Below, one piece after another: positions 1 to 64,000 of a stretch of DNA of 64,000 nucleotides. Origin of the DNA: Candidatus Obscuribacter phosphatis (GTDB lineage: Bacteria > Cyanobacteriota > Vampirovibrionia > Obscuribacterales > Obscuribacteraceae). Location of the stretch: assembly GCA_001899315.1 (NCBI GenBank), contig MOYA01000002.1:690013-754012 (forward strand), in the 5' to 3' direction. Within the stretch, counting starts at the first letter, position 1. Each line of letters starts with the position of its first letter. The notes under the pieces are model-generated. The model searched no databases, was not told where the DNA came from, and saw only the letters and a list, made by a program, of their open reading frames with translations. The translations under genes were made by a program, and so were the position numbers.

Positions 1-1
1 T

Positions 2-397
2 CTAAATTTCCGTGGACAGTATCGATTGTGATATTTCCAAGGTCTGACCGAGCCACTTAGAACTTACATAGAAGTTCTTCTCTAAAACCCAAATAGCGAA
101 GAACCAAGCTCTAAGTTTCTTGACTCCGTGGAAAAAGCTTCCTGCTGTTGTAGAACCTTTCTTGTTGCACTTCTTGCAGCAAAATACTCGATGGTCCGCT
201 CTTATCTCCACTATAGAGGATTTGCATTTTCTGCAATAAAGTAATCCGGCCTCCTCAAGATGCATCACTAGAGCCTGCCAGCAAGATTCATCAGTAGGAT
301 AGACCTGATTGAATGAAAGCAGAATCTCTTGTCGTTTTTCTTTGTAATGTGGTTCAAAGAGGTCTTCTAGATGACTTCTCTCTCGTTCTTTCTGCAT
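2..397 (-). pseudogene. IS1595-like transposase, N-terminal fragment
   Basis: The 131-residue reading frame ends at a TAG at the very edge of the window. A zinc ribbon is visible: CRKC at about residues 55-58 and CCKKC at about 73-77. It is followed by the STTAGSFFH segment and a helix beginning LRAWFFAIWVLEK. This order matches the N-terminal region of IS1595-family transposases, in which the ribbon precedes a DDE catalytic domain in a protein of roughly 300 residues. No DDE domain is present before the stop, so this is a truncated copy or a frame-disrupted gene whose remainder lies outside the window. The ATG start has a GGAG about 9 bases upstream. Family assignment is by motif recognition only. 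Confidence 0.6.
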
Positions 398-492
398 GTC
401 TTTAGCTCCGCATTTCTCTAATACTAAAGACGTAGTTTTGTGGAAAAAAGTTCAAAAATTGAAGTGATTTCGAAAATTAAATATCGATGCCA

Positions 493-526
493 AAGGAAAA
501 CGAACCGATATCGGTTCATTTTCCTT
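493..526. repeat. Palindromic element, copy 1 (core GAACCGATATCGGTTC)
   Basis: The 16-base core at 502-517 is a perfect palindrome. It extends to a 34-base inverted repeat with one mismatched pair (C501/A518), the outer arms being AAGGAAAA and TTTTCCTT. A second copy of the same core lies at 9890-9905. This copy sits between two divergently oriented genes, so a terminator role is not obvious here. It could be an operator or a small dispersed palindromic repeat. Shortly downstream, the string CCAGAGCCGG (528-537) and a run of nine T also recur near the second copy. The rest of 398-640 shows no gene. Confidence 0.65.
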
Positions 527-640
527 CCCAGAGCCGGAAGTTCATTTTTTTTTGCCACGAGGCTGTCAAGAAGTGGCTAGCCCTGCAACTTTTCCCTTTT
601 TGATTCGTATCTCATTAAGTTCATTACTGAGGTACTTCTC

Positions 641-1303
641 TTGTTTCGACTTGTCGCGAAGGTTTTCCTTGTTTCTTTCTTTTGTCTATTTTGTTATGTT
701 CTTTCAGTTTTGTGGAGGGTTAGCTTGGCGGAGGAGGCAGTTTTCGGGTGCTCCAAGCTTATCCCTATTGGAACATTTCAGAAAAGGCTGAACATGCCGG
801 CACCGCTTCTGCACCCAGGAAATAAGACCTTAGAGAATAACTTTGAAGGTAGAGTTATTCGAGCGCATAGCCAAAAGATAAATAGCTTTCAGCATCTATA
901 TGGTTCGGCGCTAGTCTGTTTTGAATGCGGTGAAGAATTTGCCACTCTTCTTTTCGCTGCAAATGAGTTTGCAGAGTATACCTTCGATTATGATGGAGTC
1001 CGCGCTGAAGATCTTTTAGACCGGAGAAAGGATCTAATCAACAATAGACTAGGTCGTAAGCTTGGTTCTCGCCTTCGAGGAGTCTCCTGTGGCGGGGAGG
1101 CTGAGCGAGAACTGATTAGGCTTTGTGTAAATGCCATGGAGACCTCGCCTGAATTCCTGCCTCACTTTGTGGACCAAAGAGTTTTGCAGGAGTCTGATGA
1201 AGCTCAGTTGGGTTGTCCTTTTCTACCAAAGAGAAATTTGTTCAACTACATTTGCAAGCCTGAGCGGTTCAAGTCTATTTCTTCTATCTTTTGCAATCAT
1301 TGA
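641..1303 (+). CDS. Hypothetical exported or membrane-anchored protein
   Basis: Predicted product of 220 residues starting at TTG, with GAGG about 8 bases upstream. The first 25-30 residues are strongly hydrophobic (VFLVSFFCLFCYVLSVLW) after a short basic start, consistent with a Sec signal or a single membrane anchor. The remainder is soluble, mixed alpha/beta and contains several cysteines. I do not recognise a family. It sits alone between the transposase remnant and the glycosyltransferase pair, so the context gives no function. A competing reading frame starting at 552 overlaps the beginning but lacks sensible composition. Confidence 0.5.
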   Translation: MFRLVAKVFLVSFFCLFCYVLSVLWRVSLAEEAVFGCSKLIPIGTFQKRLNMPAPLLHPGNKTLENNFEGRVIRAHSQKINSFQHLYGSALVCFECGEEFATLLFAANEFAEYTFDYDGVRAEDLLDRRKDLINNRLGRKLGSRLRGVSCGGEAERELIRLCVNAMETSPEFLPHFVDQRVLQESDEAQLGCPFLPKRNLFNYICKPERFKSISSIFCNH

Positions 1304-1419
1304 ACTAGATGCAGTGCTTGAGATCCATTGCGATGTTTCGCTCCTCTCCGATCCTTTAACAGTCTGACTTAGTCAAGAAGGTGATACAGTAATTCTTGTA
1401 AATCAGAGAGTGCTCATTA

Positions 1420-3153
1420 GTGCTGAGAAAACTAGAAGATTGGCGGAAAGATTTTCGCTATTTGCTTATTGTCATTGCTTTGCCAATCGTTCTCTTGATA
1501 GTGAATGTGTCCTGCTCTAGTTCATACTTTTCATCTTACGCCTCGATGCGAGTTCTCGCAGGGCGCTTGTTCAACGAGGGGCTGGCGCTTTATTCTGATT
1601 TCTTCCTGCTTGAGTCCCCCATCGGCATTTGTTCCTTCTCTTTTCTGGTTAAGCTATTGGATGCATTTGCGCTAGCAGCTTCGACCTTGAATACGGCGAT
1701 TGGGGGGAGTTTAAGCTGGCTAAATTTTTTGTTTTTGCCTTCCTTTGCAATTCCCACGACAGCGGTGGTTTTTGCCATGGTCGGTCTCGCTTTGGCGATG
1801 CCTGCAATTTTGAGCAGTGGTTCAGCCCTGGCTACTAGTTTGAGATCCGCGTTACCCGCTTATGTTGGTGCCTACTTCCTAGCGATTCTCTCTTGTGGCT
1901 TTGATTTGGGTGATTCGCAGTCATTCTTGTTGGCAGTGCTTTTGCTGTGGCTACCCATAAGGCTCCTGCGCTATGAGGAAATCCGTTTTGCCAAGCCCAT
2001 AGCCATGCTAGCTGGGGGCTTCGTTTCCTTGTCAATCTTTTGCGATCCGACAGCCGTTCTGGTCTATGGTCTTTTGGAGGTGTTCTTGCTCGCAGATGCT
2101 GCCTGGAAAAGTAAAGTTCCAGTCACTTCTGTCAGAGTATTGCGCTTTCTCAGGCAGTCCTTTCTAACTGCAGAATTTGTGGGATTTTTGCTGACCGCCT
2201 TGGGTTGCTGGCTTTATTTGGGGTCACTTCCTGCCGTGAGTAAGGAATTGTATTGGGACGTCGTCTTGCCTATTCAAATTATGCAGTTCCAATCTGGACA
2301 TCCGGCCATCTATGGTCCACAGTCCTGTCCTGATCGACTTGATGTTATTGTCTGGTTTCTAATTTCCGCTCTGGTTGTGATTTGGCAGCGGCGCTTTAGC
2401 ACTGATTATCTTCCTGCTTCTATATTGATGATTGGCATGGGTGGGATGATGCAATACATCCTGCAAAATGAGGGACTTTCTAGAAGCCTTCAATTGACCA
2501 TCTTTTCTAGCTTCGCTATCTTTTTGATTTGCGGCTATCGTGGTCTATGTCTATTCATTGAAAGAACGCGAGACTTGAATTGGCCGCTGCATTTCGAGAA
2601 GGTATTTTTTGTGCTCTTGGTCTGGTTGCTTTCCGTCTACCTGAATTTCTGTTTGAATTTAGATAGGCAAGCCCTGCGCGCCCAGTATCAGCGTGATATC
2701 GAGCACGGTGCTCAGAGTTTAGAAAATATATTGCTTTCTAGAACCAAGGTCGGTGATAAGGTGGCTGTAATCGCCGACTTTCCTGGGGCTGCTTATCCAC
2801 TTTTGCTTTGCCATGATCGCAAAGTTGCGACACGGCTTCTCTCATTTCGCTGCTTGAGCCTCCTTCAGGTTGGTAGTGAACAAGGTACACTCAGTCCTCG
2901 GTTGAGAGACTTTCGTGCCAAGCTCTTGCTCGATCTGAAAGACGATCTAGAAGACCCAGCTTGTCGGCTATGCTTGGTTAATGAATCTATTTCTTTACCT
3001 ATACTAGAGAAAGCGCAGATCTTGAATAATGTTTCTCAGTTCACCTATTTGTCGAAAGAGAAAGCAGAGAGAGTCAGATTTGTCAGCGCCGGCAACAGGC
3101 AGCCACATGAGTACTTTGGCCATAATTTCGATTTCGCCGTCTACGCCCCATGA
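1420..3153 (+). CDS. Polytopic membrane protein, GT39-like glycosyltransferase (first of pair)
   Basis: A 577-residue integral membrane protein with about ten or more hydrophobic segments. Near residues 45-65 it has GRLFNEGLALYSDFFLLESP, the short acidic first-loop motif followed by proline that is typical of GT39/ArnT/PMT-like lipid-phosphate-dependent glycosyltransferases, whose catalytic Asp lies in this loop. A soluble C-terminal region of roughly 150 residues follows the last membrane segment. The start is GTG with a weak GAGAG upstream. The stop overlaps the start of the next gene, which has the same architecture, so the two are probably co-expressed and act on cell-envelope glycans or lipids. 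Substrate cannot be inferred. Confidence 0.6.
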   Translation: MLRKLEDWRKDFRYLLIVIALPIVLLIVNVSCSSSYFSSYASMRVLAGRLFNEGLALYSDFFLLESPIGICSFSFLVKLLDAFALAASTLNTAIGGSLSWLNFLFLPSFAIPTTAVVFAMVGLALAMPAILSSGSALATSLRSALPAYVGAYFLAILSCGFDLGDSQSFLLAVLLLWLPIRLLRYEEIRFAKPIAMLAGGFVSLSIFCDPTAVLVYGLLEVFLLADAAWKSKVPVTSVRVLRFLRQSFLTAEFVGFLLTALGCWLYLGSLPAVSKELYWDVVLPIQIMQFQSGHPAIYGPQSCPDRLDVIVWFLISALVVIWQRRFSTDYLPASILMIGMGGMMQYILQNEGLSRSLQLTIFSSFAIFLICGYRGLCLFIERTRDLNWPLHFEKVFFVLLVWLLSVYLNFCLNLDRQALRAQYQRDIEHGAQSLENILLSRTKVGDKVAVIADFPGAAYPLLLCHDRKVATRLLSFRCLSLLQVGSEQGTLSPRLRDFRAKLLLDLKDDLEDPACRLCLVNESISLPILEKAQILNNVSQFTYLSKEKAERVRFVSAGNRQPHEYFGHNFDFAVYAP

Positions 3154-4925
3154 GCCATTCTAATAGTTACGAGTTTTGGTTTCGATTTCGTCGGTTTTCT
3201 CTTTGGGTATTTGTTTGTTGCCTGTTTTTTCTTTTCTTTGGGCAGGCGCTTTTCTTTTTTACCTATCCACTTTTGACATATGCAGATCAGGCTCTCTATC
3301 TGTATTGCGGCAGGCTCATCTTGGAGGGTGGCCTTCCCTATATAGATGTCTTTGATTGGAATCCACCGCTAGTTATGTACTTGGCTATGATTCCTGTTTT
3401 GGCTGCAAAAGTTCTGCAAGCAATCTTTTCCAATAGTGAGCTGTTGCGCTATTCTTTCCCGTTTCTCAGTTCTCTTTCTCTTGAAATACTCTCTTTCAAC
3501 CTGCTCACCCTCGCCTGCGGTTGCTATTCGGCTCTTTTGTCGATGTTCCTTTTCTATCGCTATAAGGGCGCTGTGTCGCTCTGGCTGCGTATGCCTATGC
3601 TGTTTCTCTTTGGTTTTTATTTCTGCGGGCAGAATTATTCATTTGGAGAGAGAGAGCATCTGCATTTTGGGCTTATCTTGCCGCTCTTGGTGCTGCGCCT
3701 CCTTCGTCTGCATGGCAAGAATATTTCCAGCCAACACTCTTTGGCGGCGGCCTTACCCGCCTCTTTGACTTTATTATTCAAGCCGCAGTTTTTGCTTGCT
3801 TATTGTGCTTTTGAAGTCATTCTCTCTCTGCAAGAGTTTCGTCCGCAATCTTTGCAGAGCCAGCAAGCGGAGGTTTCTGAATCTCAACCCAAAGCTCAAC
3901 TAAAGTCTCAACCAGAATCTCAACCCAAAGCTCAACTCAAGTCTCAACCAGAATCTCAATTCAAATCTCAACTCAAGTCTCTACTAGGAAAACTTGCGCT
4001 ATTCGTCCCGCTTCGTCTTCGCTTCTACCGGCAACCTGAGATTTATTGCTTGCTTGTTATGGTCCTCGGCTATCTAGGCTGGTTTTTCTTCCTCTTCCCG
4101 GCAGACGCCCGCACTTGTTATCTGCAGGAAATTTTGCCGATGTACGACAGTGCTTATGGCTTTTCGCGGCGGGCTTTTCTTCTACTCTTTCGAGCTGATA
4201 GCTTGATATTGCAGTCGGTGTCAATAAGTTTTGCCGGTCTCTTTCTTGGGCTTGTATTGAGCCGCCGCAGTGTATTTGCTGCCGCCCTCACTGCCTTCCT
4301 GGCTGTTTCGCTTGTCAATTATTTCTATGGCAATCAGGTCTGGCTTTATAGACTTGTACCGTGCGAAGGGGCTGCCTTTCTGGTTTTAGGTGAAGCATTT
4401 TATCTCTATGGGGTCAGCGTCTCGAGGCGGTCTCGCGGTCGCCTTATGGCTCTTTCGCTGGTTTACATGCTGTTCGCCGCTTTCTTTTGTGCACAATCGT
4501 TTGCCTATGCCGTTAATGCCAGAAAGTTAGATTGTTCGGCTCCGCTTGATGAGGTGGGCGGCCGCGTGCTGGGGTTGAGCGGCAGAAAAGATACCGTGCT
4601 TTGGCTTGGAACCGGTATAAGTCCAGGTTTCCCTGCCATTCTTCAGTGTGGACTTCGACCCGGCTCCAGATATGCTTATTCTGTACTTGCTCAAGTCAAT
4701 CATGCAATGTCTATTAGCCCAGCCAATCGTGCGCATTTTGAGCCGTTGTTTCGAAAGATGCTGGCTCAATACAAGAGTTATATTCTTGAGAAAAAGCCAA
4801 GGTTGATTGTGCTGCAGACCAACCCCATGCAGGCGTTTCTAAAGCAGGGCGAAATCGACTTGACTGCCTTTGGCTACCGTGAGGCTGAGGTCTACGGAGA
4901 GTATAGTTTCTTCGTTCTAAAGTAG
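3150..4925 (+). CDS. Polytopic membrane protein, GT39-like glycosyltransferase (second of pair)
   Basis: A 591-residue multi-spanning protein whose ATG overlaps the stop of the preceding gene by 4 bases (ATGA), indicating translational coupling. Near residues 45-75 it carries ADQALYLYCGRLILEGG followed by PYIDVFDWNPPL. This is the conserved loop of GT39-like glycosyltransferases, with acidic residues preceding an NPP motif. A hydrophilic Gln/Lys/Ser insertion at about residues 244-280 is built from three 12-residue repeats and lies between membrane segments. A C-terminal soluble domain ends in VLK. It is probably a polyprenyl-phosphate-sugar-dependent transferase of the envelope. Donor and acceptor are unknown. 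Confidence 0.65.
   Translation: MSHSNSYEFWFRFRRFSLWVFVCCLFFLFFGQALFFFTYPLLTYADQALYLYCGRLILEGGLPYIDVFDWNPPLVMYLAMIPVLAAKVLQAIFSNSELLRYSFPFLSSLSLEILSFNLLTLACGCYSALLSMFLFYRYKGAVSLWLRMPMLFLFGFYFCGQNYSFGEREHLHFGLILPLLVLRLLRLHGKNISSQHSLAAALPASLTLLFKPQFLLAYCAFEVILSLQEFRPQSLQSQQAEVSESQPKAQLKSQPESQPKAQLKSQPESQFKSQLKSLLGKLALFVPLRLRFYRQPEIYCLLVMVLGYLGWFFFLFPADARTCYLQEILPMYDSAYGFSRRAFLLLFRADSLILQSVSISFAGLFLGLVLSRRSVFAAALTAFLAVSLVNYFYGNQVWLYRLVPCEGAAFLVLGEAFYLYGVSVSRRSRGRLMALSLVYMLFAAFFCAQSFAYAVNARKLDCSAPLDEVGGRVLGLSGRKDTVLWLGTGISPGFPAILQCGLRPGSRYAYSVLAQVNHAMSISPANRAHFEPLFRKMLAQYKSYILEKKPRLIVLQTNPMQAFLKQGEIDLTAFGYREAEVYGEYSFFVLK
3880..3987 (+). repeat. Three-copy 36-bp minisatellite inside the second GT39-like gene
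   Basis: Three tandem 36-base units begin at 3880, 3916 and 3952, with the third degenerate. Each encodes 12 residues of the type SQPKAQLKSQPE. The unit is a multiple of three, so copy-number change would keep the reading frame. It encodes a flexible polar loop between membrane segments. Confidence 0.85.
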
Positions 4926-4944
4926 GCTTTAGCAAGCCCAGAAT

Positions 4945-7053
4945 TCAGAGTGGCGGCTGCGCACTACCGGCGGTTTCACTACCGGGCAGGACAGATTTGA
5001 TCTTGTCGAGGGCTTCTTTGACATTGACGGCATAGGGTCCCGTCGGCTCCAAGCTTAGATACTTCTCGTAGTTTGATACAGCCTGCTCAGTTTCATTGCG
5101 GGCTTGGTAAAGGCAGCCCATGGCGTAAAAGGCATTGGCATAGTTGCCGTCCAACTGCACTGCCTTCTGATATTCACTAAGAGCCCCTTCGGTATTTTCT
5201 TGGCCCGTATAGACCAGACCCAAATTATAGTGCGCCAGCACGCTGTCGGGCTTGAGCGCCAGTGCTTTCTGGTATTGGGTGGTGGCATCTTCATATTTGC
5301 GCATACCGAGATAGACATTGCCCAGGTTAATAAGCGGCTCGATAAAATTGCTGTCTAGTTCAATAGATTTCTTGAACATTATGGTGGCAGCAGCGGCGTC
5401 TCCTTTGCGAGAAAGTGCCAGACCCAGGTCGTTGAAGGCTTCAGACGAGCGTGGATTGAGTTGAACGATGCGTTGATAATTTTCGATGGCGCCTTCCAGC
5501 TTGCCCTGTTGCACAAGGTTGTCGGCGAGCATATTGAGCAAGTCTAAATCGTTTGGATCTTTTACCAAAAGCTGTCGCAGTCTAAATTCACCTTTGGCTG
5601 GATTGCCCTCCAGCGATTCTAGATTGGCCATAGAGACTATGGCGCTGCGATCGTTGGGATTGAGATTTATCGCGCTTTCCAGCGCTGAACGAGCCCCGAC
5701 ATAATCTTTCAATTTGACTAGGGCGGCACCTAATTCTTGGAAGGCGGCCGGATCGCTTGGTTCGATGCTCAGACCCTGCCGGTAGTGGCCAACAGCTTGG
5801 CTGAGGTCACCTTTCAAGAGCAGGGTACGCCCTAAGTTAATCATCGCTTGTCCATCGTTAGGACTGAGCGATATCGCCGTCTTAAACTCTTGCTCGGATA
5901 GATCGTAGTCGCGCTGCCGCTGCTTGATAATACCCAGGTTGTAGTGCGCATTGGCATAGTTTGGATTTAGCTTGATCACCTTCTGGAAGGCTTGGGCGGC
6001 TTCGTCTAACTTGCCGCTGTTCTGCAGAAGATAACCCATGCTGTAAGCCGAATTGGCATCTTTCGGGTCGAGGGCAACTGCTTGCCGGTAGGCTTCAATG
6101 GCACCGTTTACTTCTTTCTGGCGTGTGAGGGCGTCGCCTAGCTGGGCAAACCATTCAGCACGATCGCCTTTGATCGCCAGCGCTGCTCTCAATTCGTTCA
6201 CAGCCTCAGCTAGCTTACCCCTGGCCGCCTCGGTCTGACCAAGCAAAGCGTGGGCATCAGCTACGGAAGAATCTATTTTGACAGCTTTAGCGAGCGCTTC
6301 AGCGGCGCCGTTGTAGTCTTTGAGTGCTAACTTACAGGCACCCATGTTGTACTGCATGGTGAAATTTTGGGGCTGGCTGCGCAAAATTTTGCTGTAGTTG
6401 TCTATGGCTTGCTGGTATTCGCCCTTGTCTTGGAAGGCAGCCGCCAACTGCGAGCGGGCTTTGAGATGCTCGGGATAGGCCTGCACAACTTTCTTTAGTT
6501 CATTGATGGCTTCATCGGTATTACCGGCGATGCGCAAAATTACACCCAAATTAAGACGAAACAAGACAACATCGGGTCTTAGCTTGATGGCTTCGTCGTA
6601 CTCGTTGACAGCTTCCTGCAGTTCACCTTGCGCCTGTAGCAGAGAGCCGAGGGTCATTCTGGCAAAAGCGTCATAAGGTCTGATTCTTATCGCTCTTCTG
6701 TACTCGGCTATAGAGTTTTCGGTGTCGCCCGACTGGTGCATGGCTTCGGCCAAGCTCAGATGAACCAGGGGGTCGTAAGGAGCATTTATCGCTACTTGTT
6801 TGAAGATTTGCAGGGCCTTGTCTATTTCGCCCTTCTTCATATAAGTGATGCCCTGATAATAAAGATCAAGAAACTGTTTGGGCATGGGTTGCGGTGTTAT
6901 GCCCTGGGCCGCCGCCGGCACTGCCGAAAGCCCGCCGCCCGCTTGCACAACTAACTGTAGAGCAGCCGCCAGAGCCAAGAAATCTTTTCTCAGTACCCTT
7001 GTTTTTAGATTAGACCCGCCGCAGGTATAGCTATTCGAACTTTTCAGGCTCAT
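4945..7053 (-). CDS. Exported TPR-repeat protein
   Basis: A 702-residue protein made almost wholly of tetratricopeptide repeats, roughly 18 units of 34 residues. Consensus pieces such as YNLGIIKQRQRDYDLSEQEF and NPNYANAHYNLG recur. I chose the ATG at 7053 because it gives a signal peptide: a basic N-region, then FLALAAALQLVVQAGG, then AAAQG. Upstream in-frame starts extend it to 7137 but lack a clear ribosome-binding site. TPR solenoids are protein-interaction scaffolds, so this is a periplasmic or surface scaffold of unknown partner. It converges on the glycosyltransferase pair, with the stops 19 bases apart. Confidence 0.8.
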   Translation of the reverse strand: MSLKSSNSYTCGGSNLKTRVLRKDFLALAAALQLVVQAGGGLSAVPAAAQGITPQPMPKQFLDLYYQGITYMKKGEIDKALQIFKQVAINAPYDPLVHLSLAEAMHQSGDTENSIAEYRRAIRIRPYDAFARMTLGSLLQAQGELQEAVNEYDEAIKLRPDVVLFRLNLGVILRIAGNTDEAINELKKVVQAYPEHLKARSQLAAAFQDKGEYQQAIDNYSKILRSQPQNFTMQYNMGACKLALKDYNGAAEALAKAVKIDSSVADAHALLGQTEAARGKLAEAVNELRAALAIKGDRAEWFAQLGDALTRQKEVNGAIEAYRQAVALDPKDANSAYSMGYLLQNSGKLDEAAQAFQKVIKLNPNYANAHYNLGIIKQRQRDYDLSEQEFKTAISLSPNDGQAMINLGRTLLLKGDLSQAVGHYRQGLSIEPSDPAAFQELGAALVKLKDYVGARSALESAINLNPNDRSAIVSMANLESLEGNPAKGEFRLRQLLVKDPNDLDLLNMLADNLVQQGKLEGAIENYQRIVQLNPRSSEAFNDLGLALSRKGDAAAATIMFKKSIELDSNFIEPLINLGNVYLGMRKYEDATTQYQKALALKPDSVLAHYNLGLVYTGQENTEGALSEYQKAVQLDGNYANAFYAMGCLYQARNETEQAVSNYEKYLSLEPTGPYAVNVKEALDKIKSVLPGSETAGSAQPPL

Positions 7054-7861
7054 ATCCGGCAGTAGACCTCGTATAAGAAAGACTCGAGACAAGAAAGACT
7101 TGGTGATTGTCAACAGGTTTTGACCCATCAGGCACAATTATTGCCCAAATGACGGCACTTTCCAAAGTAAGTTCCTCTTAGTTAATTGAGTCCGGCTAAA
7201 GGGTTGGAAAGCCTCAGCCGGCTTGATGTCAAGAGGTTTGTACCCTGGCTTTGTCTGTAGGCAGCCTTAGACAGGTTGGCTAAATTCTGCAAGCCCTTTT
7301 TGTACAACATGCACATTGTTCTGAATGTGGCTAGCGGTGTACATTAGAAGCATAGAGGAAAGGGAGGTTAGGGAGAAACAGCGCTTGTGCTGTGCGATCT
7401 CGTGGCTGAACTACTTAAATCAATTCACCATTGAGTCTCTGTTCGACCGGCATCCAATTTATTTGATCGAACGACTTTCCGGCAGACGCCACCTCTATAT
7501 GCGAAGAATCCGTCCACTGTTCACAGTTGGCAGATTAAAGAGTAGTACCGTCCATAGGTAATTTATGTTCGCCTTATTCGCGGCAATACCTCAGAAATCA
7601 TCAAGAGCGAAAGCTTACCAATCTACTTATCTGTAGCGGTTCTCGTTTGTTTGCCTGGTTCACATGCTCGTGAACTAAAGAGCAACTGTTTATTGAAAAT
7701 GCAGTCGATCTAGATTTGCAACTAGATTGAGATCATCGTCCACGACTTGCTGTGGCGTCAGATCTTGTTGTCTGCTGAAAATCAAACTAATCACTAATCC
7801 ACACTCAAACTTCTAAGGATCTGTATCGCACCGCGGGTGCTGGTACAAATGAAAGTGCATC
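7054..7861. other. Long intergenic region (about 800 bases), no recognised gene
   Basis: This divergent spacer separates the TPR gene from the aminotransferase gene and must hold promoters for both. I recognised no tRNA, tmRNA, 6S, RNase P or riboswitch consensus. A 78-codon open frame at 7325-7561 has an Arg-rich composition unlike a real protein and no good ribosome-binding site. Near 7708-7730 there is a small inverted repeat, ATCTAG...CTAGAT. The length leaves room for an unrecognised small RNA or a long leader. Confidence 0.4.
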
Positions 7862-9355
7862 ATGGCAGTATACAAAAGAGAGTTTCAGCGTAAGCGCTTC
7901 CCGGTGGTCGAGAAGACTGCTGGTGTAACCAATTATGAGAAGCTGGCTGAGAACGCCCTCGCAAATTCTATTAATCACCTCAACACAGCTTACGGGCAGA
8001 AGCTTTCCGGCGCCGAAGGTGCCGTTGAGTTCAGAGACGAAGGCGTCTATACCTTCGATAACCAAGGACGTCGCTATCTCGACTGCCTGGGTGGATTCGG
8101 CATTTTCAACGTCGGTCACCGTCATCCCAAGGTGGTTAATGCCGTCAAGGCGCAGCTCGACCAAGTGGCTTTGCATTCGCAGGAGCTTATCAATCCTTGG
8201 GCAGCGCATCTAGCTAGTCAGCTGGCTGCCATCGCGCCCGGTGATTTGCAGTATTGTTTCTTCGGTAACAGCGGTAGTGAAGCCGTAGAAGGAGCCATCA
8301 AACTGGCCCGCCTCTATACCGGCAAGAGCGAGATTATATCGACCAAGAACGCCTACCACGGCGTCAGCATGGGAGCACTCTCAGCCACCGGACGTGATGT
8401 TTTTCGTAAACCCTTCGAACCTCTTCTCAATGGTTTCGTTCATGTTCCGTTCGGTGATGCCCAAGCCATCGAAGCGGCTATTAATGAAAATACAGCGGCT
8501 GTAATTCTTGAACCTATTCAGGGCGAAGGCGGTATCAACGTTCCGCCTGCTGGCTATCTGCGTAAGGTGCGTGAGATTACCCGTAAGAAAGGCGTCCTTC
8601 TTATTCTTGACGAAGTACAAACCGGTATGGGTCGCACCGGTCGCATGTTCGCTTGCGAACACGAAGGTGTGGTGCCTGATATTCTCTGCCTAGCCAAAGC
8701 TTTAGGCGGCGGTGTTATGCCGATTGGATGCTTTATGGCTTCGGCAAAAGTATGGAAGGTCTTGGAGCCGAACCCTACTATTCATAATTCAACTTTCGGT
8801 GGTAATCCGCTTGCTTGTTCCGCCGCTTCTGCTTGTGTGGAAGTGCTTTTGGAAGAGCACCTCCCGGCTCGAGCAGCCGTGATGGGCAACCATTTCAACA
8901 ATCGCCTGAATGAATTGAAGGAGCGTTATCCCGAGAAGATAGCCGATGTCAGAGGTCGCGGTCTTCTAATTGGTCTTGAGTTCACCAGCAAAGAATTGCG
9001 AGAAGCGGTTCAGGTAGAACTCTTCCATCGCGGTGTTCTGGTTGCCGGTACTCTCAATGCCAACCGCACTTTCAGAATCGAGCCTCCACTCATCATTACC
9101 GAATCTCAAATCAACTTTATGGTTGATACCCTCGAAGGCATCCTCAAAGATTTGCTTTCCGGTGAAATTGGCGAAATTGAGGAAGTGAAGCAAATTACGG
9201 GTAAGAAGAAAAGAGAAAAGAAAAGCAGTGTAGTTAGAGCCGAGCGTAAGCTGACGCCGGTGAAATCTGGCTCGGCTGCTAAGAATTCCAAACCTGCCAA
9301 AGGCACTAAAAAGAGTGCGAAAGGCAAAACTAGAACAAGTAGGAGCGAAAGATGA
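7862..9355 (+). CDS. patA: Class III PLP aminotransferase, putrescine aminotransferase-like, with basic C-terminal tail
   Basis: A 497-residue fold-type I, class III aminotransferase. Visible motifs are [18 protein letters not shown], the aspartate region [15 protein letters not shown], and the PLP-binding lysine in [14 protein letters not shown] (about Lys279). The segments [19 protein letters not shown] and RVLVAGTLN closely resemble E. coli PatA (YgjG), which moves an amino group from putrescine to 2-oxoglutarate. Acetylornithine or ornithine aminotransferase activity cannot be excluded. After about residue 435 there is an extra tail of some 60 residues rich in Lys, Arg, Ser, Ala and Thr, which is not part of the enzyme fold. 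The next small gene overlaps its end. Confidence 0.8.
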
Positions 9356-9570
9356 AACCTCTGAGTCGCAAGGGCGATAGCCTGTTGCAAGAGAGACTAA
9401 AGAAGTTATCTAACCCCTCAGATATAGCGGCGACTTTGCAGGCTTATCTGGAAAGCGAGAGGCAGAACCATGTCATGAGCGCAGCTATGTCTGGCGCAGA
9501 TATCGCCCAGATTGGCTCTGCTCTGCCAGGCGGCAATGTGATTTGTCTCGACAAAATGCGAGTGGTATAA
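9352..9570 (+). CDS. Small hypothetical protein coupled to the aminotransferase
   Basis: A 72-residue protein whose ATG overlaps the aminotransferase stop by 4 bases (ATGA), implying translational coupling. It is largely helical in the first half (LLQERLKKLSNPSDIAATLQ) with a short hydrophobic end, and has no signal peptide and no recognised family. It ends 6 bases before the 3-prime end of the oppositely oriented tRNA-Val gene. It could be a small regulator or partner of the enzyme, but nothing in the sequence shows this. Confidence 0.55.
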   Translation: MKPLSRKGDSLLQERLKKLSNPSDIAATLQAYLESERQNHVMSAAMSGADIAQIGSALPGGNVICLDKMRVV

Positions 9571-9575
9571 AAATC

Positions 9576-9648
9576 TGGGCGATGAGGGATTCGAACCCCC
9601 GACCTTCACTGTGTGATAGTGCTGCGCTACCAACTGCGCTAATCGCCC
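9576..9648 (-). tRNA. tRNA-Val(CAC)
   Basis: Read on the minus strand, the cloverleaf is complete: 7-base acceptor stem GGGCGAT/ATCGCCC, D arm GCGC...GCGC with AGTTGGTA, anticodon loop ATCACAC (anticodon CAC, decoding GUG), and T arm GGGGG TTCGAAT CCCTC. The discriminator base is A. CCA is not encoded. Confidence 0.93.
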
Positions 9649-9823
9649 GCTGATCCAAGTCATCGGTTCTTTATCGTAGCACGACTACGCAGTAGCTCTC
9701 GGGGTTAGCCCCGCTTGTTAACTCAGCTGTTTAATCTCAGGTCTGTGTGTCCGAAAGCACGTTAGGAAAAGCGAGCTTGTGTGTGTTTGCTCGCTTGGAA
9801 ACTCTCTTGTCTATGGTTTTTTT

Positions 9824-9869
9824 AAGACCCAAGCCAGAGCCGGCTTGGGTCTTTCTTGAATTTTTTTTT
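9824..9869 (+). terminator. Rho-independent terminator
   Basis: A perfect 12-bp stem, AAGACCCAAGCC (9824-9835) with GGCTTGGGTCTT (9842-9853) and a 6-base loop, is followed after 7 bases by nine T (9861-9869). On the plus strand it could end read-through from the aminotransferase operon. On the minus strand the stem is followed by A, not T, so it would not work there by the standard mechanism. Confidence 0.7.
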
Positions 9870-9883
9870 GAAAGTTGAAGGGG

Positions 9884-9911
9884 AAAAATGAACCGATATC
9901 GGTTCATTTTT
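9884..9911. repeat. Palindromic element, copy 2 (core GAACCGATATCGGTTC)
   Basis: A perfect 28-base palindrome with the same 16-base core as at 502-517 and A5/T5 outer arms. As a hairpin (12-bp stem, ATAT loop) it ends in T5 on either strand, so it could serve as a bidirectional terminator downstream of hutH. The same core lies in a divergent promoter region at its other site. The remainder of 9649-10006 holds only the terminator above and a small CGGGG/CCCCG hairpin near 9698-9712, upstream of the tRNA. Confidence 0.7.
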
Positions 9912-10006
9912 GCGATGCGAACAGCGATATTAAAAAAGCGAGTTTGAAAGTGGTGATTGTCAAGAGGCGTCCTCCACATAATCACAAATCAAAAAAACAA
10001 CGAATA

Positions 10007-11641
10007 CTAGTTGAGCGGACCAATCTTATCTTCTACGGCTTTCAAAAGCGAGCCGTCAGTTATCAGCTTCTCCACTTTCTCAATATCGAGACTGACCTGC
10101 CTATCCTTCATGAGAAAGTCAACATACCTCCTCACGTGGCTGTGAGCGGCTTCGACCCCGACGCCTGCCTTCAAGCGGTTCTTTAGTTTACTACCTGGTA
10201 CAAAGCCCTTAGAATCCCACTCCTTCGGCTTGTGATCGATCTGGGTGCGAGGAGAGCTGCCTTGGTCTATGTCTTCTTTCTCTACTCGTCCGGTTCTAAG
10301 GTCGAGAGCTTGGCAGGCAATTAGAAGTTCGATAGCTAGTACTCGTCGTACGTTGTCGAGGATGGTTTTTGCCTTTCTTGCGGCTATAGTGCCCATCGAT
10401 ACGTGGTCTTCTTGGTTGGCAGAAGTGGGAATCGAATCTACGCTGGCTGGATGGGCTAGTACTTTATTCTCTGAAACCAAGGCTGCTGCAGTGTATTGGG
10501 CGATCATATAGCCAGAATTGAGCCCGCCTTCTAAGGTGAGGAAGCCCGGTAGACCATTCGATAGCGCAGGATTGACTAATCTTTCGGCGCGTCTCTCTGA
10601 AATATTGGCTAATTCTGCAAGAGCTATGCCGACATAGTCCATGGCCAGAGCCAACGGCTGTCCGTGGAAATTGCCTCCAGATATGACTGCTCCGGCAAAA
10701 ACCAAGGGATTATCAGTGGCAGAATTGATTTCGATAGACAGAACTTCGCGGGCGTGCTTGAACGCTTGACGACTGGCTCCGTGCACTTGAGGCATGCATC
10801 GTAGGCTGTAGGCGTCTTGGACTAGAGGGCAGTCTTTGTGACTTTCCATTACTTCGCTCTCTTCCAAGAGGTTCATCAAATTAAGTGCTGAAGCCTTTTG
10901 TCCCGGATGCGGGCGCACATCGTGGATGCAGGCCAAAAAGGGTTTTTTAGAGCCCATTTGAGCCTCAAGCGTGACCGCGCCGACTATATCGGCTATTTTC
11001 GCCAGTTTCTCGGCTGCTAACAGGGTCATCGTTCCGACGGCGCTCATCACTTGGGTGCCGTTGGTCAGGGCTAGACCTTCTTTGGCTTTGAGCACAACCG
11101 GCTTCAGTCCGGCTTTTTCGAGGGCAAGAGCGCCCGGCATTCGTTCGCCCCGAAAGAAAGCTTCGCCTTCTCCGGTCAGCACTAGAGCTAGATGGGAAAG
11201 TGGGGCAAGATCGCCCGAGGCTCCCACCGAACCTTGTTCCGGAATGACTGGATGAACACCGGCATTGAGCATGGCGACAAGCAATTCCACCACCTCGGTC
11301 CGGATACCCGAGAACCCCTTGGCCAGGGCGTTTGCTCTCAGCAGGGTAATCGCTCTGACGATGTCTTCATTGAAGGGTGCTCCCACTCCGCAGCTATGCG
11401 AGGCTAGAAAGTTTTTTTGCAGTTCTTCGGCTGCTTCGGGGGCGATATAGACGTCTTTGAACTTGCCGAAACCGGTGGTGATGCCGTAAACCACTTCGCG
11501 ACGCTCGAGAAATTCTTCCACCACTTTGCGAGAGTTTGAGAGCTGTTCGCGGGCTTGCTCTGATAGGTGCACGCTATCGCGGTCGATTGAGACCTTTTCC
11601 ACATCTTCCAGGCTGAGGGTGTGTCCATCTAATTTGATCAT
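10007..11641 (-). CDS. hutH: Histidine ammonia-lyase (MIO aromatic amino acid lyase)
   Basis: A 544-residue enzyme that deaminates histidine to urocanate. The Ala-Ser-Gly triad that self-cyclises to the MIO cofactor is at about residues 141-143 in GSVGASGDLAPLSH. The catalytic tyrosine is Tyr52 in VVYGITTGFGKF. Ser81-His82 (LASHSCGVG) at the substrate-selecting position favours a His or Tyr lyase over a Phe lyase. QEDHVSMGT is also present. The family is usually about 510 residues. Here about 30 extra residues extend the C-terminus. No other hut gene is nearby, so a role other than histidine catabolism is possible. Confidence 0.85.
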   Translation of the reverse strand: MIKLDGHTLSLEDVEKVSIDRDSVHLSEQAREQLSNSRKVVEEFLERREVVYGITTGFGKFKDVYIAPEAAEELQKNFLASHSCGVGAPFNEDIVRAITLLRANALAKGFSGIRTEVVELLVAMLNAGVHPVIPEQGSVGASGDLAPLSHLALVLTGEGEAFFRGERMPGALALEKAGLKPVVLKAKEGLALTNGTQVMSAVGTMTLLAAEKLAKIADIVGAVTLEAQMGSKKPFLACIHDVRPHPGQKASALNLMNLLEESEVMESHKDCPLVQDAYSLRCMPQVHGASRQAFKHAREVLSIEINSATDNPLVFAGAVISGGNFHGQPLALAMDYVGIALAELANISERRAERLVNPALSNGLPGFLTLEGGLNSGYMIAQYTAAALVSENKVLAHPASVDSIPTSANQEDHVSMGTIAARKAKTILDNVRRVLAIELLIACQALDLRTGRVEKEDIDQGSSPRTQIDHKPKEWDSKGFVPGSKLKNRLKAGVGVEAAHSHVRRYVDFLMKDRQVSLDIEKVEKLITDGSLLKAVEDKIGPLN

Positions 11642-11853
11642 GCTCGGTAGTCCTTAGAGAGAGAAGAAGCATAGCTAATACAAGGCGGAGACATTATTAA
11701 GCGGAACAAAGGTAAAGTTGCTTCGTCCATCCTAAATTGACGCTATCCAGACTAATACTACTGACTTGTCTGCTACCTGCGTATTTGCGCGGCTCAGGCG
11801 GGCGGCTGATTGACTCAGGTGGTAGAATTGGTGAGAGAATGAGGGGCTTTTTT

Positions 11854-13911
11854 ATGACTGGAGCCAGCTTTAACAAAGCGCAGAGCCGTTATGTTCCGTC
11901 GAGGCGGGTTCATAGTCTGGTTTTTGCTCTTGCCTTGACCGCTTCTCTTGGGCTTAGTTTCGCTTCATCATCCGAATGTCTGGCTAGTGTCGGTGGAGAT
12001 CCCAGGCTCTCTAAGTTGGAAGTGAAATTCTTCAAACATCAATATCCCAAGGATAGTGATGATGTTCGTCTGGAACGACTTGAAAAGATGGTCTTCGGAG
12101 AGGCTCGCACTGGAGCCGATACTGATCGTTTGAAAGCGCTTGCCGATACTGTGCCTAATTTAGACTCTGTCAGTCTTGCTGATGATGACCAAGGCAACGG
12201 TTCTTCCGCTTCTTCCTCAAGAAGCGGTGCCGCTTCTTCCGGCACCGACTCATCTGGAAGCGGTTCTGGTTCTTCCTCGTCCTCTTCTTTTAAATCTCGT
12301 GGTAGTGTCGCCGGTGGTGGCTCGCTCGACATTACTGAGAAAGCCGCTGCCAATTCTGGTGCTAATTCAGGTGCCAACTCTAGTAAGATAGGCTCCCAAG
12401 TTTTGTCCGGTGAGTCCAAGTATCCTGCCGTCACGGCTCTTGAGCAGTCGGTCTTTAATAGAGACTTTGCCGGAGAGCCTGTCGGTGATAGGCTCAATAG
12501 GCTGGAAACAAAGGTTTTCGGCAAGCCATCGCGCTTTACCGACTTGTCGGAGAGGGTGGATGCGCTCAAGGAAAAGACCCGAGTCGACGTGGCTCGTAAG
12601 GCGCCGCCGGGCAGCGACTGGGTGGAAGACGACGATGACGAGGGCAGTTATCCTCCTCCTCGCCAAGCCGTAGCGCCTCGCGAACCGGTACCGCGCACCG
12701 ACGGCGATGACGGCAAGAGCTTCAGTGGACGCGATTTGCGTAAAGATATGATGAAGGCCTTCGGCAGCTCCTATCCTTCCGGAAGTATGGGCGGCGGCAG
12801 TGGTTCTTACGGCATGGGCTCAGGCGGCGGCTCCTCTTCTTTTGGCTCCTCTTCGTCTTTTGGCTCTCGTTCTGGTTCATCGGGTATGGGCTCCGGCGGC
12901 GGTTTTTCGGGTGGCAGTTTCTCCAGTCGTAGAGGCGGCTCCAGTGCCGGTGTCGGCTTGATCGACCCCGAGGACGACATGCCCGCCACCGCTCCGTCGC
13001 GCCGCGGCATGGCCTCCGCACCGCCACCTGCAAATGGTAGTGACAGACCAGATGCACCGATGATGGGCGCTGTCGGCATCAATCAAAAGGTATCCTCGCT
13101 CGAGACTGCCGTACTTGGACAAAATTACAGTAAAGATCCTTTGATCGAGCGAGTGGCTAGGCTTGAAAAGACTGTCTTGCCCAAGCAAGCCGAAGCCAAC
13201 GCCAGCCTCAGCCTGCCCGAGCGCGTCTCTAAGCTGCTTGAAAAAGTGCCGATATCCGGCGCTCAGACGGCTTCCAGTGGACGCGGACGTTCTAAGCCCA
13301 AGGCTCGTCGCGATGACTTTGACGACTTTGAAGACGATATGGATATGGGCACCGGATTTGGTACTATGTCCAGCGGTATGTCGGGTGCCATGTCTTCTGG
13401 CGGAGGCATTGCTTCTGGTATGTCTGGGCAGATGGGGGCACGCCCCGGCGGCTTGTCCAAGATAGTCAATTCTATCGGCAACTTACTTGGTTCTGGCTAT
13501 GTGAGCGGCTATGCTGTGCCGGGCGGCACTATGGTGCGTGACCCCAGCACGGGCTTCATGATCGACACCATGACCGGCAATATGATCAACCCTACTACCG
13601 GTGCCGTTGTCGGTCGAACTACTGCTATTCCCGGTGCTATGCCCGGCACTATGCCTGGTGTCATGCCCGGTCTCATGCCCGGCACTATACCCGGTGTCAT
13701 GCCCGGTGCCACTGTTATGCCTTCCTATCCTTACGGCTCGGCTTATCCTTATGGTTCGTACGGCACCGGGTTTGGCATGCCCTACGGCGGTTACAACAGC
13801 TTTAACAATGGTTTTTCGCCCTACGGCATAGGCGGCTCTGGTATCAGATTTGGTACTGGCGGTTTTGGTCTGGGTACAGGTGGTATCCGCTTCGGAGGCG
13901 GTTGGCCTTAG
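11854..13911 (+). CDS. Exported Gly/Ser-rich protein with three LE-VFG repeat modules
   Basis: A 685-residue protein. I chose the ATG at 11854 because GAGGGG lies about 6 bases upstream and a signal peptide follows (VFALALTASLGLSFASS). An in-frame TTG at 11737 is less likely. Three copies of a module of about 50 residues are visible near the start, at about 12420-12560 and at 13075-13250. Each has the pattern LE..VF, a Tyr or Phe plus acidic stretch, then ERL.RLE..VFG (LERLEKMVFG, LNRLETKVFG, VARLEKTVL). Between and after them lie Ser-rich, SGSSG-rich and acidic linkers, a run of MPG triplets (about 13630-13715) and a Gly/Tyr-rich end. No enzyme domain is recognised. It is probably a secreted or surface structural protein. 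Confidence 0.65.
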   Translation: MTGASFNKAQSRYVPSRRVHSLVFALALTASLGLSFASSSECLASVGGDPRLSKLEVKFFKHQYPKDSDDVRLERLEKMVFGEARTGADTDRLKALADTVPNLDSVSLADDDQGNGSSASSSRSGAASSGTDSSGSGSGSSSSSSFKSRGSVAGGGSLDITEKAAANSGANSGANSSKIGSQVLSGESKYPAVTALEQSVFNRDFAGEPVGDRLNRLETKVFGKPSRFTDLSERVDALKEKTRVDVARKAPPGSDWVEDDDDEGSYPPPRQAVAPREPVPRTDGDDGKSFSGRDLRKDMMKAFGSSYPSGSMGGGSGSYGMGSGGGSSSFGSSSSFGSRSGSSGMGSGGGFSGGSFSSRRGGSSAGVGLIDPEDDMPATAPSRRGMASAPPPANGSDRPDAPMMGAVGINQKVSSLETAVLGQNYSKDPLIERVARLEKTVLPKQAEANASLSLPERVSKLLEKVPISGAQTASSGRGRSKPKARRDDFDDFEDDMDMGTGFGTMSSGMSGAMSSGGGIASGMSGQMGARPGGLSKIVNSIGNLLGSGYVSGYAVPGGTMVRDPSTGFMIDTMTGNMINPTTGAVVGRTTAIPGAMPGTMPGVMPGLMPGTIPGVMPGATVMPSYPYGSAYPYGSYGTGFGMPYGGYNSFNNGFSPYGIGGSGIRFGTGGFGLGTGGIRFGGGWP

Positions 13912-14853
13912 TTGCTTCTGGTAATTGGCGGTACTGGGTTTTTAGGCAGTAAGGTGGTGGAGCTTTTGCTTCAGCAAAAGTATCCGATTAGGCTTCTCAC
14001 CAGGGGGGCCGGGGATTGGAAGACCTCTAATCTGTCGCACTATCGCAAGAAAGGTATTGAGGTGGTGGTCGGCCCGTTGGAAGACGATGAAGTTTTGTCG
14101 AAGGCTGTCGATGGCGCCACTTGTGTAATCAATATTTCGGGCAGCTTTCAGCTTGTTTCTAGTCATCGCGATAGCTCTTACGAGTATCTCAATACCCTGC
14201 TTGTAGAAAAGCTCATACATCTTTGCCATGAGTACAAAGTGCAGCGCTTTTTGCATGTCAGTTGTCTCGGTGCTCGTGAGGAGAGCGATTGTAGTTATCT
14301 CGCCAGCAAGAGTGAAGGCGAGGCGCTCTTGCGCGAGGCCGATCTTTATTGGACCGTCTTTAGACCATCTTATATGTTCGGCGAGCGCTTTCCTTTTATC
14401 GAGATGCTGGCACCGATAATTACTTTCAAACCCTTTCTTGCTGTTGTCGGTAGTGGTCTCAATCGCATACAGCCAGTGCTTGTGGACGACGTGGCCCAAG
14501 CCGTGGTGTCATCAATTTATAATCGTGAGACCGTGCAGCAGATTTTTGATATTGGAGGTCCAGTCGATTATTCTTTTGTGGAGCTGTTGCAGATGGTGCG
14601 CGATGAATTTGGTATTGCCGGTTCGGTGATGACCTTACCCAGTCAGCTATCTGGGCGGGTCTTCGATATGGTCAAGAATGTCTTGCCGAAGAACACGCTC
14701 AATCTTGAACTGGCGCATTTGCTCATCGCCGATTCTTTTAGCGAAGACAACAGAGCGCGTGATTTCTTCCAGTTGTCAGATACTTATATCGAAGACTATT
14801 TGCCCACCATTGTTGAGACAATTCAAGCTGCGAGAAAGAAACTAAATAAGTAA
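13912..14853 (+). CDS. Atypical SDR, NAD(P)-binding epimerase/NmrA/NDUFA9-like protein
   Basis: A 313-residue Rossmann-fold protein. It begins directly with LLVIGGTGFLGSKVVE, the dinucleotide-binding TGxxGxxG motif. It also has FLHVSCLGA and YLASKSEGE, the YxxxK pair of short-chain dehydrogenases, and the NDUFA9/NmrA-like FRPSYMFGE and QPVLVDDVAQAVV. Such proteins bind NAD(P) and act as reductases, epimerases or structural NAD sensors. The substrate is not deducible. The TTG start is adjacent to the preceding stop, with no close ribosome-binding site (GGAGG is about 15 bases upstream), which suggests translation coupled to the upstream gene. Confidence 0.75.
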   Translation: MLLVIGGTGFLGSKVVELLLQQKYPIRLLTRGAGDWKTSNLSHYRKKGIEVVVGPLEDDEVLSKAVDGATCVINISGSFQLVSSHRDSSYEYLNTLLVEKLIHLCHEYKVQRFLHVSCLGAREESDCSYLASKSEGEALLREADLYWTVFRPSYMFGERFPFIEMLAPIITFKPFLAVVGSGLNRIQPVLVDDVAQAVVSSIYNRETVQQIFDIGGPVDYSFVELLQMVRDEFGIAGSVMTLPSQLSGRVFDMVKNVLPKNTLNLELAHLLIADSFSEDNRARDFFQLSDTYIEDYLPTIVETIQAARKKLNK

Positions 14854-14941
14854 GTCTCAATCAATGAGTATTGCTTGTAAATGTGCTAACTTTGTCTCCA
14901 TTAATTGATTGTCTATTCTGGAATCTTGTGAGGGTTCTTTC

Positions 14942-15283
14942 ATGATTAAACTGAGCAAGCCTGTTCAGCTTCTTCAATGGGGTGAAGGTACAAATACCAC
15001 CAATCAACGCTGGATCGAAGTGGGTAAGGGGCGTATTGCCGGCAACCCGCGCAGACAGGACGGCGTCACCGATGTGGTGATTGTGCTTGAAGGTTCCCTC
15101 AATAAGATTGATGCCAAGCGCGAAACAGACTTTGTCAAGATTATGCAGCAGGGCGAAGGTATGACTCCTCGCGCCGCGCGATGGGGTGAGGTTGCCATGG
15201 GCACCCTCAAGAGTGTTTCTTCCAGCGGTGGTCAAACCCTGGTTACTATCGCTGTCAAAGCTGCCACCAAGGTCGGACCTTAA
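14942..15283 (+). CDS. Small hypothetical protein
   Basis: A 113-residue, basic, probably beta-rich cytoplasmic protein. ATG at 14942 with GAGGG about 7 bases upstream is preferred over an in-frame start at 14909. Repeated Gly and short beta-type stretches (RWIEVGKGRIAG, VTDVVIVLEG, TLVTIAVKAAT) suggest a small barrel. I do not recognise a family. It follows the SDR gene by about 90 bases on the same strand and converges on the SRPBCC gene. Confidence 0.6.
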   Translation: MIKLSKPVQLLQWGEGTNTTNQRWIEVGKGRIAGNPRRQDGVTDVVIVLEGSLNKIDAKRETDFVKIMQQGEGMTPRAARWGEVAMGTLKSVSSSGGQTLVTIAVKAATKVGP

Positions 15284-15286
15284 GAG

Positions 15287-15364
15287 CTTATCTAAGCGCT
15301 TAGCGAAGAAAATATCAAATTATCTAAGAACTCTTCTAAGACCTTATCTAAGAACTTAGCGAGC
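15287..15364. repeat. Direct-repeat spacer between convergent genes
   Basis: Two near-identical copies of CTTATCTAAGnnCTTAGCGA start at 15287 and 15343, with further TCTAAGA motifs between them. The first contains a perfect 12-base palindrome CTAAGCGCTTAG (15292-15303). The second contains the stop codon of the minus-strand gene. It may act as a weak terminator region. Confidence 0.5.
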
Positions 15365-16093
15365 TGCTTGCTTGCTTCGTCTTTCGTACTCTTGATCGAG
15401 GGTCTGTTTCACTCCCGCGATTATTTCTTTTTGCACCATCTTTAGAGCCCAGCTGGCAACCGGTCTTGGTATTGCCGGTCCGGGATCTATTTCGAGCGAA
15501 TACTTGACAAGGCAATGTTTGCCATCGTTTACCGGAATGAGCTTCCACTCGCCATAGGCTGATTTGAAGGTACCGTCCAGCATCCGCCAGCGAATCAATT
15601 CAGGTTTGGCTCCGATTTCATTGACTGTGTGCTGGCAAGTTTCGCGCACAAACATCTGTGGCTTCAGCTCGGTTTCAAGATAAACCTGGTCGCCGGTGCG
15701 CTTTATTATTTTGCACGAGGACATGCGGGGGAAAAGCTTTGGATATGACAAAAAGTCGGTGAGGTTGTCCCAGACAAAATCGCGAGGGGCTTTGATAGTC
15801 GCCTCGACGGTTGCCCTTGACAGCTTGGTGTTGGTCTCGCCCTCTCTCTTATTGCTATTGACTGGGGGCTTTTTGAGAAAGGGAAAAATGGAAGCATCAG
15901 CCACGGCGTCTGCTTTGATGGAGTCGTTGATAGTTTTTGCTTCGGTATTGAGGGCGGTTTTATCAACGTTTTGAGCTTCGACACCGGCGCCGAGCAGAGT
16001 AAGCCAAGTGGAAAAAAGGACAATAAAGCCAGCCTGGCGCATAGTCCGACCCGCTCTCTCTTTTCTATTAGGCTGCAGTTTTGACTTGTGCAT
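15356..16093 (-). CDS. Exported SRPBCC (START-like) domain protein
   Basis: A 245-residue protein. The N-terminal signal sequence (FIVLFSTWLTLLGAG, then VEAQN) follows a long basic leader. The ATG at 16093 has AGGAAACA just upstream. Residues about 90-235 resemble the SRPBCC/polyketide-cyclase-like fold: ATVEATIKAPRDFVWDNLTD, then FPRMSSCKIIKRTGDQVYLE, ending in a long C-terminal helix. This fold binds hydrophobic ligands. It starts 9 bases after the lnt stop on the same strand, so it is probably co-transcribed with lnt and acts in the periplasm or membrane. Confidence 0.7.
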   Translation of the reverse strand: MHKSKLQPNRKERAGRTMRQAGFIVLFSTWLTLLGAGVEAQNVDKTALNTEAKTINDSIKADAVADASIFPFLKKPPVNSNKREGETNTKLSRATVEATIKAPRDFVWDNLTDFLSYPKLFPRMSSCKIIKRTGDQVYLETELKPQMFVRETCQHTVNEIGAKPELIRWRMLDGTFKSAYGEWKLIPVNDGKHCLVKYSLEIDPGPAIPRPVASWALKMVQKEIIAGVKQTLDQEYERRSKQAAR

Positions 16094-16102
16094 TGTTTCC
16101 TA

Positions 16103-17770
16103 TTATCTGTACCACAAGGCAAAAGGAGTCAGTCGACTATTTAATTGCACTTCGCCGCAAACAACCTTGCTGTCACTTTGTTGTTTGTACTCTGCTATTG
16201 TACCTCTTGGATCGATAAGGGCAGAAGGTCCAGTATTTGCTGCAAAAATAAGCGATCGTCTGTTTTCGATAGCTCGAAAGACTGAAAAGGCGAGCATCTG
16301 TCTGCCGCAGTCCGACTGGTGAAACCAAGCCAGGTCGGAAATATTAACCAGCAATTGGGCGCCTTCTCGGCAGGTTGCAGCAGTTAATTCGGGTGAAATA
16401 CATTCGAAACAGATCAAGGGTCCGGCTTTCACCGAATTTAGTGATATCAAACCAGCTTGCTTGCCGGCCATAAAGCCCGAGCCGGAGGGAGTATTGGTCC
16501 AGCGTCTCACCCATTCAGGCATATATTGCACAAATAGTGGGGTGTATTCGCCGAGGGGCACAAGAAAACGCTTGTGGTAGATTTCAGCTTTTAGTCCGCT
16601 GCTGGTCACCCCAAAAGCGGCATTATACGGATGCCCTACCGCTGGTCTATCCATCGCACCCGCAAGTATATCGGTCTTGCGCTCCAGGGCTTCTTTCTTG
16701 AGCCATTCCATAGTGGTGGGGCTTTCTTGAATATAGACCGGAAGAGCCCCTTCGGGTAAGACTGTCAGGGCGTTTTCGCAGTCTTTACCGGCTGTTTTGA
16801 AGAGTAGTTTGTAGCGTTCGATGATTTCGGGTAGTTCAATCTTGCCTCCGGTCGCCGACTTCTGCATGTCTATATTGATGGAACCTTCCAGCACAGCCAC
16901 TTTCAGCGGGCGATTCGTCTTGAGATTGGAGCCTTCCACAAGACCGGGGATGATATAAGCTCCCAGCAAAAGGATGGTGCCCAAGCAGTAGTAGTAAGCG
17001 GTGTCCTTGTTTTCGGCGAAAAGTTTTTCGACAGCCAAGGGCTTGATGAAATTGGCTAGAAGGGAGGCGAGAGCCAGGTTAGCGGTGACGATTAGATAAG
17101 CCAGCCCGATGCCGCCGAATACCGAGGCTCCCTGAATGAGCATGTTCTGGCGGTATTGGCTGTATTCAATCATCGGCCAAGGAACCCCGAGTAGGTCGGG
17201 GCTGTTGCCAATCTTGTTCATGACCAAGACATAGATAAGCGGTACAACGCTGAGCATTGGTAGTTGCCACTTGCTCTTGCTGTTTTCTTGAGACTCACTT
17301 TGCTTAGGTGTAAAACCTGCGCAAAAGGGCATTTTGCCGACAATTACAGAAAATATTCCAAAAAGCAGTGCTTGTTGGCCTGAAACCAATAACCAGGCAA
17401 GCACGCTCAAGCCTAGTCCGGTCAGCCCGGGGAAGCCCATCCAGTCAAGCGGCGCCAGGTTCAAATACCAGTGCAGATAAACTAAGCTATAGCCTAGACC
17501 AAAGCAAAATCCAGTGCCAGCCAGCTTGAATATCGATCTGGTGGAAAAAATCGATAAAAAGAGTGGTACCAGCCCGAACCAAGCCAAGTACCACTGTTCA
17601 AAACCTGGACAGGATAGACCAAGAACGGCGCCGCTTGCCAGATGGAAGAGGGGATTTTGCATGAAGGTGGGCAAGCCGGAGGCATTTCCCTTCTGGCTTG
17701 GCGCCGAGGAGCTTGTCTTGCCTGCTTTTCTTGCGGATTTATTTGGCTTAGTTAGCTGGGCCTGGGGCAT
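16103..17770 (-). CDS. lnt: Apolipoprotein N-acyltransferase
   Basis: A 555-residue inner-membrane enzyme that adds the third acyl chain to the N-terminal cysteine of lipoproteins. Residues about 40-270 contain multiple membrane spans. The C-terminal half is a nitrilase-like domain. The expected Glu-Lys-Cys triad is visible: Glu340 in VLPEGALPVY, Lys400 in YHKRFLVPLGEYTPL and Cys454 in PLICFECISPE. The first 35 residues are a polar Lys/Ser-rich extension not usual for the family. Several lipobox proteins in this window are potential substrates. Confidence 0.92.
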   Translation of the reverse strand: MPQAQLTKPNKSARKAGKTSSSAPSQKGNASGLPTFMQNPLFHLASGAVLGLSCPGFEQWYLAWFGLVPLFLSIFSTRSIFKLAGTGFCFGLGYSLVYLHWYLNLAPLDWMGFPGLTGLGLSVLAWLLVSGQQALLFGIFSVIVGKMPFCAGFTPKQSESQENSKSKWQLPMLSVVPLIYVLVMNKIGNSPDLLGVPWPMIEYSQYRQNMLIQGASVFGGIGLAYLIVTANLALASLLANFIKPLAVEKLFAENKDTAYYYCLGTILLLGAYIIPGLVEGSNLKTNRPLKVAVLEGSINIDMQKSATGGKIELPEIIERYKLLFKTAGKDCENALTVLPEGALPVYIQESPTTMEWLKKEALERKTDILAGAMDRPAVGHPYNAAFGVTSSGLKAEIYHKRFLVPLGEYTPLFVQYMPEWVRRWTNTPSGSGFMAGKQAGLISLNSVKAGPLICFECISPELTAATCREGAQLLVNISDLAWFHQSDCGRQMLAFSVFRAIENRRSLIFAANTGPSALIDPRGTIAEYKQQSDSKVVCGEVQLNSRLTPFALWYR

Positions 17771-17807
17771 CTTTTACTTTTGCTTGAATAAACTGTCTAG
17801 ATAGCAA

Positions 17808-17833
17808 ATTGGAGTGATCGAAATCACTCCAAT
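17808..17833 (-). terminator. Hairpin downstream of recA
   Basis: An 11-bp perfect stem, ATTGGAGTGAT paired with ATCACTCCAAT, has a loop that reads TTCG on the minus strand, a very stable tetraloop. It lies 56 bases after the recA stop. The following T run is short (TTTG), so termination strength is uncertain. Confidence 0.6.
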
Positions 17834-17888
17834 ATTGCTTTACATCTTAATTCTTAGAGCCGACTGTGCGGCCTGAATTATCAGTTTA

Positions 17889-18998
17889 TTACTTATCTTT
17901 TTTCGAAAGCTCAGCTTTTACGCGGCCTTCGATTTCTTTGAGCATTTCGGGATTGGCTTCCAAGAAGGTACGAGCCTGGTCTCTTCCTTGACCGATTCTT
18001 TCTTCTTTGTAGCTGAACCAGGTGCCGGACTTCTTGACTATCTCCATTTCAGAGGCAATATCGAGAAGGCAGCCAGCCGAGTTAATGCCTCTGCCGTAGA
18101 TGATGTCGAACTCAGCAGTCCGGAAAGGCGGAGCCACTTTATTCTTAACTACTTTGACTTTGACTCGGTTGCCGATTTCAGAACCATCTTTTTTCAGAGT
18201 CTCGATTTTTCTGATATCTAATCTGACTGAAGCGTAGAACTTGAGAGCGTTCCCGCCGGTGGTTGTTTCTGGGTTACCGTACATAACGCCAATCTTTTGT
18301 CTGAGCTGGTTGATAAAGATGACGATTGTATGAGTTTTGGCCACCACTGCGGTGAGCTTACGCAGGGCTTGGCTCATCAGTCTGGCTTGCAAGCCGGGCA
18401 GACTATCACCCATTTCACCTTCAATTTCAGCTTTCGGCACCAAGGCTGCCACTGAGTCGACGATAACCACATCGACTGCGCCGGAGCGCACCAGTTGTTC
18501 TGTGATTTCGAGGGCTTGTTCACCAGTGTCTGGTTGTGAAATGAGCAGTTCATCGACGTTTACGCCCAGGGCACGGGCATAATCAGGGTCCATGGCGTGT
18601 TCGGCATCGACGATGGCGGCAATACCGCCAAGCTTTTGCACTTCGGCCGCCACATGCTGAGCCAGAGTAGTTTTGCCGGAAGATTCCGGTCCATATATTT
18701 CGATGATACGACCGCGGGGCAATCCGCCTATGCCCAGCGCCAAGTCGAGAGAAAGGGCGCCTGTCGGCACCACTTCCACCGAAGTATGTCTAGAATCGCC
18801 GAGCTTCATGATCGAGCCGTCGCCATATTGCTTCTTGATTGAATCAAGAGCCATGCCGAGTGCTTTCAATCTTTCTTGTGTGGGGGTCACAGCTTCTTTT
18901 TTGTCGGCGCTTGCTTTGGCTGGCTTTTCGGTATTCTTTTCAGAATTGCGGTCCGAATTTTTTTCCACAGTTGCTTTCTCTTTTGTCACTACCGCCAT
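17889..18998 (-). CDS. recA: RecA recombinase
   Basis: A 369-residue homologous-recombination and SOS co-protease ATPase. The Walker A motif GPESSGKT is at about residues 103-110, followed by [17 protein letters not shown], the L1/L2 loop region with EIEGEMGDS and [20 protein letters not shown], and the usual C-terminal acidic/Lys end. The N-terminus carries about 37 extra Lys/Glu/Ser-rich residues compared with E. coli RecA. The ATG is preceded by a strong AGGAG. It is single, with its own promoter region upstream. Confidence 0.98.
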
Positions 18999-19412
18999 AT
19001 TGATTCTCCTCAGATAGATTAGCTAGAGCACGAGCTGTCGCTGATCCGTATATAAAGCGCCGGGCACGCTACTTTTAGTGCGGACCTATGTTTAATTGCA
19101 CATCGGCAAATTATAACGGTTTTGACCCTCAGCTCGATATTAAAATCCAGCACAACCCGCATGCTGTCTGATGTATATGCGATCGCTCGCTTCCGTGGGT
19201 GGACTTTATCTACCCCACCCTTCTTTTTAGTTAGAAAAGAAGGGGTAGGGGTATAAAAAGGTTGTTACCCAACAAAAAACTTGCGAAGGGTAATACAGAT
19301 AACGTAATTTCCCGCGGTTTAGTTCAAAAAAAGCCGCGAGATTTTATACTTGTCTGCCAAATTTAATCTTCCGACTAATTTCCCTTCTGTATATACAAAA
19401 GAGGTCGAAGCT
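18999..19412. promoter_or_regulatory. Divergent recA/crp regulatory region with large hairpin
   Basis: A 414-base divergent spacer. On the minus strand TATAAT (19110-19115) is a good -10 for recA, about 110 bases before its ATG, but I see no good -35 at 17 bases. I see no LexA box of the cyanobacterial or Gram-positive type. A strong imperfect hairpin at 19211-19253 pairs TACCCC-A-CCCTTCTTTT with AAAAGAAGGG-GTA-GGGGTA. Closer to the crp gene, CCGCGG...CCGCG arms (about 19312-19339) form a second inverted repeat. Confidence 0.45.
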
Positions 19413-20105
19413 ATGAAAAGCGCTCAGCGGCTCTTCAGTCTCAGGCAATCAGAGATTTTTGAATCTTTCAATCCGGTTGAACTGGGGCGACTTCTTGGAA
19501 TTTTAGAAGAGCTCGAGCTGCCCAAGCATCATTTACTATTTTCGCCCGGCACCGCTTGTGATGCGATTTACTTCATCGAAAAGGGCAGGGTGCGGGTAAC
19601 TCGTCTTTCCACTGAGGGCAAGACAGTCATTTTGGCTCTGCTTGGACCGGGAGATATGATCGGTGAAGCGGCTTGGGAAAGTGAAGAGCATGATAGTTAT
19701 GCCGAAACCCTTGAGGATAGCCGAATCTATCAAATAGGGCGGGAGGCTTTCTTGAATTATGTAAGAGAAAATCCTGAGTTTGGCTTGCGCTTTATCGGTG
19801 TTCTAGGTGATCGACTTAGACAGGCTCAGGCTCGTATCGAAGACCTCGTATTTCGCCAGGTGCCCAGTCGAGTGGCTCGCCTATTAGTCACCCTGGCCGA
19901 GACCCATGGCAAGGTCACCCCTCATGGTGTGCGAGTGGAGTTTCCTCTCACGCACCAAGAGATTGCCGATATGGTCGGCTCCAGCCGAGTAACGGTAACT
20001 CAGATATTGAACAAATTTAGAGACAGTCATTGGATCGACATCGAATCAAAGCGTGTGACAATCCACAACATGGATGCTCTGGAAGAACTGGTACGCCACC
20101 TCTAA
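19413..20105 (+). CDS. Crp/Fnr-family transcriptional regulator
   Basis: A 230-residue protein. The N-terminal cyclic-nucleotide-binding-type beta barrel includes HHLLFSPGTACDAIYFIEKG and LLGPGDMIGEAAW. A long dimer helix (FIGVLGDRLRQAQARIEDL) follows, then a C-terminal winged helix with LTHQEIADMVGSSRVTVTQ, the Crp-type recognition helix. The ATG at 19413 has GAGG 8 bases upstream and is preferred to the TTG at 19350. No Fnr-type cysteine cluster is present. Key cAMP-binding residues are not clearly conserved, so the effector is unknown. Confidence 0.9.
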   Translation: MKSAQRLFSLRQSEIFESFNPVELGRLLGILEELELPKHHLLFSPGTACDAIYFIEKGRVRVTRLSTEGKTVILALLGPGDMIGEAAWESEEHDSYAETLEDSRIYQIGREAFLNYVRENPEFGLRFIGVLGDRLRQAQARIEDLVFRQVPSRVARLLVTLAETHGKVTPHGVRVEFPLTHQEIADMVGSSRVTVTQILNKFRDSHWIDIESKRVTIHNMDALEELVRHL

Positions 20106-20121
20106 AGAGTGACCACTTCGT

Positions 20122-20607
20122 CTAGTCTTCTTCTATTCTTTCTAGAGGGACATAGATGTCGACCTCGCTCGACTGGCTTGCGGGATCAAATCTGTGATCA
20201 TAGAGTTCAAAGTCGGGGGCTGAGCGTCTCTGATAGGGCGCTTGCGGCTGCCATTCGCCCCAAATATAGCCCACAGTGGAGCCGATTTCGTCAATTGGTC
20301 CTCTGTGGGTAAAGCGAGCATAGGCGCCAGATTCTAGTTTGACTTTCACCATACCTGGTGGCACTGCCGTATCTGCTTCCGCTTCTTTTGCTGCCACATA
20401 GACCATGCAGCAGTTTTCTTCGAACTTGATTTCCGGATGATCCGCCGCGCAAACTCCATAGGCAATCTCAGACTGGCTTTCGATTTCATGGGCGCGCTTG
20501 CTGAATTCGTCCCATAGGGCTTTGATTGCTTGGCTGTCCTGGGGAGCAAAACTCTTGCCTAGACCGACAGCATAGGCTTGTTTTCGTTCGACAATTTGGG
20601 GTTGCAC
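20122..20607 (-). CDS. GyrI-like / AraC effector-binding domain protein
   Basis: A 161-residue single-domain protein starting at GTG with AGGAG 8 bases upstream. The pattern VERKQAYAVGLGKSF...IKALWDEFSKRA...YGVCAADH...YVAAKEAE...GMVKVKLESGAYARFTHRGP, ending DFELYDHRF, fits the GyrI-like small-molecule-binding (SHS2) fold. Stand-alone members bind drugs or hydrophobic ligands and some inhibit gyrase. No DNA-binding domain is attached. It is convergent with the crp gene, with the stops 16 bases apart. Confidence 0.75.
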   Translation of the reverse strand: MQPQIVERKQAYAVGLGKSFAPQDSQAIKALWDEFSKRAHEIESQSEIAYGVCAADHPEIKFEENCCMVYVAAKEAEADTAVPPGMVKVKLESGAYARFTHRGPIDEIGSTVGYIWGEWQPQAPYQRRSAPDFELYDHRFDPASQSSEVDIYVPLERIEED

Positions 20608-20691
20608 TTTTCTACTCCTGGTTTTGTCTTATTTTACATAGACTGCTAGCTTGCCATAGTTTGTCGGCAAACATTATCGGGTTTGTGCTGG

Positions 20692-20720
20692 TTTTGAGAA
20701 TGTATATATTAGGGTATAAA
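20692..20720 (+). promoter_or_regulatory. Probable promoter of the giant gene cluster
   Basis: A TATAAA -10 at 20715-20720 has TTTTGA (20692-20697) at 17 bases, or TTGAGA (20694-20699) at 15 bases, as a -35. The expected transcript start lies about 40 bases before the ATG at 20768. Confidence 0.4.
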
Positions 20721-20767
20721 ATTAGGGCGCTCTTTCTTACTAATTCACAATTCTCGATGGACGGCTG

Positions 20768-23700
20768 ATGACCGATAAGAACGCTGCGGTGGTAAAGGAC
20801 AAGGCAGGGCAGAAGCCCGAGTCTTCCGAGCAGCCGGATGTCAAAGCAAAGGTTGCCAGCGAACAACAGGGCGAAGATGCCACAAAGATACTGCACAGCA
20901 TCGATCGCAGCAAAGAAGCAAGAGGTCTTGCCAAGGTAGAACTGTATGATTCGTCCGAAGCTAAAGGCAAGACCCATGAAGTCAAGCCTGGCGAAACCCT
21001 TTCAGGTATAGTCGATAAGGCTCTCACTCGCAAAGAGGGCGAATCGTCCACCGCTTACGTCAAGCGCCTCTATGAAACAGTGGCGGAGGTGGCGAAGAAA
21101 AACGGGCTGGTTGATGCCGATAAGATTATGCCCGGGCAGAAAATTAAGCTTGATGGCGTGTTGCCCCAAGCCGGAGCCGGGGACAAGCCTCAAGCCGGAG
21201 ACAAACCCCAAGTTGCAGACAAGCCCCAAGCCGGAGCCGGGGACAAGCCCCAAGCTGGAGACAAACCCCAAGCTGGGGACAAGCCTCAAGTTGCAGACAA
21301 GCCCCCAGTCGGAGCCGGAGACAAACCCCAAGTTGCAGACAAGCCCCCAGCTGGAGCCGGGGACAAGCCCCAAGTTGCAGACAAGCCTCAAGCTGGAGAC
21401 AAACCCCAAGCCGGAGCCGGGGACAAGCCTCAAGTTGCAGACAAACCCCAAGTTGGAGACAAGCCCCCAGCCGCTCCAGTTGATGCTGTCAAAGTCGGCA
21501 AAGCCGTTGACGATGTTTATGCTGCCACCGAAGGCAAATGGATCGGTGTCGATAAAGAAAAACTGAACAAAACTCTTGAGGGTCTTAGTCCGCAAGAAAA
21601 GCAGGCACTGGATGCTGCCTACAAAGAAAAGCATGGCAAGCCGCTTTCTGAGATGTTGCGTGGACAATTGAGCGGCGATGATTTGACCAAAGCTCTTTCT
21701 AATCTCACCGGACAAGGTGATGCTCAGCGCACCGCCGCCGCCATAGATCGCGCTGCCAATGGTGGCTTGACCGGGGCCGGCACTGATGAGAAAACAATCG
21801 AAGAACTCTTGAAGGGCAAAAGCAAAGAAGAGATCAAAGCCATTGATCAGGCTTACCGCCAGAGAACCGGTATTAGTCTGGAAGACGAGATGCGCGATGA
21901 GTTCTCCGGCTCTAAGTTGACTAAGTTTCTTGATTTGGCCAAAGGCAATAATGATGATGCCGCCCGGCTCAATGCCAGTCTGGAAGAGCACAAAGAATGG
22001 GGCGTTGATGCGCGCAGCAACAGCACTGTCGAGAAGGACATCCGCGATACACTTGCCACTCTCAATTCTAAGCAAATTGCCGAGCTTGAGCAGACCTATC
22101 AAGAGCGCTACGGCAAGTCACTGAAAGACAGTCTGCTGCAAGACAAAAATTTGCCGGAAGAAACCAAGCAAGCCCTGGAAATCTATCTGAAAGGCACAGA
22201 TAAGCGTAGTCCCGATGATACGCTCAAACTAGCCGAACTCGGTCTCAAATCCGGCAATCAAGATGTTTTCCAAGAAGCGTTTCGTGATGCCTCCCCGGAA
22301 GCTCGGGCCAAGTTCTTGGCTGAAGACGGCGAAGCCAGAGTCAAGAAAGCTTTTGGCGAAGACAGTGATGCCAGCCGCCGTGCTATGGATTATGTGCGTG
22401 ACGGTAAGCTCGATGTTGCCACCAAAGTTCGCGATAATTCCAGTTGGCTCGGTGACAATGAAGAGGCTATTGAACAAGCTCTTGGTCAGATGAGCGACGC
22501 CGAAAGAGCAAAATATTTGCAAGGCAAGCGTTTGGCTGATAGTAAGGCTGATGTCTCGAGTTTGAACGCCGCAGACAAAGAAGGTCTGGATTATTATCAA
22601 AAGCTGCGCACCGCCATGGAAGGTGCTGGCAATGAAAGAGAATTGGCCCGCTGGGAAGACCTGATCAAGACTGGCAAAGAGGGCTCTCTGGTTGGACAGC
22701 TGGCTAAACACGGCGGTATTTTCGATGACAGTATGGACTCGGTCCTCGGCACCATAGAAGGCATGTCTAAGAAAGACTGGGAGCGTCTCAAGTCTGATCC
22801 GGAGTATCGTCGAGAAATAGAGAAAACGCTAGCTATAGATCTGAGCGATTCTGAGATGCAGCGCGCTCGTGAATTGCTGGATAAAAAGTCAGCGGCGGCG
22901 ACCTTTGAAGAGAGCAAGTCCGCCAATCGACCGCTTACTGAAGTCTTAGCCGACCGGCAGGGATTTTTCAGTGATGATGAAGAAGGCATTATCAAGGCTC
23001 TAGAGAATATGAGCCCGACTGAGCAAGCTAAGTACAGAAACGATCCTGAATACAAGAAAGAAATTGATCGTTTGGTGGCAGGCGGTATGGAACGCGGCGC
23101 CGAGCTCAATGCCGCCATGTCCATTCTCGACCGTGTCTCGCGGGGCGAAAAGCCTGAGTCGGACATCGTTTCCAAACTAGAGATGCACTCTACAAACTTC
23201 AATGTCGACGAGACAAAAGTGGTGCAAGATCTGGAAGAAGCTTTCCGCAAAGATCCTACATTGCGAGAGCGGCTGAATAATCCGCAAAGTGAAGCCGATA
23301 AGGCTATGGCTAAGCAATTTGACTCAGCCTTGCGCCGGGCTTTAGACCCTGATGAATACGAAAAATATGCCAAGCCTTTGCTTGAGACCGGTAGAATACC
23401 GATTGAAGTTAAAGCTGATCTCTACAAGGGTATCTTCAACGACGATGAGAAAGGTTTCTTTGAGTCTCTAAAGAAAGACCGCGCCACTGATGCTGACTGG
23501 CAAGAAGTTCTCAACAATCCCGATAAGACACTTTCTTTCTTGTCTAGCGAAGAGCGCGAAGTAGCTTTAAACATCGCCAGACAAAAGGGCGAGATGCGAC
23601 CGGAAGATGAGTTGCGCGCAGCCATGGTGGGTGTAGGCACTGACGAAGCAAAGATCAAAGAGATTCTTGCCGGGCTGAAGCCTGAAGAGAAAGAAGCTGT

Positions 23701-26700
23701 ACGTCAGGCATATGAGAATAAGTATGGAGCATCTCTAAAGGGCGACGTGCTTGATGAGCTGGGTGGCGGCGAGAAGATGGAAGCCGCCAGAGCCTTGAGG
23801 GGACCGCAGACTGCCCGGGAAGCATACAACGATGCGCGCTCGGAAGTATACGAGAGCGCCGATGGTCTTGGCCGTGCCTGGGTTGATAAGGTTTGGGACG
23901 GCACCGGTCATATGACCCAAGACCAGCTCGATCAATACAGCCGCATCACCGCCGATTATTCTAGAAAATACCAAGAGTTGCCGGCTAGTGAAAGAGAGCA
24001 GTTTCAAAAAAGTCTCTATGAATCGCTTGAACTGTACAAAAAGTCAGAGAGCGCTGCCGCCGATGCCGTGGTTGATACTGCCATCATCGCCGCCGGTGTA
24101 GCTGGTGCCAAATTTACCGGCGGTGTCAGCCTCTCTCTGCTTGCTTACACCAGTGTAGGTGGTGCTCTCTTCAAGGTGGGTGCCAAGTCTGCTCTTATGG
24201 GCGCCGACTATGATTTTCAGAGCGCGCAACTAGTCAGTGATGCTGCCACTGGTGCTATTGATGCTGCCACCATTGTGCTTGGTCCGGCTCAGGCGGCGCA
24301 GCTGCTCAAGCTTGGTGAGCGCAGCGCCGCTACCGCCGCCCACGGTGTTTTGTCTCAAGCCGATGACTTGGCTAAGACTGCCGGACGCTCTCTTTTGAAG
24401 GAAGGCAGCTCTGAGACTCTGGAGCGAGAGCTTAAAGAGAAGGTGGCTGTGGCCATAGCCAACGGTTCCGACTCAATAGACGATAAAGCTATGAACGAAT
24501 TGGCAAAGAGAGTGGCCGCCCAAGGTGAAGACATCCCGCAGGTGCAAAGACTGCTTACCGATGAGCTTAATAAGGCTATTCGGATTGAGGCATCTAGAGA
24601 GTTGATCGCCGGCGGCAGAGAAGTGGCTCTTAATACCGCCTCTGGTATTGTCGGTGGTGCATTATCGGGCGCTGTCCGTGGCGGCATCGAGGGTGAGTCG
24701 GTGCAAGCCGCCCTCACAGAAGGTGCCGTCGGCGCCCTATCCGGTGGCGCCATGGCCGGTGGCTTCTCTATCGCCTTCAAGGGCTTGGGCAAGGGGCTTT
24801 CCAGTCTCAGGCGGGATGGCAGTGTCATTCATGCCCAGGGCGTCGAAGCTGAGCTTGGTAAGCGCCTGAACAGTGACGGACGGGTCTCTGAAGTGGTGAC
24901 GCCCGCTGGTCGGGCCCAAATTGAATATCATCAAGGCGGACCTCTTGAAGGGGCAGTGCGAGAAGCCAGAACACCTGACGGTAGAGTTTTTAAGAGTGAA
25001 GACGGCCTGAACTGGAAGATTTCCGACAAAGACGGTACTACTGACGCCAGGGGGCTGTTTAAAGTCGACAGCGACGGCAATATGACCTGGCAGCCTGAAG
25101 TTGGCGCCAAGGCAGTCTTTGGTGCCGATGGCAGAATCTCGGAGTTTGATCATATCTCTGGGCGGAAACTAGAGGTGGCTGCCGACGGCTCTGTGGATGC
25201 AGTCAGTGGAATAGCCGGCGGCGCTAAGTTTCAATATGACCAGAGTGGAGCCCTCAAACAAGTTGATTTCCATGATGGCAGGGTGCTTTCCAGTGATGCC
25301 GGTAAATACAAACTCACCGATAAAGACGGCAAGGTTACTGAGCTTAGTGGCGAAGTAAAACTGACCACAGATGGCAATATCAGAGTCGAGTCGGCAGAGG
25401 GCGTGATGCTCATTTCGCCGGAGGGCGGTTATACAAAATTCTCGCCCCAGGGTCAGGCTATCGAGATGCATAGACCGGAGGGCGTTTACAAGTATGGCTA
25501 TGACGCTGATGGCAAGCTTAATCAAGTTACTAAACCAGACGGCAGCTATCATCGAGTCAATGAAGATGGCGATTGGGCTAATTTCTCACCAGAGGGTAAG
25601 GAAGTTGGCTGGGGACGCGACTCATACCAGGTCTTGCCCGATGGCTCGTACCGTGTCCTCAGTGGAGACCATGCTATCTATTATGCGCCTGACGGTACCG
25701 ATAGAGTCTTGCATGTAACCGAAAATAGGTTACAGTCGGTTGTGCATCTGGATGGTCGAAGAGAGTACTTTGATAGACCTGACGCCAAGGTCTTTGGGCG
25801 CGACGGTCTTGAGATCAATAAAGTAAAAGACCAGTTTAAGCGCCTTGGTATCACCGAGAACGAAAATTCTATTGCCCTGGTCGAGCGCGAACTGAAGGAT
25901 GTGAGAGCGATTGGTCCTGATGGTTCGCCCGTCAGCGCCTACGATAGCCTCATGTCGGATCCGCGTCTAAGCGATAGACAGAAAGCCAATATCATTCAAA
26001 ACCTTGCCGTCGTGCGTGAGCACTTTGCTCAGTTCAGACAAGGCGATCGTATGCATCCAGATCCTGAGGTTAACTGGATTCATACCCAGGGCGAAATGGC
26101 TAAGGTGCTAGAGGTCAGTCGTAAAGCCGGTCTGAGCGCCGATGAGGTGGAAGACGCTGTCTTGGCTTCTATGTATTCCGATTCAGTTAAGTTCGCCTTC
26201 CCGCCGCCCGCCGGTGTCGATGCCAACTTCTTCACCCACCATATAGACGGTGCCATTGCCGCCCAGCACAGTCTGCAGCGTCAAGGCTATGCACCTGAGC
26301 GCATAGATAGAATCTTGCAGGCGATCAAAGAGCATCAAATTGCTCCCCCAGAGTTTATGGGGCAGCTCTATCTCAATGCCAAGATCAAGCCAGGGCTGGA
26401 TGCTAATTTGAAGGCTGGGAAAATCAGTCAGGAGCGCTATGATGAACTGAAGAAGGTCTTGGATGAGATGACTGTGGTCGGACCTGACAAAGTACCGCGC
26501 CTGAAGCCGATGGTCGAAGTTGACAGCTGGCCTAAGGTGCAGAATGCCGATGGTAGCTGGGAGCTCAAGTTTACTAATGACCAGAAAGACCTCTTGAGAT
26601 TAGCCGGCATCGATAGCTGGTCTGTGCCTGTCAATCCCATTGATGCTCCTGGGTTTAAACAACTCTCTCGTGCCGAGCAAGAAAACTTACTTAGTCGCTA

Positions 26701-29416
26701 CAAGATTTCCACCACACTTATTGACGGCGATGGCGTCGATAACTATGCCACTCTCGGTGGTGCAAGCAAAATTGTCGCCATTCGTGGTCCCGGCACCATG
26801 TTCAAAGACGGCAATGTTTGGCAGTCTATCGCCTCAGTCGATGCCAGTTTTAGAGATGCCTATAAAGTTCTTTCTAAAGAAGGGCGTGAAGTGGCCGATG
26901 CCAGCTTGGCTAGCCGCAATGCTCTTTTGCATGACGAGAAAAACGGCATTCAGGCACAGATGCTCGAATGGCTGCAAACAAAAGGCTTGAAGCCGGAAGA
27001 CGTTGAGTATCTCAAGAAGGACGGGGCACTCAAATATCCCGAACCTCTTAATGCTGCACAGAGCGCCCGTGTGACCGAATTAGAGAATTTGCTCAAGGCG
27101 GGCGATAACGGTGATCCGATGGTGCGTGAAGCCGCCGCTACTGAACTGCGGCAGCTCAAATATAACGGTCTAAGCGAAGCAGAAATTACCCAGTTTGAAT
27201 TGGCCAAAGAAGTTAGAGCCAAGATGACCGACCTCTTGCGGGCTGGTCATCGCACCGGCGGCGATCTTCCCGGCGAGTTCCCTGTGGCCAGATCTTTGCC
27301 TCGCTCCGACAATGCCGAAGAGCTTCTCAAACCGCGTCCCTTCGCCCTACCTGAAGCTACAGGACCGGTAACTTTGTTGCCTGATGGTGCCACAGTCGCT
27401 CCTTTTGAAAGAGGCACAATCACCCGCAGACCCGATGGCTCAAAAGTGGTGCTTGACACCGTTCGTGATACCAAATTTGAATACGACCCGGCCGGCAGAA
27501 TCGTTGAGGCTAGTCACAACGGACGGGTGCGAAAGTTTGGTTACGACCAAGATGGTCGTTTGCAGCGCTTTGAAGATGAGCTGGGGCAGAAGCTTTCTAG
27601 AGAAGGCAGCGGCGACGCTTGGTCGGTCGAAGTCAAGAAAGCCGATGGCACGATAGAGAAAAAAGGTCTTGGCATTGGTGCAATGGTGGCCGAAGGTGAT
27701 GGATCGATTCGCCGGGTCAAGAGTCTCTCTGATGGCGGTAGCTATACAGTGGAAGGACTGGACGGTTCTGTTCTAGAAGTGAAAAAAGGCTTCAGCCAGT
27801 ATAGTCATGCCGATATTATTCATGAACGTAAAGAGATTGAGCGTTTGAGCCGCGATGCCTTCCCCGAGGCAGCCAGAAAAGAGCGTTTCGATAAATTGGT
27901 CAAGGAATTCGAAGATGCCGGTCTGGCAAGAGACATGAATGCAAACCAGCGCGCCATCTTTTTGAAGAATATCAATCGCTTGCTTGAACCAAACCCGACT
28001 GCTGTAATTGGTGATGCCGAGAGAGCTAATCTGGCAGAGTTAGCCCTCTTGCATGCAGTTAAACCGACAACTGTCGACCAAGGCTGCAACGGTACCTGCA
28101 ATGTCACCACTTTGGAAGTGCGCAATTATATGAATGAGCCTCAGCGTAATGCCAAGCTTTTGGCTGATATCGCCATTGATGGCAAGTTTGTCACCACAAG
28201 TGGTGCGGTAATTGACCTTAATAAAGTCGGGTTCGGTCTAAGTCCAGACTTTGAGGCTTTGCACGCACTGAAGCTGCAGAATGAAGGAAAACTTGATCCC
28301 GCTTCCATCAAAGCCGATGGCGCCAGAGACTACAGCAGTCAACTGCTTGAGACTGCCATGCTCAATACCTACTGGCAGGGCAACAAGCATATTATTGTCG
28401 CTGGCAAGAAGCTCGATGGTGGTGATTTCGCCTACGATTCAAAAGGCAATATTCTTGGTCCTGTAGATGCTAAGAAACCATTGGAGCCTGTCTTTGATGA
28501 TAAGGGCAATAAGCTGAGCACAATTGGCAGTGCTAAGAGACTTTATCGAGAAGATGGTATCGAATATAGTGCTGATGACTTGTCTAGGCTGGTTTATACC
28601 GAGAATGGTCTTGTCGCTGGTGTAAGCGCACCTGGCTCAATTACTGAAATTTTCGATAAGTCCGGTGCTCGTTTACGCACTTTGGATGCCGGTCAACCAG
28701 GTTATGACAAAGACGGCAATCAGATTCTCTATGTCGCCCGCCGCGGCGAGACGAAGTACGAGAAAGTGGCACGGAACGGCTATGAGTCCGAGCAGGTTGT
28801 CTTTAGCTGGGGCGATAGGTCCATACCGCTAAGCGACAGCAAGGGCAAGAAACTAAGCGGCTTGAGTATTTCTGAACTTGAAGATGTAAACAGGGTGTCT
28901 TCTGGAAGCGATGCTACCGGCTACGCCATTGCCTATCAGAAAGATGGTCTGGATTATCGAGGCGCCCACGGTGTCAAAGACGAAGAATCTCTCTCCAATC
29001 TGCTTGAGCGTTTGCAGAATGAGAAGAAGCTACCGGCGGTATTACAAGTACATACCAGTCAGCCGCCCTTTTCTGGGCTGAGCGGTGTGAGATCGGCTTG
29101 GAGCACAGAAGGTGGCTGGCACGTGGTCAATATCCATTCCTTCGATAAAGAAACCGGTATGGTGCGCTTCTCCAATCAATGGGGTTCACGTCATGATTAT
29201 CTAGAGGAGGGAGTTCCACTCAAGACCTTGTTTAATGCTATGCAGCCCACCAAAGCCAGTGAAATAGCCGAAAATGAAATCTATAAGAAAATCAAGAAAG
29301 GGGCGGTTGTCTCAGCTCTCGCCTTGGGCGGCGCTGCCGGTGGTGCCGGACTCTTCTTTGTCGGTAAATCAATCTACGATAGATATTCTAGTGATGAACA
29401 AGCGAGGTCGAGATGA
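20768..29416 (+). CDS. Giant multidomain protein: LysM, annexin repeats, YD-like repeats, calpain-like peptidase
   Basis: A 2882-residue protein with no signal peptide. Domains in order: a LysM-like module (about 68-128; HEVKPGETLSGIV, IMPGQKIKL); GDKPQ repeats (134-236); annexin-type repeats near 240-460 and 943-1010, the clearest being GAGTDEKTIEELL and GVGTDEAKIKEIL followed by QAYRQRTG or QAYENKYG; Ala/Gly hydrophobic segments (1098-1180, 1278-1340); YD/RHS-like repeats (1371-1677, 2198-2330); a possible HD-like stretch (1771-1857; THHIDGA, KEHQI); and a calpain-like peptidase region (2436-2811). The last has QGCNGTC (Cys2444), GGWHVVNIHS (His2785) and FSNQWG (Asn2803), mirroring the calpain QGxxGDC, His and NxWG elements. 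A membrane segment lies at 2846-2870. Annexins bind acidic phospholipids with calcium, so a calcium-responsive membrane-associated protease is a reasonable inference, not a demonstration. Confidence 0.75.
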   Translation: MTDKNAAVVKDKAGQKPESSEQPDVKAKVASEQQGEDATKILHSIDRSKEARGLAKVELYDSSEAKGKTHEVKPGETLSGIVDKALTRKEGESSTAYVKRLYETVAEVAKKNGLVDADKIMPGQKIKLDGVLPQAGAGDKPQAGDKPQVADKPQAGAGDKPQAGDKPQAGDKPQVADKPPVGAGDKPQVADKPPAGAGDKPQVADKPQAGDKPQAGAGDKPQVADKPQVGDKPPAAPVDAVKVGKAVDDVYAATEGKWIGVDKEKLNKTLEGLSPQEKQALDAAYKEKHGKPLSEMLRGQLSGDDLTKALSNLTGQGDAQRTAAAIDRAANGGLTGAGTDEKTIEELLKGKSKEEIKAIDQAYRQRTGISLEDEMRDEFSGSKLTKFLDLAKGNNDDAARLNASLEEHKEWGVDARSNSTVEKDIRDTLATLNSKQIAELEQTYQERYGKSLKDSLLQDKNLPEETKQALEIYLKGTDKRSPDDTLKLAELGLKSGNQDVFQEAFRDASPEARAKFLAEDGEARVKKAFGEDSDASRRAMDYVRDGKLDVATKVRDNSSWLGDNEEAIEQALGQMSDAERAKYLQGKRLADSKADVSSLNAADKEGLDYYQKLRTAMEGAGNERELARWEDLIKTGKEGSLVGQLAKHGGIFDDSMDSVLGTIEGMSKKDWERLKSDPEYRREIEKTLAIDLSDSEMQRARELLDKKSAAATFEESKSANRPLTEVLADRQGFFSDDEEGIIKALENMSPTEQAKYRNDPEYKKEIDRLVAGGMERGAELNAAMSILDRVSRGEKPESDIVSKLEMHSTNFNVDETKVVQDLEEAFRKDPTLRERLNNPQSEADKAMAKQFDSALRRALDPDEYEKYAKPLLETGRIPIEVKADLYKGIFNDDEKGFFESLKKDRATDADWQEVLNNPDKTLSFLSSEEREVALNIARQKGEMRPEDELRAAMVGVGTDEAKIKEILAGLKPEEKEAVRQAYENKYGASLKGDVLDELGGGEKMEAARALRGPQTAREAYNDARSEVYESADGLGRAWVDKVWDGTGHMTQDQLDQYSRITADYSRKYQELPASEREQFQKSLYESLELYKKSESAAADAVVDTAIIAAGVAGAKFTGGVSLSLLAYTSVGGALFKVGAKSALMGADYDFQSAQLVSDAATGAIDAATIVLGPAQAAQLLKLGERSAATAAHGVLSQADDLAKTAGRSLLKEGSSETLERELKEKVAVAIANGSDSIDDKAMNELAKRVAAQGEDIPQVQRLLTDELNKAIRIEASRELIAGGREVALNTASGIVGGALSGAVRGGIEGESVQAALTEGAVGALSGGAMAGGFSIAFKGLGKGLSSLRRDGSVIHAQGVEAELGKRLNSDGRVSEVVTPAGRAQIEYHQGGPLEGAVREARTPDGRVFKSEDGLNWKISDKDGTTDARGLFKVDSDGNMTWQPEVGAKAVFGADGRISEFDHISGRKLEVAADGSVDAVSGIAGGAKFQYDQSGALKQVDFHDGRVLSSDAGKYKLTDKDGKVTELSGEVKLTTDGNIRVESAEGVMLISPEGGYTKFSPQGQAIEMHRPEGVYKYGYDADGKLNQVTKPDGSYHRVNEDGDWANFSPEGKEVGWGRDSYQVLPDGSYRVLSGDHAIYYAPDGTDRVLHVTENRLQSVVHLDGRREYFDRPDAKVFGRDGLEINKVKDQFKRLGITENENSIALVERELKDVRAIGPDGSPVSAYDSLMSDPRLSDRQKANIIQNLAVVREHFAQFRQGDRMHPDPEVNWIHTQGEMAKVLEVSRKAGLSADEVEDAVLASMYSDSVKFAFPPPAGVDANFFTHHIDGAIAAQHSLQRQGYAPERIDRILQAIKEHQIAPPEFMGQLYLNAKIKPGLDANLKAGKISQERYDELKKVLDEMTVVGPDKVPRLKPMVEVDSWPKVQNADGSWELKFTNDQKDLLRLAGIDSWSVPVNPIDAPGFKQLSRAEQENLLSRYKISTTLIDGDGVDNYATLGGASKIVAIRGPGTMFKDGNVWQSIASVDASFRDAYKVLSKEGREVADASLASRNALLHDEKNGIQAQMLEWLQTKGLKPEDVEYLKKDGALKYPEPLNAAQSARVTELENLLKAGDNGDPMVREAAATELRQLKYNGLSEAEITQFELAKEVRAKMTDLLRAGHRTGGDLPGEFPVARSLPRSDNAEELLKPRPFALPEATGPVTLLPDGATVAPFERGTITRRPDGSKVVLDTVRDTKFEYDPAGRIVEASHNGRVRKFGYDQDGRLQRFEDELGQKLSREGSGDAWSVEVKKADGTIEKKGLGIGAMVAEGDGSIRRVKSLSDGGSYTVEGLDGSVLEVKKGFSQYSHADIIHERKEIERLSRDAFPEAARKERFDKLVKEFEDAGLARDMNANQRAIFLKNINRLLEPNPTAVIGDAERANLAELALLHAVKPTTVDQGCNGTCNVTTLEVRNYMNEPQRNAKLLADIAIDGKFVTTSGAVIDLNKVGFGLSPDFEALHALKLQNEGKLDPASIKADGARDYSSQLLETAMLNTYWQGNKHIIVAGKKLDGGDFAYDSKGNILGPVDAKKPLEPVFDDKGNKLSTIGSAKRLYREDGIEYSADDLSRLVYTENGLVAGVSAPGSITEIFDKSGARLRTLDAGQPGYDKDGNQILYVARRGETKYEKVARNGYESEQVVFSWGDRSIPLSDSKGKKLSGLSISELEDVNRVSSGSDATGYAIAYQKDGLDYRGAHGVKDEESLSNLLERLQNEKKLPAVLQVHTSQPPFSGLSGVRSAWSTEGGWHVVNIHSFDKETGMVRFSNQWGSRHDYLEEGVPLKTLFNAMQPTKASEIAENEIYKKIKKGAVVSALALGGAAGGAGLFFVGKSIYDRYSSDEQARSR
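21170..21473 (+). repeat. GDKPQ/ADKPQ tandem repeat region
   Basis: About 300 bases are built from 15- to 24-base units encoding GDKPQ, ADKPQ and AGAGDKPQ blocks. They form a Pro/Lys/Asp linker between the LysM-like module and the annexin repeats. The units are multiples of three, so length variation keeps the frame. A linker of this kind could cross peptidoglycan. Confidence 0.9.
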
Positions 29417-29940
29417 TGACGGCGCAGACAGCCACAGTGGTGCGAGACATTGGGCAGATTAGATCTATTCGCTTGCCGGTTGCCTATCAAGAGCGACCGG
29501 ACGAGGCTGTCAACGATGCGGTATATGTCAGAAAGTTCAGTCATAGTGAAAACACCGACGTCGCTTTTGTTTTCTTTTATCGAGGACGGCGCTTGCCCCA
29601 AGCTTCGGCTGAGAGTTTTTTGCGCACTCTCGCCCTTGCACCCCATGAAGTGGAAGCGGCTGAATTTGGCGATCTCGATCTTGTCGTCAGAGAAGCTTCC
29701 AACCCTGAGAACTTTATATTGTCTAGCTGTCGCACCGAAAATAAGTCTGGTCGCAGAGTGCTAATCGTTGAAGGAATCTGGAAGGCGAGCGGCTTAGTAG
29801 AGTACGGTGTCTTTATCGATAGCGACGGCACCGGCTCTGCTGTTCAAGAATTGCATTTTAACGCCCCGCAGATAGACTATGCCGACCATATAGATGAAAT
29901 TGAAGCATTGTTGGATAACATTGCCTGGAAGAGAGGTTGA
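29413..29940 (+). CDS. Hypothetical protein coupled to the giant gene
   Basis: A 175-residue soluble protein whose ATG overlaps the giant gene stop (ATGA), with GAGGT about 5 bases upstream. Composition and pattern are those of one alpha/beta domain: IRLPVAYQERPDEAV near the start, VAFVFFYRGRRLP, VEYGVFIDSDGTG, and LHFNAPQ followed by a terminal helix EIEALLDNIAWKRG. This pattern loosely resembles the PsbP/DcrB-type fold, which includes chaperones of some secreted effectors. That similarity is my inference and is weak. The tight coupling suggests a partner, chaperone or inhibitor of the giant protein. Confidence 0.6.
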   Translation: MMTAQTATVVRDIGQIRSIRLPVAYQERPDEAVNDAVYVRKFSHSENTDVAFVFFYRGRRLPQASAESFLRTLALAPHEVEAAEFGDLDLVVREASNPENFILSSCRTENKSGRRVLIVEGIWKASGLVEYGVFIDSDGTGSAVQELHFNAPQIDYADHIDEIEALLDNIAWKRG

Positions 29941-29948
29941 GGGAGAAA

Positions 29949-30761
29949 ATGACCGACATCAGCCCTAAGAAAGAGCAGATGAGTGAAGCCCCTGAAGACA
30001 GTGCTAAGGCGGCTGCGAGCGCCGCTCAAAGCAGTCTTTTCAGCGAGTTTATCCAGTCTGCGAAGTATCAAGCTGTGCAGCGTCCCTACGATGGTCTCAA
30101 TCAATTGGGCGGTCATATCTTTGGCTATGAGCCTGCTGCTCGTGAATTAGTCAAGGCGCCGGCCCCAGCCGAAAGCGGCTCGGCCGCCTGGTATGCCCAA
30201 CAAGCAGGGGCCGGGGTGGCCACTTTCGGCGAAGTGCTCGTCTTACATCGAGGTCTGCGTAGTCTTTCGCCCGGGCTCAAGGGTTCCTCGCTAGCGCTCG
30301 GTGAGACAGCCTTGACCGGACGAATGACTGCTGAAAGTTTGGCTCTGTCGGCCGGTATTTATGAAGGCTTTACAACAGTTTCGCGCGAGAATAATTTCTA
30401 CAGAGACAGGCTAGGTACTGCCTTCTCTTCTGCGGCTTCGGTCTATGCTTTTGGCAAATTGCACTCGGAAGGCGGCAAGTTGCTTGCTTCCGAGAAAGGA
30501 GCTCTTGGTTTAGCCCAGTCTTATCCGCGCTTAGCCTCTGCTGCCACCGGTTTTGGTGCAGGTGGCGCCGCCGCGTTTATTGGGGTGGAAAGCCGCGCTC
30601 GCACCTTGGAGGGGCGTTGGGCTAGTATGGATGAAGTCAAGAATGGAGTGGCTGCCGGTTCCTTGCTCGGTATGGCTTTTGGTGCTGGTTTCAAGCCGGT
30701 GTCGCCAAACCCCCGCGGCATGATGCGAGACGCTAGTTTGAGACCGCAGAAAGCACCCTGA
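29949..30761 (+). CDS. Hypothetical Ala/Gly-rich membrane-associated protein
   Basis: A 270-residue protein. I chose the ATG at 29949 because GGGAG sits directly before it, 8 bases after the preceding stop. The N-terminal 60 residues are polar. After that come several Ala/Gly-rich hydrophobic stretches (AWYAQQAGAGVATFGEVLVL, SAATGFGAGGAAAFIGV, GVAAGSLLGMAFGAGF) like the hydrophobic core of the giant protein (about residues 1098-1340). No family is recognised. It may be a partner of the giant protein, or a paralogue of part of it. Confidence 0.6.
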   Translation: MTDISPKKEQMSEAPEDSAKAAASAAQSSLFSEFIQSAKYQAVQRPYDGLNQLGGHIFGYEPAARELVKAPAPAESGSAAWYAQQAGAGVATFGEVLVLHRGLRSLSPGLKGSSLALGETALTGRMTAESLALSAGIYEGFTTVSRENNFYRDRLGTAFSSAASVYAFGKLHSEGGKLLASEKGALGLAQSYPRLASAATGFGAGGAAAFIGVESRARTLEGRWASMDEVKNGVAAGSLLGMAFGAGFKPVSPNPRGMMRDASLRPQKAP

Positions 30762-30807
30762 ACCTGCTAAACTATAAACTTACTCTACTGTCAAAATGAG
30801 GTGAGTT

Positions 30808-32061
30808 TTGGAGTCGGAGAGGCAGGTGCAGGCGCTGTCTGACGCGGAGCTGCTCTTGCGCAAGGATGGTCTTGATAAGTCTTTGACAGCCTGTGCCATG
30901 GCTGGTATCGAAGCGTCCGCCAGTGAGCAAGCTGAGTTCGCTTTGGTGCAAGACGAGATTGCTCGTCGTGGCCTTGCATCAACAGTATCATCATCTTCTG
31001 GTATCGATTGGACTTCCTTGCTCGGCCTTGATTTTGAAGGCTATAGGCTGACCGGCTTTTTGGCGCAAGGGCGTTTTTCTTTCCTGATGCTGGGTGAAAA
31101 TCAAGACGGTGATCGCCGAGTTTACAAGATCGCTCGCCCCCAAGCTGATGCGCCCAGTCAAGACTTTGATAGTAATCGTTGGCTGACGCGGGCCATGGAT
31201 GTTACCCCTTTTCAGGTCTGTGACATCTATCCCTCGCCTGCTCAAATGATTGATTTGCAAGCCGAAAGATTGTCCGGTTTTACATCGGGCGCTTTTGTTG
31301 AATTGCTCTCTGTGGGCAATAAAGATGGGCTTGTCTACTATTCGATGCCCTTTCTGCAAGGAAAAACTCTGCGGCAGTATCTGCAGCAATTTCAGCCGGG
31401 CGTGCAAGATATATTGAAACTTTTCGATCTGCTCGCCCTAGAATTGGTTTTTGACCGAGAAGGGGTCTTTGGTATGGAAGAGCGCCCCGAGCAGTATCAC
31501 GGCGATATCACTCTCGACAATATATTTTTGCAGGGCGATTTCGCTGCCGACGGCACTGCTCCCGAGCTGACGGTAAGGCTTTTAGACCCGGGCTATTTTG
31601 GACCTTTGCAGATGACCGACCGCTATGTGGAAAACGCCATGGTTGGTACTCCTCTCTATTATCCTCTTTTGGAAGCAGATGACATTATGGCTTTCGGCTA
31701 TTGTCTTTGGGAGGCGATCGGCGGCAGGCAGCCTTTATTGAATCCAGCTGGTTCGAATGTGGAGGCTGAAGCTTCCATACTGCAGACTGGCCTGGCCGAA
31801 GCTCTGGAGCATTTGATTCAGTTTCGCGACTCGCTTGGTCAACCGTTTTTGAGCGCCTTACGTTCTGCCGCTTTACCCTCTCAGGCGAAGCCTGGAGTTG
31901 ATAGAGATATAGAAGCAGTGATACTGAAGATGGTGCGTTTGGCGGTGGATGAATCCGGGCTTTTGACCATTGATAAAGGCTATGCCAGTTTTGCTGAGGT
32001 GGAGGCGGCCCTCGCCTCCATTATTCCTGAGATTGAGCCGGCATTAGGGGAGGTGCTATGA
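30808..32061 (+). CDS. Protein-kinase-fold protein
   Basis: A 417-residue protein starting at TTG with a strong AGGTGA site. After a helical N-terminal region of about 70 residues comes a Ser/Thr kinase-like domain. It contains a Gly-rich loop (GFLAQGRFSFLMLG), the VAIK-type lysine in RVYKIAR, a catalytic loop YHGDITLDNIFL (HGD in place of HRD, with Asp and Asn kept), LLDPGYFG in place of DFG, and the segment MVGTPLYYPLLEADDIMAFG, which resembles the activation segment and Asp-x-x-x-x-G helix. Key catalytic Lys, Asp and Asn appear present, so activity is plausible. Its stop overlaps the pyrC start. Confidence 0.7.
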   Translation: MESERQVQALSDAELLLRKDGLDKSLTACAMAGIEASASEQAEFALVQDEIARRGLASTVSSSSGIDWTSLLGLDFEGYRLTGFLAQGRFSFLMLGENQDGDRRVYKIARPQADAPSQDFDSNRWLTRAMDVTPFQVCDIYPSPAQMIDLQAERLSGFTSGAFVELLSVGNKDGLVYYSMPFLQGKTLRQYLQQFQPGVQDILKLFDLLALELVFDREGVFGMEERPEQYHGDITLDNIFLQGDFAADGTAPELTVRLLDPGYFGPLQMTDRYVENAMVGTPLYYPLLEADDIMAFGYCLWEAIGGRQPLLNPAGSNVEAEASILQTGLAEALEHLIQFRDSLGQPFLSALRSAALPSQAKPGVDRDIEAVILKMVRLAVDESGLLTIDKGYASFAEVEAALASIIPEIEPALGEVL

Positions 32062-33056
32062 GGCTCAGGAAGTTTGACGACATGCATTTGCATCTGCGCC
32101 AAGGCGAAATGCTCAAGCTGGTTTTGCCCTATACCCTCAGTCAATGTGCTAGAGCGCTGGTCATGCCCAATACCAGTCCAGCCGTCCTAACTGCTTCAGA
32201 TCTTACTAACTACCGCTCTGAGATTTTGCAGGCAGCCGGTAGTGCCAAGGCTGGTTTTGAGCCGCTCATGACTTTCAAGATAACACCTGCCTGTGACTCG
32301 TCCTCTATAGCTAGCCTAAAGAGCGCCGGTGCCATTGCCGGTAAACTTTACCCTGATGGCGTCACCACTAATTCAGAAGGGGGCGTGCGCGACTTTAGAG
32401 CGCTCTTTCCTGTTTATGAAGCTATGCAAGAAGCCGGTTTGGTATTGTGTTTGCATGGTGAATTACCCGGTGCCTTTTCGCTTGATCGAGAAGAGAAATT
32501 CTTAGAAGTCTTGCAAGAAATAGCAGCTCGCTTTACTCGTCTCAAGATAGTGCTGGAACATGTCACTACAGCCGCTGCCGTTGCCTGTGTTTCTGCCCTA
32601 CCCGCCAATGTGGCTGCCACCATTACCCTGCATCATTTGTATATTACTTTAGATGACTTGCTTGGCGACAAGCTCAATCCGCATAACTTTTGTAAGCCCG
32701 TCGCCAAGCGTCCGGAAGACCGGGAGGCGCTCATCAAGGCTGCCACCTCTGGTAGTGCAAAGTTTTTCTTCGGCTCCGATAGTGCTCCTCATAGCATAGA
32801 GGCGAAAGAGTGTGCTTGTGGTGCCGCTGGAGTCTATAGTGCTCCAGTCTTGGCTCCCTTGCTAAAACAATTATTTGACGATGTGGGTTCAGATCAGTTG
32901 GAAAATTTTGTTAGTCGTTTTGGTGCTGACTTCTATGGCTTGCCCGTAAATCAAGATTTTATCGAGCTTAAAGAAGAAGAATGGCTTGTACCGGAGGTAT
33001 TGGATGGTATCAAACCCTTTATGGCTGGTAGTCGGCTTAGGTGGCGCCTTGTCTAG
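32058..33056 (+). CDS. pyrC: Dihydroorotase, class II
   Basis: A 332-residue enzyme of pyrimidine biosynthesis that cyclises carbamoyl-aspartate to dihydroorotate. Metal ligands are visible: the HxH in DMHLHLRQG, the carboxylated lysine in AGKLYPDGVTTNSEGG, histidines in CLHGE and LEHVTT, and the catalytic Asp in GSDSAPH. Length matches E. coli PyrC (348). ATG has GGAGG 5 bases upstream and overlaps the kinase-like gene by 4 bases. A housekeeping gene inside this accessory-looking cluster is unusual. Confidence 0.92.
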   Translation: MRLRKFDDMHLHLRQGEMLKLVLPYTLSQCARALVMPNTSPAVLTASDLTNYRSEILQAAGSAKAGFEPLMTFKITPACDSSSIASLKSAGAIAGKLYPDGVTTNSEGGVRDFRALFPVYEAMQEAGLVLCLHGELPGAFSLDREEKFLEVLQEIAARFTRLKIVLEHVTTAAAVACVSALPANVAATITLHHLYITLDDLLGDKLNPHNFCKPVAKRPEDREALIKAATSGSAKFFFGSDSAPHSIEAKECACGAAGVYSAPVLAPLLKQLFDDVGSDQLENFVSRFGADFYGLPVNQDFIELKEEEWLVPEVLDGIKPFMAGSRLRWRLV

Positions 33057-33990
33057 ATTTAGCATGGTGGGGGCTGGTTTTGTTTTATTAACAGCCTGTG
33101 CAAATCAAATTGCTTATGCTGCTCCGCAAAAGAGCTTAGATAAAAGTCTAAACTCAAGCATTCTCGCTGAGAAATCAGCGAATAGTTTGTCGAGAGGTCT
33201 TATCGAAAGGAGCGCTCTTGAGCTGGATGGTTTGAGCAATTTTTCAGCAGCTTGGGAAAAGTCTAGAGCCCTCAAAAAGACGATGAAGATTCCAGCTGAG
33301 GAGAAGCTCAAGGAGCGCTTTTCGCAAGCCGCTCTTTTGCTTTCTGCCCCCGAGAAGTCGGACGGCTATAAGGCGAGGGCCTCTATTTTGTTTGAACTGA
33401 GTGAGTATGAAGCGGCTGCCGAAAGCTTTGAAGAAGCAGCGCTCTACAGTCTCAATGACAAGAGTCTGCCGCTCTGGCAGGGGCTTTCGCTGCACCTGGC
33501 CGGCGACGATGACGCAGCCCTTTGGTTGGCTCATGTGGCGTTGATGCAAGACGACAAGAATGCCGATGCCCATCGGCTCAAGGCTGTCTGTCTTTCCTCG
33601 CGCGACTTCCGTCGATCTCTCAATGAAATGGAGCGCGCCCTCGTCCTAGCTCCCGGCAATGCTTCTTTCTATGCCAGTAAGGCGCGCATTCTCATTGAAA
33701 ATAAGCAGTACAAAGAGGCTCTGGTCTCGGCTAAGAAGTCCCTTGAATTAGATAAGAGCCTGCTTGCCGGCTATATCTTTGCCGCTGATGCTCTGCGCCG
33801 TGCTGGGCATCTCAAAGAGGCTCTCGGTTATCTAGACCAGGCTCTGGTTCTTTGTCCTTATGCTCCTTCCACTTATCGTTTGCGTGCCCAGATTTATCGG
33901 GCCATGGGTGATGATGATGCGGCGGCACAGGACATGGCTTTGCAAAGTCTCTGTCAAGACGAAATTAGAAGACAGGCGGAGGTGAACTGA
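33004..33990 (+). CDS. TPR-repeat lipoprotein
   Basis: A 328-residue protein whose ATG at 33004 lies inside the end of pyrC, overlapping it by 53 bases, with GGAGG 8 bases upstream. The N-terminus holds a hydrophobic stretch ending in VLLTAC, a good lipobox, so the mature protein should be lipid-anchored. The second half has four or so TPR units (ADAHRLKAVCLSSRDFRRSL, FYASKARILIENKQYKEAL, YIFAADALRRAGHLKEALG). It may be an envelope scaffold co-expressed with the WD40-like protein that follows 2 bases later. Confidence 0.75.
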   Translation: MVSNPLWLVVGLGGALSRFSMVGAGFVLLTACANQIAYAAPQKSLDKSLNSSILAEKSANSLSRGLIERSALELDGLSNFSAAWEKSRALKKTMKIPAEEKLKERFSQAALLLSAPEKSDGYKARASILFELSEYEAAAESFEEAALYSLNDKSLPLWQGLSLHLAGDDDAALWLAHVALMQDDKNADAHRLKAVCLSSRDFRRSLNEMERALVLAPGNASFYASKARILIENKQYKEALVSAKKSLELDKSLLAGYIFAADALRRAGHLKEALGYLDQALVLCPYAPSTYRLRAQIYRAMGDDDAAAQDMALQSLCQDEIRRQAEVN

Positions 33991-33992
33991 TC

Positions 33993-35237
33993 TTGCCTAC
34001 TTATGCAAAGAGAATTTTTCTCTTACTTATGTCTTTTGCTTTGGCGGGCCTGCCCGGGCAGGCGGTTTCTCTGCCTGATGAAGTCGATAGAGCCGAGGAG
34101 AAGCTGGAGCTTTTGGAGGAAGGTTCGCTTGAGCGGACTTTCTTGCGAGACATGGATTTTTCACCGGACGATAAGATATTGGCGGTTTCTTATGCCAATC
34201 GTCCGCCTGCCCAAGTGGCGGTCGCCTCTGGGCGTATTTTGAATGTACTGGGCTATTCCCCCGATGAAGAGCTGAAGCGGCGCGAACTCAGTCGCCGCCT
34301 GCGCCAAGATCCAACCATCGCCGGCGCTGAGAGGGTCGGGCACGGAGGTTTTTCTTTGGCCAGCAATAGCTTGCTGCGCCGAGTCAACGATATAAATGCT
34401 ATTACTTATTCGCCCGACGGCAAGCAAGTGGCCGGCGCCGGTGCCGGTGTGCTCAAGCTTTATGATGCTCAGAGCGGGCGAGAAGAGCAAGTGATTTCGA
34501 TCACTGAGACGGCTGCTCTCACCCATGCGCAAGATCCTCAGTACTTTGTCTCGATGGTGGCTAGTATGGGGGGCTCCGGGCTTTTAGGCGGTTCCTGGGG
34601 GGTCGGCTCATCTTCGGTCGAGTATTCTCAAGATGGAAAATTGGTGGCTGTCTGCCAACCTTATGGTTGTTCGGTGCGCAGCAGCAAAGACGGTAAAGAA
34701 GTCTATGGTTTCCATCATTCCGATCGTATGGGCGGGCGTTATTTCGCCCGTTTCAGCCCCGAGGGCAAAGAGCTGGCCGTGGTCTGTCAAACAACCGGTA
34801 TGGAGAGATCGGCTTGCCGTCTTGATATTCTCGATGCGCAGAGCGGCAAGATTTTGCGCACCTACCAGAAGCGTTGGCCATACGGCGATTTGCGCTGGTC
34901 TCAAGATGGTAAGAGATTGGCTTTCTTTACAGTGGAAGGCAAGTTGGTCGAGCTGGACAGTGCCGACTTTAGAGAGCTGGCTGTATTGCCGGGTGGCGAT
35001 AGGTTGTCTTTCAGTCCGGATGGGCGGTATTTAGTTGTCAGTGATAGAGAAGAAGGGGCGCGCATCATGGAAGTCATGAGCGGCAAGATTGTGAAGCGTT
35101 TCTATCAAGATTTTCCTGATGCCGTTCGAGGCATTAAGGCGAGGCCGGTTGCCTGGTCGCATGACGGCAAGACCATAGCAGTCGGCGGTGAAGAGTATAT
35201 GGTTTATTTTTGGGACGTCGGCGCGCTCAAGCAATAG
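33993..35237 (+). CDS. Exported WD40-like beta-propeller protein
   Basis: A 414-residue protein starting at TTG, with GGAGGTGA upstream overlapping the end of the preceding gene. It has a signal peptide ([18 protein letters not shown]). The body is a run of propeller blades marked by [72 protein letters not shown] and [12 protein letters not shown]. Such propellers are binding platforms. It probably works outside the cytoplasm with the preceding TPR lipoprotein. Confidence 0.8.
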
Positions 35238-35239
35238 AG

Positions 35240-35245
35240 TATAAT
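35240..35245 (+). promoter_or_regulatory. Candidate -10 box for tRNA-Arg
   Basis: TATAAT lies about 22 bases before the tRNA 5-prime end and overlaps the end of the WD40 gene spacer. No convincing -35 was found. Confidence 0.4.
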
Positions 35246-35266
35246 AAGCGTGCAGCATAGACTTGT

Positions 35267-35340
<74 letters not shown>

Positions 35341-35430
35341 AGTTTTGCTTGACCTATATTGCTCTTACAAAGTATTGCTCTTAAAAAGTATTGCTTTTAA
35401 CCGCCTCGCACTTAACTGTCTTGCCTTTAA

Positions 35431-38400
35431 ATGTTCGAAAGAAGCGTCGAGCTTATCACCGGCCCCTATAGATCTGGCAAGACCATGTGGTTACTGGAGG
35501 AGCTGGTGCGGCACAGCCGCGAGCAGCCTCTGGCGACAAGACCGGTTTTGCTAACCGTGCCCTCTCACCGCTATAAGGGGCTCTTAGAAAAACAGCTTGC
35601 CCAGATCTTGCGCCAAAGCGGCGCTCCCGGGCTTTGTGCCGTCAAGATATTGCCATTCTACGACCTCTGCCATTTGATATTGCGGCAGGCCGGCGTTAAC
35701 TTTCATCTTCTTGCTGATGGTTTGAGACCGGCTGTCTTGCTCAAGGCAATCAAGCAAGTGGAAAGTCTGGGAAAACTCAATAGTTTTGCCTCCATTGCTA
35801 ATTTTGCCGGTACCCATGCGCAAATGTTGGAGTTGATAGATGAGCTGATGCGTGCCGCCCTCTCGCCCCGAGAGGTTTCCGCCACTTTGTCTCGGGCGGC
35901 TTCTTCCGAATCGCGCTATCAAGAGTTGGCGGCAATTTATCAAGCCTACTGGGACGAACTTGAGAAACTCAATGTTTACGACGAGCGCAAGTTGGCCTTC
36001 AAAGTGCGTGAAATTTTGCCGCAATGGGCTAAAGTGGCATCGCCTCCGGCCTTACTTGCCGTAGACGGTTTTGACCGCCTTAGTCCCTTGCAACTTTCGG
36101 TGCTTTCATCTTTGGCTCGGCATTGCGAGCGCACTCTGATTACTTTCGACTATGTTTCGCAAGGTCTAAAGTCTGATGAGTATACCTGGAAGCAGAAAAG
36201 TATAAATGGCTTACTTGCTTTTGCCGAAGGCGGTCTGACCCTCAAGGAAACGCAGTTTGAGCAGTCGGTGCCCGAGGTGGAGAGCGAGCTTATTTCGACT
36301 CTTGATAGACAGTTGGAAATGGAAGAAGTAGCCAGGCAAGTCAAGACTTGCCTTGTGCAGGGCGTCGAACCTTCTGAGATTGTCGTGGTCACCCGCTCTT
36401 TGCAGAGTTATTTGCCGGCAGTCAAGCTCGCTTTTGAAAGAGCTGCTATTCCATATTTTCCAGATGAAGCCATACCTATTGCCACCTTGCCCCTGATTAA
36501 GTATGTGAGGCGACTGCTCTTTCTGCCCCTTTCTAAGTTTAAGCGGGTGGAAGTGATTCGCTCTTTGCGCAGTGCCTTTTGCAATCATGAATGGCTTGGC
36601 CTAGACAAAGAAGCGGTGGATAAATTAGATCGTCTATCGCTGGATTCGGTGGTGGTGGAAGAAAGCGATTGGCTTGAATTTATCAAGCAGCCAGGCTTGA
36701 CTGAAGAGTCGCAAGCCCTACAGCGTTTCTTTACTCTTTTGCAAGGCGAAGTTGTTCAGAAAGCAGCAAGCCTAAGTTCTCATGTCGCCCATGTCGAAGA
36801 TGTTATCGATGCCCTTCTGCGCTTGCCCTCCGATGATGAATATTCCAACCCTATCATTGCCTGGGAAGAGCATCAGGGACTGGTCGAACTGCGTAAAGTG
36901 CTGGCTGACCTAATTAGAGAAGAAGAGCTCTTGCTAGAGTCATACGGCAGTGAGCTTTATTCTTATAAGCAGTTCTTTACTAGATTGGAACAAGCTTTCG
37001 AAAATTCAAACTTTAGGCGACGGGCCGGCGGCGATAAATTTGTCACTGTCTGTGGTGCCGATCTGGTTGCCAATCGCCGCTTTCGTGTGGTCATTATTGC
37101 TGGTTTGGTAGAGGGTGATTTTCCCCGTCGCCTCGAGCGCCCTGGTTTGCTCAGCCGCGATGAAGTGCGCAAATGGGGCTCACTGGGCATCGACATCGAA
37201 AATCCCAGGCAACATGATTCTTTCGAATTTTCACTCTACCGCTCTTTGCTTGAAAGGGCCGTAGATAAAGTATTGCTCTCTTATCCCCATTTCGAATCAT
37301 CTAATGAAGAGTTGGTGCCATCTTTTTTTCTGGTTGGATCTTCCGCGCAGTTTAAGGCTTTGCCCGACTGTCTGCCGCCCCGTCTGGCGGCCTTGCAAAG
37401 ACCGGTTTCGGTAGAAGAACTAGCCATGGCTAGGCTTTGGTACAAAGGTGCCGGCTCTGTCTCTGATTACTTGCAAAAGACTTTGGAGACTAATTTACCC
37501 CAAGATTATGCAGAAGAAGCCGAGCGCCTGCTCAGGCGCTTGCAGGAACCTTTGGCGATAGTGGAAGCGCGCACCAGTTCGGAGAGTCGGGGGAGCAACC
37601 GCAAACTTGCCTGCGGCGATTTTTCCGACCTGGTTGCCTTGGGCTTGCTAAAGATAGATGTGCCTAGTGCCTGGAGCCCAAGCGCCTTATCTACTTATGG
37701 ACGCTGTCCCTTTCAGTACTGGGTTTCTTATGTACTTAAGCAGGAAGAGCTGGAGGAACCGACCGCCGGACTTGATATTAGATTGAAAGGCGAGGTCTAT
37801 CACAAAGCTCTGGAGCTATTTTATGCAGGGCTGAAAGAGCGCGGTCTAAGACTTAACAGTGCTGATCAGACTTTTCTTTTCTCATTCTTTGAAGAATGTA
37901 TTGCCGCCGCTCTCAACTGGGTGCAGACTGAACGTAAGGTCAAGCTCGATGAGTTTTGGGAATTTGAACGCAAAGATATAGCCTTTAGATTGAGGCGTTT
38001 TTTGAAGGAAGAAATGAACTCTGCCATCAAAGATAATACCGGCTTCGAGCCGGTTTTCTTTGAGCGTTCTTTCGGCGGAGAAATAATTGATGCCGCTTTA
38101 GGCAGCCGCTCGGCCGAAGTTATCTTACAGCGCCCGGAAACCTTGGCGCCGGGTACAGTTAAGGAATTGCGTCTAAGGGGACGAATCGACCGAATCGATG
38201 CCGATGGTCAAGGGCGCTTGCGTGTTGTCGACTATAAATCTGGTTCCAGCCCCATCAAAAACGATGACATATTAGCCGGACGTGAATTGCAGATGCCAAT
38301 TTATAGTTTTGCCGCCTCTTGCGACAATGAACTCATCTCTTATGGAAAAGTAACTGCCGGACTCTATCTTAGTATCTCTAAAGGTGCCGGAATCGGCAAA

Positions 38401-38580
38401 GTTGATTTTGAAGACAAAGAAGTCGATCTCTTGCAAGTGAGCCGCGAAACAATTTTTGATTTTGTTGAGAAAATCGCCAAAGGGCAGTTTCCGGTAGCGC
38501 CCAGCAAGCGCGAAGTTTGCCAAAAATGCGATCACTCTGCTGTTTGCCGCATAGCCGAGCTTGGCGCTGAGGAGGACTAA
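35431..38580 (+). CDS. addB: AddB-like helicase-nuclease subunit
   Basis: A 1049-residue subunit of an AddAB-type double-strand-break resection complex. A Walker A-like motif GPYRSGKT is at residues 11-18. A C-terminal PD-(D/E)XK nuclease domain includes GRIDRID and VVDYKSG (about 931-933). An iron-sulfur cluster is indicated by an upstream cysteine in YGRCPFQYW (about 759) and a C-terminal CQKCDHSAVC group (about 1029-1038), the AddB arrangement. The stop overlaps the start of addA by one base (TAATG). A role with RecA, encoded about 17 kb away, is expected. Confidence 0.88.
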   Translation: MFERSVELITGPYRSGKTMWLLEELVRHSREQPLATRPVLLTVPSHRYKGLLEKQLAQILRQSGAPGLCAVKILPFYDLCHLILRQAGVNFHLLADGLRPAVLLKAIKQVESLGKLNSFASIANFAGTHAQMLELIDELMRAALSPREVSATLSRAASSESRYQELAAIYQAYWDELEKLNVYDERKLAFKVREILPQWAKVASPPALLAVDGFDRLSPLQLSVLSSLARHCERTLITFDYVSQGLKSDEYTWKQKSINGLLAFAEGGLTLKETQFEQSVPEVESELISTLDRQLEMEEVARQVKTCLVQGVEPSEIVVVTRSLQSYLPAVKLAFERAAIPYFPDEAIPIATLPLIKYVRRLLFLPLSKFKRVEVIRSLRSAFCNHEWLGLDKEAVDKLDRLSLDSVVVEESDWLEFIKQPGLTEESQALQRFFTLLQGEVVQKAASLSSHVAHVEDVIDALLRLPSDDEYSNPIIAWEEHQGLVELRKVLADLIREEELLLESYGSELYSYKQFFTRLEQAFENSNFRRRAGGDKFVTVCGADLVANRRFRVVIIAGLVEGDFPRRLERPGLLSRDEVRKWGSLGIDIENPRQHDSFEFSLYRSLLERAVDKVLLSYPHFESSNEELVPSFFLVGSSAQFKALPDCLPPRLAALQRPVSVEELAMARLWYKGAGSVSDYLQKTLETNLPQDYAEEAERLLRRLQEPLAIVEARTSSESRGSNRKLACGDFSDLVALGLLKIDVPSAWSPSALSTYGRCPFQYWVSYVLKQEELEEPTAGLDIRLKGEVYHKALELFYAGLKERGLRLNSADQTFLFSFFEECIAAALNWVQTERKVKLDEFWEFERKDIAFRLRRFLKEEMNSAIKDNTGFEPVFFERSFGGEIIDAALGSRSAEVILQRPETLAPGTVKELRLRGRIDRIDADGQGRLRVVDYKSGSSPIKNDDILAGRELQMPIYSFAASCDNELISYGKVTAGLYLSISKGAGIGKVDFEDKEVDLLQVSRETIFDFVEKIAKGQFPVAPSKREVCQKCDHSAVCRIAELGAEED

Positions 38581-41500
38581 TGCTTACCCAAGAGCAGGAA
38601 CTGGCGGTAAAGAGTGTCGGGCAGAATGTTCTGGTGGCCGCCGGCGCCGGCTCTGGCAAGACCCATGTGCTGGTTGAGCGCTATGTGGAGATTTTGCGCA
38701 ATAACCCTGAAACCGGTTTGTCTAATATCATCGCCGTAACCTTTACCCGCAAGGCTGCTGCTGAAATGCGGTCGCGTCTAAAGAGTAAGTTCTTGCAACT
38801 TTCCTTAGATGAAGGTGAGAAGGCGCAAGGTCTTGATAGACGATGGCATGAAGCAATGTTGGAAGTGGATGGGGCTAAGATTGGCACCATTCACTCACTA
38901 TGTGAGTCTATCCTCAAGTTGTTTTCAGCTGATTGCGGTATCGACCCGCAGTTTTCCATGCTTGATGAATTGACTACCAAAGAGCTTCTCTCTCAAGCTA
39001 TTGAAGGCGCCATAAGAGATATCGTCCTCAGTCAGTCAGAAGTGGGAGAGTCTGCCGAGACTCAGACATCTTCTCATCAGCACGAGCTTTTTGTTTTGAA
39101 TGTGCTTGACTTTGATAAGCTGAAAAGTTTGCTTGAGTCGATGTTGCGCAGCTCGATGCAGATTAATGAAACCCTGGCGATAGTCGATAAAGCCTATTTG
39201 CAGACCGGCAAGATTGCCCTTGAAGCTTTGCGAGACTTCGCCAGTCGCCTCTTGGATGAGGTAAAGCGCCAGCGCCTGAAAGAGCTTTTGCAAAGTGAGA
39301 AGTTGAAGAGACTCTTGCAAGAGGCGGCAGGCAATGCTATCGCCAAAGACAGCGATGCGATGGAACAAAATCGTCGTCTTGTCTTGAGCTGTTTTGCCGA
39401 CGCTTCTAAACGGCTCACCCCTTCAGCCAGTGGTTTGGCCGTGTCTAGCCAAGAGATTGATCAGTGCTGGCGTTTAGTTGGCGAAGCTGCCTCTATAAAT
39501 ATGAGGGGCGGTGGCAGAGGCGATGATGTTAAGGCTCTCAAAGAAATCTTGAAAGAGCTCAAGGCACTTTGCCAAGACTTTATTGAAAAATTCGAGCCTA
39601 GCTTCAATACTTTCGATGAAGAGGGTTTTGAGGGTATCCTCGGTATAGTCAGTCTCTACCGTATGGCACTAGAGCGCTATCAAAGTGCTAAAGCCGAGTT
39701 GAACTCGGTCGACTATAACGACCTGATTGCCATGACAATTGAGGCTCTCTCTGCCCCTCAATCTCGTGCTCGCGCTTTCTTTGCCGAGCGTTTGCATGCC
39801 CTTTTGGTTGATGAGTTTCAAGACACCAACGATTTGCAGGCTCGCTTGCTTAGTCTGCTTGCCGGAGAGTCTACTCGTATTTTCTTGATCGGCGATGATA
39901 AACAGTCTATTTATAAATTTCAGGGCGCCGATGTTGCCACTTTCAATAAATGGCGTGATGCTCTCAGGCAGGGCTTACCGGCATTGAAAGGTGAGAGTCT
40001 GGTCACCAAGCTTACTGCATCCTTCCGTTCCCATCCGCATGTGGTGGGCTTTGTTAATGCTGTTTTTGAAAAGGTCTTTGATTCAGATCCTGCCATTCTT
40101 TCCTATGTCGCTTCTTTTGAAGCTTTGAATGCCGCGCGACCTCTAGATGAAAACAATGCCTCTGAGAATCATGTCGATATTGTCCGTTTTGTCGAAGACG
40201 AAGAATATCCAGGCGATAAGGCGCAGTTTGAAGCACAGATGGTGGCACAGTGGATCAAGCATAAAATTGCCAGCGGCTCTGAGATAGAAGAGAAAAGCGG
40301 GGCTAGGCGCACTCTCAATTTCGGAGACTTTGCCGTACTGGTGCAAAGAAACGGTGATTTTCAGCATTTTGAAAAGGTCTTCGCCAGGCACAATATTCCT
40401 TTTGTTGTCTTTGGCGGCAGCGGCTTTTTGCGGCGCCAAGAGGTTCTTGATTTTGAAAATTTGCTGCGCTTTCTCGATAATCCGCAAGAAACCGGTCATG
40501 CCTTACTGGCTGTTTTGAGATCGCCCTTTTGTTCGCTTACCGATGATCTTATCCATAGTCTGGCTGATGGTACGCGCCAGCCGCTTTGGCAAAAGTTGCT
40601 CGCCAAAAGCGAGGAAAGACCAGACCTTTATGGTCAAACCGTGCGTTTGCTCAAGCGCTTGATTGAGGATGCCGCTCTTTTGCCGCTCGATGAACTTTTG
40701 CACAAGATAGTTGCCGACACTGCCTTTGATCTGGCACTCTTGGCTGCGCCCGACGGCAGGCAGCGTTCACGCAATATCTGGAAACTCTTGCAGATGACTG
40801 CCGAATGCGACCACATTAGTGCCGGTGAGTTTGCCGATCGTTTGGCTAAGATGCGGCAACTGGGTGTGCGCGAGAGTGAGGCTCCGCTCGATGGCGGAGA
40901 TTCGGTAAAGATAATGACCATACATGCTTCTAAAGGCTTGGAGTTCCCCGCTGTCGCTTTGCCTTGTCTTTCGGGCGGCAGAGTGGCTCTTTTAGATAAG
41001 TGTATTTATCATCCCTACTATGGTATCGCCCTTAATACCGCACGTGAAGACAAAAACGACAAACCCGGCTGGTTCAAATTAGCAGCTTTTCTCAATGAAG
41101 AAATGGAATGGGAAGAGAAGAAGCGTCTGCTTTATGTGGCTATGACCCGGGCTCGCGATTATCTTGCCCTATTTGTGAAAGAGGGTGGGCGCAATGTGAA
41201 GAACTACCGCACCATGCTGCAACCGATTTTGTTCGGAGCTGATATCCCTCCTAGCCAAGGCTTGCTTGCCACCTCACTCAACTTTAGAGGACAGGACCAG
41301 CCCTTCAATACTTATCTGGCCAATGCTTATCTCAGTCAGTATGATTGGCGCAGCGGCGAGCTATTTGCCAGCCAAGTGGGCATACAAGATGAGATCAAAT
41401 CTCAGGCTATGCTTTTGCCGGTAATGAGCAGTACAGCTAAAGACCCCGAGGTCGACACCCTCGGTCTGACTCGCATTACAGCCAGAGGCAGGCGTGCCGA

Positions 41501-42029
41501 TATAGCTATCGATGAAGGCTTCGACCGCGAACTGATCTCTTCCAATTTCCTTGGTACTTTCTTTCACCAGCTTATGGAAAATTTGCCGGCGAGAACCAGA
41601 CCTGACGAAGACTTCTTAAGGCGTTATGTCAGCGACATTGCCTTTGGACAAAGCTTTCATATGGCTCACGGGCCTGTACTGAAACGTCTTTTACAAGAAG
41701 GTCTGAAACTGCTCGATACTTATTATGGAAGCCGTCTTTTTGAACTGGTGCAGAGCTCACCGCGATTGTTCAAAGAAATGACCTATTTGATTGACAGCTA
41801 TGGCGAAGAGTACAAGAAGCGGCAACCCGACTTGGTTTTTGAAGGTGCAGATGGTCTTTGGTATATAGTCGACTATAAGACAGATCATTTAGAGGCGGGA
41901 CCCGAATTGCAAGCCCGTCGTCATAGAGAACAGTTGCAAAGCTATGCCCGAGATCTAGAGGCTCTCACCGGCTTTGTTTTCGCTCCCTATGTTTACTTTG
42001 CTCGACCCGGCATTTTGTATCCGGTCTAG
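38580..42029 (+). CDS. addA: AddA-like UvrD-family helicase-nuclease subunit
   Basis: A 1149-residue SF1A helicase with a C-terminal nuclease. Motifs: Q-motif TQEQELAV; Walker A AAGAGSGKTH (20-29); AVTFTRKAAAEMR; Walker B LLVDEFQDTND (about 405-415); GDDKQSIYKFQGAD (about 438); MTIHASKGLEFP (about 780); LLYVAMTRARDYLALF (about 850); and the nuclease motif YIVDYKTDH near 1097. The gene order addB-addA, with one-base overlap, points to a two-subunit enzyme that unwinds and degrades broken DNA ends before RecA loading. Confidence 0.92.
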   Translation: MLTQEQELAVKSVGQNVLVAAGAGSGKTHVLVERYVEILRNNPETGLSNIIAVTFTRKAAAEMRSRLKSKFLQLSLDEGEKAQGLDRRWHEAMLEVDGAKIGTIHSLCESILKLFSADCGIDPQFSMLDELTTKELLSQAIEGAIRDIVLSQSEVGESAETQTSSHQHELFVLNVLDFDKLKSLLESMLRSSMQINETLAIVDKAYLQTGKIALEALRDFASRLLDEVKRQRLKELLQSEKLKRLLQEAAGNAIAKDSDAMEQNRRLVLSCFADASKRLTPSASGLAVSSQEIDQCWRLVGEAASINMRGGGRGDDVKALKEILKELKALCQDFIEKFEPSFNTFDEEGFEGILGIVSLYRMALERYQSAKAELNSVDYNDLIAMTIEALSAPQSRARAFFAERLHALLVDEFQDTNDLQARLLSLLAGESTRIFLIGDDKQSIYKFQGADVATFNKWRDALRQGLPALKGESLVTKLTASFRSHPHVVGFVNAVFEKVFDSDPAILSYVASFEALNAARPLDENNASENHVDIVRFVEDEEYPGDKAQFEAQMVAQWIKHKIASGSEIEEKSGARRTLNFGDFAVLVQRNGDFQHFEKVFARHNIPFVVFGGSGFLRRQEVLDFENLLRFLDNPQETGHALLAVLRSPFCSLTDDLIHSLADGTRQPLWQKLLAKSEERPDLYGQTVRLLKRLIEDAALLPLDELLHKIVADTAFDLALLAAPDGRQRSRNIWKLLQMTAECDHISAGEFADRLAKMRQLGVRESEAPLDGGDSVKIMTIHASKGLEFPAVALPCLSGGRVALLDKCIYHPYYGIALNTAREDKNDKPGWFKLAAFLNEEMEWEEKKRLLYVAMTRARDYLALFVKEGGRNVKNYRTMLQPILFGADIPPSQGLLATSLNFRGQDQPFNTYLANAYLSQYDWRSGELFASQVGIQDEIKSQAMLLPVMSSTAKDPEVDTLGLTRITARGRRADIAIDEGFDRELISSNFLGTFFHQLMENLPARTRPDEDFLRRYVSDIAFGQSFHMAHGPVLKRLLQEGLKLLDTYYGSRLFELVQSSPRLFKEMTYLIDSYGEEYKKRQPDLVFEGADGLWYIVDYKTDHLEAGPELQARRHREQLQSYARDLEALTGFVFAPYVYFARPGILYPV

Positions 42030-42090
42030 AATTTTCTTGTCTGAAATTCTTGCTCCGGCTTATTTGGGTCTAGCTTATTTTTGCTCTGAT

Positions 42091-42720
42091 TTATTTCTCT
42101 TCTTCCGACTTCTGCTTGACAGGCGCCAAGCCATGGCTGAAAGAGCCGGCATCGAGGTACTGAGGCGGAATCACCATCACCCCTTTTTTGTTGATAAAGC
42201 CCCACTTGCCATTTTGTTTGACCGCCGCTCTGCCTTCTTGATAGGGGCGCGCCTCGTCAAATATGGCACCTGACAATTTGCCGTCTGGACCGATAAAGGC
42301 GAACTTGTCGCCGAATCTCACACAGGCACTGCCTTTTTCAGGGAAAATTGAAGGTAGTTCACGCTCTTTGTCGGCGGGGTCGAAGATTACTGCTTCGCCT
42401 TCCAAAATCTTATAAGTATCGGTGCCCGCTTCAGCCGCACGAACTTCAGGCAGCGGCGGCAGCTCGGCTTTGTCTTCCGGACCGACTGGTATTTTCGATT
42501 CTTGTTTGGTTTCGGGGTCGAGACGCATCAAATGTTTGTTGGTGAAGACCAGCGCCCCTTTGTCGCTAATTTCGGAAGCTGAGTCGAATTGAGGCAAGAT
42601 GATAAATTGACCTTGCTTGTCTATATAGCCCCATTTCCCGGCTACCACGGCTTCCTTCTTGGCGCAGCCACTGAGAGTAAGAACGGCGCAGGAGGCAAGT
42701 AGAATACTGGTAAATCTCAT
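42091..42720 (-). CDS. WG-repeat lipoprotein
   Basis: A 209-residue protein. ATG at 42720 with GAAGG upstream gives a lipoprotein signal ending VLTLSGC (lipobox LSGC). Two clear WG repeats are present, GKWGYIDKQGQFIILPQF near the start and GKWGFINKKG...VIPPQY near the end, with a degenerate one between them (FAFIGPDGKLSG). WG repeats form binding platforms in surface proteins. An in-frame start at 42771 is less likely because it adds residues before the signal. It is convergent with addA. Confidence 0.8.
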   Translation of the reverse strand: MRFTSILLASCAVLTLSGCAKKEAVVAGKWGYIDKQGQFIILPQFDSASEISDKGALVFTNKHLMRLDPETKQESKIPVGPEDKAELPPLPEVRAAEAGTDTYKILEGEAVIFDPADKERELPSIFPEKGSACVRFGDKFAFIGPDGKLSGAIFDEARPYQEGRAAVKQNGKWGFINKKGVMVIPPQYLDAGSFSHGLAPVKQKSEEEK

Positions 42721-42883
42721 GATAACCTTCGTTGCTTGGTCAATTCCCTTAACAGACCTAAAGCATAGCACCAGGCTAGACTTCCAAAAAGCAAGGGCTC
42801 CGATTTTTCGCTAAAGTTAAAATAGAGAGAGAACAGCCGTATAAACGCTGGAACCGTATAGACGGAAGCGAAAGCAGGTCCAC

Positions 42884-44737
42884 TTGCCGAGAGAGCCCCT
42901 AAAGTTTAGTTTGACCCAAATGCTAGTGGGTTTGAATTTACTTGTTTTTGCTGCTTTTGTGGTCAGCCACGGCACCGCCAGTCTCATCAGACCTGATTCG
43001 ATGGAAATGGTCAAATGGGGCTCCAGTTATGGTCCGCGTGTTCTCACCGGCGAACCCTGGAGGCTTTTCACTTCCAATTTCTTGCACTTCGGGCTCTTGC
43101 ATCTTTTATGCAACATGATTGTGCTCGGCTTGGTCTGTCCCCAGGTGGAGAGATTCTATGGATTTTGGCGTACTGCCTTGATTTTCAGTCTTTCCGGTCT
43201 AGCCTCAGGTTGTTTCAGTCTTTTGCTTGTGCCGATAAGCTCGGGAGCTGGTTCATCCGGGGCTATATTTGGTCTTGTCGGCTCAGCGCTTTCTTTTTCT
43301 ATTTTGCAGAAATGGGAAGTGGTGCGACCGAGTTTGACTAGATGGGGTTTGATAGGGCTAGGTCTGGCTGTCACTTCTTTTGTGGCTGGTATTGTCAGTG
43401 GTGCAGCTGATCGTGGTGCCCTGGCTTGCCATGTCGGTGGTTTATTCAGCGGTTTCTTGCTTGGTTTCTTTTGTTTGCGCACCACAAGCGCCTATAGTCG
43501 TCTAGAGCGAATTGTTTCTTGGGCTTGGCTGACCGCACTCTTTCTCATGCTTTTCTTTGTGGTTGGCTGGGCGCCCCTCGATTTGCGCGGTAACTATAAA
43601 TTGGCTTTAGCCCTGCGGCGTTTCGAAGATGGTTGTGCCGCCGACGCCCTCAGTCTCAGCGAGCAATTTCTCAAGCTTAACCCAAACAATCAGCTCGGCT
43701 TGATCTATAGAGGACGTTTCTTTATTGATTTGCACGAAGAAGAAAAAGCATGTTTAGATTTTGACGAAGCTCTCAGGCTTGGTGCCGATTTTGTTGATGT
43801 GCTGCCTTATCGCATCAATGCTGAGTTTGAGCTTGGCCGATATAGACAAGTAATTGCCGACGCCGAGCGCATCATACAGACATCTGCCAAAGAATCGACA
43901 AAGGCTAATGCCCTTTACCATAAAGGACTGGCGCATCTAGCGCTCAATTTATACGATTTGGCTGGACAAGATGCTAAGGCTCTAGCTCGTCTGGATGAGA
44001 AAAGTGATAGCGATTTTTTGCGAGCTTTGAGTTTGCGTCGGCAGGGACAGTTGACTGCTGCCTTGCGTGTGGCGGAAGCGCGGCTGCAGGCATACCCAGA
44101 CGATAAGGGAGCGCAGAGTCAGTATTATTCACTAATGGCAGAGTGTGGTCGGCGAGAAGAAGCCTTGAAATTGATTGCTTTAAGAGCGCAGTCTGAAACG
44201 ATTCCGAATAGTCTGGTAAGTCTGGCTATGCACTGTTTAGCTCTAGGTGACTATGCAGAGGCAAAGCGGCTATCCGACAAAGTGCTCAGTGAAAACAAAA
44301 ACTGGCAATTAAGTCAGGTCGACTATGCCTTAATAATCAAAGCACTAGCGCTTCGTTGCCAGCATGATCAAGCTGGTCTCAAAGCCTTAAAAGAGATGGC
44401 CGACAAGCAATTGCAAGATCCATCCCTGAAGCTGACAAGGAAAGACTGGCCCTGCCCTGTCTTTTTGTATCTAGTAGCAGACAATGCGGCAAAGCAAGAC
44501 CAACTTTTGCTTATCGCTCGGCAAAAGGCAAGAAACATGAGCCGACTTACCGAATTTAATTTTTACCTGGCGGTAAAATATGTGGCTGATGCCTCGCTTG
44601 CAGCCAATACTGCCGAGCGCGACAAATTGCTTGCCGAAGCAGATCAGCTTCTCAATGATGTCATAGAGAATGGCAACATCACTTATATGGAGTATGACTG
44701 TGCCAGGGTATTGCAAAAGAGACTAAAGACTAACTAA
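42884..44737 (+). CDS. Rhomboid intramembrane protease fused to TPR domain
   Basis: A 617-residue protein. Residues 1-220 are a rhomboid domain of about six to seven membrane spans with HFGLLHLLCNM (HxxxN type), the nucleophile motif GAGSSGAIFG (Ser near 125) and the catalytic His in ACHVGGLFSGF (about 183). After one more membrane segment comes a cytoplasmic or periplasmic region of about 380 residues with TPR units (ALRRFEDGCAADALSLSEQF, ALYHKGLAHLALNLYDLAG). The TTG start has GCAGG upstream. The TPR part probably recruits substrates for intramembrane cleavage. Confidence 0.82.
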   Translation: MPREPLKFSLTQMLVGLNLLVFAAFVVSHGTASLIRPDSMEMVKWGSSYGPRVLTGEPWRLFTSNFLHFGLLHLLCNMIVLGLVCPQVERFYGFWRTALIFSLSGLASGCFSLLLVPISSGAGSSGAIFGLVGSALSFSILQKWEVVRPSLTRWGLIGLGLAVTSFVAGIVSGAADRGALACHVGGLFSGFLLGFFCLRTTSAYSRLERIVSWAWLTALFLMLFFVVGWAPLDLRGNYKLALALRRFEDGCAADALSLSEQFLKLNPNNQLGLIYRGRFFIDLHEEEKACLDFDEALRLGADFVDVLPYRINAEFELGRYRQVIADAERIIQTSAKESTKANALYHKGLAHLALNLYDLAGQDAKALARLDEKSDSDFLRALSLRRQGQLTAALRVAEARLQAYPDDKGAQSQYYSLMAECGRREEALKLIALRAQSETIPNSLVSLAMHCLALGDYAEAKRLSDKVLSENKNWQLSQVDYALIIKALALRCQHDQAGLKALKEMADKQLQDPSLKLTRKDWPCPVFLYLVADNAAKQDQLLLIARQKARNMSRLTEFNFYLAVKYVADASLAANTAERDKLLAEADQLLNDVIENGNITYMEYDCARVLQKRLKTN

Positions 44738-44772
44738 AGAGCTTTATCAAATATTTGAAAACTCTTGAGAGA

Positions 44773-45060
44773 CTAAAGAGCTTTTTCTTCTTGTGCCGGT
44801 ACAGCGAAATGATAGTTGCGCAAAATGTCTCGCAGTCTGCGATTGAAAGCTTCTGCCAGGTCGAATTGACCGTGTTTATGGAACCAAATTGACTTACACA
44901 TGAGCAAGAGGCAAAGCGGTGCTCTCTCTTCGCCAAAGGCAGTACGAGCCTGAGATAGAGCCTGATTATAGATGGTCTCAACCTGCAAGCAATCGCCCTT
45001 ATCGGCGGCCTGGCATAGGTCTTGCAAGAGTGCTTCGATAGGTGTGTATGAGTTTGGCAT
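44773..45060 (-). CDS. Small helical, TPR-like hypothetical protein
   Basis: A 95-residue all-helical protein. Helices such as IEALLQDLCQAADKGDCLQV and ICKSIWFHKHGQ-like segments, then LAEAFNRRLRDILRNYHF, resemble two TPR-type helical hairpins. It lacks a signal peptide. It is convergent with the rhomboid gene. The intervening 35 bases contain repeated CTAAAGAGCTTT strings that could form a weak terminator. Confidence 0.5.
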   Translation of the reverse strand: MPNSYTPIEALLQDLCQAADKGDCLQVETIYNQALSQARTAFGEERAPLCLLLMCKSIWFHKHGQFDLAEAFNRRLRDILRNYHFAVPAQEEKAL

Positions 45061-45181
45061 GATCAGTCCTGGGATTCCTGTATATTTCGATTATAACCAA
45101 TAGAAACCTTTTTCTCGGTCGCCGCAGAAGAGTCGCAAGAAAAGTTTGACAAAGTCGAAAGCTTGGCGCGCTGAAAGCGGC

Positions 45182-46423
45182 TTAAGTGGCGGGCTTTATC
45201 TCTGGTCGCGGTGCTTTTTCTGTCTGGAAAAGCTTGTCCACCAAGACTTCAAAGAATCTTTTCCCGCCCCGAGTGTTCATATGTACACCGTCGCCAAAGT
45301 ACTCAATAGGAAAGAGTTTTTGATCGTTCAGGTCAAGCAATCTGGCGCCATTGAGCCTAGCCAGGTTTTCCACCCGGTTGTAATAATTTTGGTAAAAGCC
45401 GCTGGGCATCAGATTCATATTCGCTTGTGTCAGGGGCATATTGACCAAAATCACTTCAGTATTATTAGCTTTAGCCAGTTGCAGTAATTTCTCAAGATAG
45501 CCGAGCTGTTCGGCAAATTGATATTCACGATATTTGCGATAGCGATTGCGATACTCAGAGCTATTATCGACATAGGGCTCAGGCCCGACTGGCGGTGTGA
45601 CGATCACTTCATTGGGCGCGCTGTCTTCGGGTAATTCTAGAAATGCTTGCTTGCGAATATGCATGGGGGCATGTACCAGGTCTAGATCGCCTGCGCCCAG
45701 CAATTTTCGGCAAATAAATTTGGCATAGCGGCTTTGCAGATAGAGAAACTCTTCTCGGTGTTGGTAGATATAACTAAGCTTGCTCAGCCAAAGTTCCAGC
45801 TTTTCAGTGGGGCTTGTGCGGGCCTGCTTTTCTATTTCTGCAAGGTCGGTCACCCGGCGCATATAGCGATAAATTTCTGTGCTTGTCACCGATGGCAGTG
45901 CATGGTCCATAAAATCGCGCGGAGCAATGCCGTAAATTAGCTTTTCGGGGCGGCAACCTTGACCCTGTTCAAGCATGCCTTTAAAAAGAATATAGGCATC
46001 AGAAACCATTTCTCCACCAAGGGCAAAGGCAAAGTTGTTATCGCTTTTACCGCTGCGCTTTTCCACCAAGTCTTTGAACAGTTGGCTTTTATGGTGTAAG
46101 GTGACATTTTGTGGTTTGTTTAGATAGACTGCGTCGCCGCCATGTAAGGCCGACATCATTAGTGATGAGCCGAAAAGTGCAGTGTTCAAGGGCTTTTGCT
46201 TGCTTGCCTTAGCATCCAGCAAAAATTCTCTTTCATTCCAATAGACCCAAGAGCGGTGCGAAACCCTGAGCGGGTTAAAGCCCAGATAACCGGCTGTTCC
46301 TAGAAAACGCAGCAGTAAATCTAGAACAACTAGACAGACAAAACCTTGAATGACAAAGCTTGCTGCAAAGCTTTCACTTTTCATGTCGTCATCTAGTTTT
46401 GGTTTGTCTATAGAAGTTTGCAT
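45182..46423 (-). CDS. SGNH/DltD-like hydrolase partner of MBOAT acyltransferase
   Basis: A 413-residue protein with one N-terminal membrane anchor (VIQGFVCLVVLDLLLRFLG) and a large extracytoplasmic domain. SGNH-type signatures are visible: TALFGSSLMMS, the oxyanion-type FALGGE, and FGDGVHMNTRGGKRF near the end, holding the Asp and His. The ATG at 46423 lies 4 bases after the stop of the MBOAT gene, the standard pairing for envelope O-acylation systems such as AlgI with AlgJ/X or DltB with DltD. It probably transfers an acetyl group to an exported glycan. Confidence 0.72.
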   Translation of the reverse strand: MQTSIDKPKLDDDMKSESFAASFVIQGFVCLVVLDLLLRFLGTAGYLGFNPLRVSHRSWVYWNEREFLLDAKASKQKPLNTALFGSSLMMSALHGGDAVYLNKPQNVTLHHKSQLFKDLVEKRSGKSDNNFAFALGGEMVSDAYILFKGMLEQGQGCRPEKLIYGIAPRDFMDHALPSVTSTEIYRYMRRVTDLAEIEKQARTSPTEKLELWLSKLSYIYQHREEFLYLQSRYAKFICRKLLGAGDLDLVHAPMHIRKQAFLELPEDSAPNEVIVTPPVGPEPYVDNSSEYRNRYRKYREYQFAEQLGYLEKLLQLAKANNTEVILVNMPLTQANMNLMPSGFYQNYYNRVENLARLNGARLLDLNDQKLFPIEYFGDGVHMNTRGGKRFFEVLVDKLFQTEKAPRPEIKPAT

Positions 46424-46427
46424 AGCT

Positions 46428-47885
46428 TTAAAACTGGAAATAGATGAAGCGTGGTGATTTGTCGGGCGAGAAAACAAGAATCAAGAACATCAGGGCAAAG
46501 GCATAACCTATTTTGCAAAACCTCGGTACTTTCTTGTTTAGATCGATACCGCTTACCAAGCCAGACAAATAGTGCATTACCGCTAGTACCGGCAAGATCA
46601 AAAAGATGGTTGGATAAATCAGGGGATAATTGATATGGGTCAACAACATCGAAACTTTCTCGCCGTTGTCTAGAGCGGGGCTGAGGGTAAACATGCGCTT
46701 GAGCATTTCCAGAGCTATTGTGCTGGTTTCGGCGCGGAAGAAAACCCAACCGATAACCACCGCATGAAAGGTGAGCAAGACTGAGGCGAATTTGCCCATG
46801 CTGCTGTCTATGATGTTTTTCAGAGCTGGCAGGCTGTCTTTGCCTGCTTGAAAGAGCTTGTGCCCGACTAGTAAAAGACCATGATAGAGACCCCAAACCA
46901 GAAAATGCATGGCGGCACCGTGCCAGAGCCCGCCCAAGGTCATGGTCAAGATCAAGTTGCGATAGTTGAGTAGTTTTGAAACCCGCGAACCACCCAGCGG
47001 AATAAACAAATAATCTCTCAACCAGGTAGATAGCGAGATATGCCAGCGGTGCCAAAACTCAGCGATATTGGCGGCTAGATAAGGCAAATTGAAGTTGATT
47101 GGCACTTTATAGCCAAAGAGCATGGCCGAGCCACGGGCCACATCTGTATAACCGGAAAAATCGAAGTAAATTTGGAAAGCAAAAGCATAGGCAAAAATCC
47201 AGAGGTCTAAGCCGCTGAATAGTTCTGGTTGGCTGAATCCGCCCTGCACGAAAAAGCTCAGATTATCGGCGATCAAGACCTTTTTGAAGAGACCAAGCAG
47301 GATGAGACTAATGCCGTTGTCGAAACTCTTTACTGTAAGCTTGGCCGGCGCTAAGAATTGCGGAATGAAGTCTTGGAATCTTTTGATTGGTCCGGCTATT
47401 TGAGTAGGGAAGAAGCTGGCAAATAAAGCAAAGGCTGGGAAGGAGCGAATGGGCTGGTGTCCGCGATAAACATCGGTTGTGTAATGAATAAATTCAAAAA
47501 CAAAAAAAGAAATACCTAGGGGCAGGACAATATCGAAAGGCAGCTTGGTTGCCGGCTGTCCGCAGGATTTTAAAATGGCTGAAAGAGTGTCGTTGAAGAA
47601 ATAGGCATATTTAAAAAATGCCAGAGTAAGCAGGTTGCCCACCACAGAGACTGTGAGCCATTTTTTCTTGCCCTTTTGATCTGGGGCGCCGGCGATGGCA
47701 AAAGCAAGATAGTAATTGGCGACGGTCAAACCAATGATGAGCAGAATAAAGGCCGGTTTCCAGCTCATATAAAAAATATAGCTGGCGATAAGCAAGATCC
47801 AGACTCGCCATTTGTCTTTACTTAGCCAAAAGAGGGCAAAGACAATGGGCAGAAAAACAGCATAATTGAGTGAATTGAAGAGCAT
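46428..47885 (-). CDS. MBOAT O-acyltransferase, AlgI/DltB-like
   Basis: A 485-residue polytopic membrane protein. AlgI-like motifs are LPLGISFFVFEFIHYTTDVY, FFPTQIAGPI, the conserved WHRWHISLSTWLRDYLFIPL with its histidine, and GGLWHGAAMHFLVWGLYHG with the catalytic His of the family. Such enzymes move acetyl groups across the membrane for O-acetylation of polysaccharides. The SGNH gene follows immediately. No alginate or dlt biosynthesis gene is nearby, so the target is unknown. Confidence 0.88.
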   Translation of the reverse strand: MLFNSLNYAVFLPIVFALFWLSKDKWRVWILLIASYIFYMSWKPAFILLIIGLTVANYYLAFAIAGAPDQKGKKKWLTVSVVGNLLTLAFFKYAYFFNDTLSAILKSCGQPATKLPFDIVLPLGISFFVFEFIHYTTDVYRGHQPIRSFPAFALFASFFPTQIAGPIKRFQDFIPQFLAPAKLTVKSFDNGISLILLGLFKKVLIADNLSFFVQGGFSQPELFSGLDLWIFAYAFAFQIYFDFSGYTDVARGSAMLFGYKVPINFNLPYLAANIAEFWHRWHISLSTWLRDYLFIPLGGSRVSKLLNYRNLILTMTLGGLWHGAAMHFLVWGLYHGLLLVGHKLFQAGKDSLPALKNIIDSSMGKFASVLLTFHAVVIGWVFFRAETSTIALEMLKRMFTLSPALDNGEKVSMLLTHINYPLIYPTIFLILPVLAVMHYLSGLVSGIDLNKKVPRFCKIGYAFALMFLILVFSPDKSPRFIYFQF

Positions 47886-48054
47886 GAATGCTTAGCTGAA
47901 ACGGGGCTGTTTATGGGCCTGAAAGTGTTCGGTGAGAAGTCAATAATATCTTTTCCGGGCTTGGCAGTCCTTAAGCCATCTACATAAAATGGTCTAGACT
48001 TTGGCTTGCCCATACAGCCCGGCATGGTTTAGTCTGATATCTAGTTAATTTGGA

Positions 48055-48945
48055 GTGATTTGGTGGAAAAAAATAGCCCTGGATGTGGTTTTTCTCAGCT
48101 ATGAAGATCTGCCGGCAGGGGATCCTGACGACAACCTCGCCCTGGCTGAGCTTACCGAGATGGGTCTGCGTTGCAAAACAATTGACTGGCGTGGCGACCA
48201 CTCTGACCTTGTCCGGGCAAAAGTTATGGTCTTGCGGTCTTGTTGGAATTATCACAAACATTTCGAAGAGTTCTGCGCCAAGCTCGAAGCCTTCTCGCGG
48301 CAAAGTCTACTCTTGAACCCGCTCGCCTTGGTCTTGCCAAACTTGCATAAAAGTTATCTGCTTAGGTTGGCAGAGCGCGGGGTGCGTATTTGTCCAACCT
48401 ATCTCTGCAAGCAGGGTGAACAAACTGATCAGTCCACCTTGCTCAAGCTTCCATCCGGCTATGATGCCTACATAGTTAAACCGGCTATTGGGCTCGCCAC
48501 AAGCGGCGTGGCTAAGTTCAGAAATGGACAAGACAACTCGGCAGCTCTGATTCATATAGAGACTTTGCAAAAGGTCGGCGACTGTCTGGTGCAGCCTTAT
48601 TTTAACGCCGTCGAGGGCGAGGGTGAAAAGTCTCTGGTTTATATCAATGGAGTATTCAGTCATTGCGTGCGTAAGGCACCCTTTCAAATTTTGGCTGCCG
48701 CTGGTCATGCCGGTGAGTCGCCTTCTGTTGCTTTGCCGGAACAGTTGGAGCTTGCCCGGTTGGCCTTGAGCACTCTTTCTGAGACGCCTTTATATGCTCG
48801 GGTCGATGTGGTTAGGCAAGACGGTGTCGATTATTTGATGGAACTCGAGCTCACCGAGCCGTCTCTCTTTCTTTCGATGAAAGACGGCTCGGCTGCCCAA
48901 TTTGCTCGGGCCATAGCCGACCGCATTAGCTCGGTCATGGACTGA
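48055..48945 (+). CDS. ATP-grasp ligase-like protein
   Basis: A 296-residue protein starting at GTG. The arrangement of an N-terminal mixed domain, then YIVKPAIGLATSGVAKF, LVQPYFNAVEGEGEKSLVYI and YARVDVVRQDGVDYLMELEL followed by TEPSLFL, fits the prokaryotic glutathione-synthetase-like ATP-grasp family, which includes the DcsG peptide-bond/cyclo-ligase. The conserved ELELTEPSLFL segment holds the Mg-binding acidic residues. The substrate is not deducible. Its last 11 bases overlap the 3-prime end of the convergent aspS gene. Confidence 0.75.
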   Translation: MIWWKKIALDVVFLSYEDLPAGDPDDNLALAELTEMGLRCKTIDWRGDHSDLVRAKVMVLRSCWNYHKHFEEFCAKLEAFSRQSLLLNPLALVLPNLHKSYLLRLAERGVRICPTYLCKQGEQTDQSTLLKLPSGYDAYIVKPAIGLATSGVAKFRNGQDNSAALIHIETLQKVGDCLVQPYFNAVEGEGEKSLVYINGVFSHCVRKAPFQILAAAGHAGESPSVALPEQLELARLALSTLSETPLYARVDVVRQDGVDYLMELELTEPSLFLSMKDGSAAQFARAIADRISSVMD

Positions 48946-50173
48946 GTCTATTGCAGTCGCGGGGAAAGAGCGAGGTTTGTTTGACCGAAGCCAATCCCAG
49001 CACCTGCCTTGTCAGGCGCTCTAGTCCTATCGCTAGACCGCCATGCGGCGGCATGCCGTGTTTGAAGGCCAAGAGATAGTCTTCGAAACTCTCAGACTTC
49101 AGTCCTCTTTCAGTCATCGCCTGCAGGAGTTCTTCGTATTCATGGGTGCGTTCACCACCTGTGGTGATTTCCATACCACCCATCAATAAGTCGAAACTGC
49201 CTGATCCGCCGGCGCCTCTTTTCTTTGCATAAAATGGGCGTACTGACCAGGGATAGTTGGTGACATAGACCAGTTCAGACTTTTCCTTCTCTCTAAAATA
49301 TTGCCCTAAGAGTTTTTCTCCTTCTGCCCCCAGATCGTTTTCCTGGCTTTTATAGCCATATTGCCGCTCAAGCAAGAACAAGGCTTGCTCCAATTCAATT
49401 TGTGGAATTGCACCAAGTTCAGGCAGACTAGCTCCGTAAAGAGCCAGTTCTTCTGGGCAGTTTTCTTTCAAATGGGCAAATATATGCTTGAGCAAGCCTT
49501 CTTGCATGGCAATTAGATCTTGCATACTTTCAATAAAGCCCATTTCAAAGTCGAGGCTGATATATTCGTTGAGATGCCTTGAGGTGTCATGTTCTTCGGC
49601 GCGATAGACCGGCCCCACCTCGAAGACGCGCTCAAAAACGCCGACCATGATTTGTTTGTAGAACTGCGGGCTTTGCGCTAAGAAAGCGGTTTTTCCGAAG
49701 TATTCCAGCTGAAAGAGGTTTGCACCACCTTCGGTGCCGGTGGAAACCAGCTTGGAAGAATGTATTTCGATAAAGCGCCGGCTTTGCAGAAATTCTCTAA
49801 AGGCCCTCACAATTTCTGCTTGCACTTTAAAAATGGCCCGCACCTTGGTATTGCGCAAGGTGAGTGGACGGTACTGCAATAGCGTTTCCAGATTGAGATT
49901 TTCTATTTTGTTATTCTTGCTGATTTCTACAGGCGGCGCGCTCTTTGGTCGAGCCAAGATCTCCAACTCTTCCAAGACAATTTCTTCTGTTGGTTCTTGC
50001 ACGAGCTTGCCTATGATGCGCACCGGGGTCTCTGCCAGCATGGTTTTGCTTGCGGCAATGATCTCGGGGCGTTCGCTCACCAGCTGCCAGGTCTTGCCTT
50101 GGGTGCGCAGCTTGAAAAAGACCAGCTGCCCCATTTGTCTTATGGTTTCTATATAGCCATTTTGTTCTATCAT
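48935..50173 (-). CDS. aspS: Archaeal-type aspartyl-tRNA synthetase (AspRS2-like, probably non-discriminating)
   Basis: A 412-residue class II synthetase with a short, divergent OB anticodon domain (1-90). Catalytic motifs: KLVSTGTEGGANLF, FLAQSPQFYKQIMVG, the motif 2 RAEEHDTSRHLNEYISLDFE, and motif 3 GLAIGLERLTRQVLGL. These are of the archaeal/eukaryal AspRS type, not the longer bacterial AspRS with a GAD insertion. Bacteria that carry this type (for example Deinococcus AspRS2) use it to make Asp-tRNA-Asn for GatCAB. The Trp that marks discriminating archaeal enzymes (GWVWEV) is not seen here (GYIETI). The ATG at 50173 has AAGGAG 6 bases upstream. The upstream leader looks like an attenuator. 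Confidence 0.85.
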   Translation of the reverse strand: MIEQNGYIETIRQMGQLVFFKLRTQGKTWQLVSERPEIIAASKTMLAETPVRIIGKLVQEPTEEIVLEELEILARPKSAPPVEISKNNKIENLNLETLLQYRPLTLRNTKVRAIFKVQAEIVRAFREFLQSRRFIEIHSSKLVSTGTEGGANLFQLEYFGKTAFLAQSPQFYKQIMVGVFERVFEVGPVYRAEEHDTSRHLNEYISLDFEMGFIESMQDLIAMQEGLLKHIFAHLKENCPEELALYGASLPELGAIPQIELEQALFLLERQYGYKSQENDLGAEGEKLLGQYFREKEKSELVYVTNYPWSVRPFYAKKRGAGGSGSFDLLMGGMEITTGGERTHEYEELLQAMTERGLKSESFEDYLLAFKHGMPPHGGLAIGLERLTRQVLGLASVKQTSLFPRDCNRLSP

Positions 50174-50202
50174 TTTTCTTCTCCTTTTAAAAAGCACAAA
50201 AA

Positions 50203-50229
50203 AGCCGCAACTTTTCTTTAGTTGCGGCT
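50203..50229 (-). terminator. Attenuator terminator in the aspS leader
   Basis: On the minus strand AGCCGCAACT pairs perfectly with AGTTGCGGCT (10 bp, 7-base loop) and is followed by TTTTT. Only 29 bases separate it from the aspS ATG, too little for a separate promoter. Transcription into aspS must therefore pass through it. Confidence 0.8.
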
Positions 50230-50253
50230 CTCTAGTCGATGGTCTTAGTTAAT

Positions 50254-50331
50254 TTATCGCTTCAAACATGACAAAGTGAACCGCGGTGGGCGGTCGTCAT
50301 TGTCATTGTGGTTGGCGCTGAAGCTGAACAT
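50254..50331 (-). CDS. Leader peptide of aspS, Asn/Asp-rich
   Basis: A 25-codon frame with ATG at 50331 and TAA at 50254. Residues 7-13 read NHNDNDD, encoded by AAC CAC AAT GAC AAT GAC GAC, i.e. three Asn and three Asp codons in seven. It begins about 24 bases after the predicted transcript start and ends 24 bases before the terminator stem. The Shine-Dalgarno site is weak (AGAGAG about 12 bases upstream). Ribosome stalling at these codons when Asp- or Asn-tRNA is short would favour read-through into aspS. The role is inferred from architecture. Confidence 0.65.
   Translation of the reverse strand: MFSFSANHNDNDDRPPRFTLSCLKR
50278..50284 (-). promoter_or_regulatory. Candidate antiterminator strand in the aspS leader
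   Basis: On the minus strand GCGGTTC (50278-50284), within leader codons 16-18, can pair with GAGCCGC (50224-50230), which overlaps the left arm of the terminator. The pairing is 7 bp with one G-U, extendable by two more pairs after one mismatch. It lies about 9 bases after the Asn/Asp codons, where a stalled ribosome would leave it free or nearly so. Confidence 0.55.
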
Positions 50332-50361
50332 AATTGTCGATTTCTCTCTACTGCTAAATCG

Positions 50362-50390
50362 ATGATATGTAAGAAGGCAATGTCGGTCAA
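50362..50390 (-). promoter_or_regulatory. Promoter of the aspS leader
   Basis: On the minus strand, -35 TTGACC (50385-50390) and -10 TATCAT (50362-50367) are separated by exactly 17 bases. The predicted start is near 50355. Confidence 0.65.
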
Positions 50391-50409
50391 TCGAAAATTG
50401 CGCAAAGTA

Positions 50410-50460
50410 AAGTTCTAAATGCAAGAACTTACCAAGTTCTAAATGCAAACGCAAGAACTT
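50410..50460. repeat. Two tandem small hairpins after the lipase-like gene
   Basis: AAGTTCT/AGAACTT arms occur twice (50410-50416 with 50424-50430; 50434-50440 with 50454-50460), with loops sharing AAATGCA. They overlap the stop codon of the lipase-like gene and may end or stabilise its transcript. Confidence 0.55.
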
Positions 50461-51958
50461 ATTCGGTTGGCTTTGCTTCTTGTTGATTTAGTTCTTTCTT
50501 GGCCAGTTTGCCTGTGTCTGGCGCATCGAAAGCCATAATATCCTGCAAAATCCAGTCGAAAATTTCCTTTTGCGGTTCGTGCGGATTTATTTCGTCTTTG
50601 ACATGGTTTTGCACAGCCGCCTGAATTGGATTAACCGGTCTGACGCCGTCGATAAAAGTGAGGTGATCGACATTGCGGAAAACTCGGGCTTTGCCAACAT
50701 CTAGGCGCGACTTGATTTTTTCCAGCTCGGCTTCTTTTGAAACGCATTGTTCTTTGGCCAAATCCGGCGGCAGGAAAATAGCGCTGGAAACCGGCGTGAT
50801 GCCGTCGTTCATGACAAAGACAAAGGGTGTACCGGCTGCTTTGGCTACAGACTTAGGCACCTGGAAGTTGGCGATGTCTCTATTGAGATATTCCAAGACC
50901 GGATGCTCTCTGGCCATATGGGCAGGGAAGGAAGTGGAGACTAGGAAAAGTGGATAGAGAAAAGCGTTTTCGAGATAGCGCTTTGCCCGTGGCTGCAAAT
51001 AAGGATTGACTATGTAGCCACCATAGGTGATGAGTTTTTCGCGGGCGGTTTTGATGCTGTTTACCGCTGCCAATCTCTTGTTTTCAGTATTTTCGATGGT
51101 TAGTTTGCCGCTCGGTCCGAAGGGCAGTTTAGACCAGAAACGACCAACATCGGGAATGGCTCCGTCGGCATTATCCCAGGTCAGATCTTTTTGCAGATTG
51201 GGATTCTTTCTAAAGTACAGACCAAAGGCTAGGTTATGGTCTATACGGCTCCAGGGCCAGGAAAGTCTTTTGTAGACGGTGTAAGCGCGCCAGTCTTTAC
51301 AGAAAAGCGGCGAGCCGTGGAAAGGTGTTCCCATGGTGAAGAGCATCTTCACTTTTGGCTCAATGTTGGCATCGGTGAATGCTTCATAGGTTAAATTGCC
51401 GCCCATACTAAGAGCCATTATGGCAATTGGTTTTTTGCCGCCAACTTCATAGAGTTTGTTGAAAGCTTCTTTGAACATCGGCAGCACGGTTTCTATACGG
51501 TCGAGGCTCGAATAGCGGCACATATAGATTTTGTAAGCTGCGTTGAAGTCTTTGTGTTTGGTCAGTTTCTCCGCCACTTTCTGCCAGCGGAAATAATGAT
51601 AGAACTCGCCGCGCAGTCCGTGCACCATCAGAAAGGGTGTGCGATCGCCCAGTGGTTCGTGGTCGTATTCGTAAATCTTGACATCGGTCGGGCTTTGTTT
51701 CAATTGTCTTCCGGCTGGAAGGCTCTCGAAATGATTAAGCACCGATTGAGACACAAGGGAAGAAGAAGTTTTATCGCTTTGCAGTGAAGTCAAGCGCGAG
51801 CTATCTGCAAGAGCTGGAAGGGTGGCACAGCTTGTCAGGGTACAAGCCAGTATTGCTGCCGCAAGACCCGTCTTCACTTTGGCGACCCGATTGCTAAACG
51901 CGACGAAAGAAGAATTTTTATCAGGCCAGTGCGGTTTTTGCCGGGTTTGATGGTACAT
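50459..51958 (-). CDS. Alpha/beta-hydrolase lipoprotein (lipase/esterase-like)
   Basis: A 499-residue protein with a long basic leader, then a hydrophobic segment ending CTLTSC, a lipobox. The hydrolase core shows the oxyanion HG in FLMVHGLRGEF, the nucleophile elbow ALSMGGNL, an Asp in VMNDGITPVS and a His in NVDHLTFIDG, in the canonical order. It has a long insertion between the elbow and the Asp, probably a lid. The substrate is likely a lipid or ester in the envelope. The start is near the divergent promoter shared with the MGDG-synthase-like gene. Confidence 0.75.
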   Translation of the reverse strand: MYHQTRQKPHWPDKNSSFVAFSNRVAKVKTGLAAAILACTLTSCATLPALADSSRLTSLQSDKTSSSLVSQSVLNHFESLPAGRQLKQSPTDVKIYEYDHEPLGDRTPFLMVHGLRGEFYHYFRWQKVAEKLTKHKDFNAAYKIYMCRYSSLDRIETVLPMFKEAFNKLYEVGGKKPIAIMALSMGGNLTYEAFTDANIEPKVKMLFTMGTPFHGSPLFCKDWRAYTVYKRLSWPWSRIDHNLAFGLYFRKNPNLQKDLTWDNADGAIPDVGRFWSKLPFGPSGKLTIENTENKRLAAVNSIKTAREKLITYGGYIVNPYLQPRAKRYLENAFLYPLFLVSTSFPAHMAREHPVLEYLNRDIANFQVPKSVAKAAGTPFVFVMNDGITPVSSAIFLPPDLAKEQCVSKEAELEKIKSRLDVGKARVFRNVDHLTFIDGVRPVNPIQAAVQNHVKDEINPHEPQKEIFDWILQDIMAFDAPDTGKLAKKELNQQEAKPTE

Positions 51959-52079
51959 TTAGTTGGATCATTAGTCGGAGATCAGTTTAGTTTAGCAGAA
52001 AAGTACCTTTTTGTCCGAGATATAAAGCCTACAGGCGATCGCCCCAGGCGCCGACTTGGTCGTAACAGAGGAAGTAATT

Positions 52080-53318
52080 TTGAAATCCAGCTCCGATAAG
52101 AAGAGTTCCACAAAAAGAATTTGTTTGGTTTTCTCGGACACCGGCGGCGGACATCGCAGCGCCACTGAGGCCATACATGCCGCCATGCAATATCTGCTTG
52201 ATAACTGCAAGCCTGATCAGTCTGTAGAAATTCATGTGGAGAACATCGTCGAGAAATCTCACCCGATTAACCGCAGATTTGTCGAGTTGTATAACTACTT
52301 GCTGCGCCATCAGCAGCAGGCGATGAAGTACTACTATTGGTTTATTGAAACTTTCAAGCCAAATGATTCTGAATTTGGTTGGCAGATTACCAGACCTTAT
52401 CTCAATCGCTACGTTGGCCAATTGGCACCAGATGTGGTGGTGTCGGTGCACCCTATGACCAACCAGTATCTCGCCCGAGCCATTAAGGAATGCGGTCTGA
52501 AGAAAAAGAGCCGTCTAATCACGGTTGTTACCGATCCCAATGGTGATTTCTGGAGCGGTTGGGCCAACAAAGATTCTGAGTTGACCATCGTTCCCAACGA
52601 CCTAGCTAAAAAGCGTTTGATTGACTTGGGTATCGAGAAGAATCGCATAGCTATCATGGGTATGCCGGTTCATCCTGATTTCAGCATGCCTGCCTCCTGC
52701 ACCCCTTCTGAGTTCCGTACCCGCCTCAATCTCGATACCGAGCTGCCCACCATCTGTATTAATGCCGGTTGGGCAGGCGGGGGCAATATGCTTTCCATCT
52801 ACCGCGCCTTAGCTAATGTCAGAAGAAAGATTCAGGTGATCTTCCTCTGTGGTCACAACAAGCATCTGTATGACACCATCAAACGTGAGTCGGCTCGCTA
52901 CAAGATACCGACGGCGGTGCTGCCCTTTCATGATCGCATGTCTGATGTTATGGCTTCCTGCGACTTAATGGTCACCAAAGCTGGTGGCTTGACTTCTTTT
53001 GAATCTATCGCAAGAAGACTGCCTCTGGCCATAGACATGATCACCAAGCCTATGCCTCAAGAACTTGGTACCGCCCGCATGTTGGTCAGCCAGGGATTGG
53101 CTTACGACATCGAGCAGGCCGACGATATTGTGCCTGTGGTCGAAAATCTTCGTCTGCGTTCCGACGGCGAACCGGCTCCTTTGCCCACCGCCCATCAACT
53201 AGATCATATTAATGCTTCCTTCGATATCGCTTATCGCCTGCTGGATTTGGCCGGTGTCAAGCTGCAAGCGCCACCCGAATGGGTGAGAAGCGGTGAGGAA
53301 GCCACCGAGCTGCTCTAG
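52080..53318 (+). CDS. MGDG-synthase/MurG-like GT28 glycosyltransferase
   Basis: A 412-residue protein. TTG at 52080 is chosen because AGGAAG lies 5 bases upstream. An in-frame TTG at 52056 lacks such a site. The N-terminal VFSDTGGGHRSATEAIHAAM is the signature of monogalactosyl- and diglucosyl-diacylglycerol synthases. TVVTDPNGDFWSGW and a C-terminal nucleotide-sugar site (CINAGWAGGGNML, then VTKAGGLTSFES) complete the GT-B fold. It probably glycosylates diacylglycerol, using UDP-galactose or UDP-glucose, at the inner membrane. An alpha/beta-hydrolase gene follows 8 bases later. Confidence 0.85.
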   Translation: MKSSSDKKSSTKRICLVFSDTGGGHRSATEAIHAAMQYLLDNCKPDQSVEIHVENIVEKSHPINRRFVELYNYLLRHQQQAMKYYYWFIETFKPNDSEFGWQITRPYLNRYVGQLAPDVVVSVHPMTNQYLARAIKECGLKKKSRLITVVTDPNGDFWSGWANKDSELTIVPNDLAKKRLIDLGIEKNRIAIMGMPVHPDFSMPASCTPSEFRTRLNLDTELPTICINAGWAGGGNMLSIYRALANVRRKIQVIFLCGHNKHLYDTIKRESARYKIPTAVLPFHDRMSDVMASCDLMVTKAGGLTSFESIARRLPLAIDMITKPMPQELGTARMLVSQGLAYDIEQADDIVPVVENLRLRSDGEPAPLPTAHQLDHINASFDIAYRLLDLAGVKLQAPPEWVRSGEEATELL

Positions 53319-53326
53319 AGGCGCCC

Positions 53327-54073
53327 ATGAAGCTGAAGTTTAGCAAGTTCCCAGCCGGCAATAGCAATAGTTCCGGCTCGGGCTGCGACGTCTTGTTTAT
53401 TCACGGCACTGGTTCGAGCGCCAAGATGTGGGAATCGCAGGTGGCCTTTTTGAACCACCTTGGTCATAACTGCTTTGCCATAGATTTGCGCGGACACGGA
53501 GAGAGTGAAGAACCCTGTGAACCGACAGATCTTGCTGTTCATACCGACGATATTCTTGAGACTTTAGATTGCGCTGACATCAATTTCCCTTGCGCCTTTG
53601 TCGGCCATTCTTTAGGGGCCATCATTTCTGTCTCGATGGCGCAGACACGACCCGAGCTATTTAAGGTTGTCTTTGCCGCGGCTTTGCCGGCGCGGGTTCT
53701 CAAGCCGGTATCGCTTGTTTTTAGAGTCTTTATGGGCACCACTTTTGATACCATCAAGACCAGCGGAGTGCACCGCAATTGGTCATTTCGTCCCCGCACA
53801 TTGATTGAGACTGAGCGGCATGCCTTAGAAGAGATTATGCGTAATTTTGAGGCTGTAGACTTCCTCACCGAGCCGCCTGTCTTGCAATGTCCATTGCATC
53901 TAGCCGCCGGTCGCTTTGACCCGGTGGCGCCTTGCCACTATGCCGTCGACCTGCATAAGCGCTTGCCGTCATCTACCCTTGAGATTTTCGAGATGGCCGG
54001 TCACAACTTTATGGATATGTATCCGGAAAAGTTCAACTCCTGGTTGGAGCGGGGCTTGGCAGAGCTTTCTTAG
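53327..54073 (+). CDS. Alpha/beta hydrolase
   Basis: A 248-residue cytoplasmic hydrolase. FIHGTGSSAKMW holds the oxyanion region, AIDLRGHGES is the typical strand 4 turn, FVGHSLGAIISVSMA carries the nucleophile Ser, AAGRFDPVAP the Asp and EMAGHNFMDMYP the His. It lies 8 bases after the glycolipid synthase gene, so an acyl-ester or lipid substrate is plausible. Specific activity is unknown. Confidence 0.82.
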   Translation: MKLKFSKFPAGNSNSSGSGCDVLFIHGTGSSAKMWESQVAFLNHLGHNCFAIDLRGHGESEEPCEPTDLAVHTDDILETLDCADINFPCAFVGHSLGAIISVSMAQTRPELFKVVFAAALPARVLKPVSLVFRVFMGTTFDTIKTSGVHRNWSFRPRTLIETERHALEEIMRNFEAVDFLTEPPVLQCPLHLAAGRFDPVAPCHYAVDLHKRLPSSTLEIFEMAGHNFMDMYPEKFNSWLERGLAELS

Positions 54074-54093
54074 CTAAATTTGGTGCGGAGCAT

Positions 54094-55269
54094 TTAGGGT
54101 AAATGCAAACTCTTCTTCAGCCAGCCGAAAAATTTCTGAGTTTTGTCGACAATAGCCTCAAGGTTGAGCTCATTCATTAAGCCGTTGCCGGCGCTAAGAT
54201 CATCTTCCGGCAGGCTTTCAGCTTGTTTGAGGCTCAGTTCATCGTTTTTCTCATCATCCGGTGCTGTTGTTTCCAGATCTCGGCCGGGTGTGTATTTTTC
54301 GATTTCTTCCACTGTGGTATGCCGCAAGTATGGATTGATTTCCATGTCTTTGTCGACGGCCTTAACGGGGGCAGCCGGCTCAGTCAGTTTTTCCAGCTTC
54401 TCGGGCGGGTTTTCCATGACTTGGGTTCTGGCACCAAAGTCGCTTATTGCTCCCTTTCTTTCCGGTTCGACAATTTTACTTTGGGTGCTCAGCTTATAGA
54501 GAAACTCTTTAGGCAATAGCAGTTCCGGGCGCCTTTCTTTCACCAGGTCGCCGTTGTCGCGAGCCGGGGCAATTTGTCTTCTTATCTTGCGTCCATCAGA
54601 CAAGATAAGCAGTGCCTCGCCCGATTCTTCCGAAAACATAAAAGCTTCGCCGGGCTTGAGACTGTTTGTGCCGTGTTCATTTAGAAAGCGCAGTCTTTCG
54701 GTCCAGTTATCGCCGCCGGCGGCTGGTTCTTTTTTGCTTTCTACTTTGATTTCAGCTCTGGCTTCGCTCTTAACCGGTAATGCGGTTGCCTTTTCTTCAA
54801 GCCCCAAGGTTTTGTTTAGCTCTCGGCTGGCTGTGCCCACATGGCCGTTTTCCAACTTTATAGCAGCTAGCAAAAGTCTGGCTTGCAGAAAATTAGGATC
54901 GATAGAAAGCGCTTGATTGAGCGATGATTCGGCCAGTTTGACATAGGCGCGGTCTCTGAAAATCAAGGCTTGTTCGTAAAAGGCTTTGGTTAACTTGGGG
55001 TCTTCTTTGCTGGCCTGCAAAAAACAGATGAGGGCTTGGTTGGTATTGCCCTTTTTCTTTTCAGCCAGACCTCTTTCTAGTGATTTCTGACCGGCGCTCT
55101 TCATAGCGGCTGGTGGTGTCACCGGTGACACTATGGGCGTCAGATTGCGCACCGCACCCGGGGCAAAAGAAGTGGCAGATGATATATACAATTTTTCGCC
55201 TGCTTGGGCTGCGGCAGCACTCGATAAGAGTGCCGTGCTGAGGCTCAAAATGACTGTTTCTCTGCGCAT
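54094..55269 (-). CDS. Exported TPR-domain protein with charged C-terminus
   Basis: A 391-residue protein. The ATG at 55269, just after AGGGG, gives a signal peptide (VILSLSTALLSSAAAAQA). Two or three TPR units lie at about residues 50-140 (KKKGNTNQALICFLQASKED, AESSLNQALSIDPNFLQARL). A middle domain with SEESGEALLILSDGRKIRRQ follows, then a long Glu/Lys-rich, probably disordered tail ending in FFGWLKKSLHLP. It is convergent with the hydrolase gene. Function unknown; likely a periplasmic scaffold. Confidence 0.7.
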   Translation of the reverse strand: MRRETVILSLSTALLSSAAAAQAGEKLYISSATSFAPGAVRNLTPIVSPVTPPAAMKSAGQKSLERGLAEKKKGNTNQALICFLQASKEDPKLTKAFYEQALIFRDRAYVKLAESSLNQALSIDPNFLQARLLLAAIKLENGHVGTASRELNKTLGLEEKATALPVKSEARAEIKVESKKEPAAGGDNWTERLRFLNEHGTNSLKPGEAFMFSEESGEALLILSDGRKIRRQIAPARDNGDLVKERRPELLLPKEFLYKLSTQSKIVEPERKGAISDFGARTQVMENPPEKLEKLTEPAAPVKAVDKDMEINPYLRHTTVEEIEKYTPGRDLETTAPDDEKNDELSLKQAESLPEDDLSAGNGLMNELNLEAIVDKTQKFFGWLKKSLHLP

Positions 55270-55345
55270 GACCCCTATATTACAACAATTGTTGCTAATT
55301 ACTTGCAACTTATTGATGCTCTAGCCAAGGGCGCATTAGTGATTT

Positions 55346-55831
55346 TTAACAGCAGCGGATGAAAATTCTTTCCATATTTCTAATGGTTGTCTTCCACTTC
55401 GGCTCATTCATTGTCTTAAGCGTGCCCACAAGAATGGTAGTCATTCCGGCTCTGTGTCCGCCCCAGATATCGGTCAGGGGTCGATCGCCGATAACAGCCA
55501 CTTCTTCGGCGCTCAGACCAAATTCGCTGAGCAGGACACGAAAGGCTTTGCGGCTTGGTTTTGCCGCTCTACCAATTATGGTCATGTCGAGCATGGCTCT
55601 GATTTGGTCAAGATAAGCTTCGTTCTTATTATTGCTGGCGATGGCCACTTTGAAGTCACGCCGCGCTGCTTCCAGCCAACGTGCCGGTCCGTCGGTCAAT
55701 TCGGCGGTCTTGGGCGCTATCAAAGTGCTGTCTAGGTCGAGAATCAGCCCTTTGATGCCCCTGACTTTCAGATCTGCCAGGTCTATATCTGTTATGTCGC
55801 CGTTAATCAGTAAAGTAGGTTTTAAAAACAA
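55346..55831 (-). CDS. yqeG: HAD-family phosphatase, YqeG type
   Basis: A 161-residue HAD subfamily IIIA phosphatase. I place the start at a TTG (55831) because a perfect AGGAGG lies 5 bases upstream. The longer frame to 55936 adds a hydrophobic stretch that is probably untranslated. Motif 1 is LILDLDSTLI, motif 2 is in IASNN, Lys is in AKPSRKAF, and motif 3/4 is VIGDRPLTDIWGGHRAGM. The N-terminal LFLKPTLLINGDITDID is typical of YqeG. Members of this family dephosphorylate small molecules such as phosphatidylglycerophosphate or nucleotides. Substrate here unknown. Confidence 0.85.
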   Translation of the reverse strand: MFLKPTLLINGDITDIDLADLKVRGIKGLILDLDSTLIAPKTAELTDGPARWLEAARRDFKVAIASNNKNEAYLDQIRAMLDMTIIGRAAKPSRKAFRVLLSEFGLSAEEVAVIGDRPLTDIWGGHRAGMTTILVGTLKTMNEPKWKTTIRNMERIFIRCC

Positions 55832-55928
55832 GTTCGCCTCCTGGCTCAAACTTACAAGAATGATGGAAATTAGTAAAGTCGCTGTGAAATTCGCCGGGAG
55901 GAAGAGGCATAAGGAGTAGAATTGGCTC

Positions 55929-56693
55929 ATGAGCAAGTTTCACTTAGGCAAATTAGAGAAGCCTGACGCCAGTAGGGCGGCTGAAAAGAGCGAGCCCCTG
56001 CCGCTCAAGCATGTTGCCGTCATTATGGACGGCAATAGACGTTGGGCCGAAAATCACCGCATGCCCAAGTTGAAAGGGCACCAGGAAGGTGTCAAGAGCT
56101 TGAAGCGCTTGGTGCGTCATGTTGGCGCTCTCAAGCTTGAATATTTGACCGTCTATGCTTTCTCAAGCGAAAACTGGCAGCGTTCCAGCGAAGAAGTGAA
56201 ATATCTTTTCGAATTGTTCAGCCAGGTCTTAGAGAGCGAATTTGTCGAACTCTCACAGAACAATGTTCGTCTTTCTTTCATCGGTCATATGGAAGGCGTA
56301 CCAAAGTCGCTGCGTCGCTCTATGGAAGAGACCACTAAGCAAAGTGAAGCCAATACCGGGCTCAATTTGCAGGTGGCGATTAACTATGGGTCGCGTCTAG
56401 AGATTACTGAAGCGGTGAAGAAGATCGCTTTAGACGTGAAAGAAGGTCGGCTTGCTGCAGACGATATCACTGAAGACTTGATTGGCAAAAGCCTTTATAC
56501 ATCGCGTCTGCCCGACCCCGAACTATTGATTAGAACCGGCGGCGAGATGCGCTTATCAAATTATTTGCTCTGGCAATCGGCCTATACCGAGATCTTTGTT
56601 ACCCAAACACTCTGGCCTGACTTTACGCCGGAGTGCTTCGACCAAGCCATTGATGAGTTTAAAAGACGACATCGCCGTTGGGGTGGCGACTAG
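55929..56693 (+). CDS. uppS: Undecaprenyl diphosphate synthase (cis-prenyltransferase)
   Basis: A 254-residue enzyme making the C55 lipid carrier for peptidoglycan and glycans. Signatures: HVAVIMDGNRRWAENHRMPK with the catalytic Asp, GHQEGVKSLKRLVR, LTVYAFSSENWQRS, INYGSRLEITEAV and the C-terminal LLIRTGGEMRLSNYLLWQ, then TLWPDF. The first 25 residues are extra. AAGGAG lies about 11 bases before the ATG. Divergent to yqeG. Confidence 0.95.
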   Translation: MSKFHLGKLEKPDASRAAEKSEPLPLKHVAVIMDGNRRWAENHRMPKLKGHQEGVKSLKRLVRHVGALKLEYLTVYAFSSENWQRSSEEVKYLFELFSQVLESEFVELSQNNVRLSFIGHMEGVPKSLRRSMEETTKQSEANTGLNLQVAINYGSRLEITEAVKKIALDVKEGRLAADDITEDLIGKSLYTSRLPDPELLIRTGGEMRLSNYLLWQSAYTEIFVTQTLWPDFTPECFDQAIDEFKRRHRRWGGD

Positions 56694-56705
56694 TTTTTCC
56701 AGAAC

Positions 56706-56768
56706 ATCTCTACAAAATATCTTTACCGAACATCTTTACCGATTATCTTTACCGAACATCTTTATTGA
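56706..56768. repeat. Five-copy 13-bp tandem repeat after uppS
   Basis: Units of the type ACATCTTTACCGA start at about 56706, 56719, 56732, 56745 and 56758. The first and last are degenerate. The array fills the space between the convergent uppS and SLH genes and ends over the SLH stop codon. Confidence 0.8.
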
Positions 56769-58552
56769 TTGTAGGGATTGTTGCTGTAATTAGGCTGCTG
56801 CTGATAAGGCGGCTGTTGATATTGAGGCTGTTGATATTGAGGCTGTTGATATTGGGGCTGCTGATAAGGCGGCTGTTGATATTGGGGCTGCTGATATGGC
56901 GGTTGTTGATATTGGGGTTGAAATTGTCCGCCCATCGGTGCACCGCCACCGCCTGTGGTGACCTGCATCGATTCGTCCAGCTGTATGGGCATCGGCGTAC
57001 CTGCTTTGATGATCACTTCCGAGCCTTTTCGCACCCCGGCACCTACTAGCCCTAGCCCGCCACCGATGGCGGTGCCAAAGACAGCGCCCATGCCTGTGGC
57101 TCTGCCGACTTGCCCGTTGGAGGTGGCCCCGACGATAGCACCAAGAGCGGTGCCGAGGGCGGCGCCGGAACCGGCTCCCACCGCCGTGGTCAGGGCGCCT
57201 TTGCCCACGCGTCCGGCGGTCGAACCGCCGACCAGTTTGAGCTGGGTGTCGTTTACCGAAGCCGATAAAGGGAACCTTCTGCCGTCGGGCGTTTCAACCA
57301 TATTAAAGCGCATATCGATGCGACCATTGGCGCCAAAGCGAAAGCGTCTGGATGAGACGACATTGGTCACCGAGCCCAAAACTCTTGAGCCGGCGGGAAT
57401 TACTTCTACTCCACCTGAATAAACCGGGGCGCTAAGTGTTGCTTCTACCGGTTCGCCCACTTGGGTTGAGCCCGAGTCTAAAGAATTGCGCAAAGTACCA
57501 GGCAATTGGGTGCCGGCTCCCACCATCACCACCCGGCCGGAAAGCGGCTGCTGTTGTTGTTGATAGCCTCCATATTGAGGCTGCCCTTGATAAAACTGGG
57601 GCGGCGGTTGCGAACTGAACTGTTCTGGTTGACCGGGCTGGGGATAGCCTTGATTGGGCGGCGTGTAGTTTTGGTGTTGGATTTGACCTTGAAAGTTTGG
57701 ACCGCCTTGGGCTTGCGCGATATTGTTGTAAGGGTTCCCGGAAGGATTACTGGAGAGATTATTGGAAAAGCCGGCGCCATTATAAGGAGAGTTATTTGTA
57801 TAGGCGCCGGGCGGTGCGGAAGCGCTGGGAGCGGCCTGGCTATTGCCTGCGGGGGTGCGAGTGGCGCCGTCCATACCTTGATAGTTGAGGGCTTGTTTGA
57901 CGGCTTGGTCGCTTTTATAGTCTGAAAGTTTGGCTAAAATAGCCGCCGCATCGCCTCTGGTTGCCACAGCTACTGCTTTGGCAGTGGCATTGTTATCGGC
58001 CGAGACCAAGATTCCGGCAATTTTTGCCTGGGCAATGCCGCTGCGGGCCCAGTTTGGTATTGTGGCTTTGTCGCTAAAGCCGGCCAGGGCCTTGGCGATA
58101 GTGCCGTCATCTGGGGTGGCGGCGCCGAGACTGCGGGCAATGACTGAAATCATTTCACCCCGTTGCATAGTCTGCTTTGGTCTAAAGCCGTCGGGATAGC
58201 CGGTCATGAAATTGTTCTGCTTACAAATCTCGATTGCTTTGTATTCGGCGCTGCTTGGGCTAACATCGGGAAAGCTCGGGGGACCGTTTACAGCCTGATT
58301 TTCTATATTGAGGGTCTTGACCAGCCAAAGCGCCAGCTGGGCTCTGGTTATGGGCTCTTGCGGGCGAAACTTGCCGTCGCTCTCAGCCGGAATCACCCCG
58401 GCATCTGAAAGTGTATTGACATACTTTTCGGTCCAGTTGCCGCTCAAGTCGATAAAACGTGCAGCCAAGGCAGCCTCAAGCCCAATACCCCAGCTAATTT
58501 GGGTTAGCAGGCAGGTACAGGCAAGTGCCAGGGCTTTTGGTTTGATCTTCAC
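56762..58552 (-). CDS. SLH-domain surface protein with YQQP repeat tail
   Basis: A 596-residue exported protein starting at GTG with GGGAG 6 bases upstream. A signal peptide (ALALACTCLLTQISWG) is followed by three S-layer homology modules at about 30-205 (FIDLSGNWTEKYVNTLSDAG, FPDVSPSS...MTGYPDGFRPKQTMQRGEM, FSDKATIPNWARSGIAQA). Next are an Asn/Pro/Gln/Gly-rich linker and a beta domain at about 350-450 (GTQLPGTLRNSLDSG, VEVIPAGSRVLGSVT) resembling TrbI/VirB10-like beta folds. A glycine-zipper stretch (GAGSGAALGTALGAIVGA) and a C-terminal run of PPYQQPQYQQ follow. SLH modules anchor proteins to peptidoglycan-linked polymers. Confidence 0.82.
   Translation of the reverse strand: MKIKPKALALACTCLLTQISWGIGLEAALAARFIDLSGNWTEKYVNTLSDAGVIPAESDGKFRPQEPITRAQLALWLVKTLNIENQAVNGPPSFPDVSPSSAEYKAIEICKQNNFMTGYPDGFRPKQTMQRGEMISVIARSLGAATPDDGTIAKALAGFSDKATIPNWARSGIAQAKIAGILVSADNNATAKAVAVATRGDAAAILAKLSDYKSDQAVKQALNYQGMDGATRTPAGNSQAAPSASAPPGAYTNNSPYNGAGFSNNLSSNPSGNPYNNIAQAQGGPNFQGQIQHQNYTPPNQGYPQPGQPEQFSSQPPPQFYQGQPQYGGYQQQQQPLSGRVVMVGAGTQLPGTLRNSLDSGSTQVGEPVEATLSAPVYSGGVEVIPAGSRVLGSVTNVVSSRRFRFGANGRIDMRFNMVETPDGRRFPLSASVNDTQLKLVGGSTAGRVGKGALTTAVGAGSGAALGTALGAIVGATSNGQVGRATGMGAVFGTAIGGGLGLVGAGVRKGSEVIIKAGTPMPIQLDESMQVTTGGGGAPMGGQFQPQYQQPPYQQPQYQQPPYQQPQYQQPQYQQPQYQQPPYQQQPNYSNNPYNQ
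56775..56922 (-). repeat. YQQP/PQYQQ 15-bp repeat array
   Basis: About nine 15-base units, reading on the plus strand as CTGTTGATATTGAGG or CTGCTGATAAGGCGG variants, encode the Tyr-Gln-Gln-Pro tail of the SLH protein. The units are in frame. Confidence 0.85.
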
Positions 58553-58602
58553 TCCAGACTCCCGTGCTAAGGCACAAAGCGCTATATCTTTATTATATGA
58601 GC

Positions 58603-58980
58603 TTAAGCGATGATCGTTTCTAGGCTCTTGCCTTGTTCTTCCACTGAACGAATCAAACCTTCAAGATTGATGCGCTGCCCCTTGGCGGTAAGAACCACTA
58701 GATAGTGATTGGCTGCTTCATAGAAATGCAAAATGCCCTGATCGGTCAAGAGGGTCATCTGTATTAGGTTTCCGCGGTTCATACGCTGAATGGAAACATC
58801 ATTGTTGGAAAAAAGCGTGGCGGAAAGGGCACCGATTGTACCGATATCGATTTCGGCAGGCAGCGAGGTTGAGACAACCGAACCGTCGCGAGCAACCAGT
58901 ATGCATCCGAGAATACCGTGCTTGCCGTTCAGGGCATTGAGCAAATTCTTGACATTGACCGCTGATTCTGGGGTAACCAT
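58603..58980 (-). CDS. Roadblock/LC7-domain protein
   Basis: A 125-residue single-domain protein with the Roadblock/LC7 fold: LNALNGKHGILGCILVARDGSVVST, IGTIGALSATLFSNNDVSIQ, LIQMTLLTDQGILHFYE and a final helix. Bacterial members such as MglB regulate small GTPases and act as dimers. No GTPase gene is present in this window. AGGA lies 8 bases before the ATG. Confidence 0.82.
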   Translation of the reverse strand: MVTPESAVNVKNLLNALNGKHGILGCILVARDGSVVSTSLPAEIDIGTIGALSATLFSNNDVSIQRMNRGNLIQMTLLTDQGILHFYEAANHYLVVLTAKGQRINLEGLIRSVEEQGKSLETIIA

Positions 58981-59036
58981 TCGCTCTTTCCTATACCTCT
59001 TTTACTTTCACTTAAATAGATTTACCACTTATTGGC

Positions 59037-59711
59037 TTAATTGGTTTTGGCTTTTTCATCTTTTTTGTTTTCAGGAGCCTGCTTAACCAGCTTTATCTTC
59101 AAAACATCTACCCAGGGCTCGTCCAGAGCAGTCGAGAAGACCTTGCCAATTACTTCCACTTCGTCTTTGTCTTTTAGATTTTGCAAAAGCGTGCTCTGCG
59201 GGCTCTTTTCGTCTTTGGGAATGGGCATGGCCAATTTCAGCTCGGAAAGCGGCACATGGGAATTGGGGCGCAAAACCAAGAAAGAGAAATAATCTTTTGA
59301 AGATCTCATAGCCGGTTTGTAGTCAAGGGCTACCGAGCTATAGGTATAAAATTGGGCGTTGAATTTGACGTTTTTGTTGAGATACTCGGAGGGGGCACGC
59401 ACCAAGTCTTCCGGTTGAACGCTGACCACGTTCTCGATAACCGGTTCGGGGGCGGGCTTTTCAGGTTTAGCCTCGGCTTTTTTCTTCTCCGACTCTTTTT
59501 CTTTGTCCTTTTCTTTCTCGCCTTCTTTGCTGGGCTGCGCTGTCGGCACCGCTCTGGGCACTGCCTGCTTTATCTGCGCCTGCACCGGTGCCATTGACGA
59601 AGTGAGAACCAGACCCAAAGAAAGCCCGAGAGAAAGCCCAAGGGACAGACTGAGGGTTAACTTGCGAGTCAAACTGGGGGTCAAACAGGTCCTGCTACTA
59701 AGGCTTACCAT
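59037..59711 (-). CDS. Exported protein with charged linker and C-terminal beta domain
   Basis: A 224-residue protein with a signal peptide whose core is a repeated LSLG motif, followed by VQAQ. Residues about 60-90 are a Glu/Lys/Pro-rich linker. Residues 95-210 form a beta domain with DLVRAPSEYLNKNVKFNAQF, LDYKPAMRSSKDYFSF and VEVIGKVFSTALDEPWVDVL, which looks like an OB-type fold. Function unknown. It is transcribed divergently from mutS. Confidence 0.65.
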   Translation of the reverse strand: MVSLSSRTCLTPSLTRKLTLSLSLGLSLGLSLGLVLTSSMAPVQAQIKQAVPRAVPTAQPSKEGEKEKDKEKESEKKKAEAKPEKPAPEPVIENVVSVQPEDLVRAPSEYLNKNVKFNAQFYTYSSVALDYKPAMRSSKDYFSFLVLRPNSHVPLSELKLAMPIPKDEKSPQSTLLQNLKDKDEVEVIGKVFSTALDEPWVDVLKIKLVKQAPENKKDEKAKTN

Positions 59712-59841
59712 GAGAAATTCCTTGACTTCTATACTGTATATGCTTAGTCAGTTTACCAGAGACTTAATAACTTAGCCGCCCGAGGGCGGGTAATATTGAT
59801 GTCCGAAAACTGATTTAAGGCCTGATTGAGGAGTCGACCGG

Positions 59842-62553
59842 GTGAAAAGCCACAGTAGAGATGCAAAGCGCGCAGAGAAAGTAGTAGATAGGGTTTCTGA
59901 TAAGTCGGAAGATCTGGAAGGGAAGGCACCCGAGGCTCCGGAGACTGGCGAAGAATCTAATGCTGCCGTCCCTCTATCGAAGGGGGCAGTAGGCCCAGCC
60001 GAAGACAGCAAGCTTTCGCCGATGATGAAACAGTACTGGGACGTAAAGTCGCAGTTTCCTGATGCTTTGCTCTTCTTCCGGGTCGGTGATTTCTATGAGC
60101 TTTTCGACAGCGATGCCCAGGTGGCCTCTCGTGAACTCGACATCATGCTCACCGGTCGCCCCGAGCCCAATTATCCTAACGGACGCTGTCCCATGGCCGG
60201 TGTGCCTTACCGCGCCTACGAAGCTTATGTCGCTCGTCTTTTGGCGAAGGGATATTCAGTGGCTATCTGTGAACAGGTAGGCGTTGTCGGTGCCGAAAAG
60301 GGACCGGTGGAAAGACAGGTAAAGCGCATACTGACACCAGGGACGGTATTAGAATCGCACCTGTTGCCCAGCCGTGAAAACAACTATCTTGCCGCCATCG
60401 TCAAAGGCAGTGGACGCGAAGCCGATAAGTGGGGGCTGGCTTTTGTCGATGCTTCCTGCGGCGAATTTTTCGTCACCGAACTATCGGAAGAAAATCTCAT
60501 TTTGGAACTGGGTCGTTTGCGCCCGGCTGAAGTATTGGCACCGCTGCGCATAGGCAAAATGCAGGAAGGTGATGTGGTGCCCCGCGAGACTCTAGAGATA
60601 CCGGAGCTTATAGGCGAACAGTATCGCTTCAAGGGTCGCCCCTCAATGTTCTTCCAGTTGGAACCAGCCACAAGAAGGGTCCTTTCCACTTTTGAAGTGT
60701 CGACCTTGGAAGGTTTCGGCTGTCAGGATCTGCCTTTGGCCACTAGTGCCGCCGGCGCTGTTCTAGAGTATCTGGAGCGCACCCAGGGGGGGCAAAAACC
60801 TTATTTTGAAGGTATTTCGACCTATACCGTGGACGGTTATCTGGTGCTGGACGCCAATACCCGCAAAAATCTTGAGCTGACCGAAACTTCGCGCGATAGA
60901 GCTCTAAACGGATCTCTATTGTGGGCGATAGACCAAACCGAAACCGCCATGGGCAGCCGTATGATGCGCAAGTGGCTGCTCAAGCCGCTTTTGTCGGTAG
61001 AGCAAATTAAGGCCAGGCAGGAAGCAATTAAAGAATTGCTCGAACCGAATTTCAAGCGTGACGAACTCAAGAAAGTCATATCTCGTCTTTGCGACCTAGA
61101 GCGCATGGCTGTGCGCATATCTTCCGAGAGTGTCAATCCTAAAGAACTGCTTGCCGTTGGCACCACCCTCGGTATATTGCCCGAACTGGCAAGCTCACTC
61201 ACCCATGCCCGCAGTCCCTATTTAAGCGCCCTCAAGTCGATACCGGCGGCAATACTAGACGTGCGCGACAAAATTATCACTGCCATCGCCGAAGACCCGC
61301 CTCGCGAGCTCACCGAAGGTGGTATCTTTGCCCGCGGCTATAACCAAGAGTTGGACGAAGTTAGAGACTTGCTCGGCGGCGGTAGGCAGTGGATAGAAGA
61401 CTTCCAAAAAAGAGAGCAAGAGCGTACCGGCATCAAGAGCCTAAAGGTCAACTTCAACAAGACTTTTGGTTATTATATCGAAGTAACCAATGCCAATTCG
61501 GGACTGGTGCCCAATGACTATATTCGCAAGCAAACGCTCACCAATGCTGAGCGCTATATCACTCCGGATCTGAAAGAATACGAGGCTAAAATTCTCAATG
61601 CAGAAAAGAACGAGTCTGACCTTGAGTACAAACTGTTCGTAGAGTTCAGGAAGAGCTTGGTATCGCTCGGTGCCGAATTGCACAAAATTGCCACCCACCT
61701 AGCCAATCTCGATGTTTTGCTTTCGCTGGCGCAGGTGGCACAAGAGCGCAAGTTTACTTGCCCCCGCGTCGACGATTCGCTCACTCTCAAAATAAAGCAA
61801 GGTCGACACCCTGTGCTCGAAAAACTTTTACCCATGGGCAAGTATGTGGCCAATGACGTGCACCTTACCGGCGCCTGCGACGAAGAGCAGCTGATTATTT
61901 TGACCGGACCAAACATGGCCGGTAAAAGTAGTTATCTGCGCCAAGTGGCTCTGATCACAATTTTGGCTCAGATGGGCTCTTTCGTTCCGGCTAAGGACGC
62001 CCATGTCGGCTTGGTCGACCGCATCTTTACCCGCATCGGTGCAGTCGATGACCTCACCCAAGGGCAGTCTACCTTTTTGGTTGAGATGTCTGAGACAACT
62101 CAGTGCTGTCTATCGGCCAGCAAGCGCTCCTTGATTTTGCTTGATGAAGTTGGTCGCGGCACCAGCACCTATGATGGTGTCGCCATCGCTTGGTCGGTGG
62201 CCGAATATCTCGCTCGCGATGTGCGCGCCCGCACTATTTTCGCCACCCACTATCATGAACTCAATGGCTTGGCTGGCTTCTTCCCCCAGATTGCCAATTA
62301 TCAGGTCTTGGTCAAAGAGCAAGACGGCAAAGTGGAGTTCATTCGCACTGTGGCACCCGGCGGTGCCAGCCGCAGCTTTGGTGTGCAAGTGGCGCGCATG
62401 GCCGGCTTGCCTGCCACCATCATCGACCGCGCCCAATATCTCATCAATCAGATGGAAAAGAAAGGCGTCGCCGCCAAAATATTGGATGGTCCGCGCCTTC
62501 GCAATATACCGATGGAAGAAGTTATGCAGCTTTCGCTCTTTGAAGGCGGCTAG
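59842..62553 (+). CDS. mutS: DNA mismatch repair protein MutS
   Basis: A 903-residue mismatch-recognition ATPase. The mismatch-binding FYE motif lies in FFRVGDFYELFDSD (about residues 77-90), followed by connector, lever and clamp regions. The C-terminal ATPase has Walker A GPNMAGKSSYLR (about 689-700), QSTFLVEMSET, Walker B LILLDEVGRGTSTYDG, and ATHYHELN. About 55 polar residues precede the usual start. The GTG start has GAGGAG 8 bases upstream. It ends in LSLFEGG. It is single-copy here with no mutL nearby. Confidence 0.96.
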   Translation: MKSHSRDAKRAEKVVDRVSDKSEDLEGKAPEAPETGEESNAAVPLSKGAVGPAEDSKLSPMMKQYWDVKSQFPDALLFFRVGDFYELFDSDAQVASRELDIMLTGRPEPNYPNGRCPMAGVPYRAYEAYVARLLAKGYSVAICEQVGVVGAEKGPVERQVKRILTPGTVLESHLLPSRENNYLAAIVKGSGREADKWGLAFVDASCGEFFVTELSEENLILELGRLRPAEVLAPLRIGKMQEGDVVPRETLEIPELIGEQYRFKGRPSMFFQLEPATRRVLSTFEVSTLEGFGCQDLPLATSAAGAVLEYLERTQGGQKPYFEGISTYTVDGYLVLDANTRKNLELTETSRDRALNGSLLWAIDQTETAMGSRMMRKWLLKPLLSVEQIKARQEAIKELLEPNFKRDELKKVISRLCDLERMAVRISSESVNPKELLAVGTTLGILPELASSLTHARSPYLSALKSIPAAILDVRDKIITAIAEDPPRELTEGGIFARGYNQELDEVRDLLGGGRQWIEDFQKREQERTGIKSLKVNFNKTFGYYIEVTNANSGLVPNDYIRKQTLTNAERYITPDLKEYEAKILNAEKNESDLEYKLFVEFRKSLVSLGAELHKIATHLANLDVLLSLAQVAQERKFTCPRVDDSLTLKIKQGRHPVLEKLLPMGKYVANDVHLTGACDEEQLIILTGPNMAGKSSYLRQVALITILAQMGSFVPAKDAHVGLVDRIFTRIGAVDDLTQGQSTFLVEMSETTQCCLSASKRSLILLDEVGRGTSTYDGVAIAWSVAEYLARDVRARTIFATHYHELNGLAGFFPQIANYQVLVKEQDGKVEFIRTVAPGGASRSFGVQVARMAGLPATIIDRAQYLINQMEKKGVAAKILDGPRLRNIPMEEVMQLSLFEGG

Positions 62554-62624
62554 TGTCAAACTAACACCAACAGCAACTAACTGAACTAAAGTCACTCTAA
62601 AAAACTCTATGTAATAGGTAGAAA

Positions 62625-64000
62625 ATGCAAAGTCAAAGGCGCACATTCAGAAATACACTTTCGGTGATGATCACCTTATCACTGGCTTTCCCTCTGTTAG
62701 ATGCCTCGGCCGCTGCCAAAAGAGAAAGCGCAACCCAGCCGAAAGATGCCCTGCAAAAGTCTGTCGAGGGAGATTCTTCATCTAATGCTAAGCCCGAGAC
62801 CTCGGCAAAGAGCAAAGTTAAGAGCCAAGCGAAGAACCAAACAAAGAGATTATCTGGACAATCTGCCAACCAATATGTGGATAATCTGACGGTCAAGACT
62901 ATGAACGCCGGAGATTGGAATGCCACCGCCGCAAGGCTAGAAAGTTTGCTGGCGCAGCAAAAGATAGGAACACTCGTTACTTTATCTTCGACGGCGCGCA
63001 TTAAGCGCAGTTATCTGCAAGCCTGGTTGGCTTTTGCTTATATGTATGTCGGCAAAGCCGATAAGACTGCCGCTGTTTTGAAAACTGTAGAAGGCGAAGA
63101 TGAAGGCGCCTCAAAAGTGGTGGCAAATTCAAAAGATGATAACGACCAAGTAAGGCTCGCGCTTTGCGAGAACGTGGTCAGGGCGATGAATGAAATTGCC
63201 GAAGGTCATTTTGATAAGGCTCTCGCCTTTATGCAGTCTTTGCCGGCAGATTCGCCGGTCTTGAGCTCAGACACACTATATAACTACACCCTCGCTTGCA
63301 TAGCTGGCAAGAAAGGGCAAGCCGATAAAGCCTGTGAGCTTAGTCGAAGAGCCTATGAAGGCGATAAGCGCTTTGCCTGGGCCCTGCGCACCATCGCTTT
63401 TCTGCAGCAGAAATGGTTGAAGAATAACCAGGCCGCCGAAGACGTCTTGGTGGAAACTCTCAAGGCAGAGCCCCAGTTTACCGAGGCTCGCGATATGCTT
63501 ATCGATGTGAAGCTTGCCCGCAACGACTTTGACGGTGCTCTTGATACTGCCCTGTCCGGCATCAAGCTGAGCCCCAAAAGTGCCTCTGCACACTTCCGCC
63601 TGGCTCAGATTTATATTCAGCAGTGGCGTTTGCGCGAAGCCCTAGACCAACTGGACAAGGCAATTGCCCTTGAGCAGACTGCTAAGTATTATCGCAATCG
63701 TTCTACTGTTAAACGTTTGCGTGGCGATGTTGCCGGTGCCTTATCTGATCAGACCAAAGCAGTAGAACTCTCCAAAGAAAAGAGTTTCGAGCTGGCTGAA
63801 CTGGCAAACTTGAATGTCACTGCTGGTAATACCAATAAAGCTATCGATAATTTGAAAGAGGCTCTTGCCGGCGACCCCGAAAACGCCCCGGTTAGAGAGA
63901 AGCTCTATAAGCTATTGGTGAGCGAAAAGCGCTATACAGATTTAGCCGAAGAGTACAAAGATCAGATTACTCGGCACCCTAAAACGGCAGCTCTGCACCT
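62625..64000 (+). CDS. Exported TPR-repeat protein, partial (runs off window)
   Basis: An open frame of 458 codons from the ATG at 62625 to the window end, with no stop. The N-terminus is a signal peptide (SVMITLSLAFPLLDASAAAK), then a Lys/Ser/Gln-rich linker. From about residue 90 onward TPR-type helical pairs run to the edge, for example SASAHFRLAQIYIQQWRLRE, YRNRSTVKRLRGDVAGALSD and AELANLNVTAGNTNKAIDNL. It follows mutS by 71 bases. Probably a periplasmic or surface scaffold like the other TPR proteins here. Confidence 0.85.
   Translation, partial: MQSQRRTFRNTLSVMITLSLAFPLLDASAAAKRESATQPKDALQKSVEGDSSSNAKPETSAKSKVKSQAKNQTKRLSGQSANQYVDNLTVKTMNAGDWNATAARLESLLAQQKIGTLVTLSSTARIKRSYLQAWLAFAYMYVGKADKTAAVLKTVEGEDEGASKVVANSKDDNDQVRLALCENVVRAMNEIAEGHFDKALAFMQSLPADSPVLSSDTLYNYTLACIAGKKGQADKACELSRRAYEGDKRFAWALRTIAFLQQKWLKNNQAAEDVLVETLKAEPQFTEARDMLIDVKLARNDFDGALDTALSGIKLSPKSASAHFRLAQIYIQQWRLREALDQLDKAIALEQTAKYYRNRSTVKRLRGDVAGALSDQTKAVELSKEKSFELAELANLNVTAGNTNKAIDNLKEALAGDPENAPVREKLYKLLVSEKRYTDLAEEYKDQITRHPKTAALH

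Follow-up and report, generated by a model that had tools for sequence, protein, structure and literature searches.

Multivalent attenuators include those of thr (Thr and Ile) and ilvGMEDA (Ile, Val and Leu). Among aminoacyl-tRNA synthetases, leader-peptide control is known or predicted for pheST, trpS, leuS, hisS and cysS (PMC1262725, PMC2965389, PMC8632094), with leader attenuators of trpS and leuS in Streptomyces (PMC1262725), of hisS type in bacilli (PMC2965389), and the cysS uORFC-8-2 in Rhodobacterales (PMC8632094). The non-discriminating aspS2 of Clostridium has been placed under T-box control (Saad et al. 2012, 2013, as cited in PMC4206432). In Deinococcus and Thermus, AspRS1, AspRS2, AsnRS, GlnRS and GatCAB are found together (PMC4206432).

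Here, we describe an element located upstream of an aspS gene in a DNA stretch of 64,000 nucleotides (the window), from a genome that its named relatives place in Obscuribacterales (Melainabacteria, Cyanobacteriota). The sequence comparison allows us to propose, with high confidence, that this element is a ribosome-mediated transcription attenuator controlling a second aspartyl-tRNA synthetase. The best explanation is an attenuation of classical type, whose amino-acid specificity, target and phylum are all new.

Organisation of the aspS2 Locus

The original prediction, made from the sequence of the window, had described a promoter, a 25-codon leader containing NHNDNDD, a GCGGTTC strand, a terminator, a ribosome-binding site and the ATG of aspS on the minus strand, and all of these parts lie where it had located them (Table 1). 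It had overlooked the ability of GACCGC, which comes immediately after these Asn/Asp codons, to pair with GCGGTT.

Table 1. Coordinates in the window of the aspS2 leader elements.
Feature	Position	Strand	Basis or remark
Promoter: TTGACC (50390-50385), 17-nt spacer, TATCAT (50367-50362)	50362..50390	-	Sequence and orthologue comparison
Leader ORF, 25 codons and stop (MFSFSANHNDNDDRPPRFTLSCLKR)	ATG 50331 to TAA 50254	-	Sequence and relatives
Asn/Asp control codons N7 H8 N9 D10 N11 D12 D13 (NHNDNDD)	50293..50313	-	
Region 1, GACCGC	50290..50295	-	Possible protector strand for region 2 (GCGGTT)
Region 2, GCGGTTC	50278..50284	-	Antiterminator 5' strand, within leader ORF
Region 3 core, GAGCCGC	50224..50230	-	Common to antiterminator and terminator
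Intrinsic terminator, AGCCGCAACT / AAAGAAA / AGTTGCGGCT and T run	50198..50229	-	
Terminator stem, 10 bp	50229-50220/50212-50203	-	3' arm (50212-50203) is region 4
Terminator T run	ends 50198	-	
aspS2 ribosome-binding site, AGGAG	50181..50185	-	
aspS2, archaeal-type AspRS, 412 aa	48935..50173 (ATG 50173)	-	Aspartate--tRNA(Asn) ligase family

The gene preceding this locus in the 64-kb window has the same direction as aspS2 and terminates at 50459. An imperfect direct repeat, TAAGTTCTTGC..TTTAGAACTT, occurs in two copies at 50405-50462, in the interval from the upstream gene to the promoter, and is present as a single copy in the sister genome. Elsewhere in the window, a very long ORF (20768-29416, 2882 aa) precedes a series of genes that share its strand.

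In the window, the Asn/Asp run is only modestly unusual, since 2 of 200 shuffles were equally good, and the terminator is within chance for its region (one found and 1.4 expected in shuffles). The whole leader folds better than its shuffles (z -3.8), and the duplex between region 2 and the terminator 5' arm reaches -18.1 kcal/mol, a value as good as which was given by 0 of 200 shuffles. The hairpin between regions 1 and 2 has 6 bp, with p = 0.08 for the window alone. It is the conservation in 37/37 orthologues that places the element beyond chance.

Identity of the Synthetase and Genomic Context

The aspS gene of the window encodes a second, archaeal-type AspRS (AspRS2) and not the housekeeping AspRS, an identity that the original prediction had missed. 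Its product scores 492.9 bits against NF003483, above the cut-off of 353, and 342.2 against TIGR00458, below the cut-off of 368.4. Its closest solved structure is the non-discriminating archaeal-type AspRS2 of T. thermophilus (1n9w/3kfu), and its active site is of the aspartate type (QSPQ..K), reading AQSPQFYKQ or AQSPQFYRQ across the whole leader-bearing clade. AspRS2 likely charges both tRNAAsp and tRNAAsn.

The same genome (G000) also encodes a bacterial-type AspRS (AspRS1), AsnRS, GlnRS, AsnB homologues and GatB, the last being the protein from which GatCAB was judged there. Its tRNAAsn carries the U1-A72 pair (TCCCGAG...CTCGGGA) that GatCAB requires (PMC4206432), and its tRNAAsp has G1-C72. 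Since AsnB homologues are present, asparagine may not be in short supply. Several genomes having both aspS2 and the leader (G003, G007, G014, G024, G030, G033, G063 and G064) yielded no GatB in the search, which weakens the transamidation rationale in them. Close relatives of these genomes do carry GatB in genera g12, g13 and g23; a loss across the whole of g23 was considered and rejected, three of its members possessing the gene.

Conservation of the Leader among Orthologues

Orthologues were picked by protein similarity alone, never by their leader, and the leader statistics are thus not circular. After removal of duplicates, the comparison set contained 37 distinct, readable upstream regions from about two dozen genera, and in every one of them the order promoter, short Asn/Asp ORF, region 2 and terminator is kept. 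A promoter of the form TTGAC-N16-18-NANNNT precedes the run in all 37 orthologues, when 1.3 would be expected in shuffles; being consensus-like and upstream of the leader, it argues against a start of aspS transcription downstream of the hairpin. The Asn/Asp run is located in an open frame in 37/37 (that of L030 was placed by hand, the scan having chosen another stretch), and an intrinsic terminator follows with the same regularity (those of L014 and L028 were read by eye). No orthologue has lost either the run or the terminator.

Near region 2, every leader has at least one Asn codon and at least two Asp codons, with no Glu there. This supports the earlier suggestion that the leader would sense both products of the enzyme. 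Between codons -11 and -4 from region 2, Asn or Asp occupies 236 of the 296 positions and Glu none.

The reading frame itself has been maintained. In the sister genome, the leader ORF is free of indels and conservation restarts at its ATG; genera g12 and g23 keep the ATG after a sequence of variable length, and gaps within their frame are multiples of three. Several leaders have a weak Shine-Dalgarno sequence and uncertain start codons.

Covariation of the Alternative Helices

Covariation was computed on the alignment of the 37 leaders. Pairing in the terminator helix (3:4) reaches 95.1%, and 57 cells show changes on both sides, versus 16.6 in shuffles. The antiterminator helix (2:3) is paired at 75.6% versus 71.4%, with a covariation score of 0.229 versus 0.166 in shuffles. 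Sliding the pairing partners reduces the values of both helices. In L010, L019 and L047, regions 2 and 4 both carry a substitution that compensates one in region 3. The duplex of region 2 with the terminator 5' arm can be formed in 37/37 leaders, at -13 to -23 kcal/mol, and in most of them only 0-4 of 200 shuffles matched it. The hairpin between regions 1 and 2 has a mean z of -1.4 versus shuffles over the 37 leaders, most values being negative, and is weak or absent in L014, L017, L019, L024, L025 and L030.

Taking these data together, the pairing of GCGGTTC with GAGCCGC at the base of the terminator, as originally proposed, is sustained by the energy of its duplex in the window and by covariation. 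The logic of trp/pheS-type attenuation, also part of that proposal, is supported by conservation in 37/37 orthologues and by the covarying 2:3 and 3:4 helices; the alignment of related leaders reveals conserved Asn/Asp codons and covarying stems, as anticipated.

Distribution of the Element

A covariance model matched 41 of the 50 genomes of the family, a group of non-photosynthetic relatives of cyanobacteria, with essentially one match per genome, at aspS2. The lone extra match is weak (G015:C21), and was set aside: it contains an Asn-rich stretch (7/10), but in low-complexity surroundings. Of the nine genomes with no match, six gave no full AspRS2 (G004, G010, G019, G021, G029 and G062), in G060 the contig stops near the gene start, and in G011 (L030) the leader is present although the model missed it. 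The remaining one, G026, has an AspRS2 (G026:C4:64001-65227, L183) without leader, which belongs to the same family, falls outside the leader-bearing clade at the end of a long branch, and is probably a separate acquisition. The leader-bearing AspRS2 proteins form a clade with 100/100 support, in a tree that places long branches such as L030 with less certainty.

An upstream scan of AspRS2 homologues of other phyla revealed no terminator-linked Asn/Asp leader. Two near-identical Lachnospiraceae loci (L060 and L065) have an upstream acidic stretch (6/10) that includes Glu and Gly. Similarly, no such element was seen before AsnRS, AspRS1 or gatB in the genomes checked. Weak 5/10 Asn/Asp windows occur upstream of one asnB of the genome under study, one AsnRS gene (G007) and one gatB (G031). 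A pattern search for Asn runs in eight genomes returned chiefly AAC repeats, with similar counts in the backward control.

Codon Geometry and Proposed Mechanism

The position of the codons with respect to region 2 is informative about how the leader could work. Over the 37 leaders, Asn codons peak at -11 to -7, and Asp codons concentrate at -7 to -4 and prevail at -6 to -4; the enrichment in both spans -13 to -4, and at -1 just 1 of 35 codons is either. The ribosome footprint reaches some 13-15 nt beyond the A site, and thus a ribosome stalled at the control codons would leave region 2 free. In most leaders, some 10 nt separate the end of region 2 from the stop codon, so that a ribosome that has reached the stop would cover region 2 in part, and the terminator starts 20-43 nt past the stop. 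In L006, L007, L021, L028 and L047, the stop falls before or inside the region 2 duplex, and masking by a ribosome at the stop codon cannot therefore work quite as drawn in these five leaders.

From these positions we infer a sequence of stalling or read-through by which both tRNAs would be sensed. Transcription would begin near 50355, and a ribosome would translate the 25-codon leader. With ample supplies of both Asn-tRNA and Asp-tRNA, the ribosome would cross region 2 and reach the stop, which lies some 20 nt ahead of the terminator; region 2 would then be covered or folded onto region 1, and the 3:4 pairing would end transcription before aspS2. When either charged tRNA is scarce, the ribosome would stall at the Asn/Asp run before its leading edge gets to region 2; the latter could then pair with region 3, so that the terminator could not form and aspS2 would be made. 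AspRS2 would thus very probably be synthesised only upon shortage of charged Asn- or Asp-tRNA. If the enzyme is non-discriminating, as we infer, it would yield Asp-tRNAAsp and, together with GatCAB where present, Asn-tRNAAsn via Asp-tRNAAsn. Since both products would derive from AspRS2, one enzyme could answer both shortages.

On balance, we favour a two-input attenuator, in which interleaved Asn and Asp codons would induce a non-discriminating AspRS when either charged tRNA is short.

Alternative Explanations

The same attenuator might respond to Asn tRNA as its sole signal, the Asp codons being passengers. Asn codons do outnumber Asp codons at -11 to -4 (152 vs 84), and tRNAAsp is already served by AspRS1. 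However, the two or more Asp codons kept in each of the 37 leaders are difficult to reconcile with passengers, and, among the residues one mutation away from Asn, Asp alone is frequent (84, when Thr appears 10 times, Ser 7, Lys 3, and His, Tyr and Ile once each). Moreover, L021 and L030 have one Asn and four Asp, and the residue most often found closest to region 2 is Asp (28/37 at -6). We therefore consider an Asn-only signal unlikely.

It could also be thought that the nascent acidic chain destabilises or arrests the ribosome, as in the Mg2+-sensing mgtL, and that ions or the translation state are sensed. Acidic nascent stretches can disturb ribosomes, and the run contains several Asp; nevertheless, it has no Glu and almost no Pro, Asn is dominant in it, and the target is the tRNA synthetase matching the amino acids of the run, all of which makes this explanation very unlikely.

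Far less credible still, with scarcely any probability, is a leader binding tRNA directly (T-box) or a metabolite. The clostridial precedent, as reported through PMC4206432, gives some ground for it, and in Anaerosacchariphilus polymeriproducens a T-box (L076:2614-2841) immediately precedes the AspRS2 homologue; the remaining Lachnospiraceae AspRS2 loci scanned had no T-box above threshold. Against it, neither the leader of the window nor nine related loci gave any Rfam match, RF00230 included, and conservation is of the reading-frame type, with in-frame gaps and third-position changes. The Rfam scan of the whole stretch returned only a sub-threshold snoRNA match outside the leader.

Equally improbable is that the hairpin merely terminates the upstream gene, the small ORF being incidental: although that gene shares the direction of aspS2 and terminates at 50459, a promoter and leader precede the terminator in 37/37 orthologues, and region 2 covaries with the terminator arm. 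Finally, a leader of threonine codons (TTMTMTT), read in a different frame that starts near 50405 and is open in the window, can be practically dismissed, because relatives with AAT/AAC runs read Ile or stops in other frames and the sole frame kept across relatives is that of Asn/Asp.

Significance of the Proposed Attenuator

If the two-input attenuator is correct, the ribosome would monitor both end products of AspRS2, one of them completed by GatCAB, and the leader would parallel, with a ribosome as sensor, the clostridial T-box that responds to two tRNAs. It would also be the first such leader-peptide attenuator in Cyanobacteriota, as far as the literature searched shows. The original prediction knew of no leader-peptide control for this enzyme type, and none was found in the open-access literature searched, which contained no earlier Asn/Asp leader-peptide case and no case in this phylum. 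Ribosome-mediated attenuation would be extended to asparagine and aspartate, to an archaeal-type second AspRS, and to a phylum for which it seems not to have been described. A use for the redundant AspRS is also suggested, as an emergency enzyme for shortage of Asn- or Asp-tRNA. Because Asn and Asp codons are mixed in every leader, the tRNA specificity of AspRS2 can be predicted in a clear and testable manner, and about two dozen natural variants are available in the clade for studying how attenuators evolve.

Comparison with Known Systems

With Thermus and Deinococcus, the window's genome shares the enzyme family and the gene set (AspRS1, AspRS2, AsnRS, GlnRS and GatB), and differs in having AsnB homologues as well; we know of no leader control for the AspRS2 genes of those genera. 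As in thr and ilvGMEDA, one leader peptide carries codons for more than one amino acid, although those attenuators control biosynthetic operons and the aspS2 leader would control one tRNA synthetase. From the classical synthetase attenuators it retains the short leader ORF with codons of the enzyme's own amino acid, the mutually exclusive antiterminator and terminator, and the synthetase gene downstream; unlike them, it has two amino acids, matching a probably non-discriminating enzyme, and is found in Cyanobacteriota/Melainabacteria. Finally, it resembles the clostridial T-box, as the latter is presented in PMC4206432, in that a redundant second AspRS would be controlled by tRNA charging through conditional termination, and in that two tRNAs could be sensed. 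The difference lies in the sensor, since the T-box RNA binds uncharged tRNA directly, whereas in the aspS2 leader this role is proposed for the translating ribosome.
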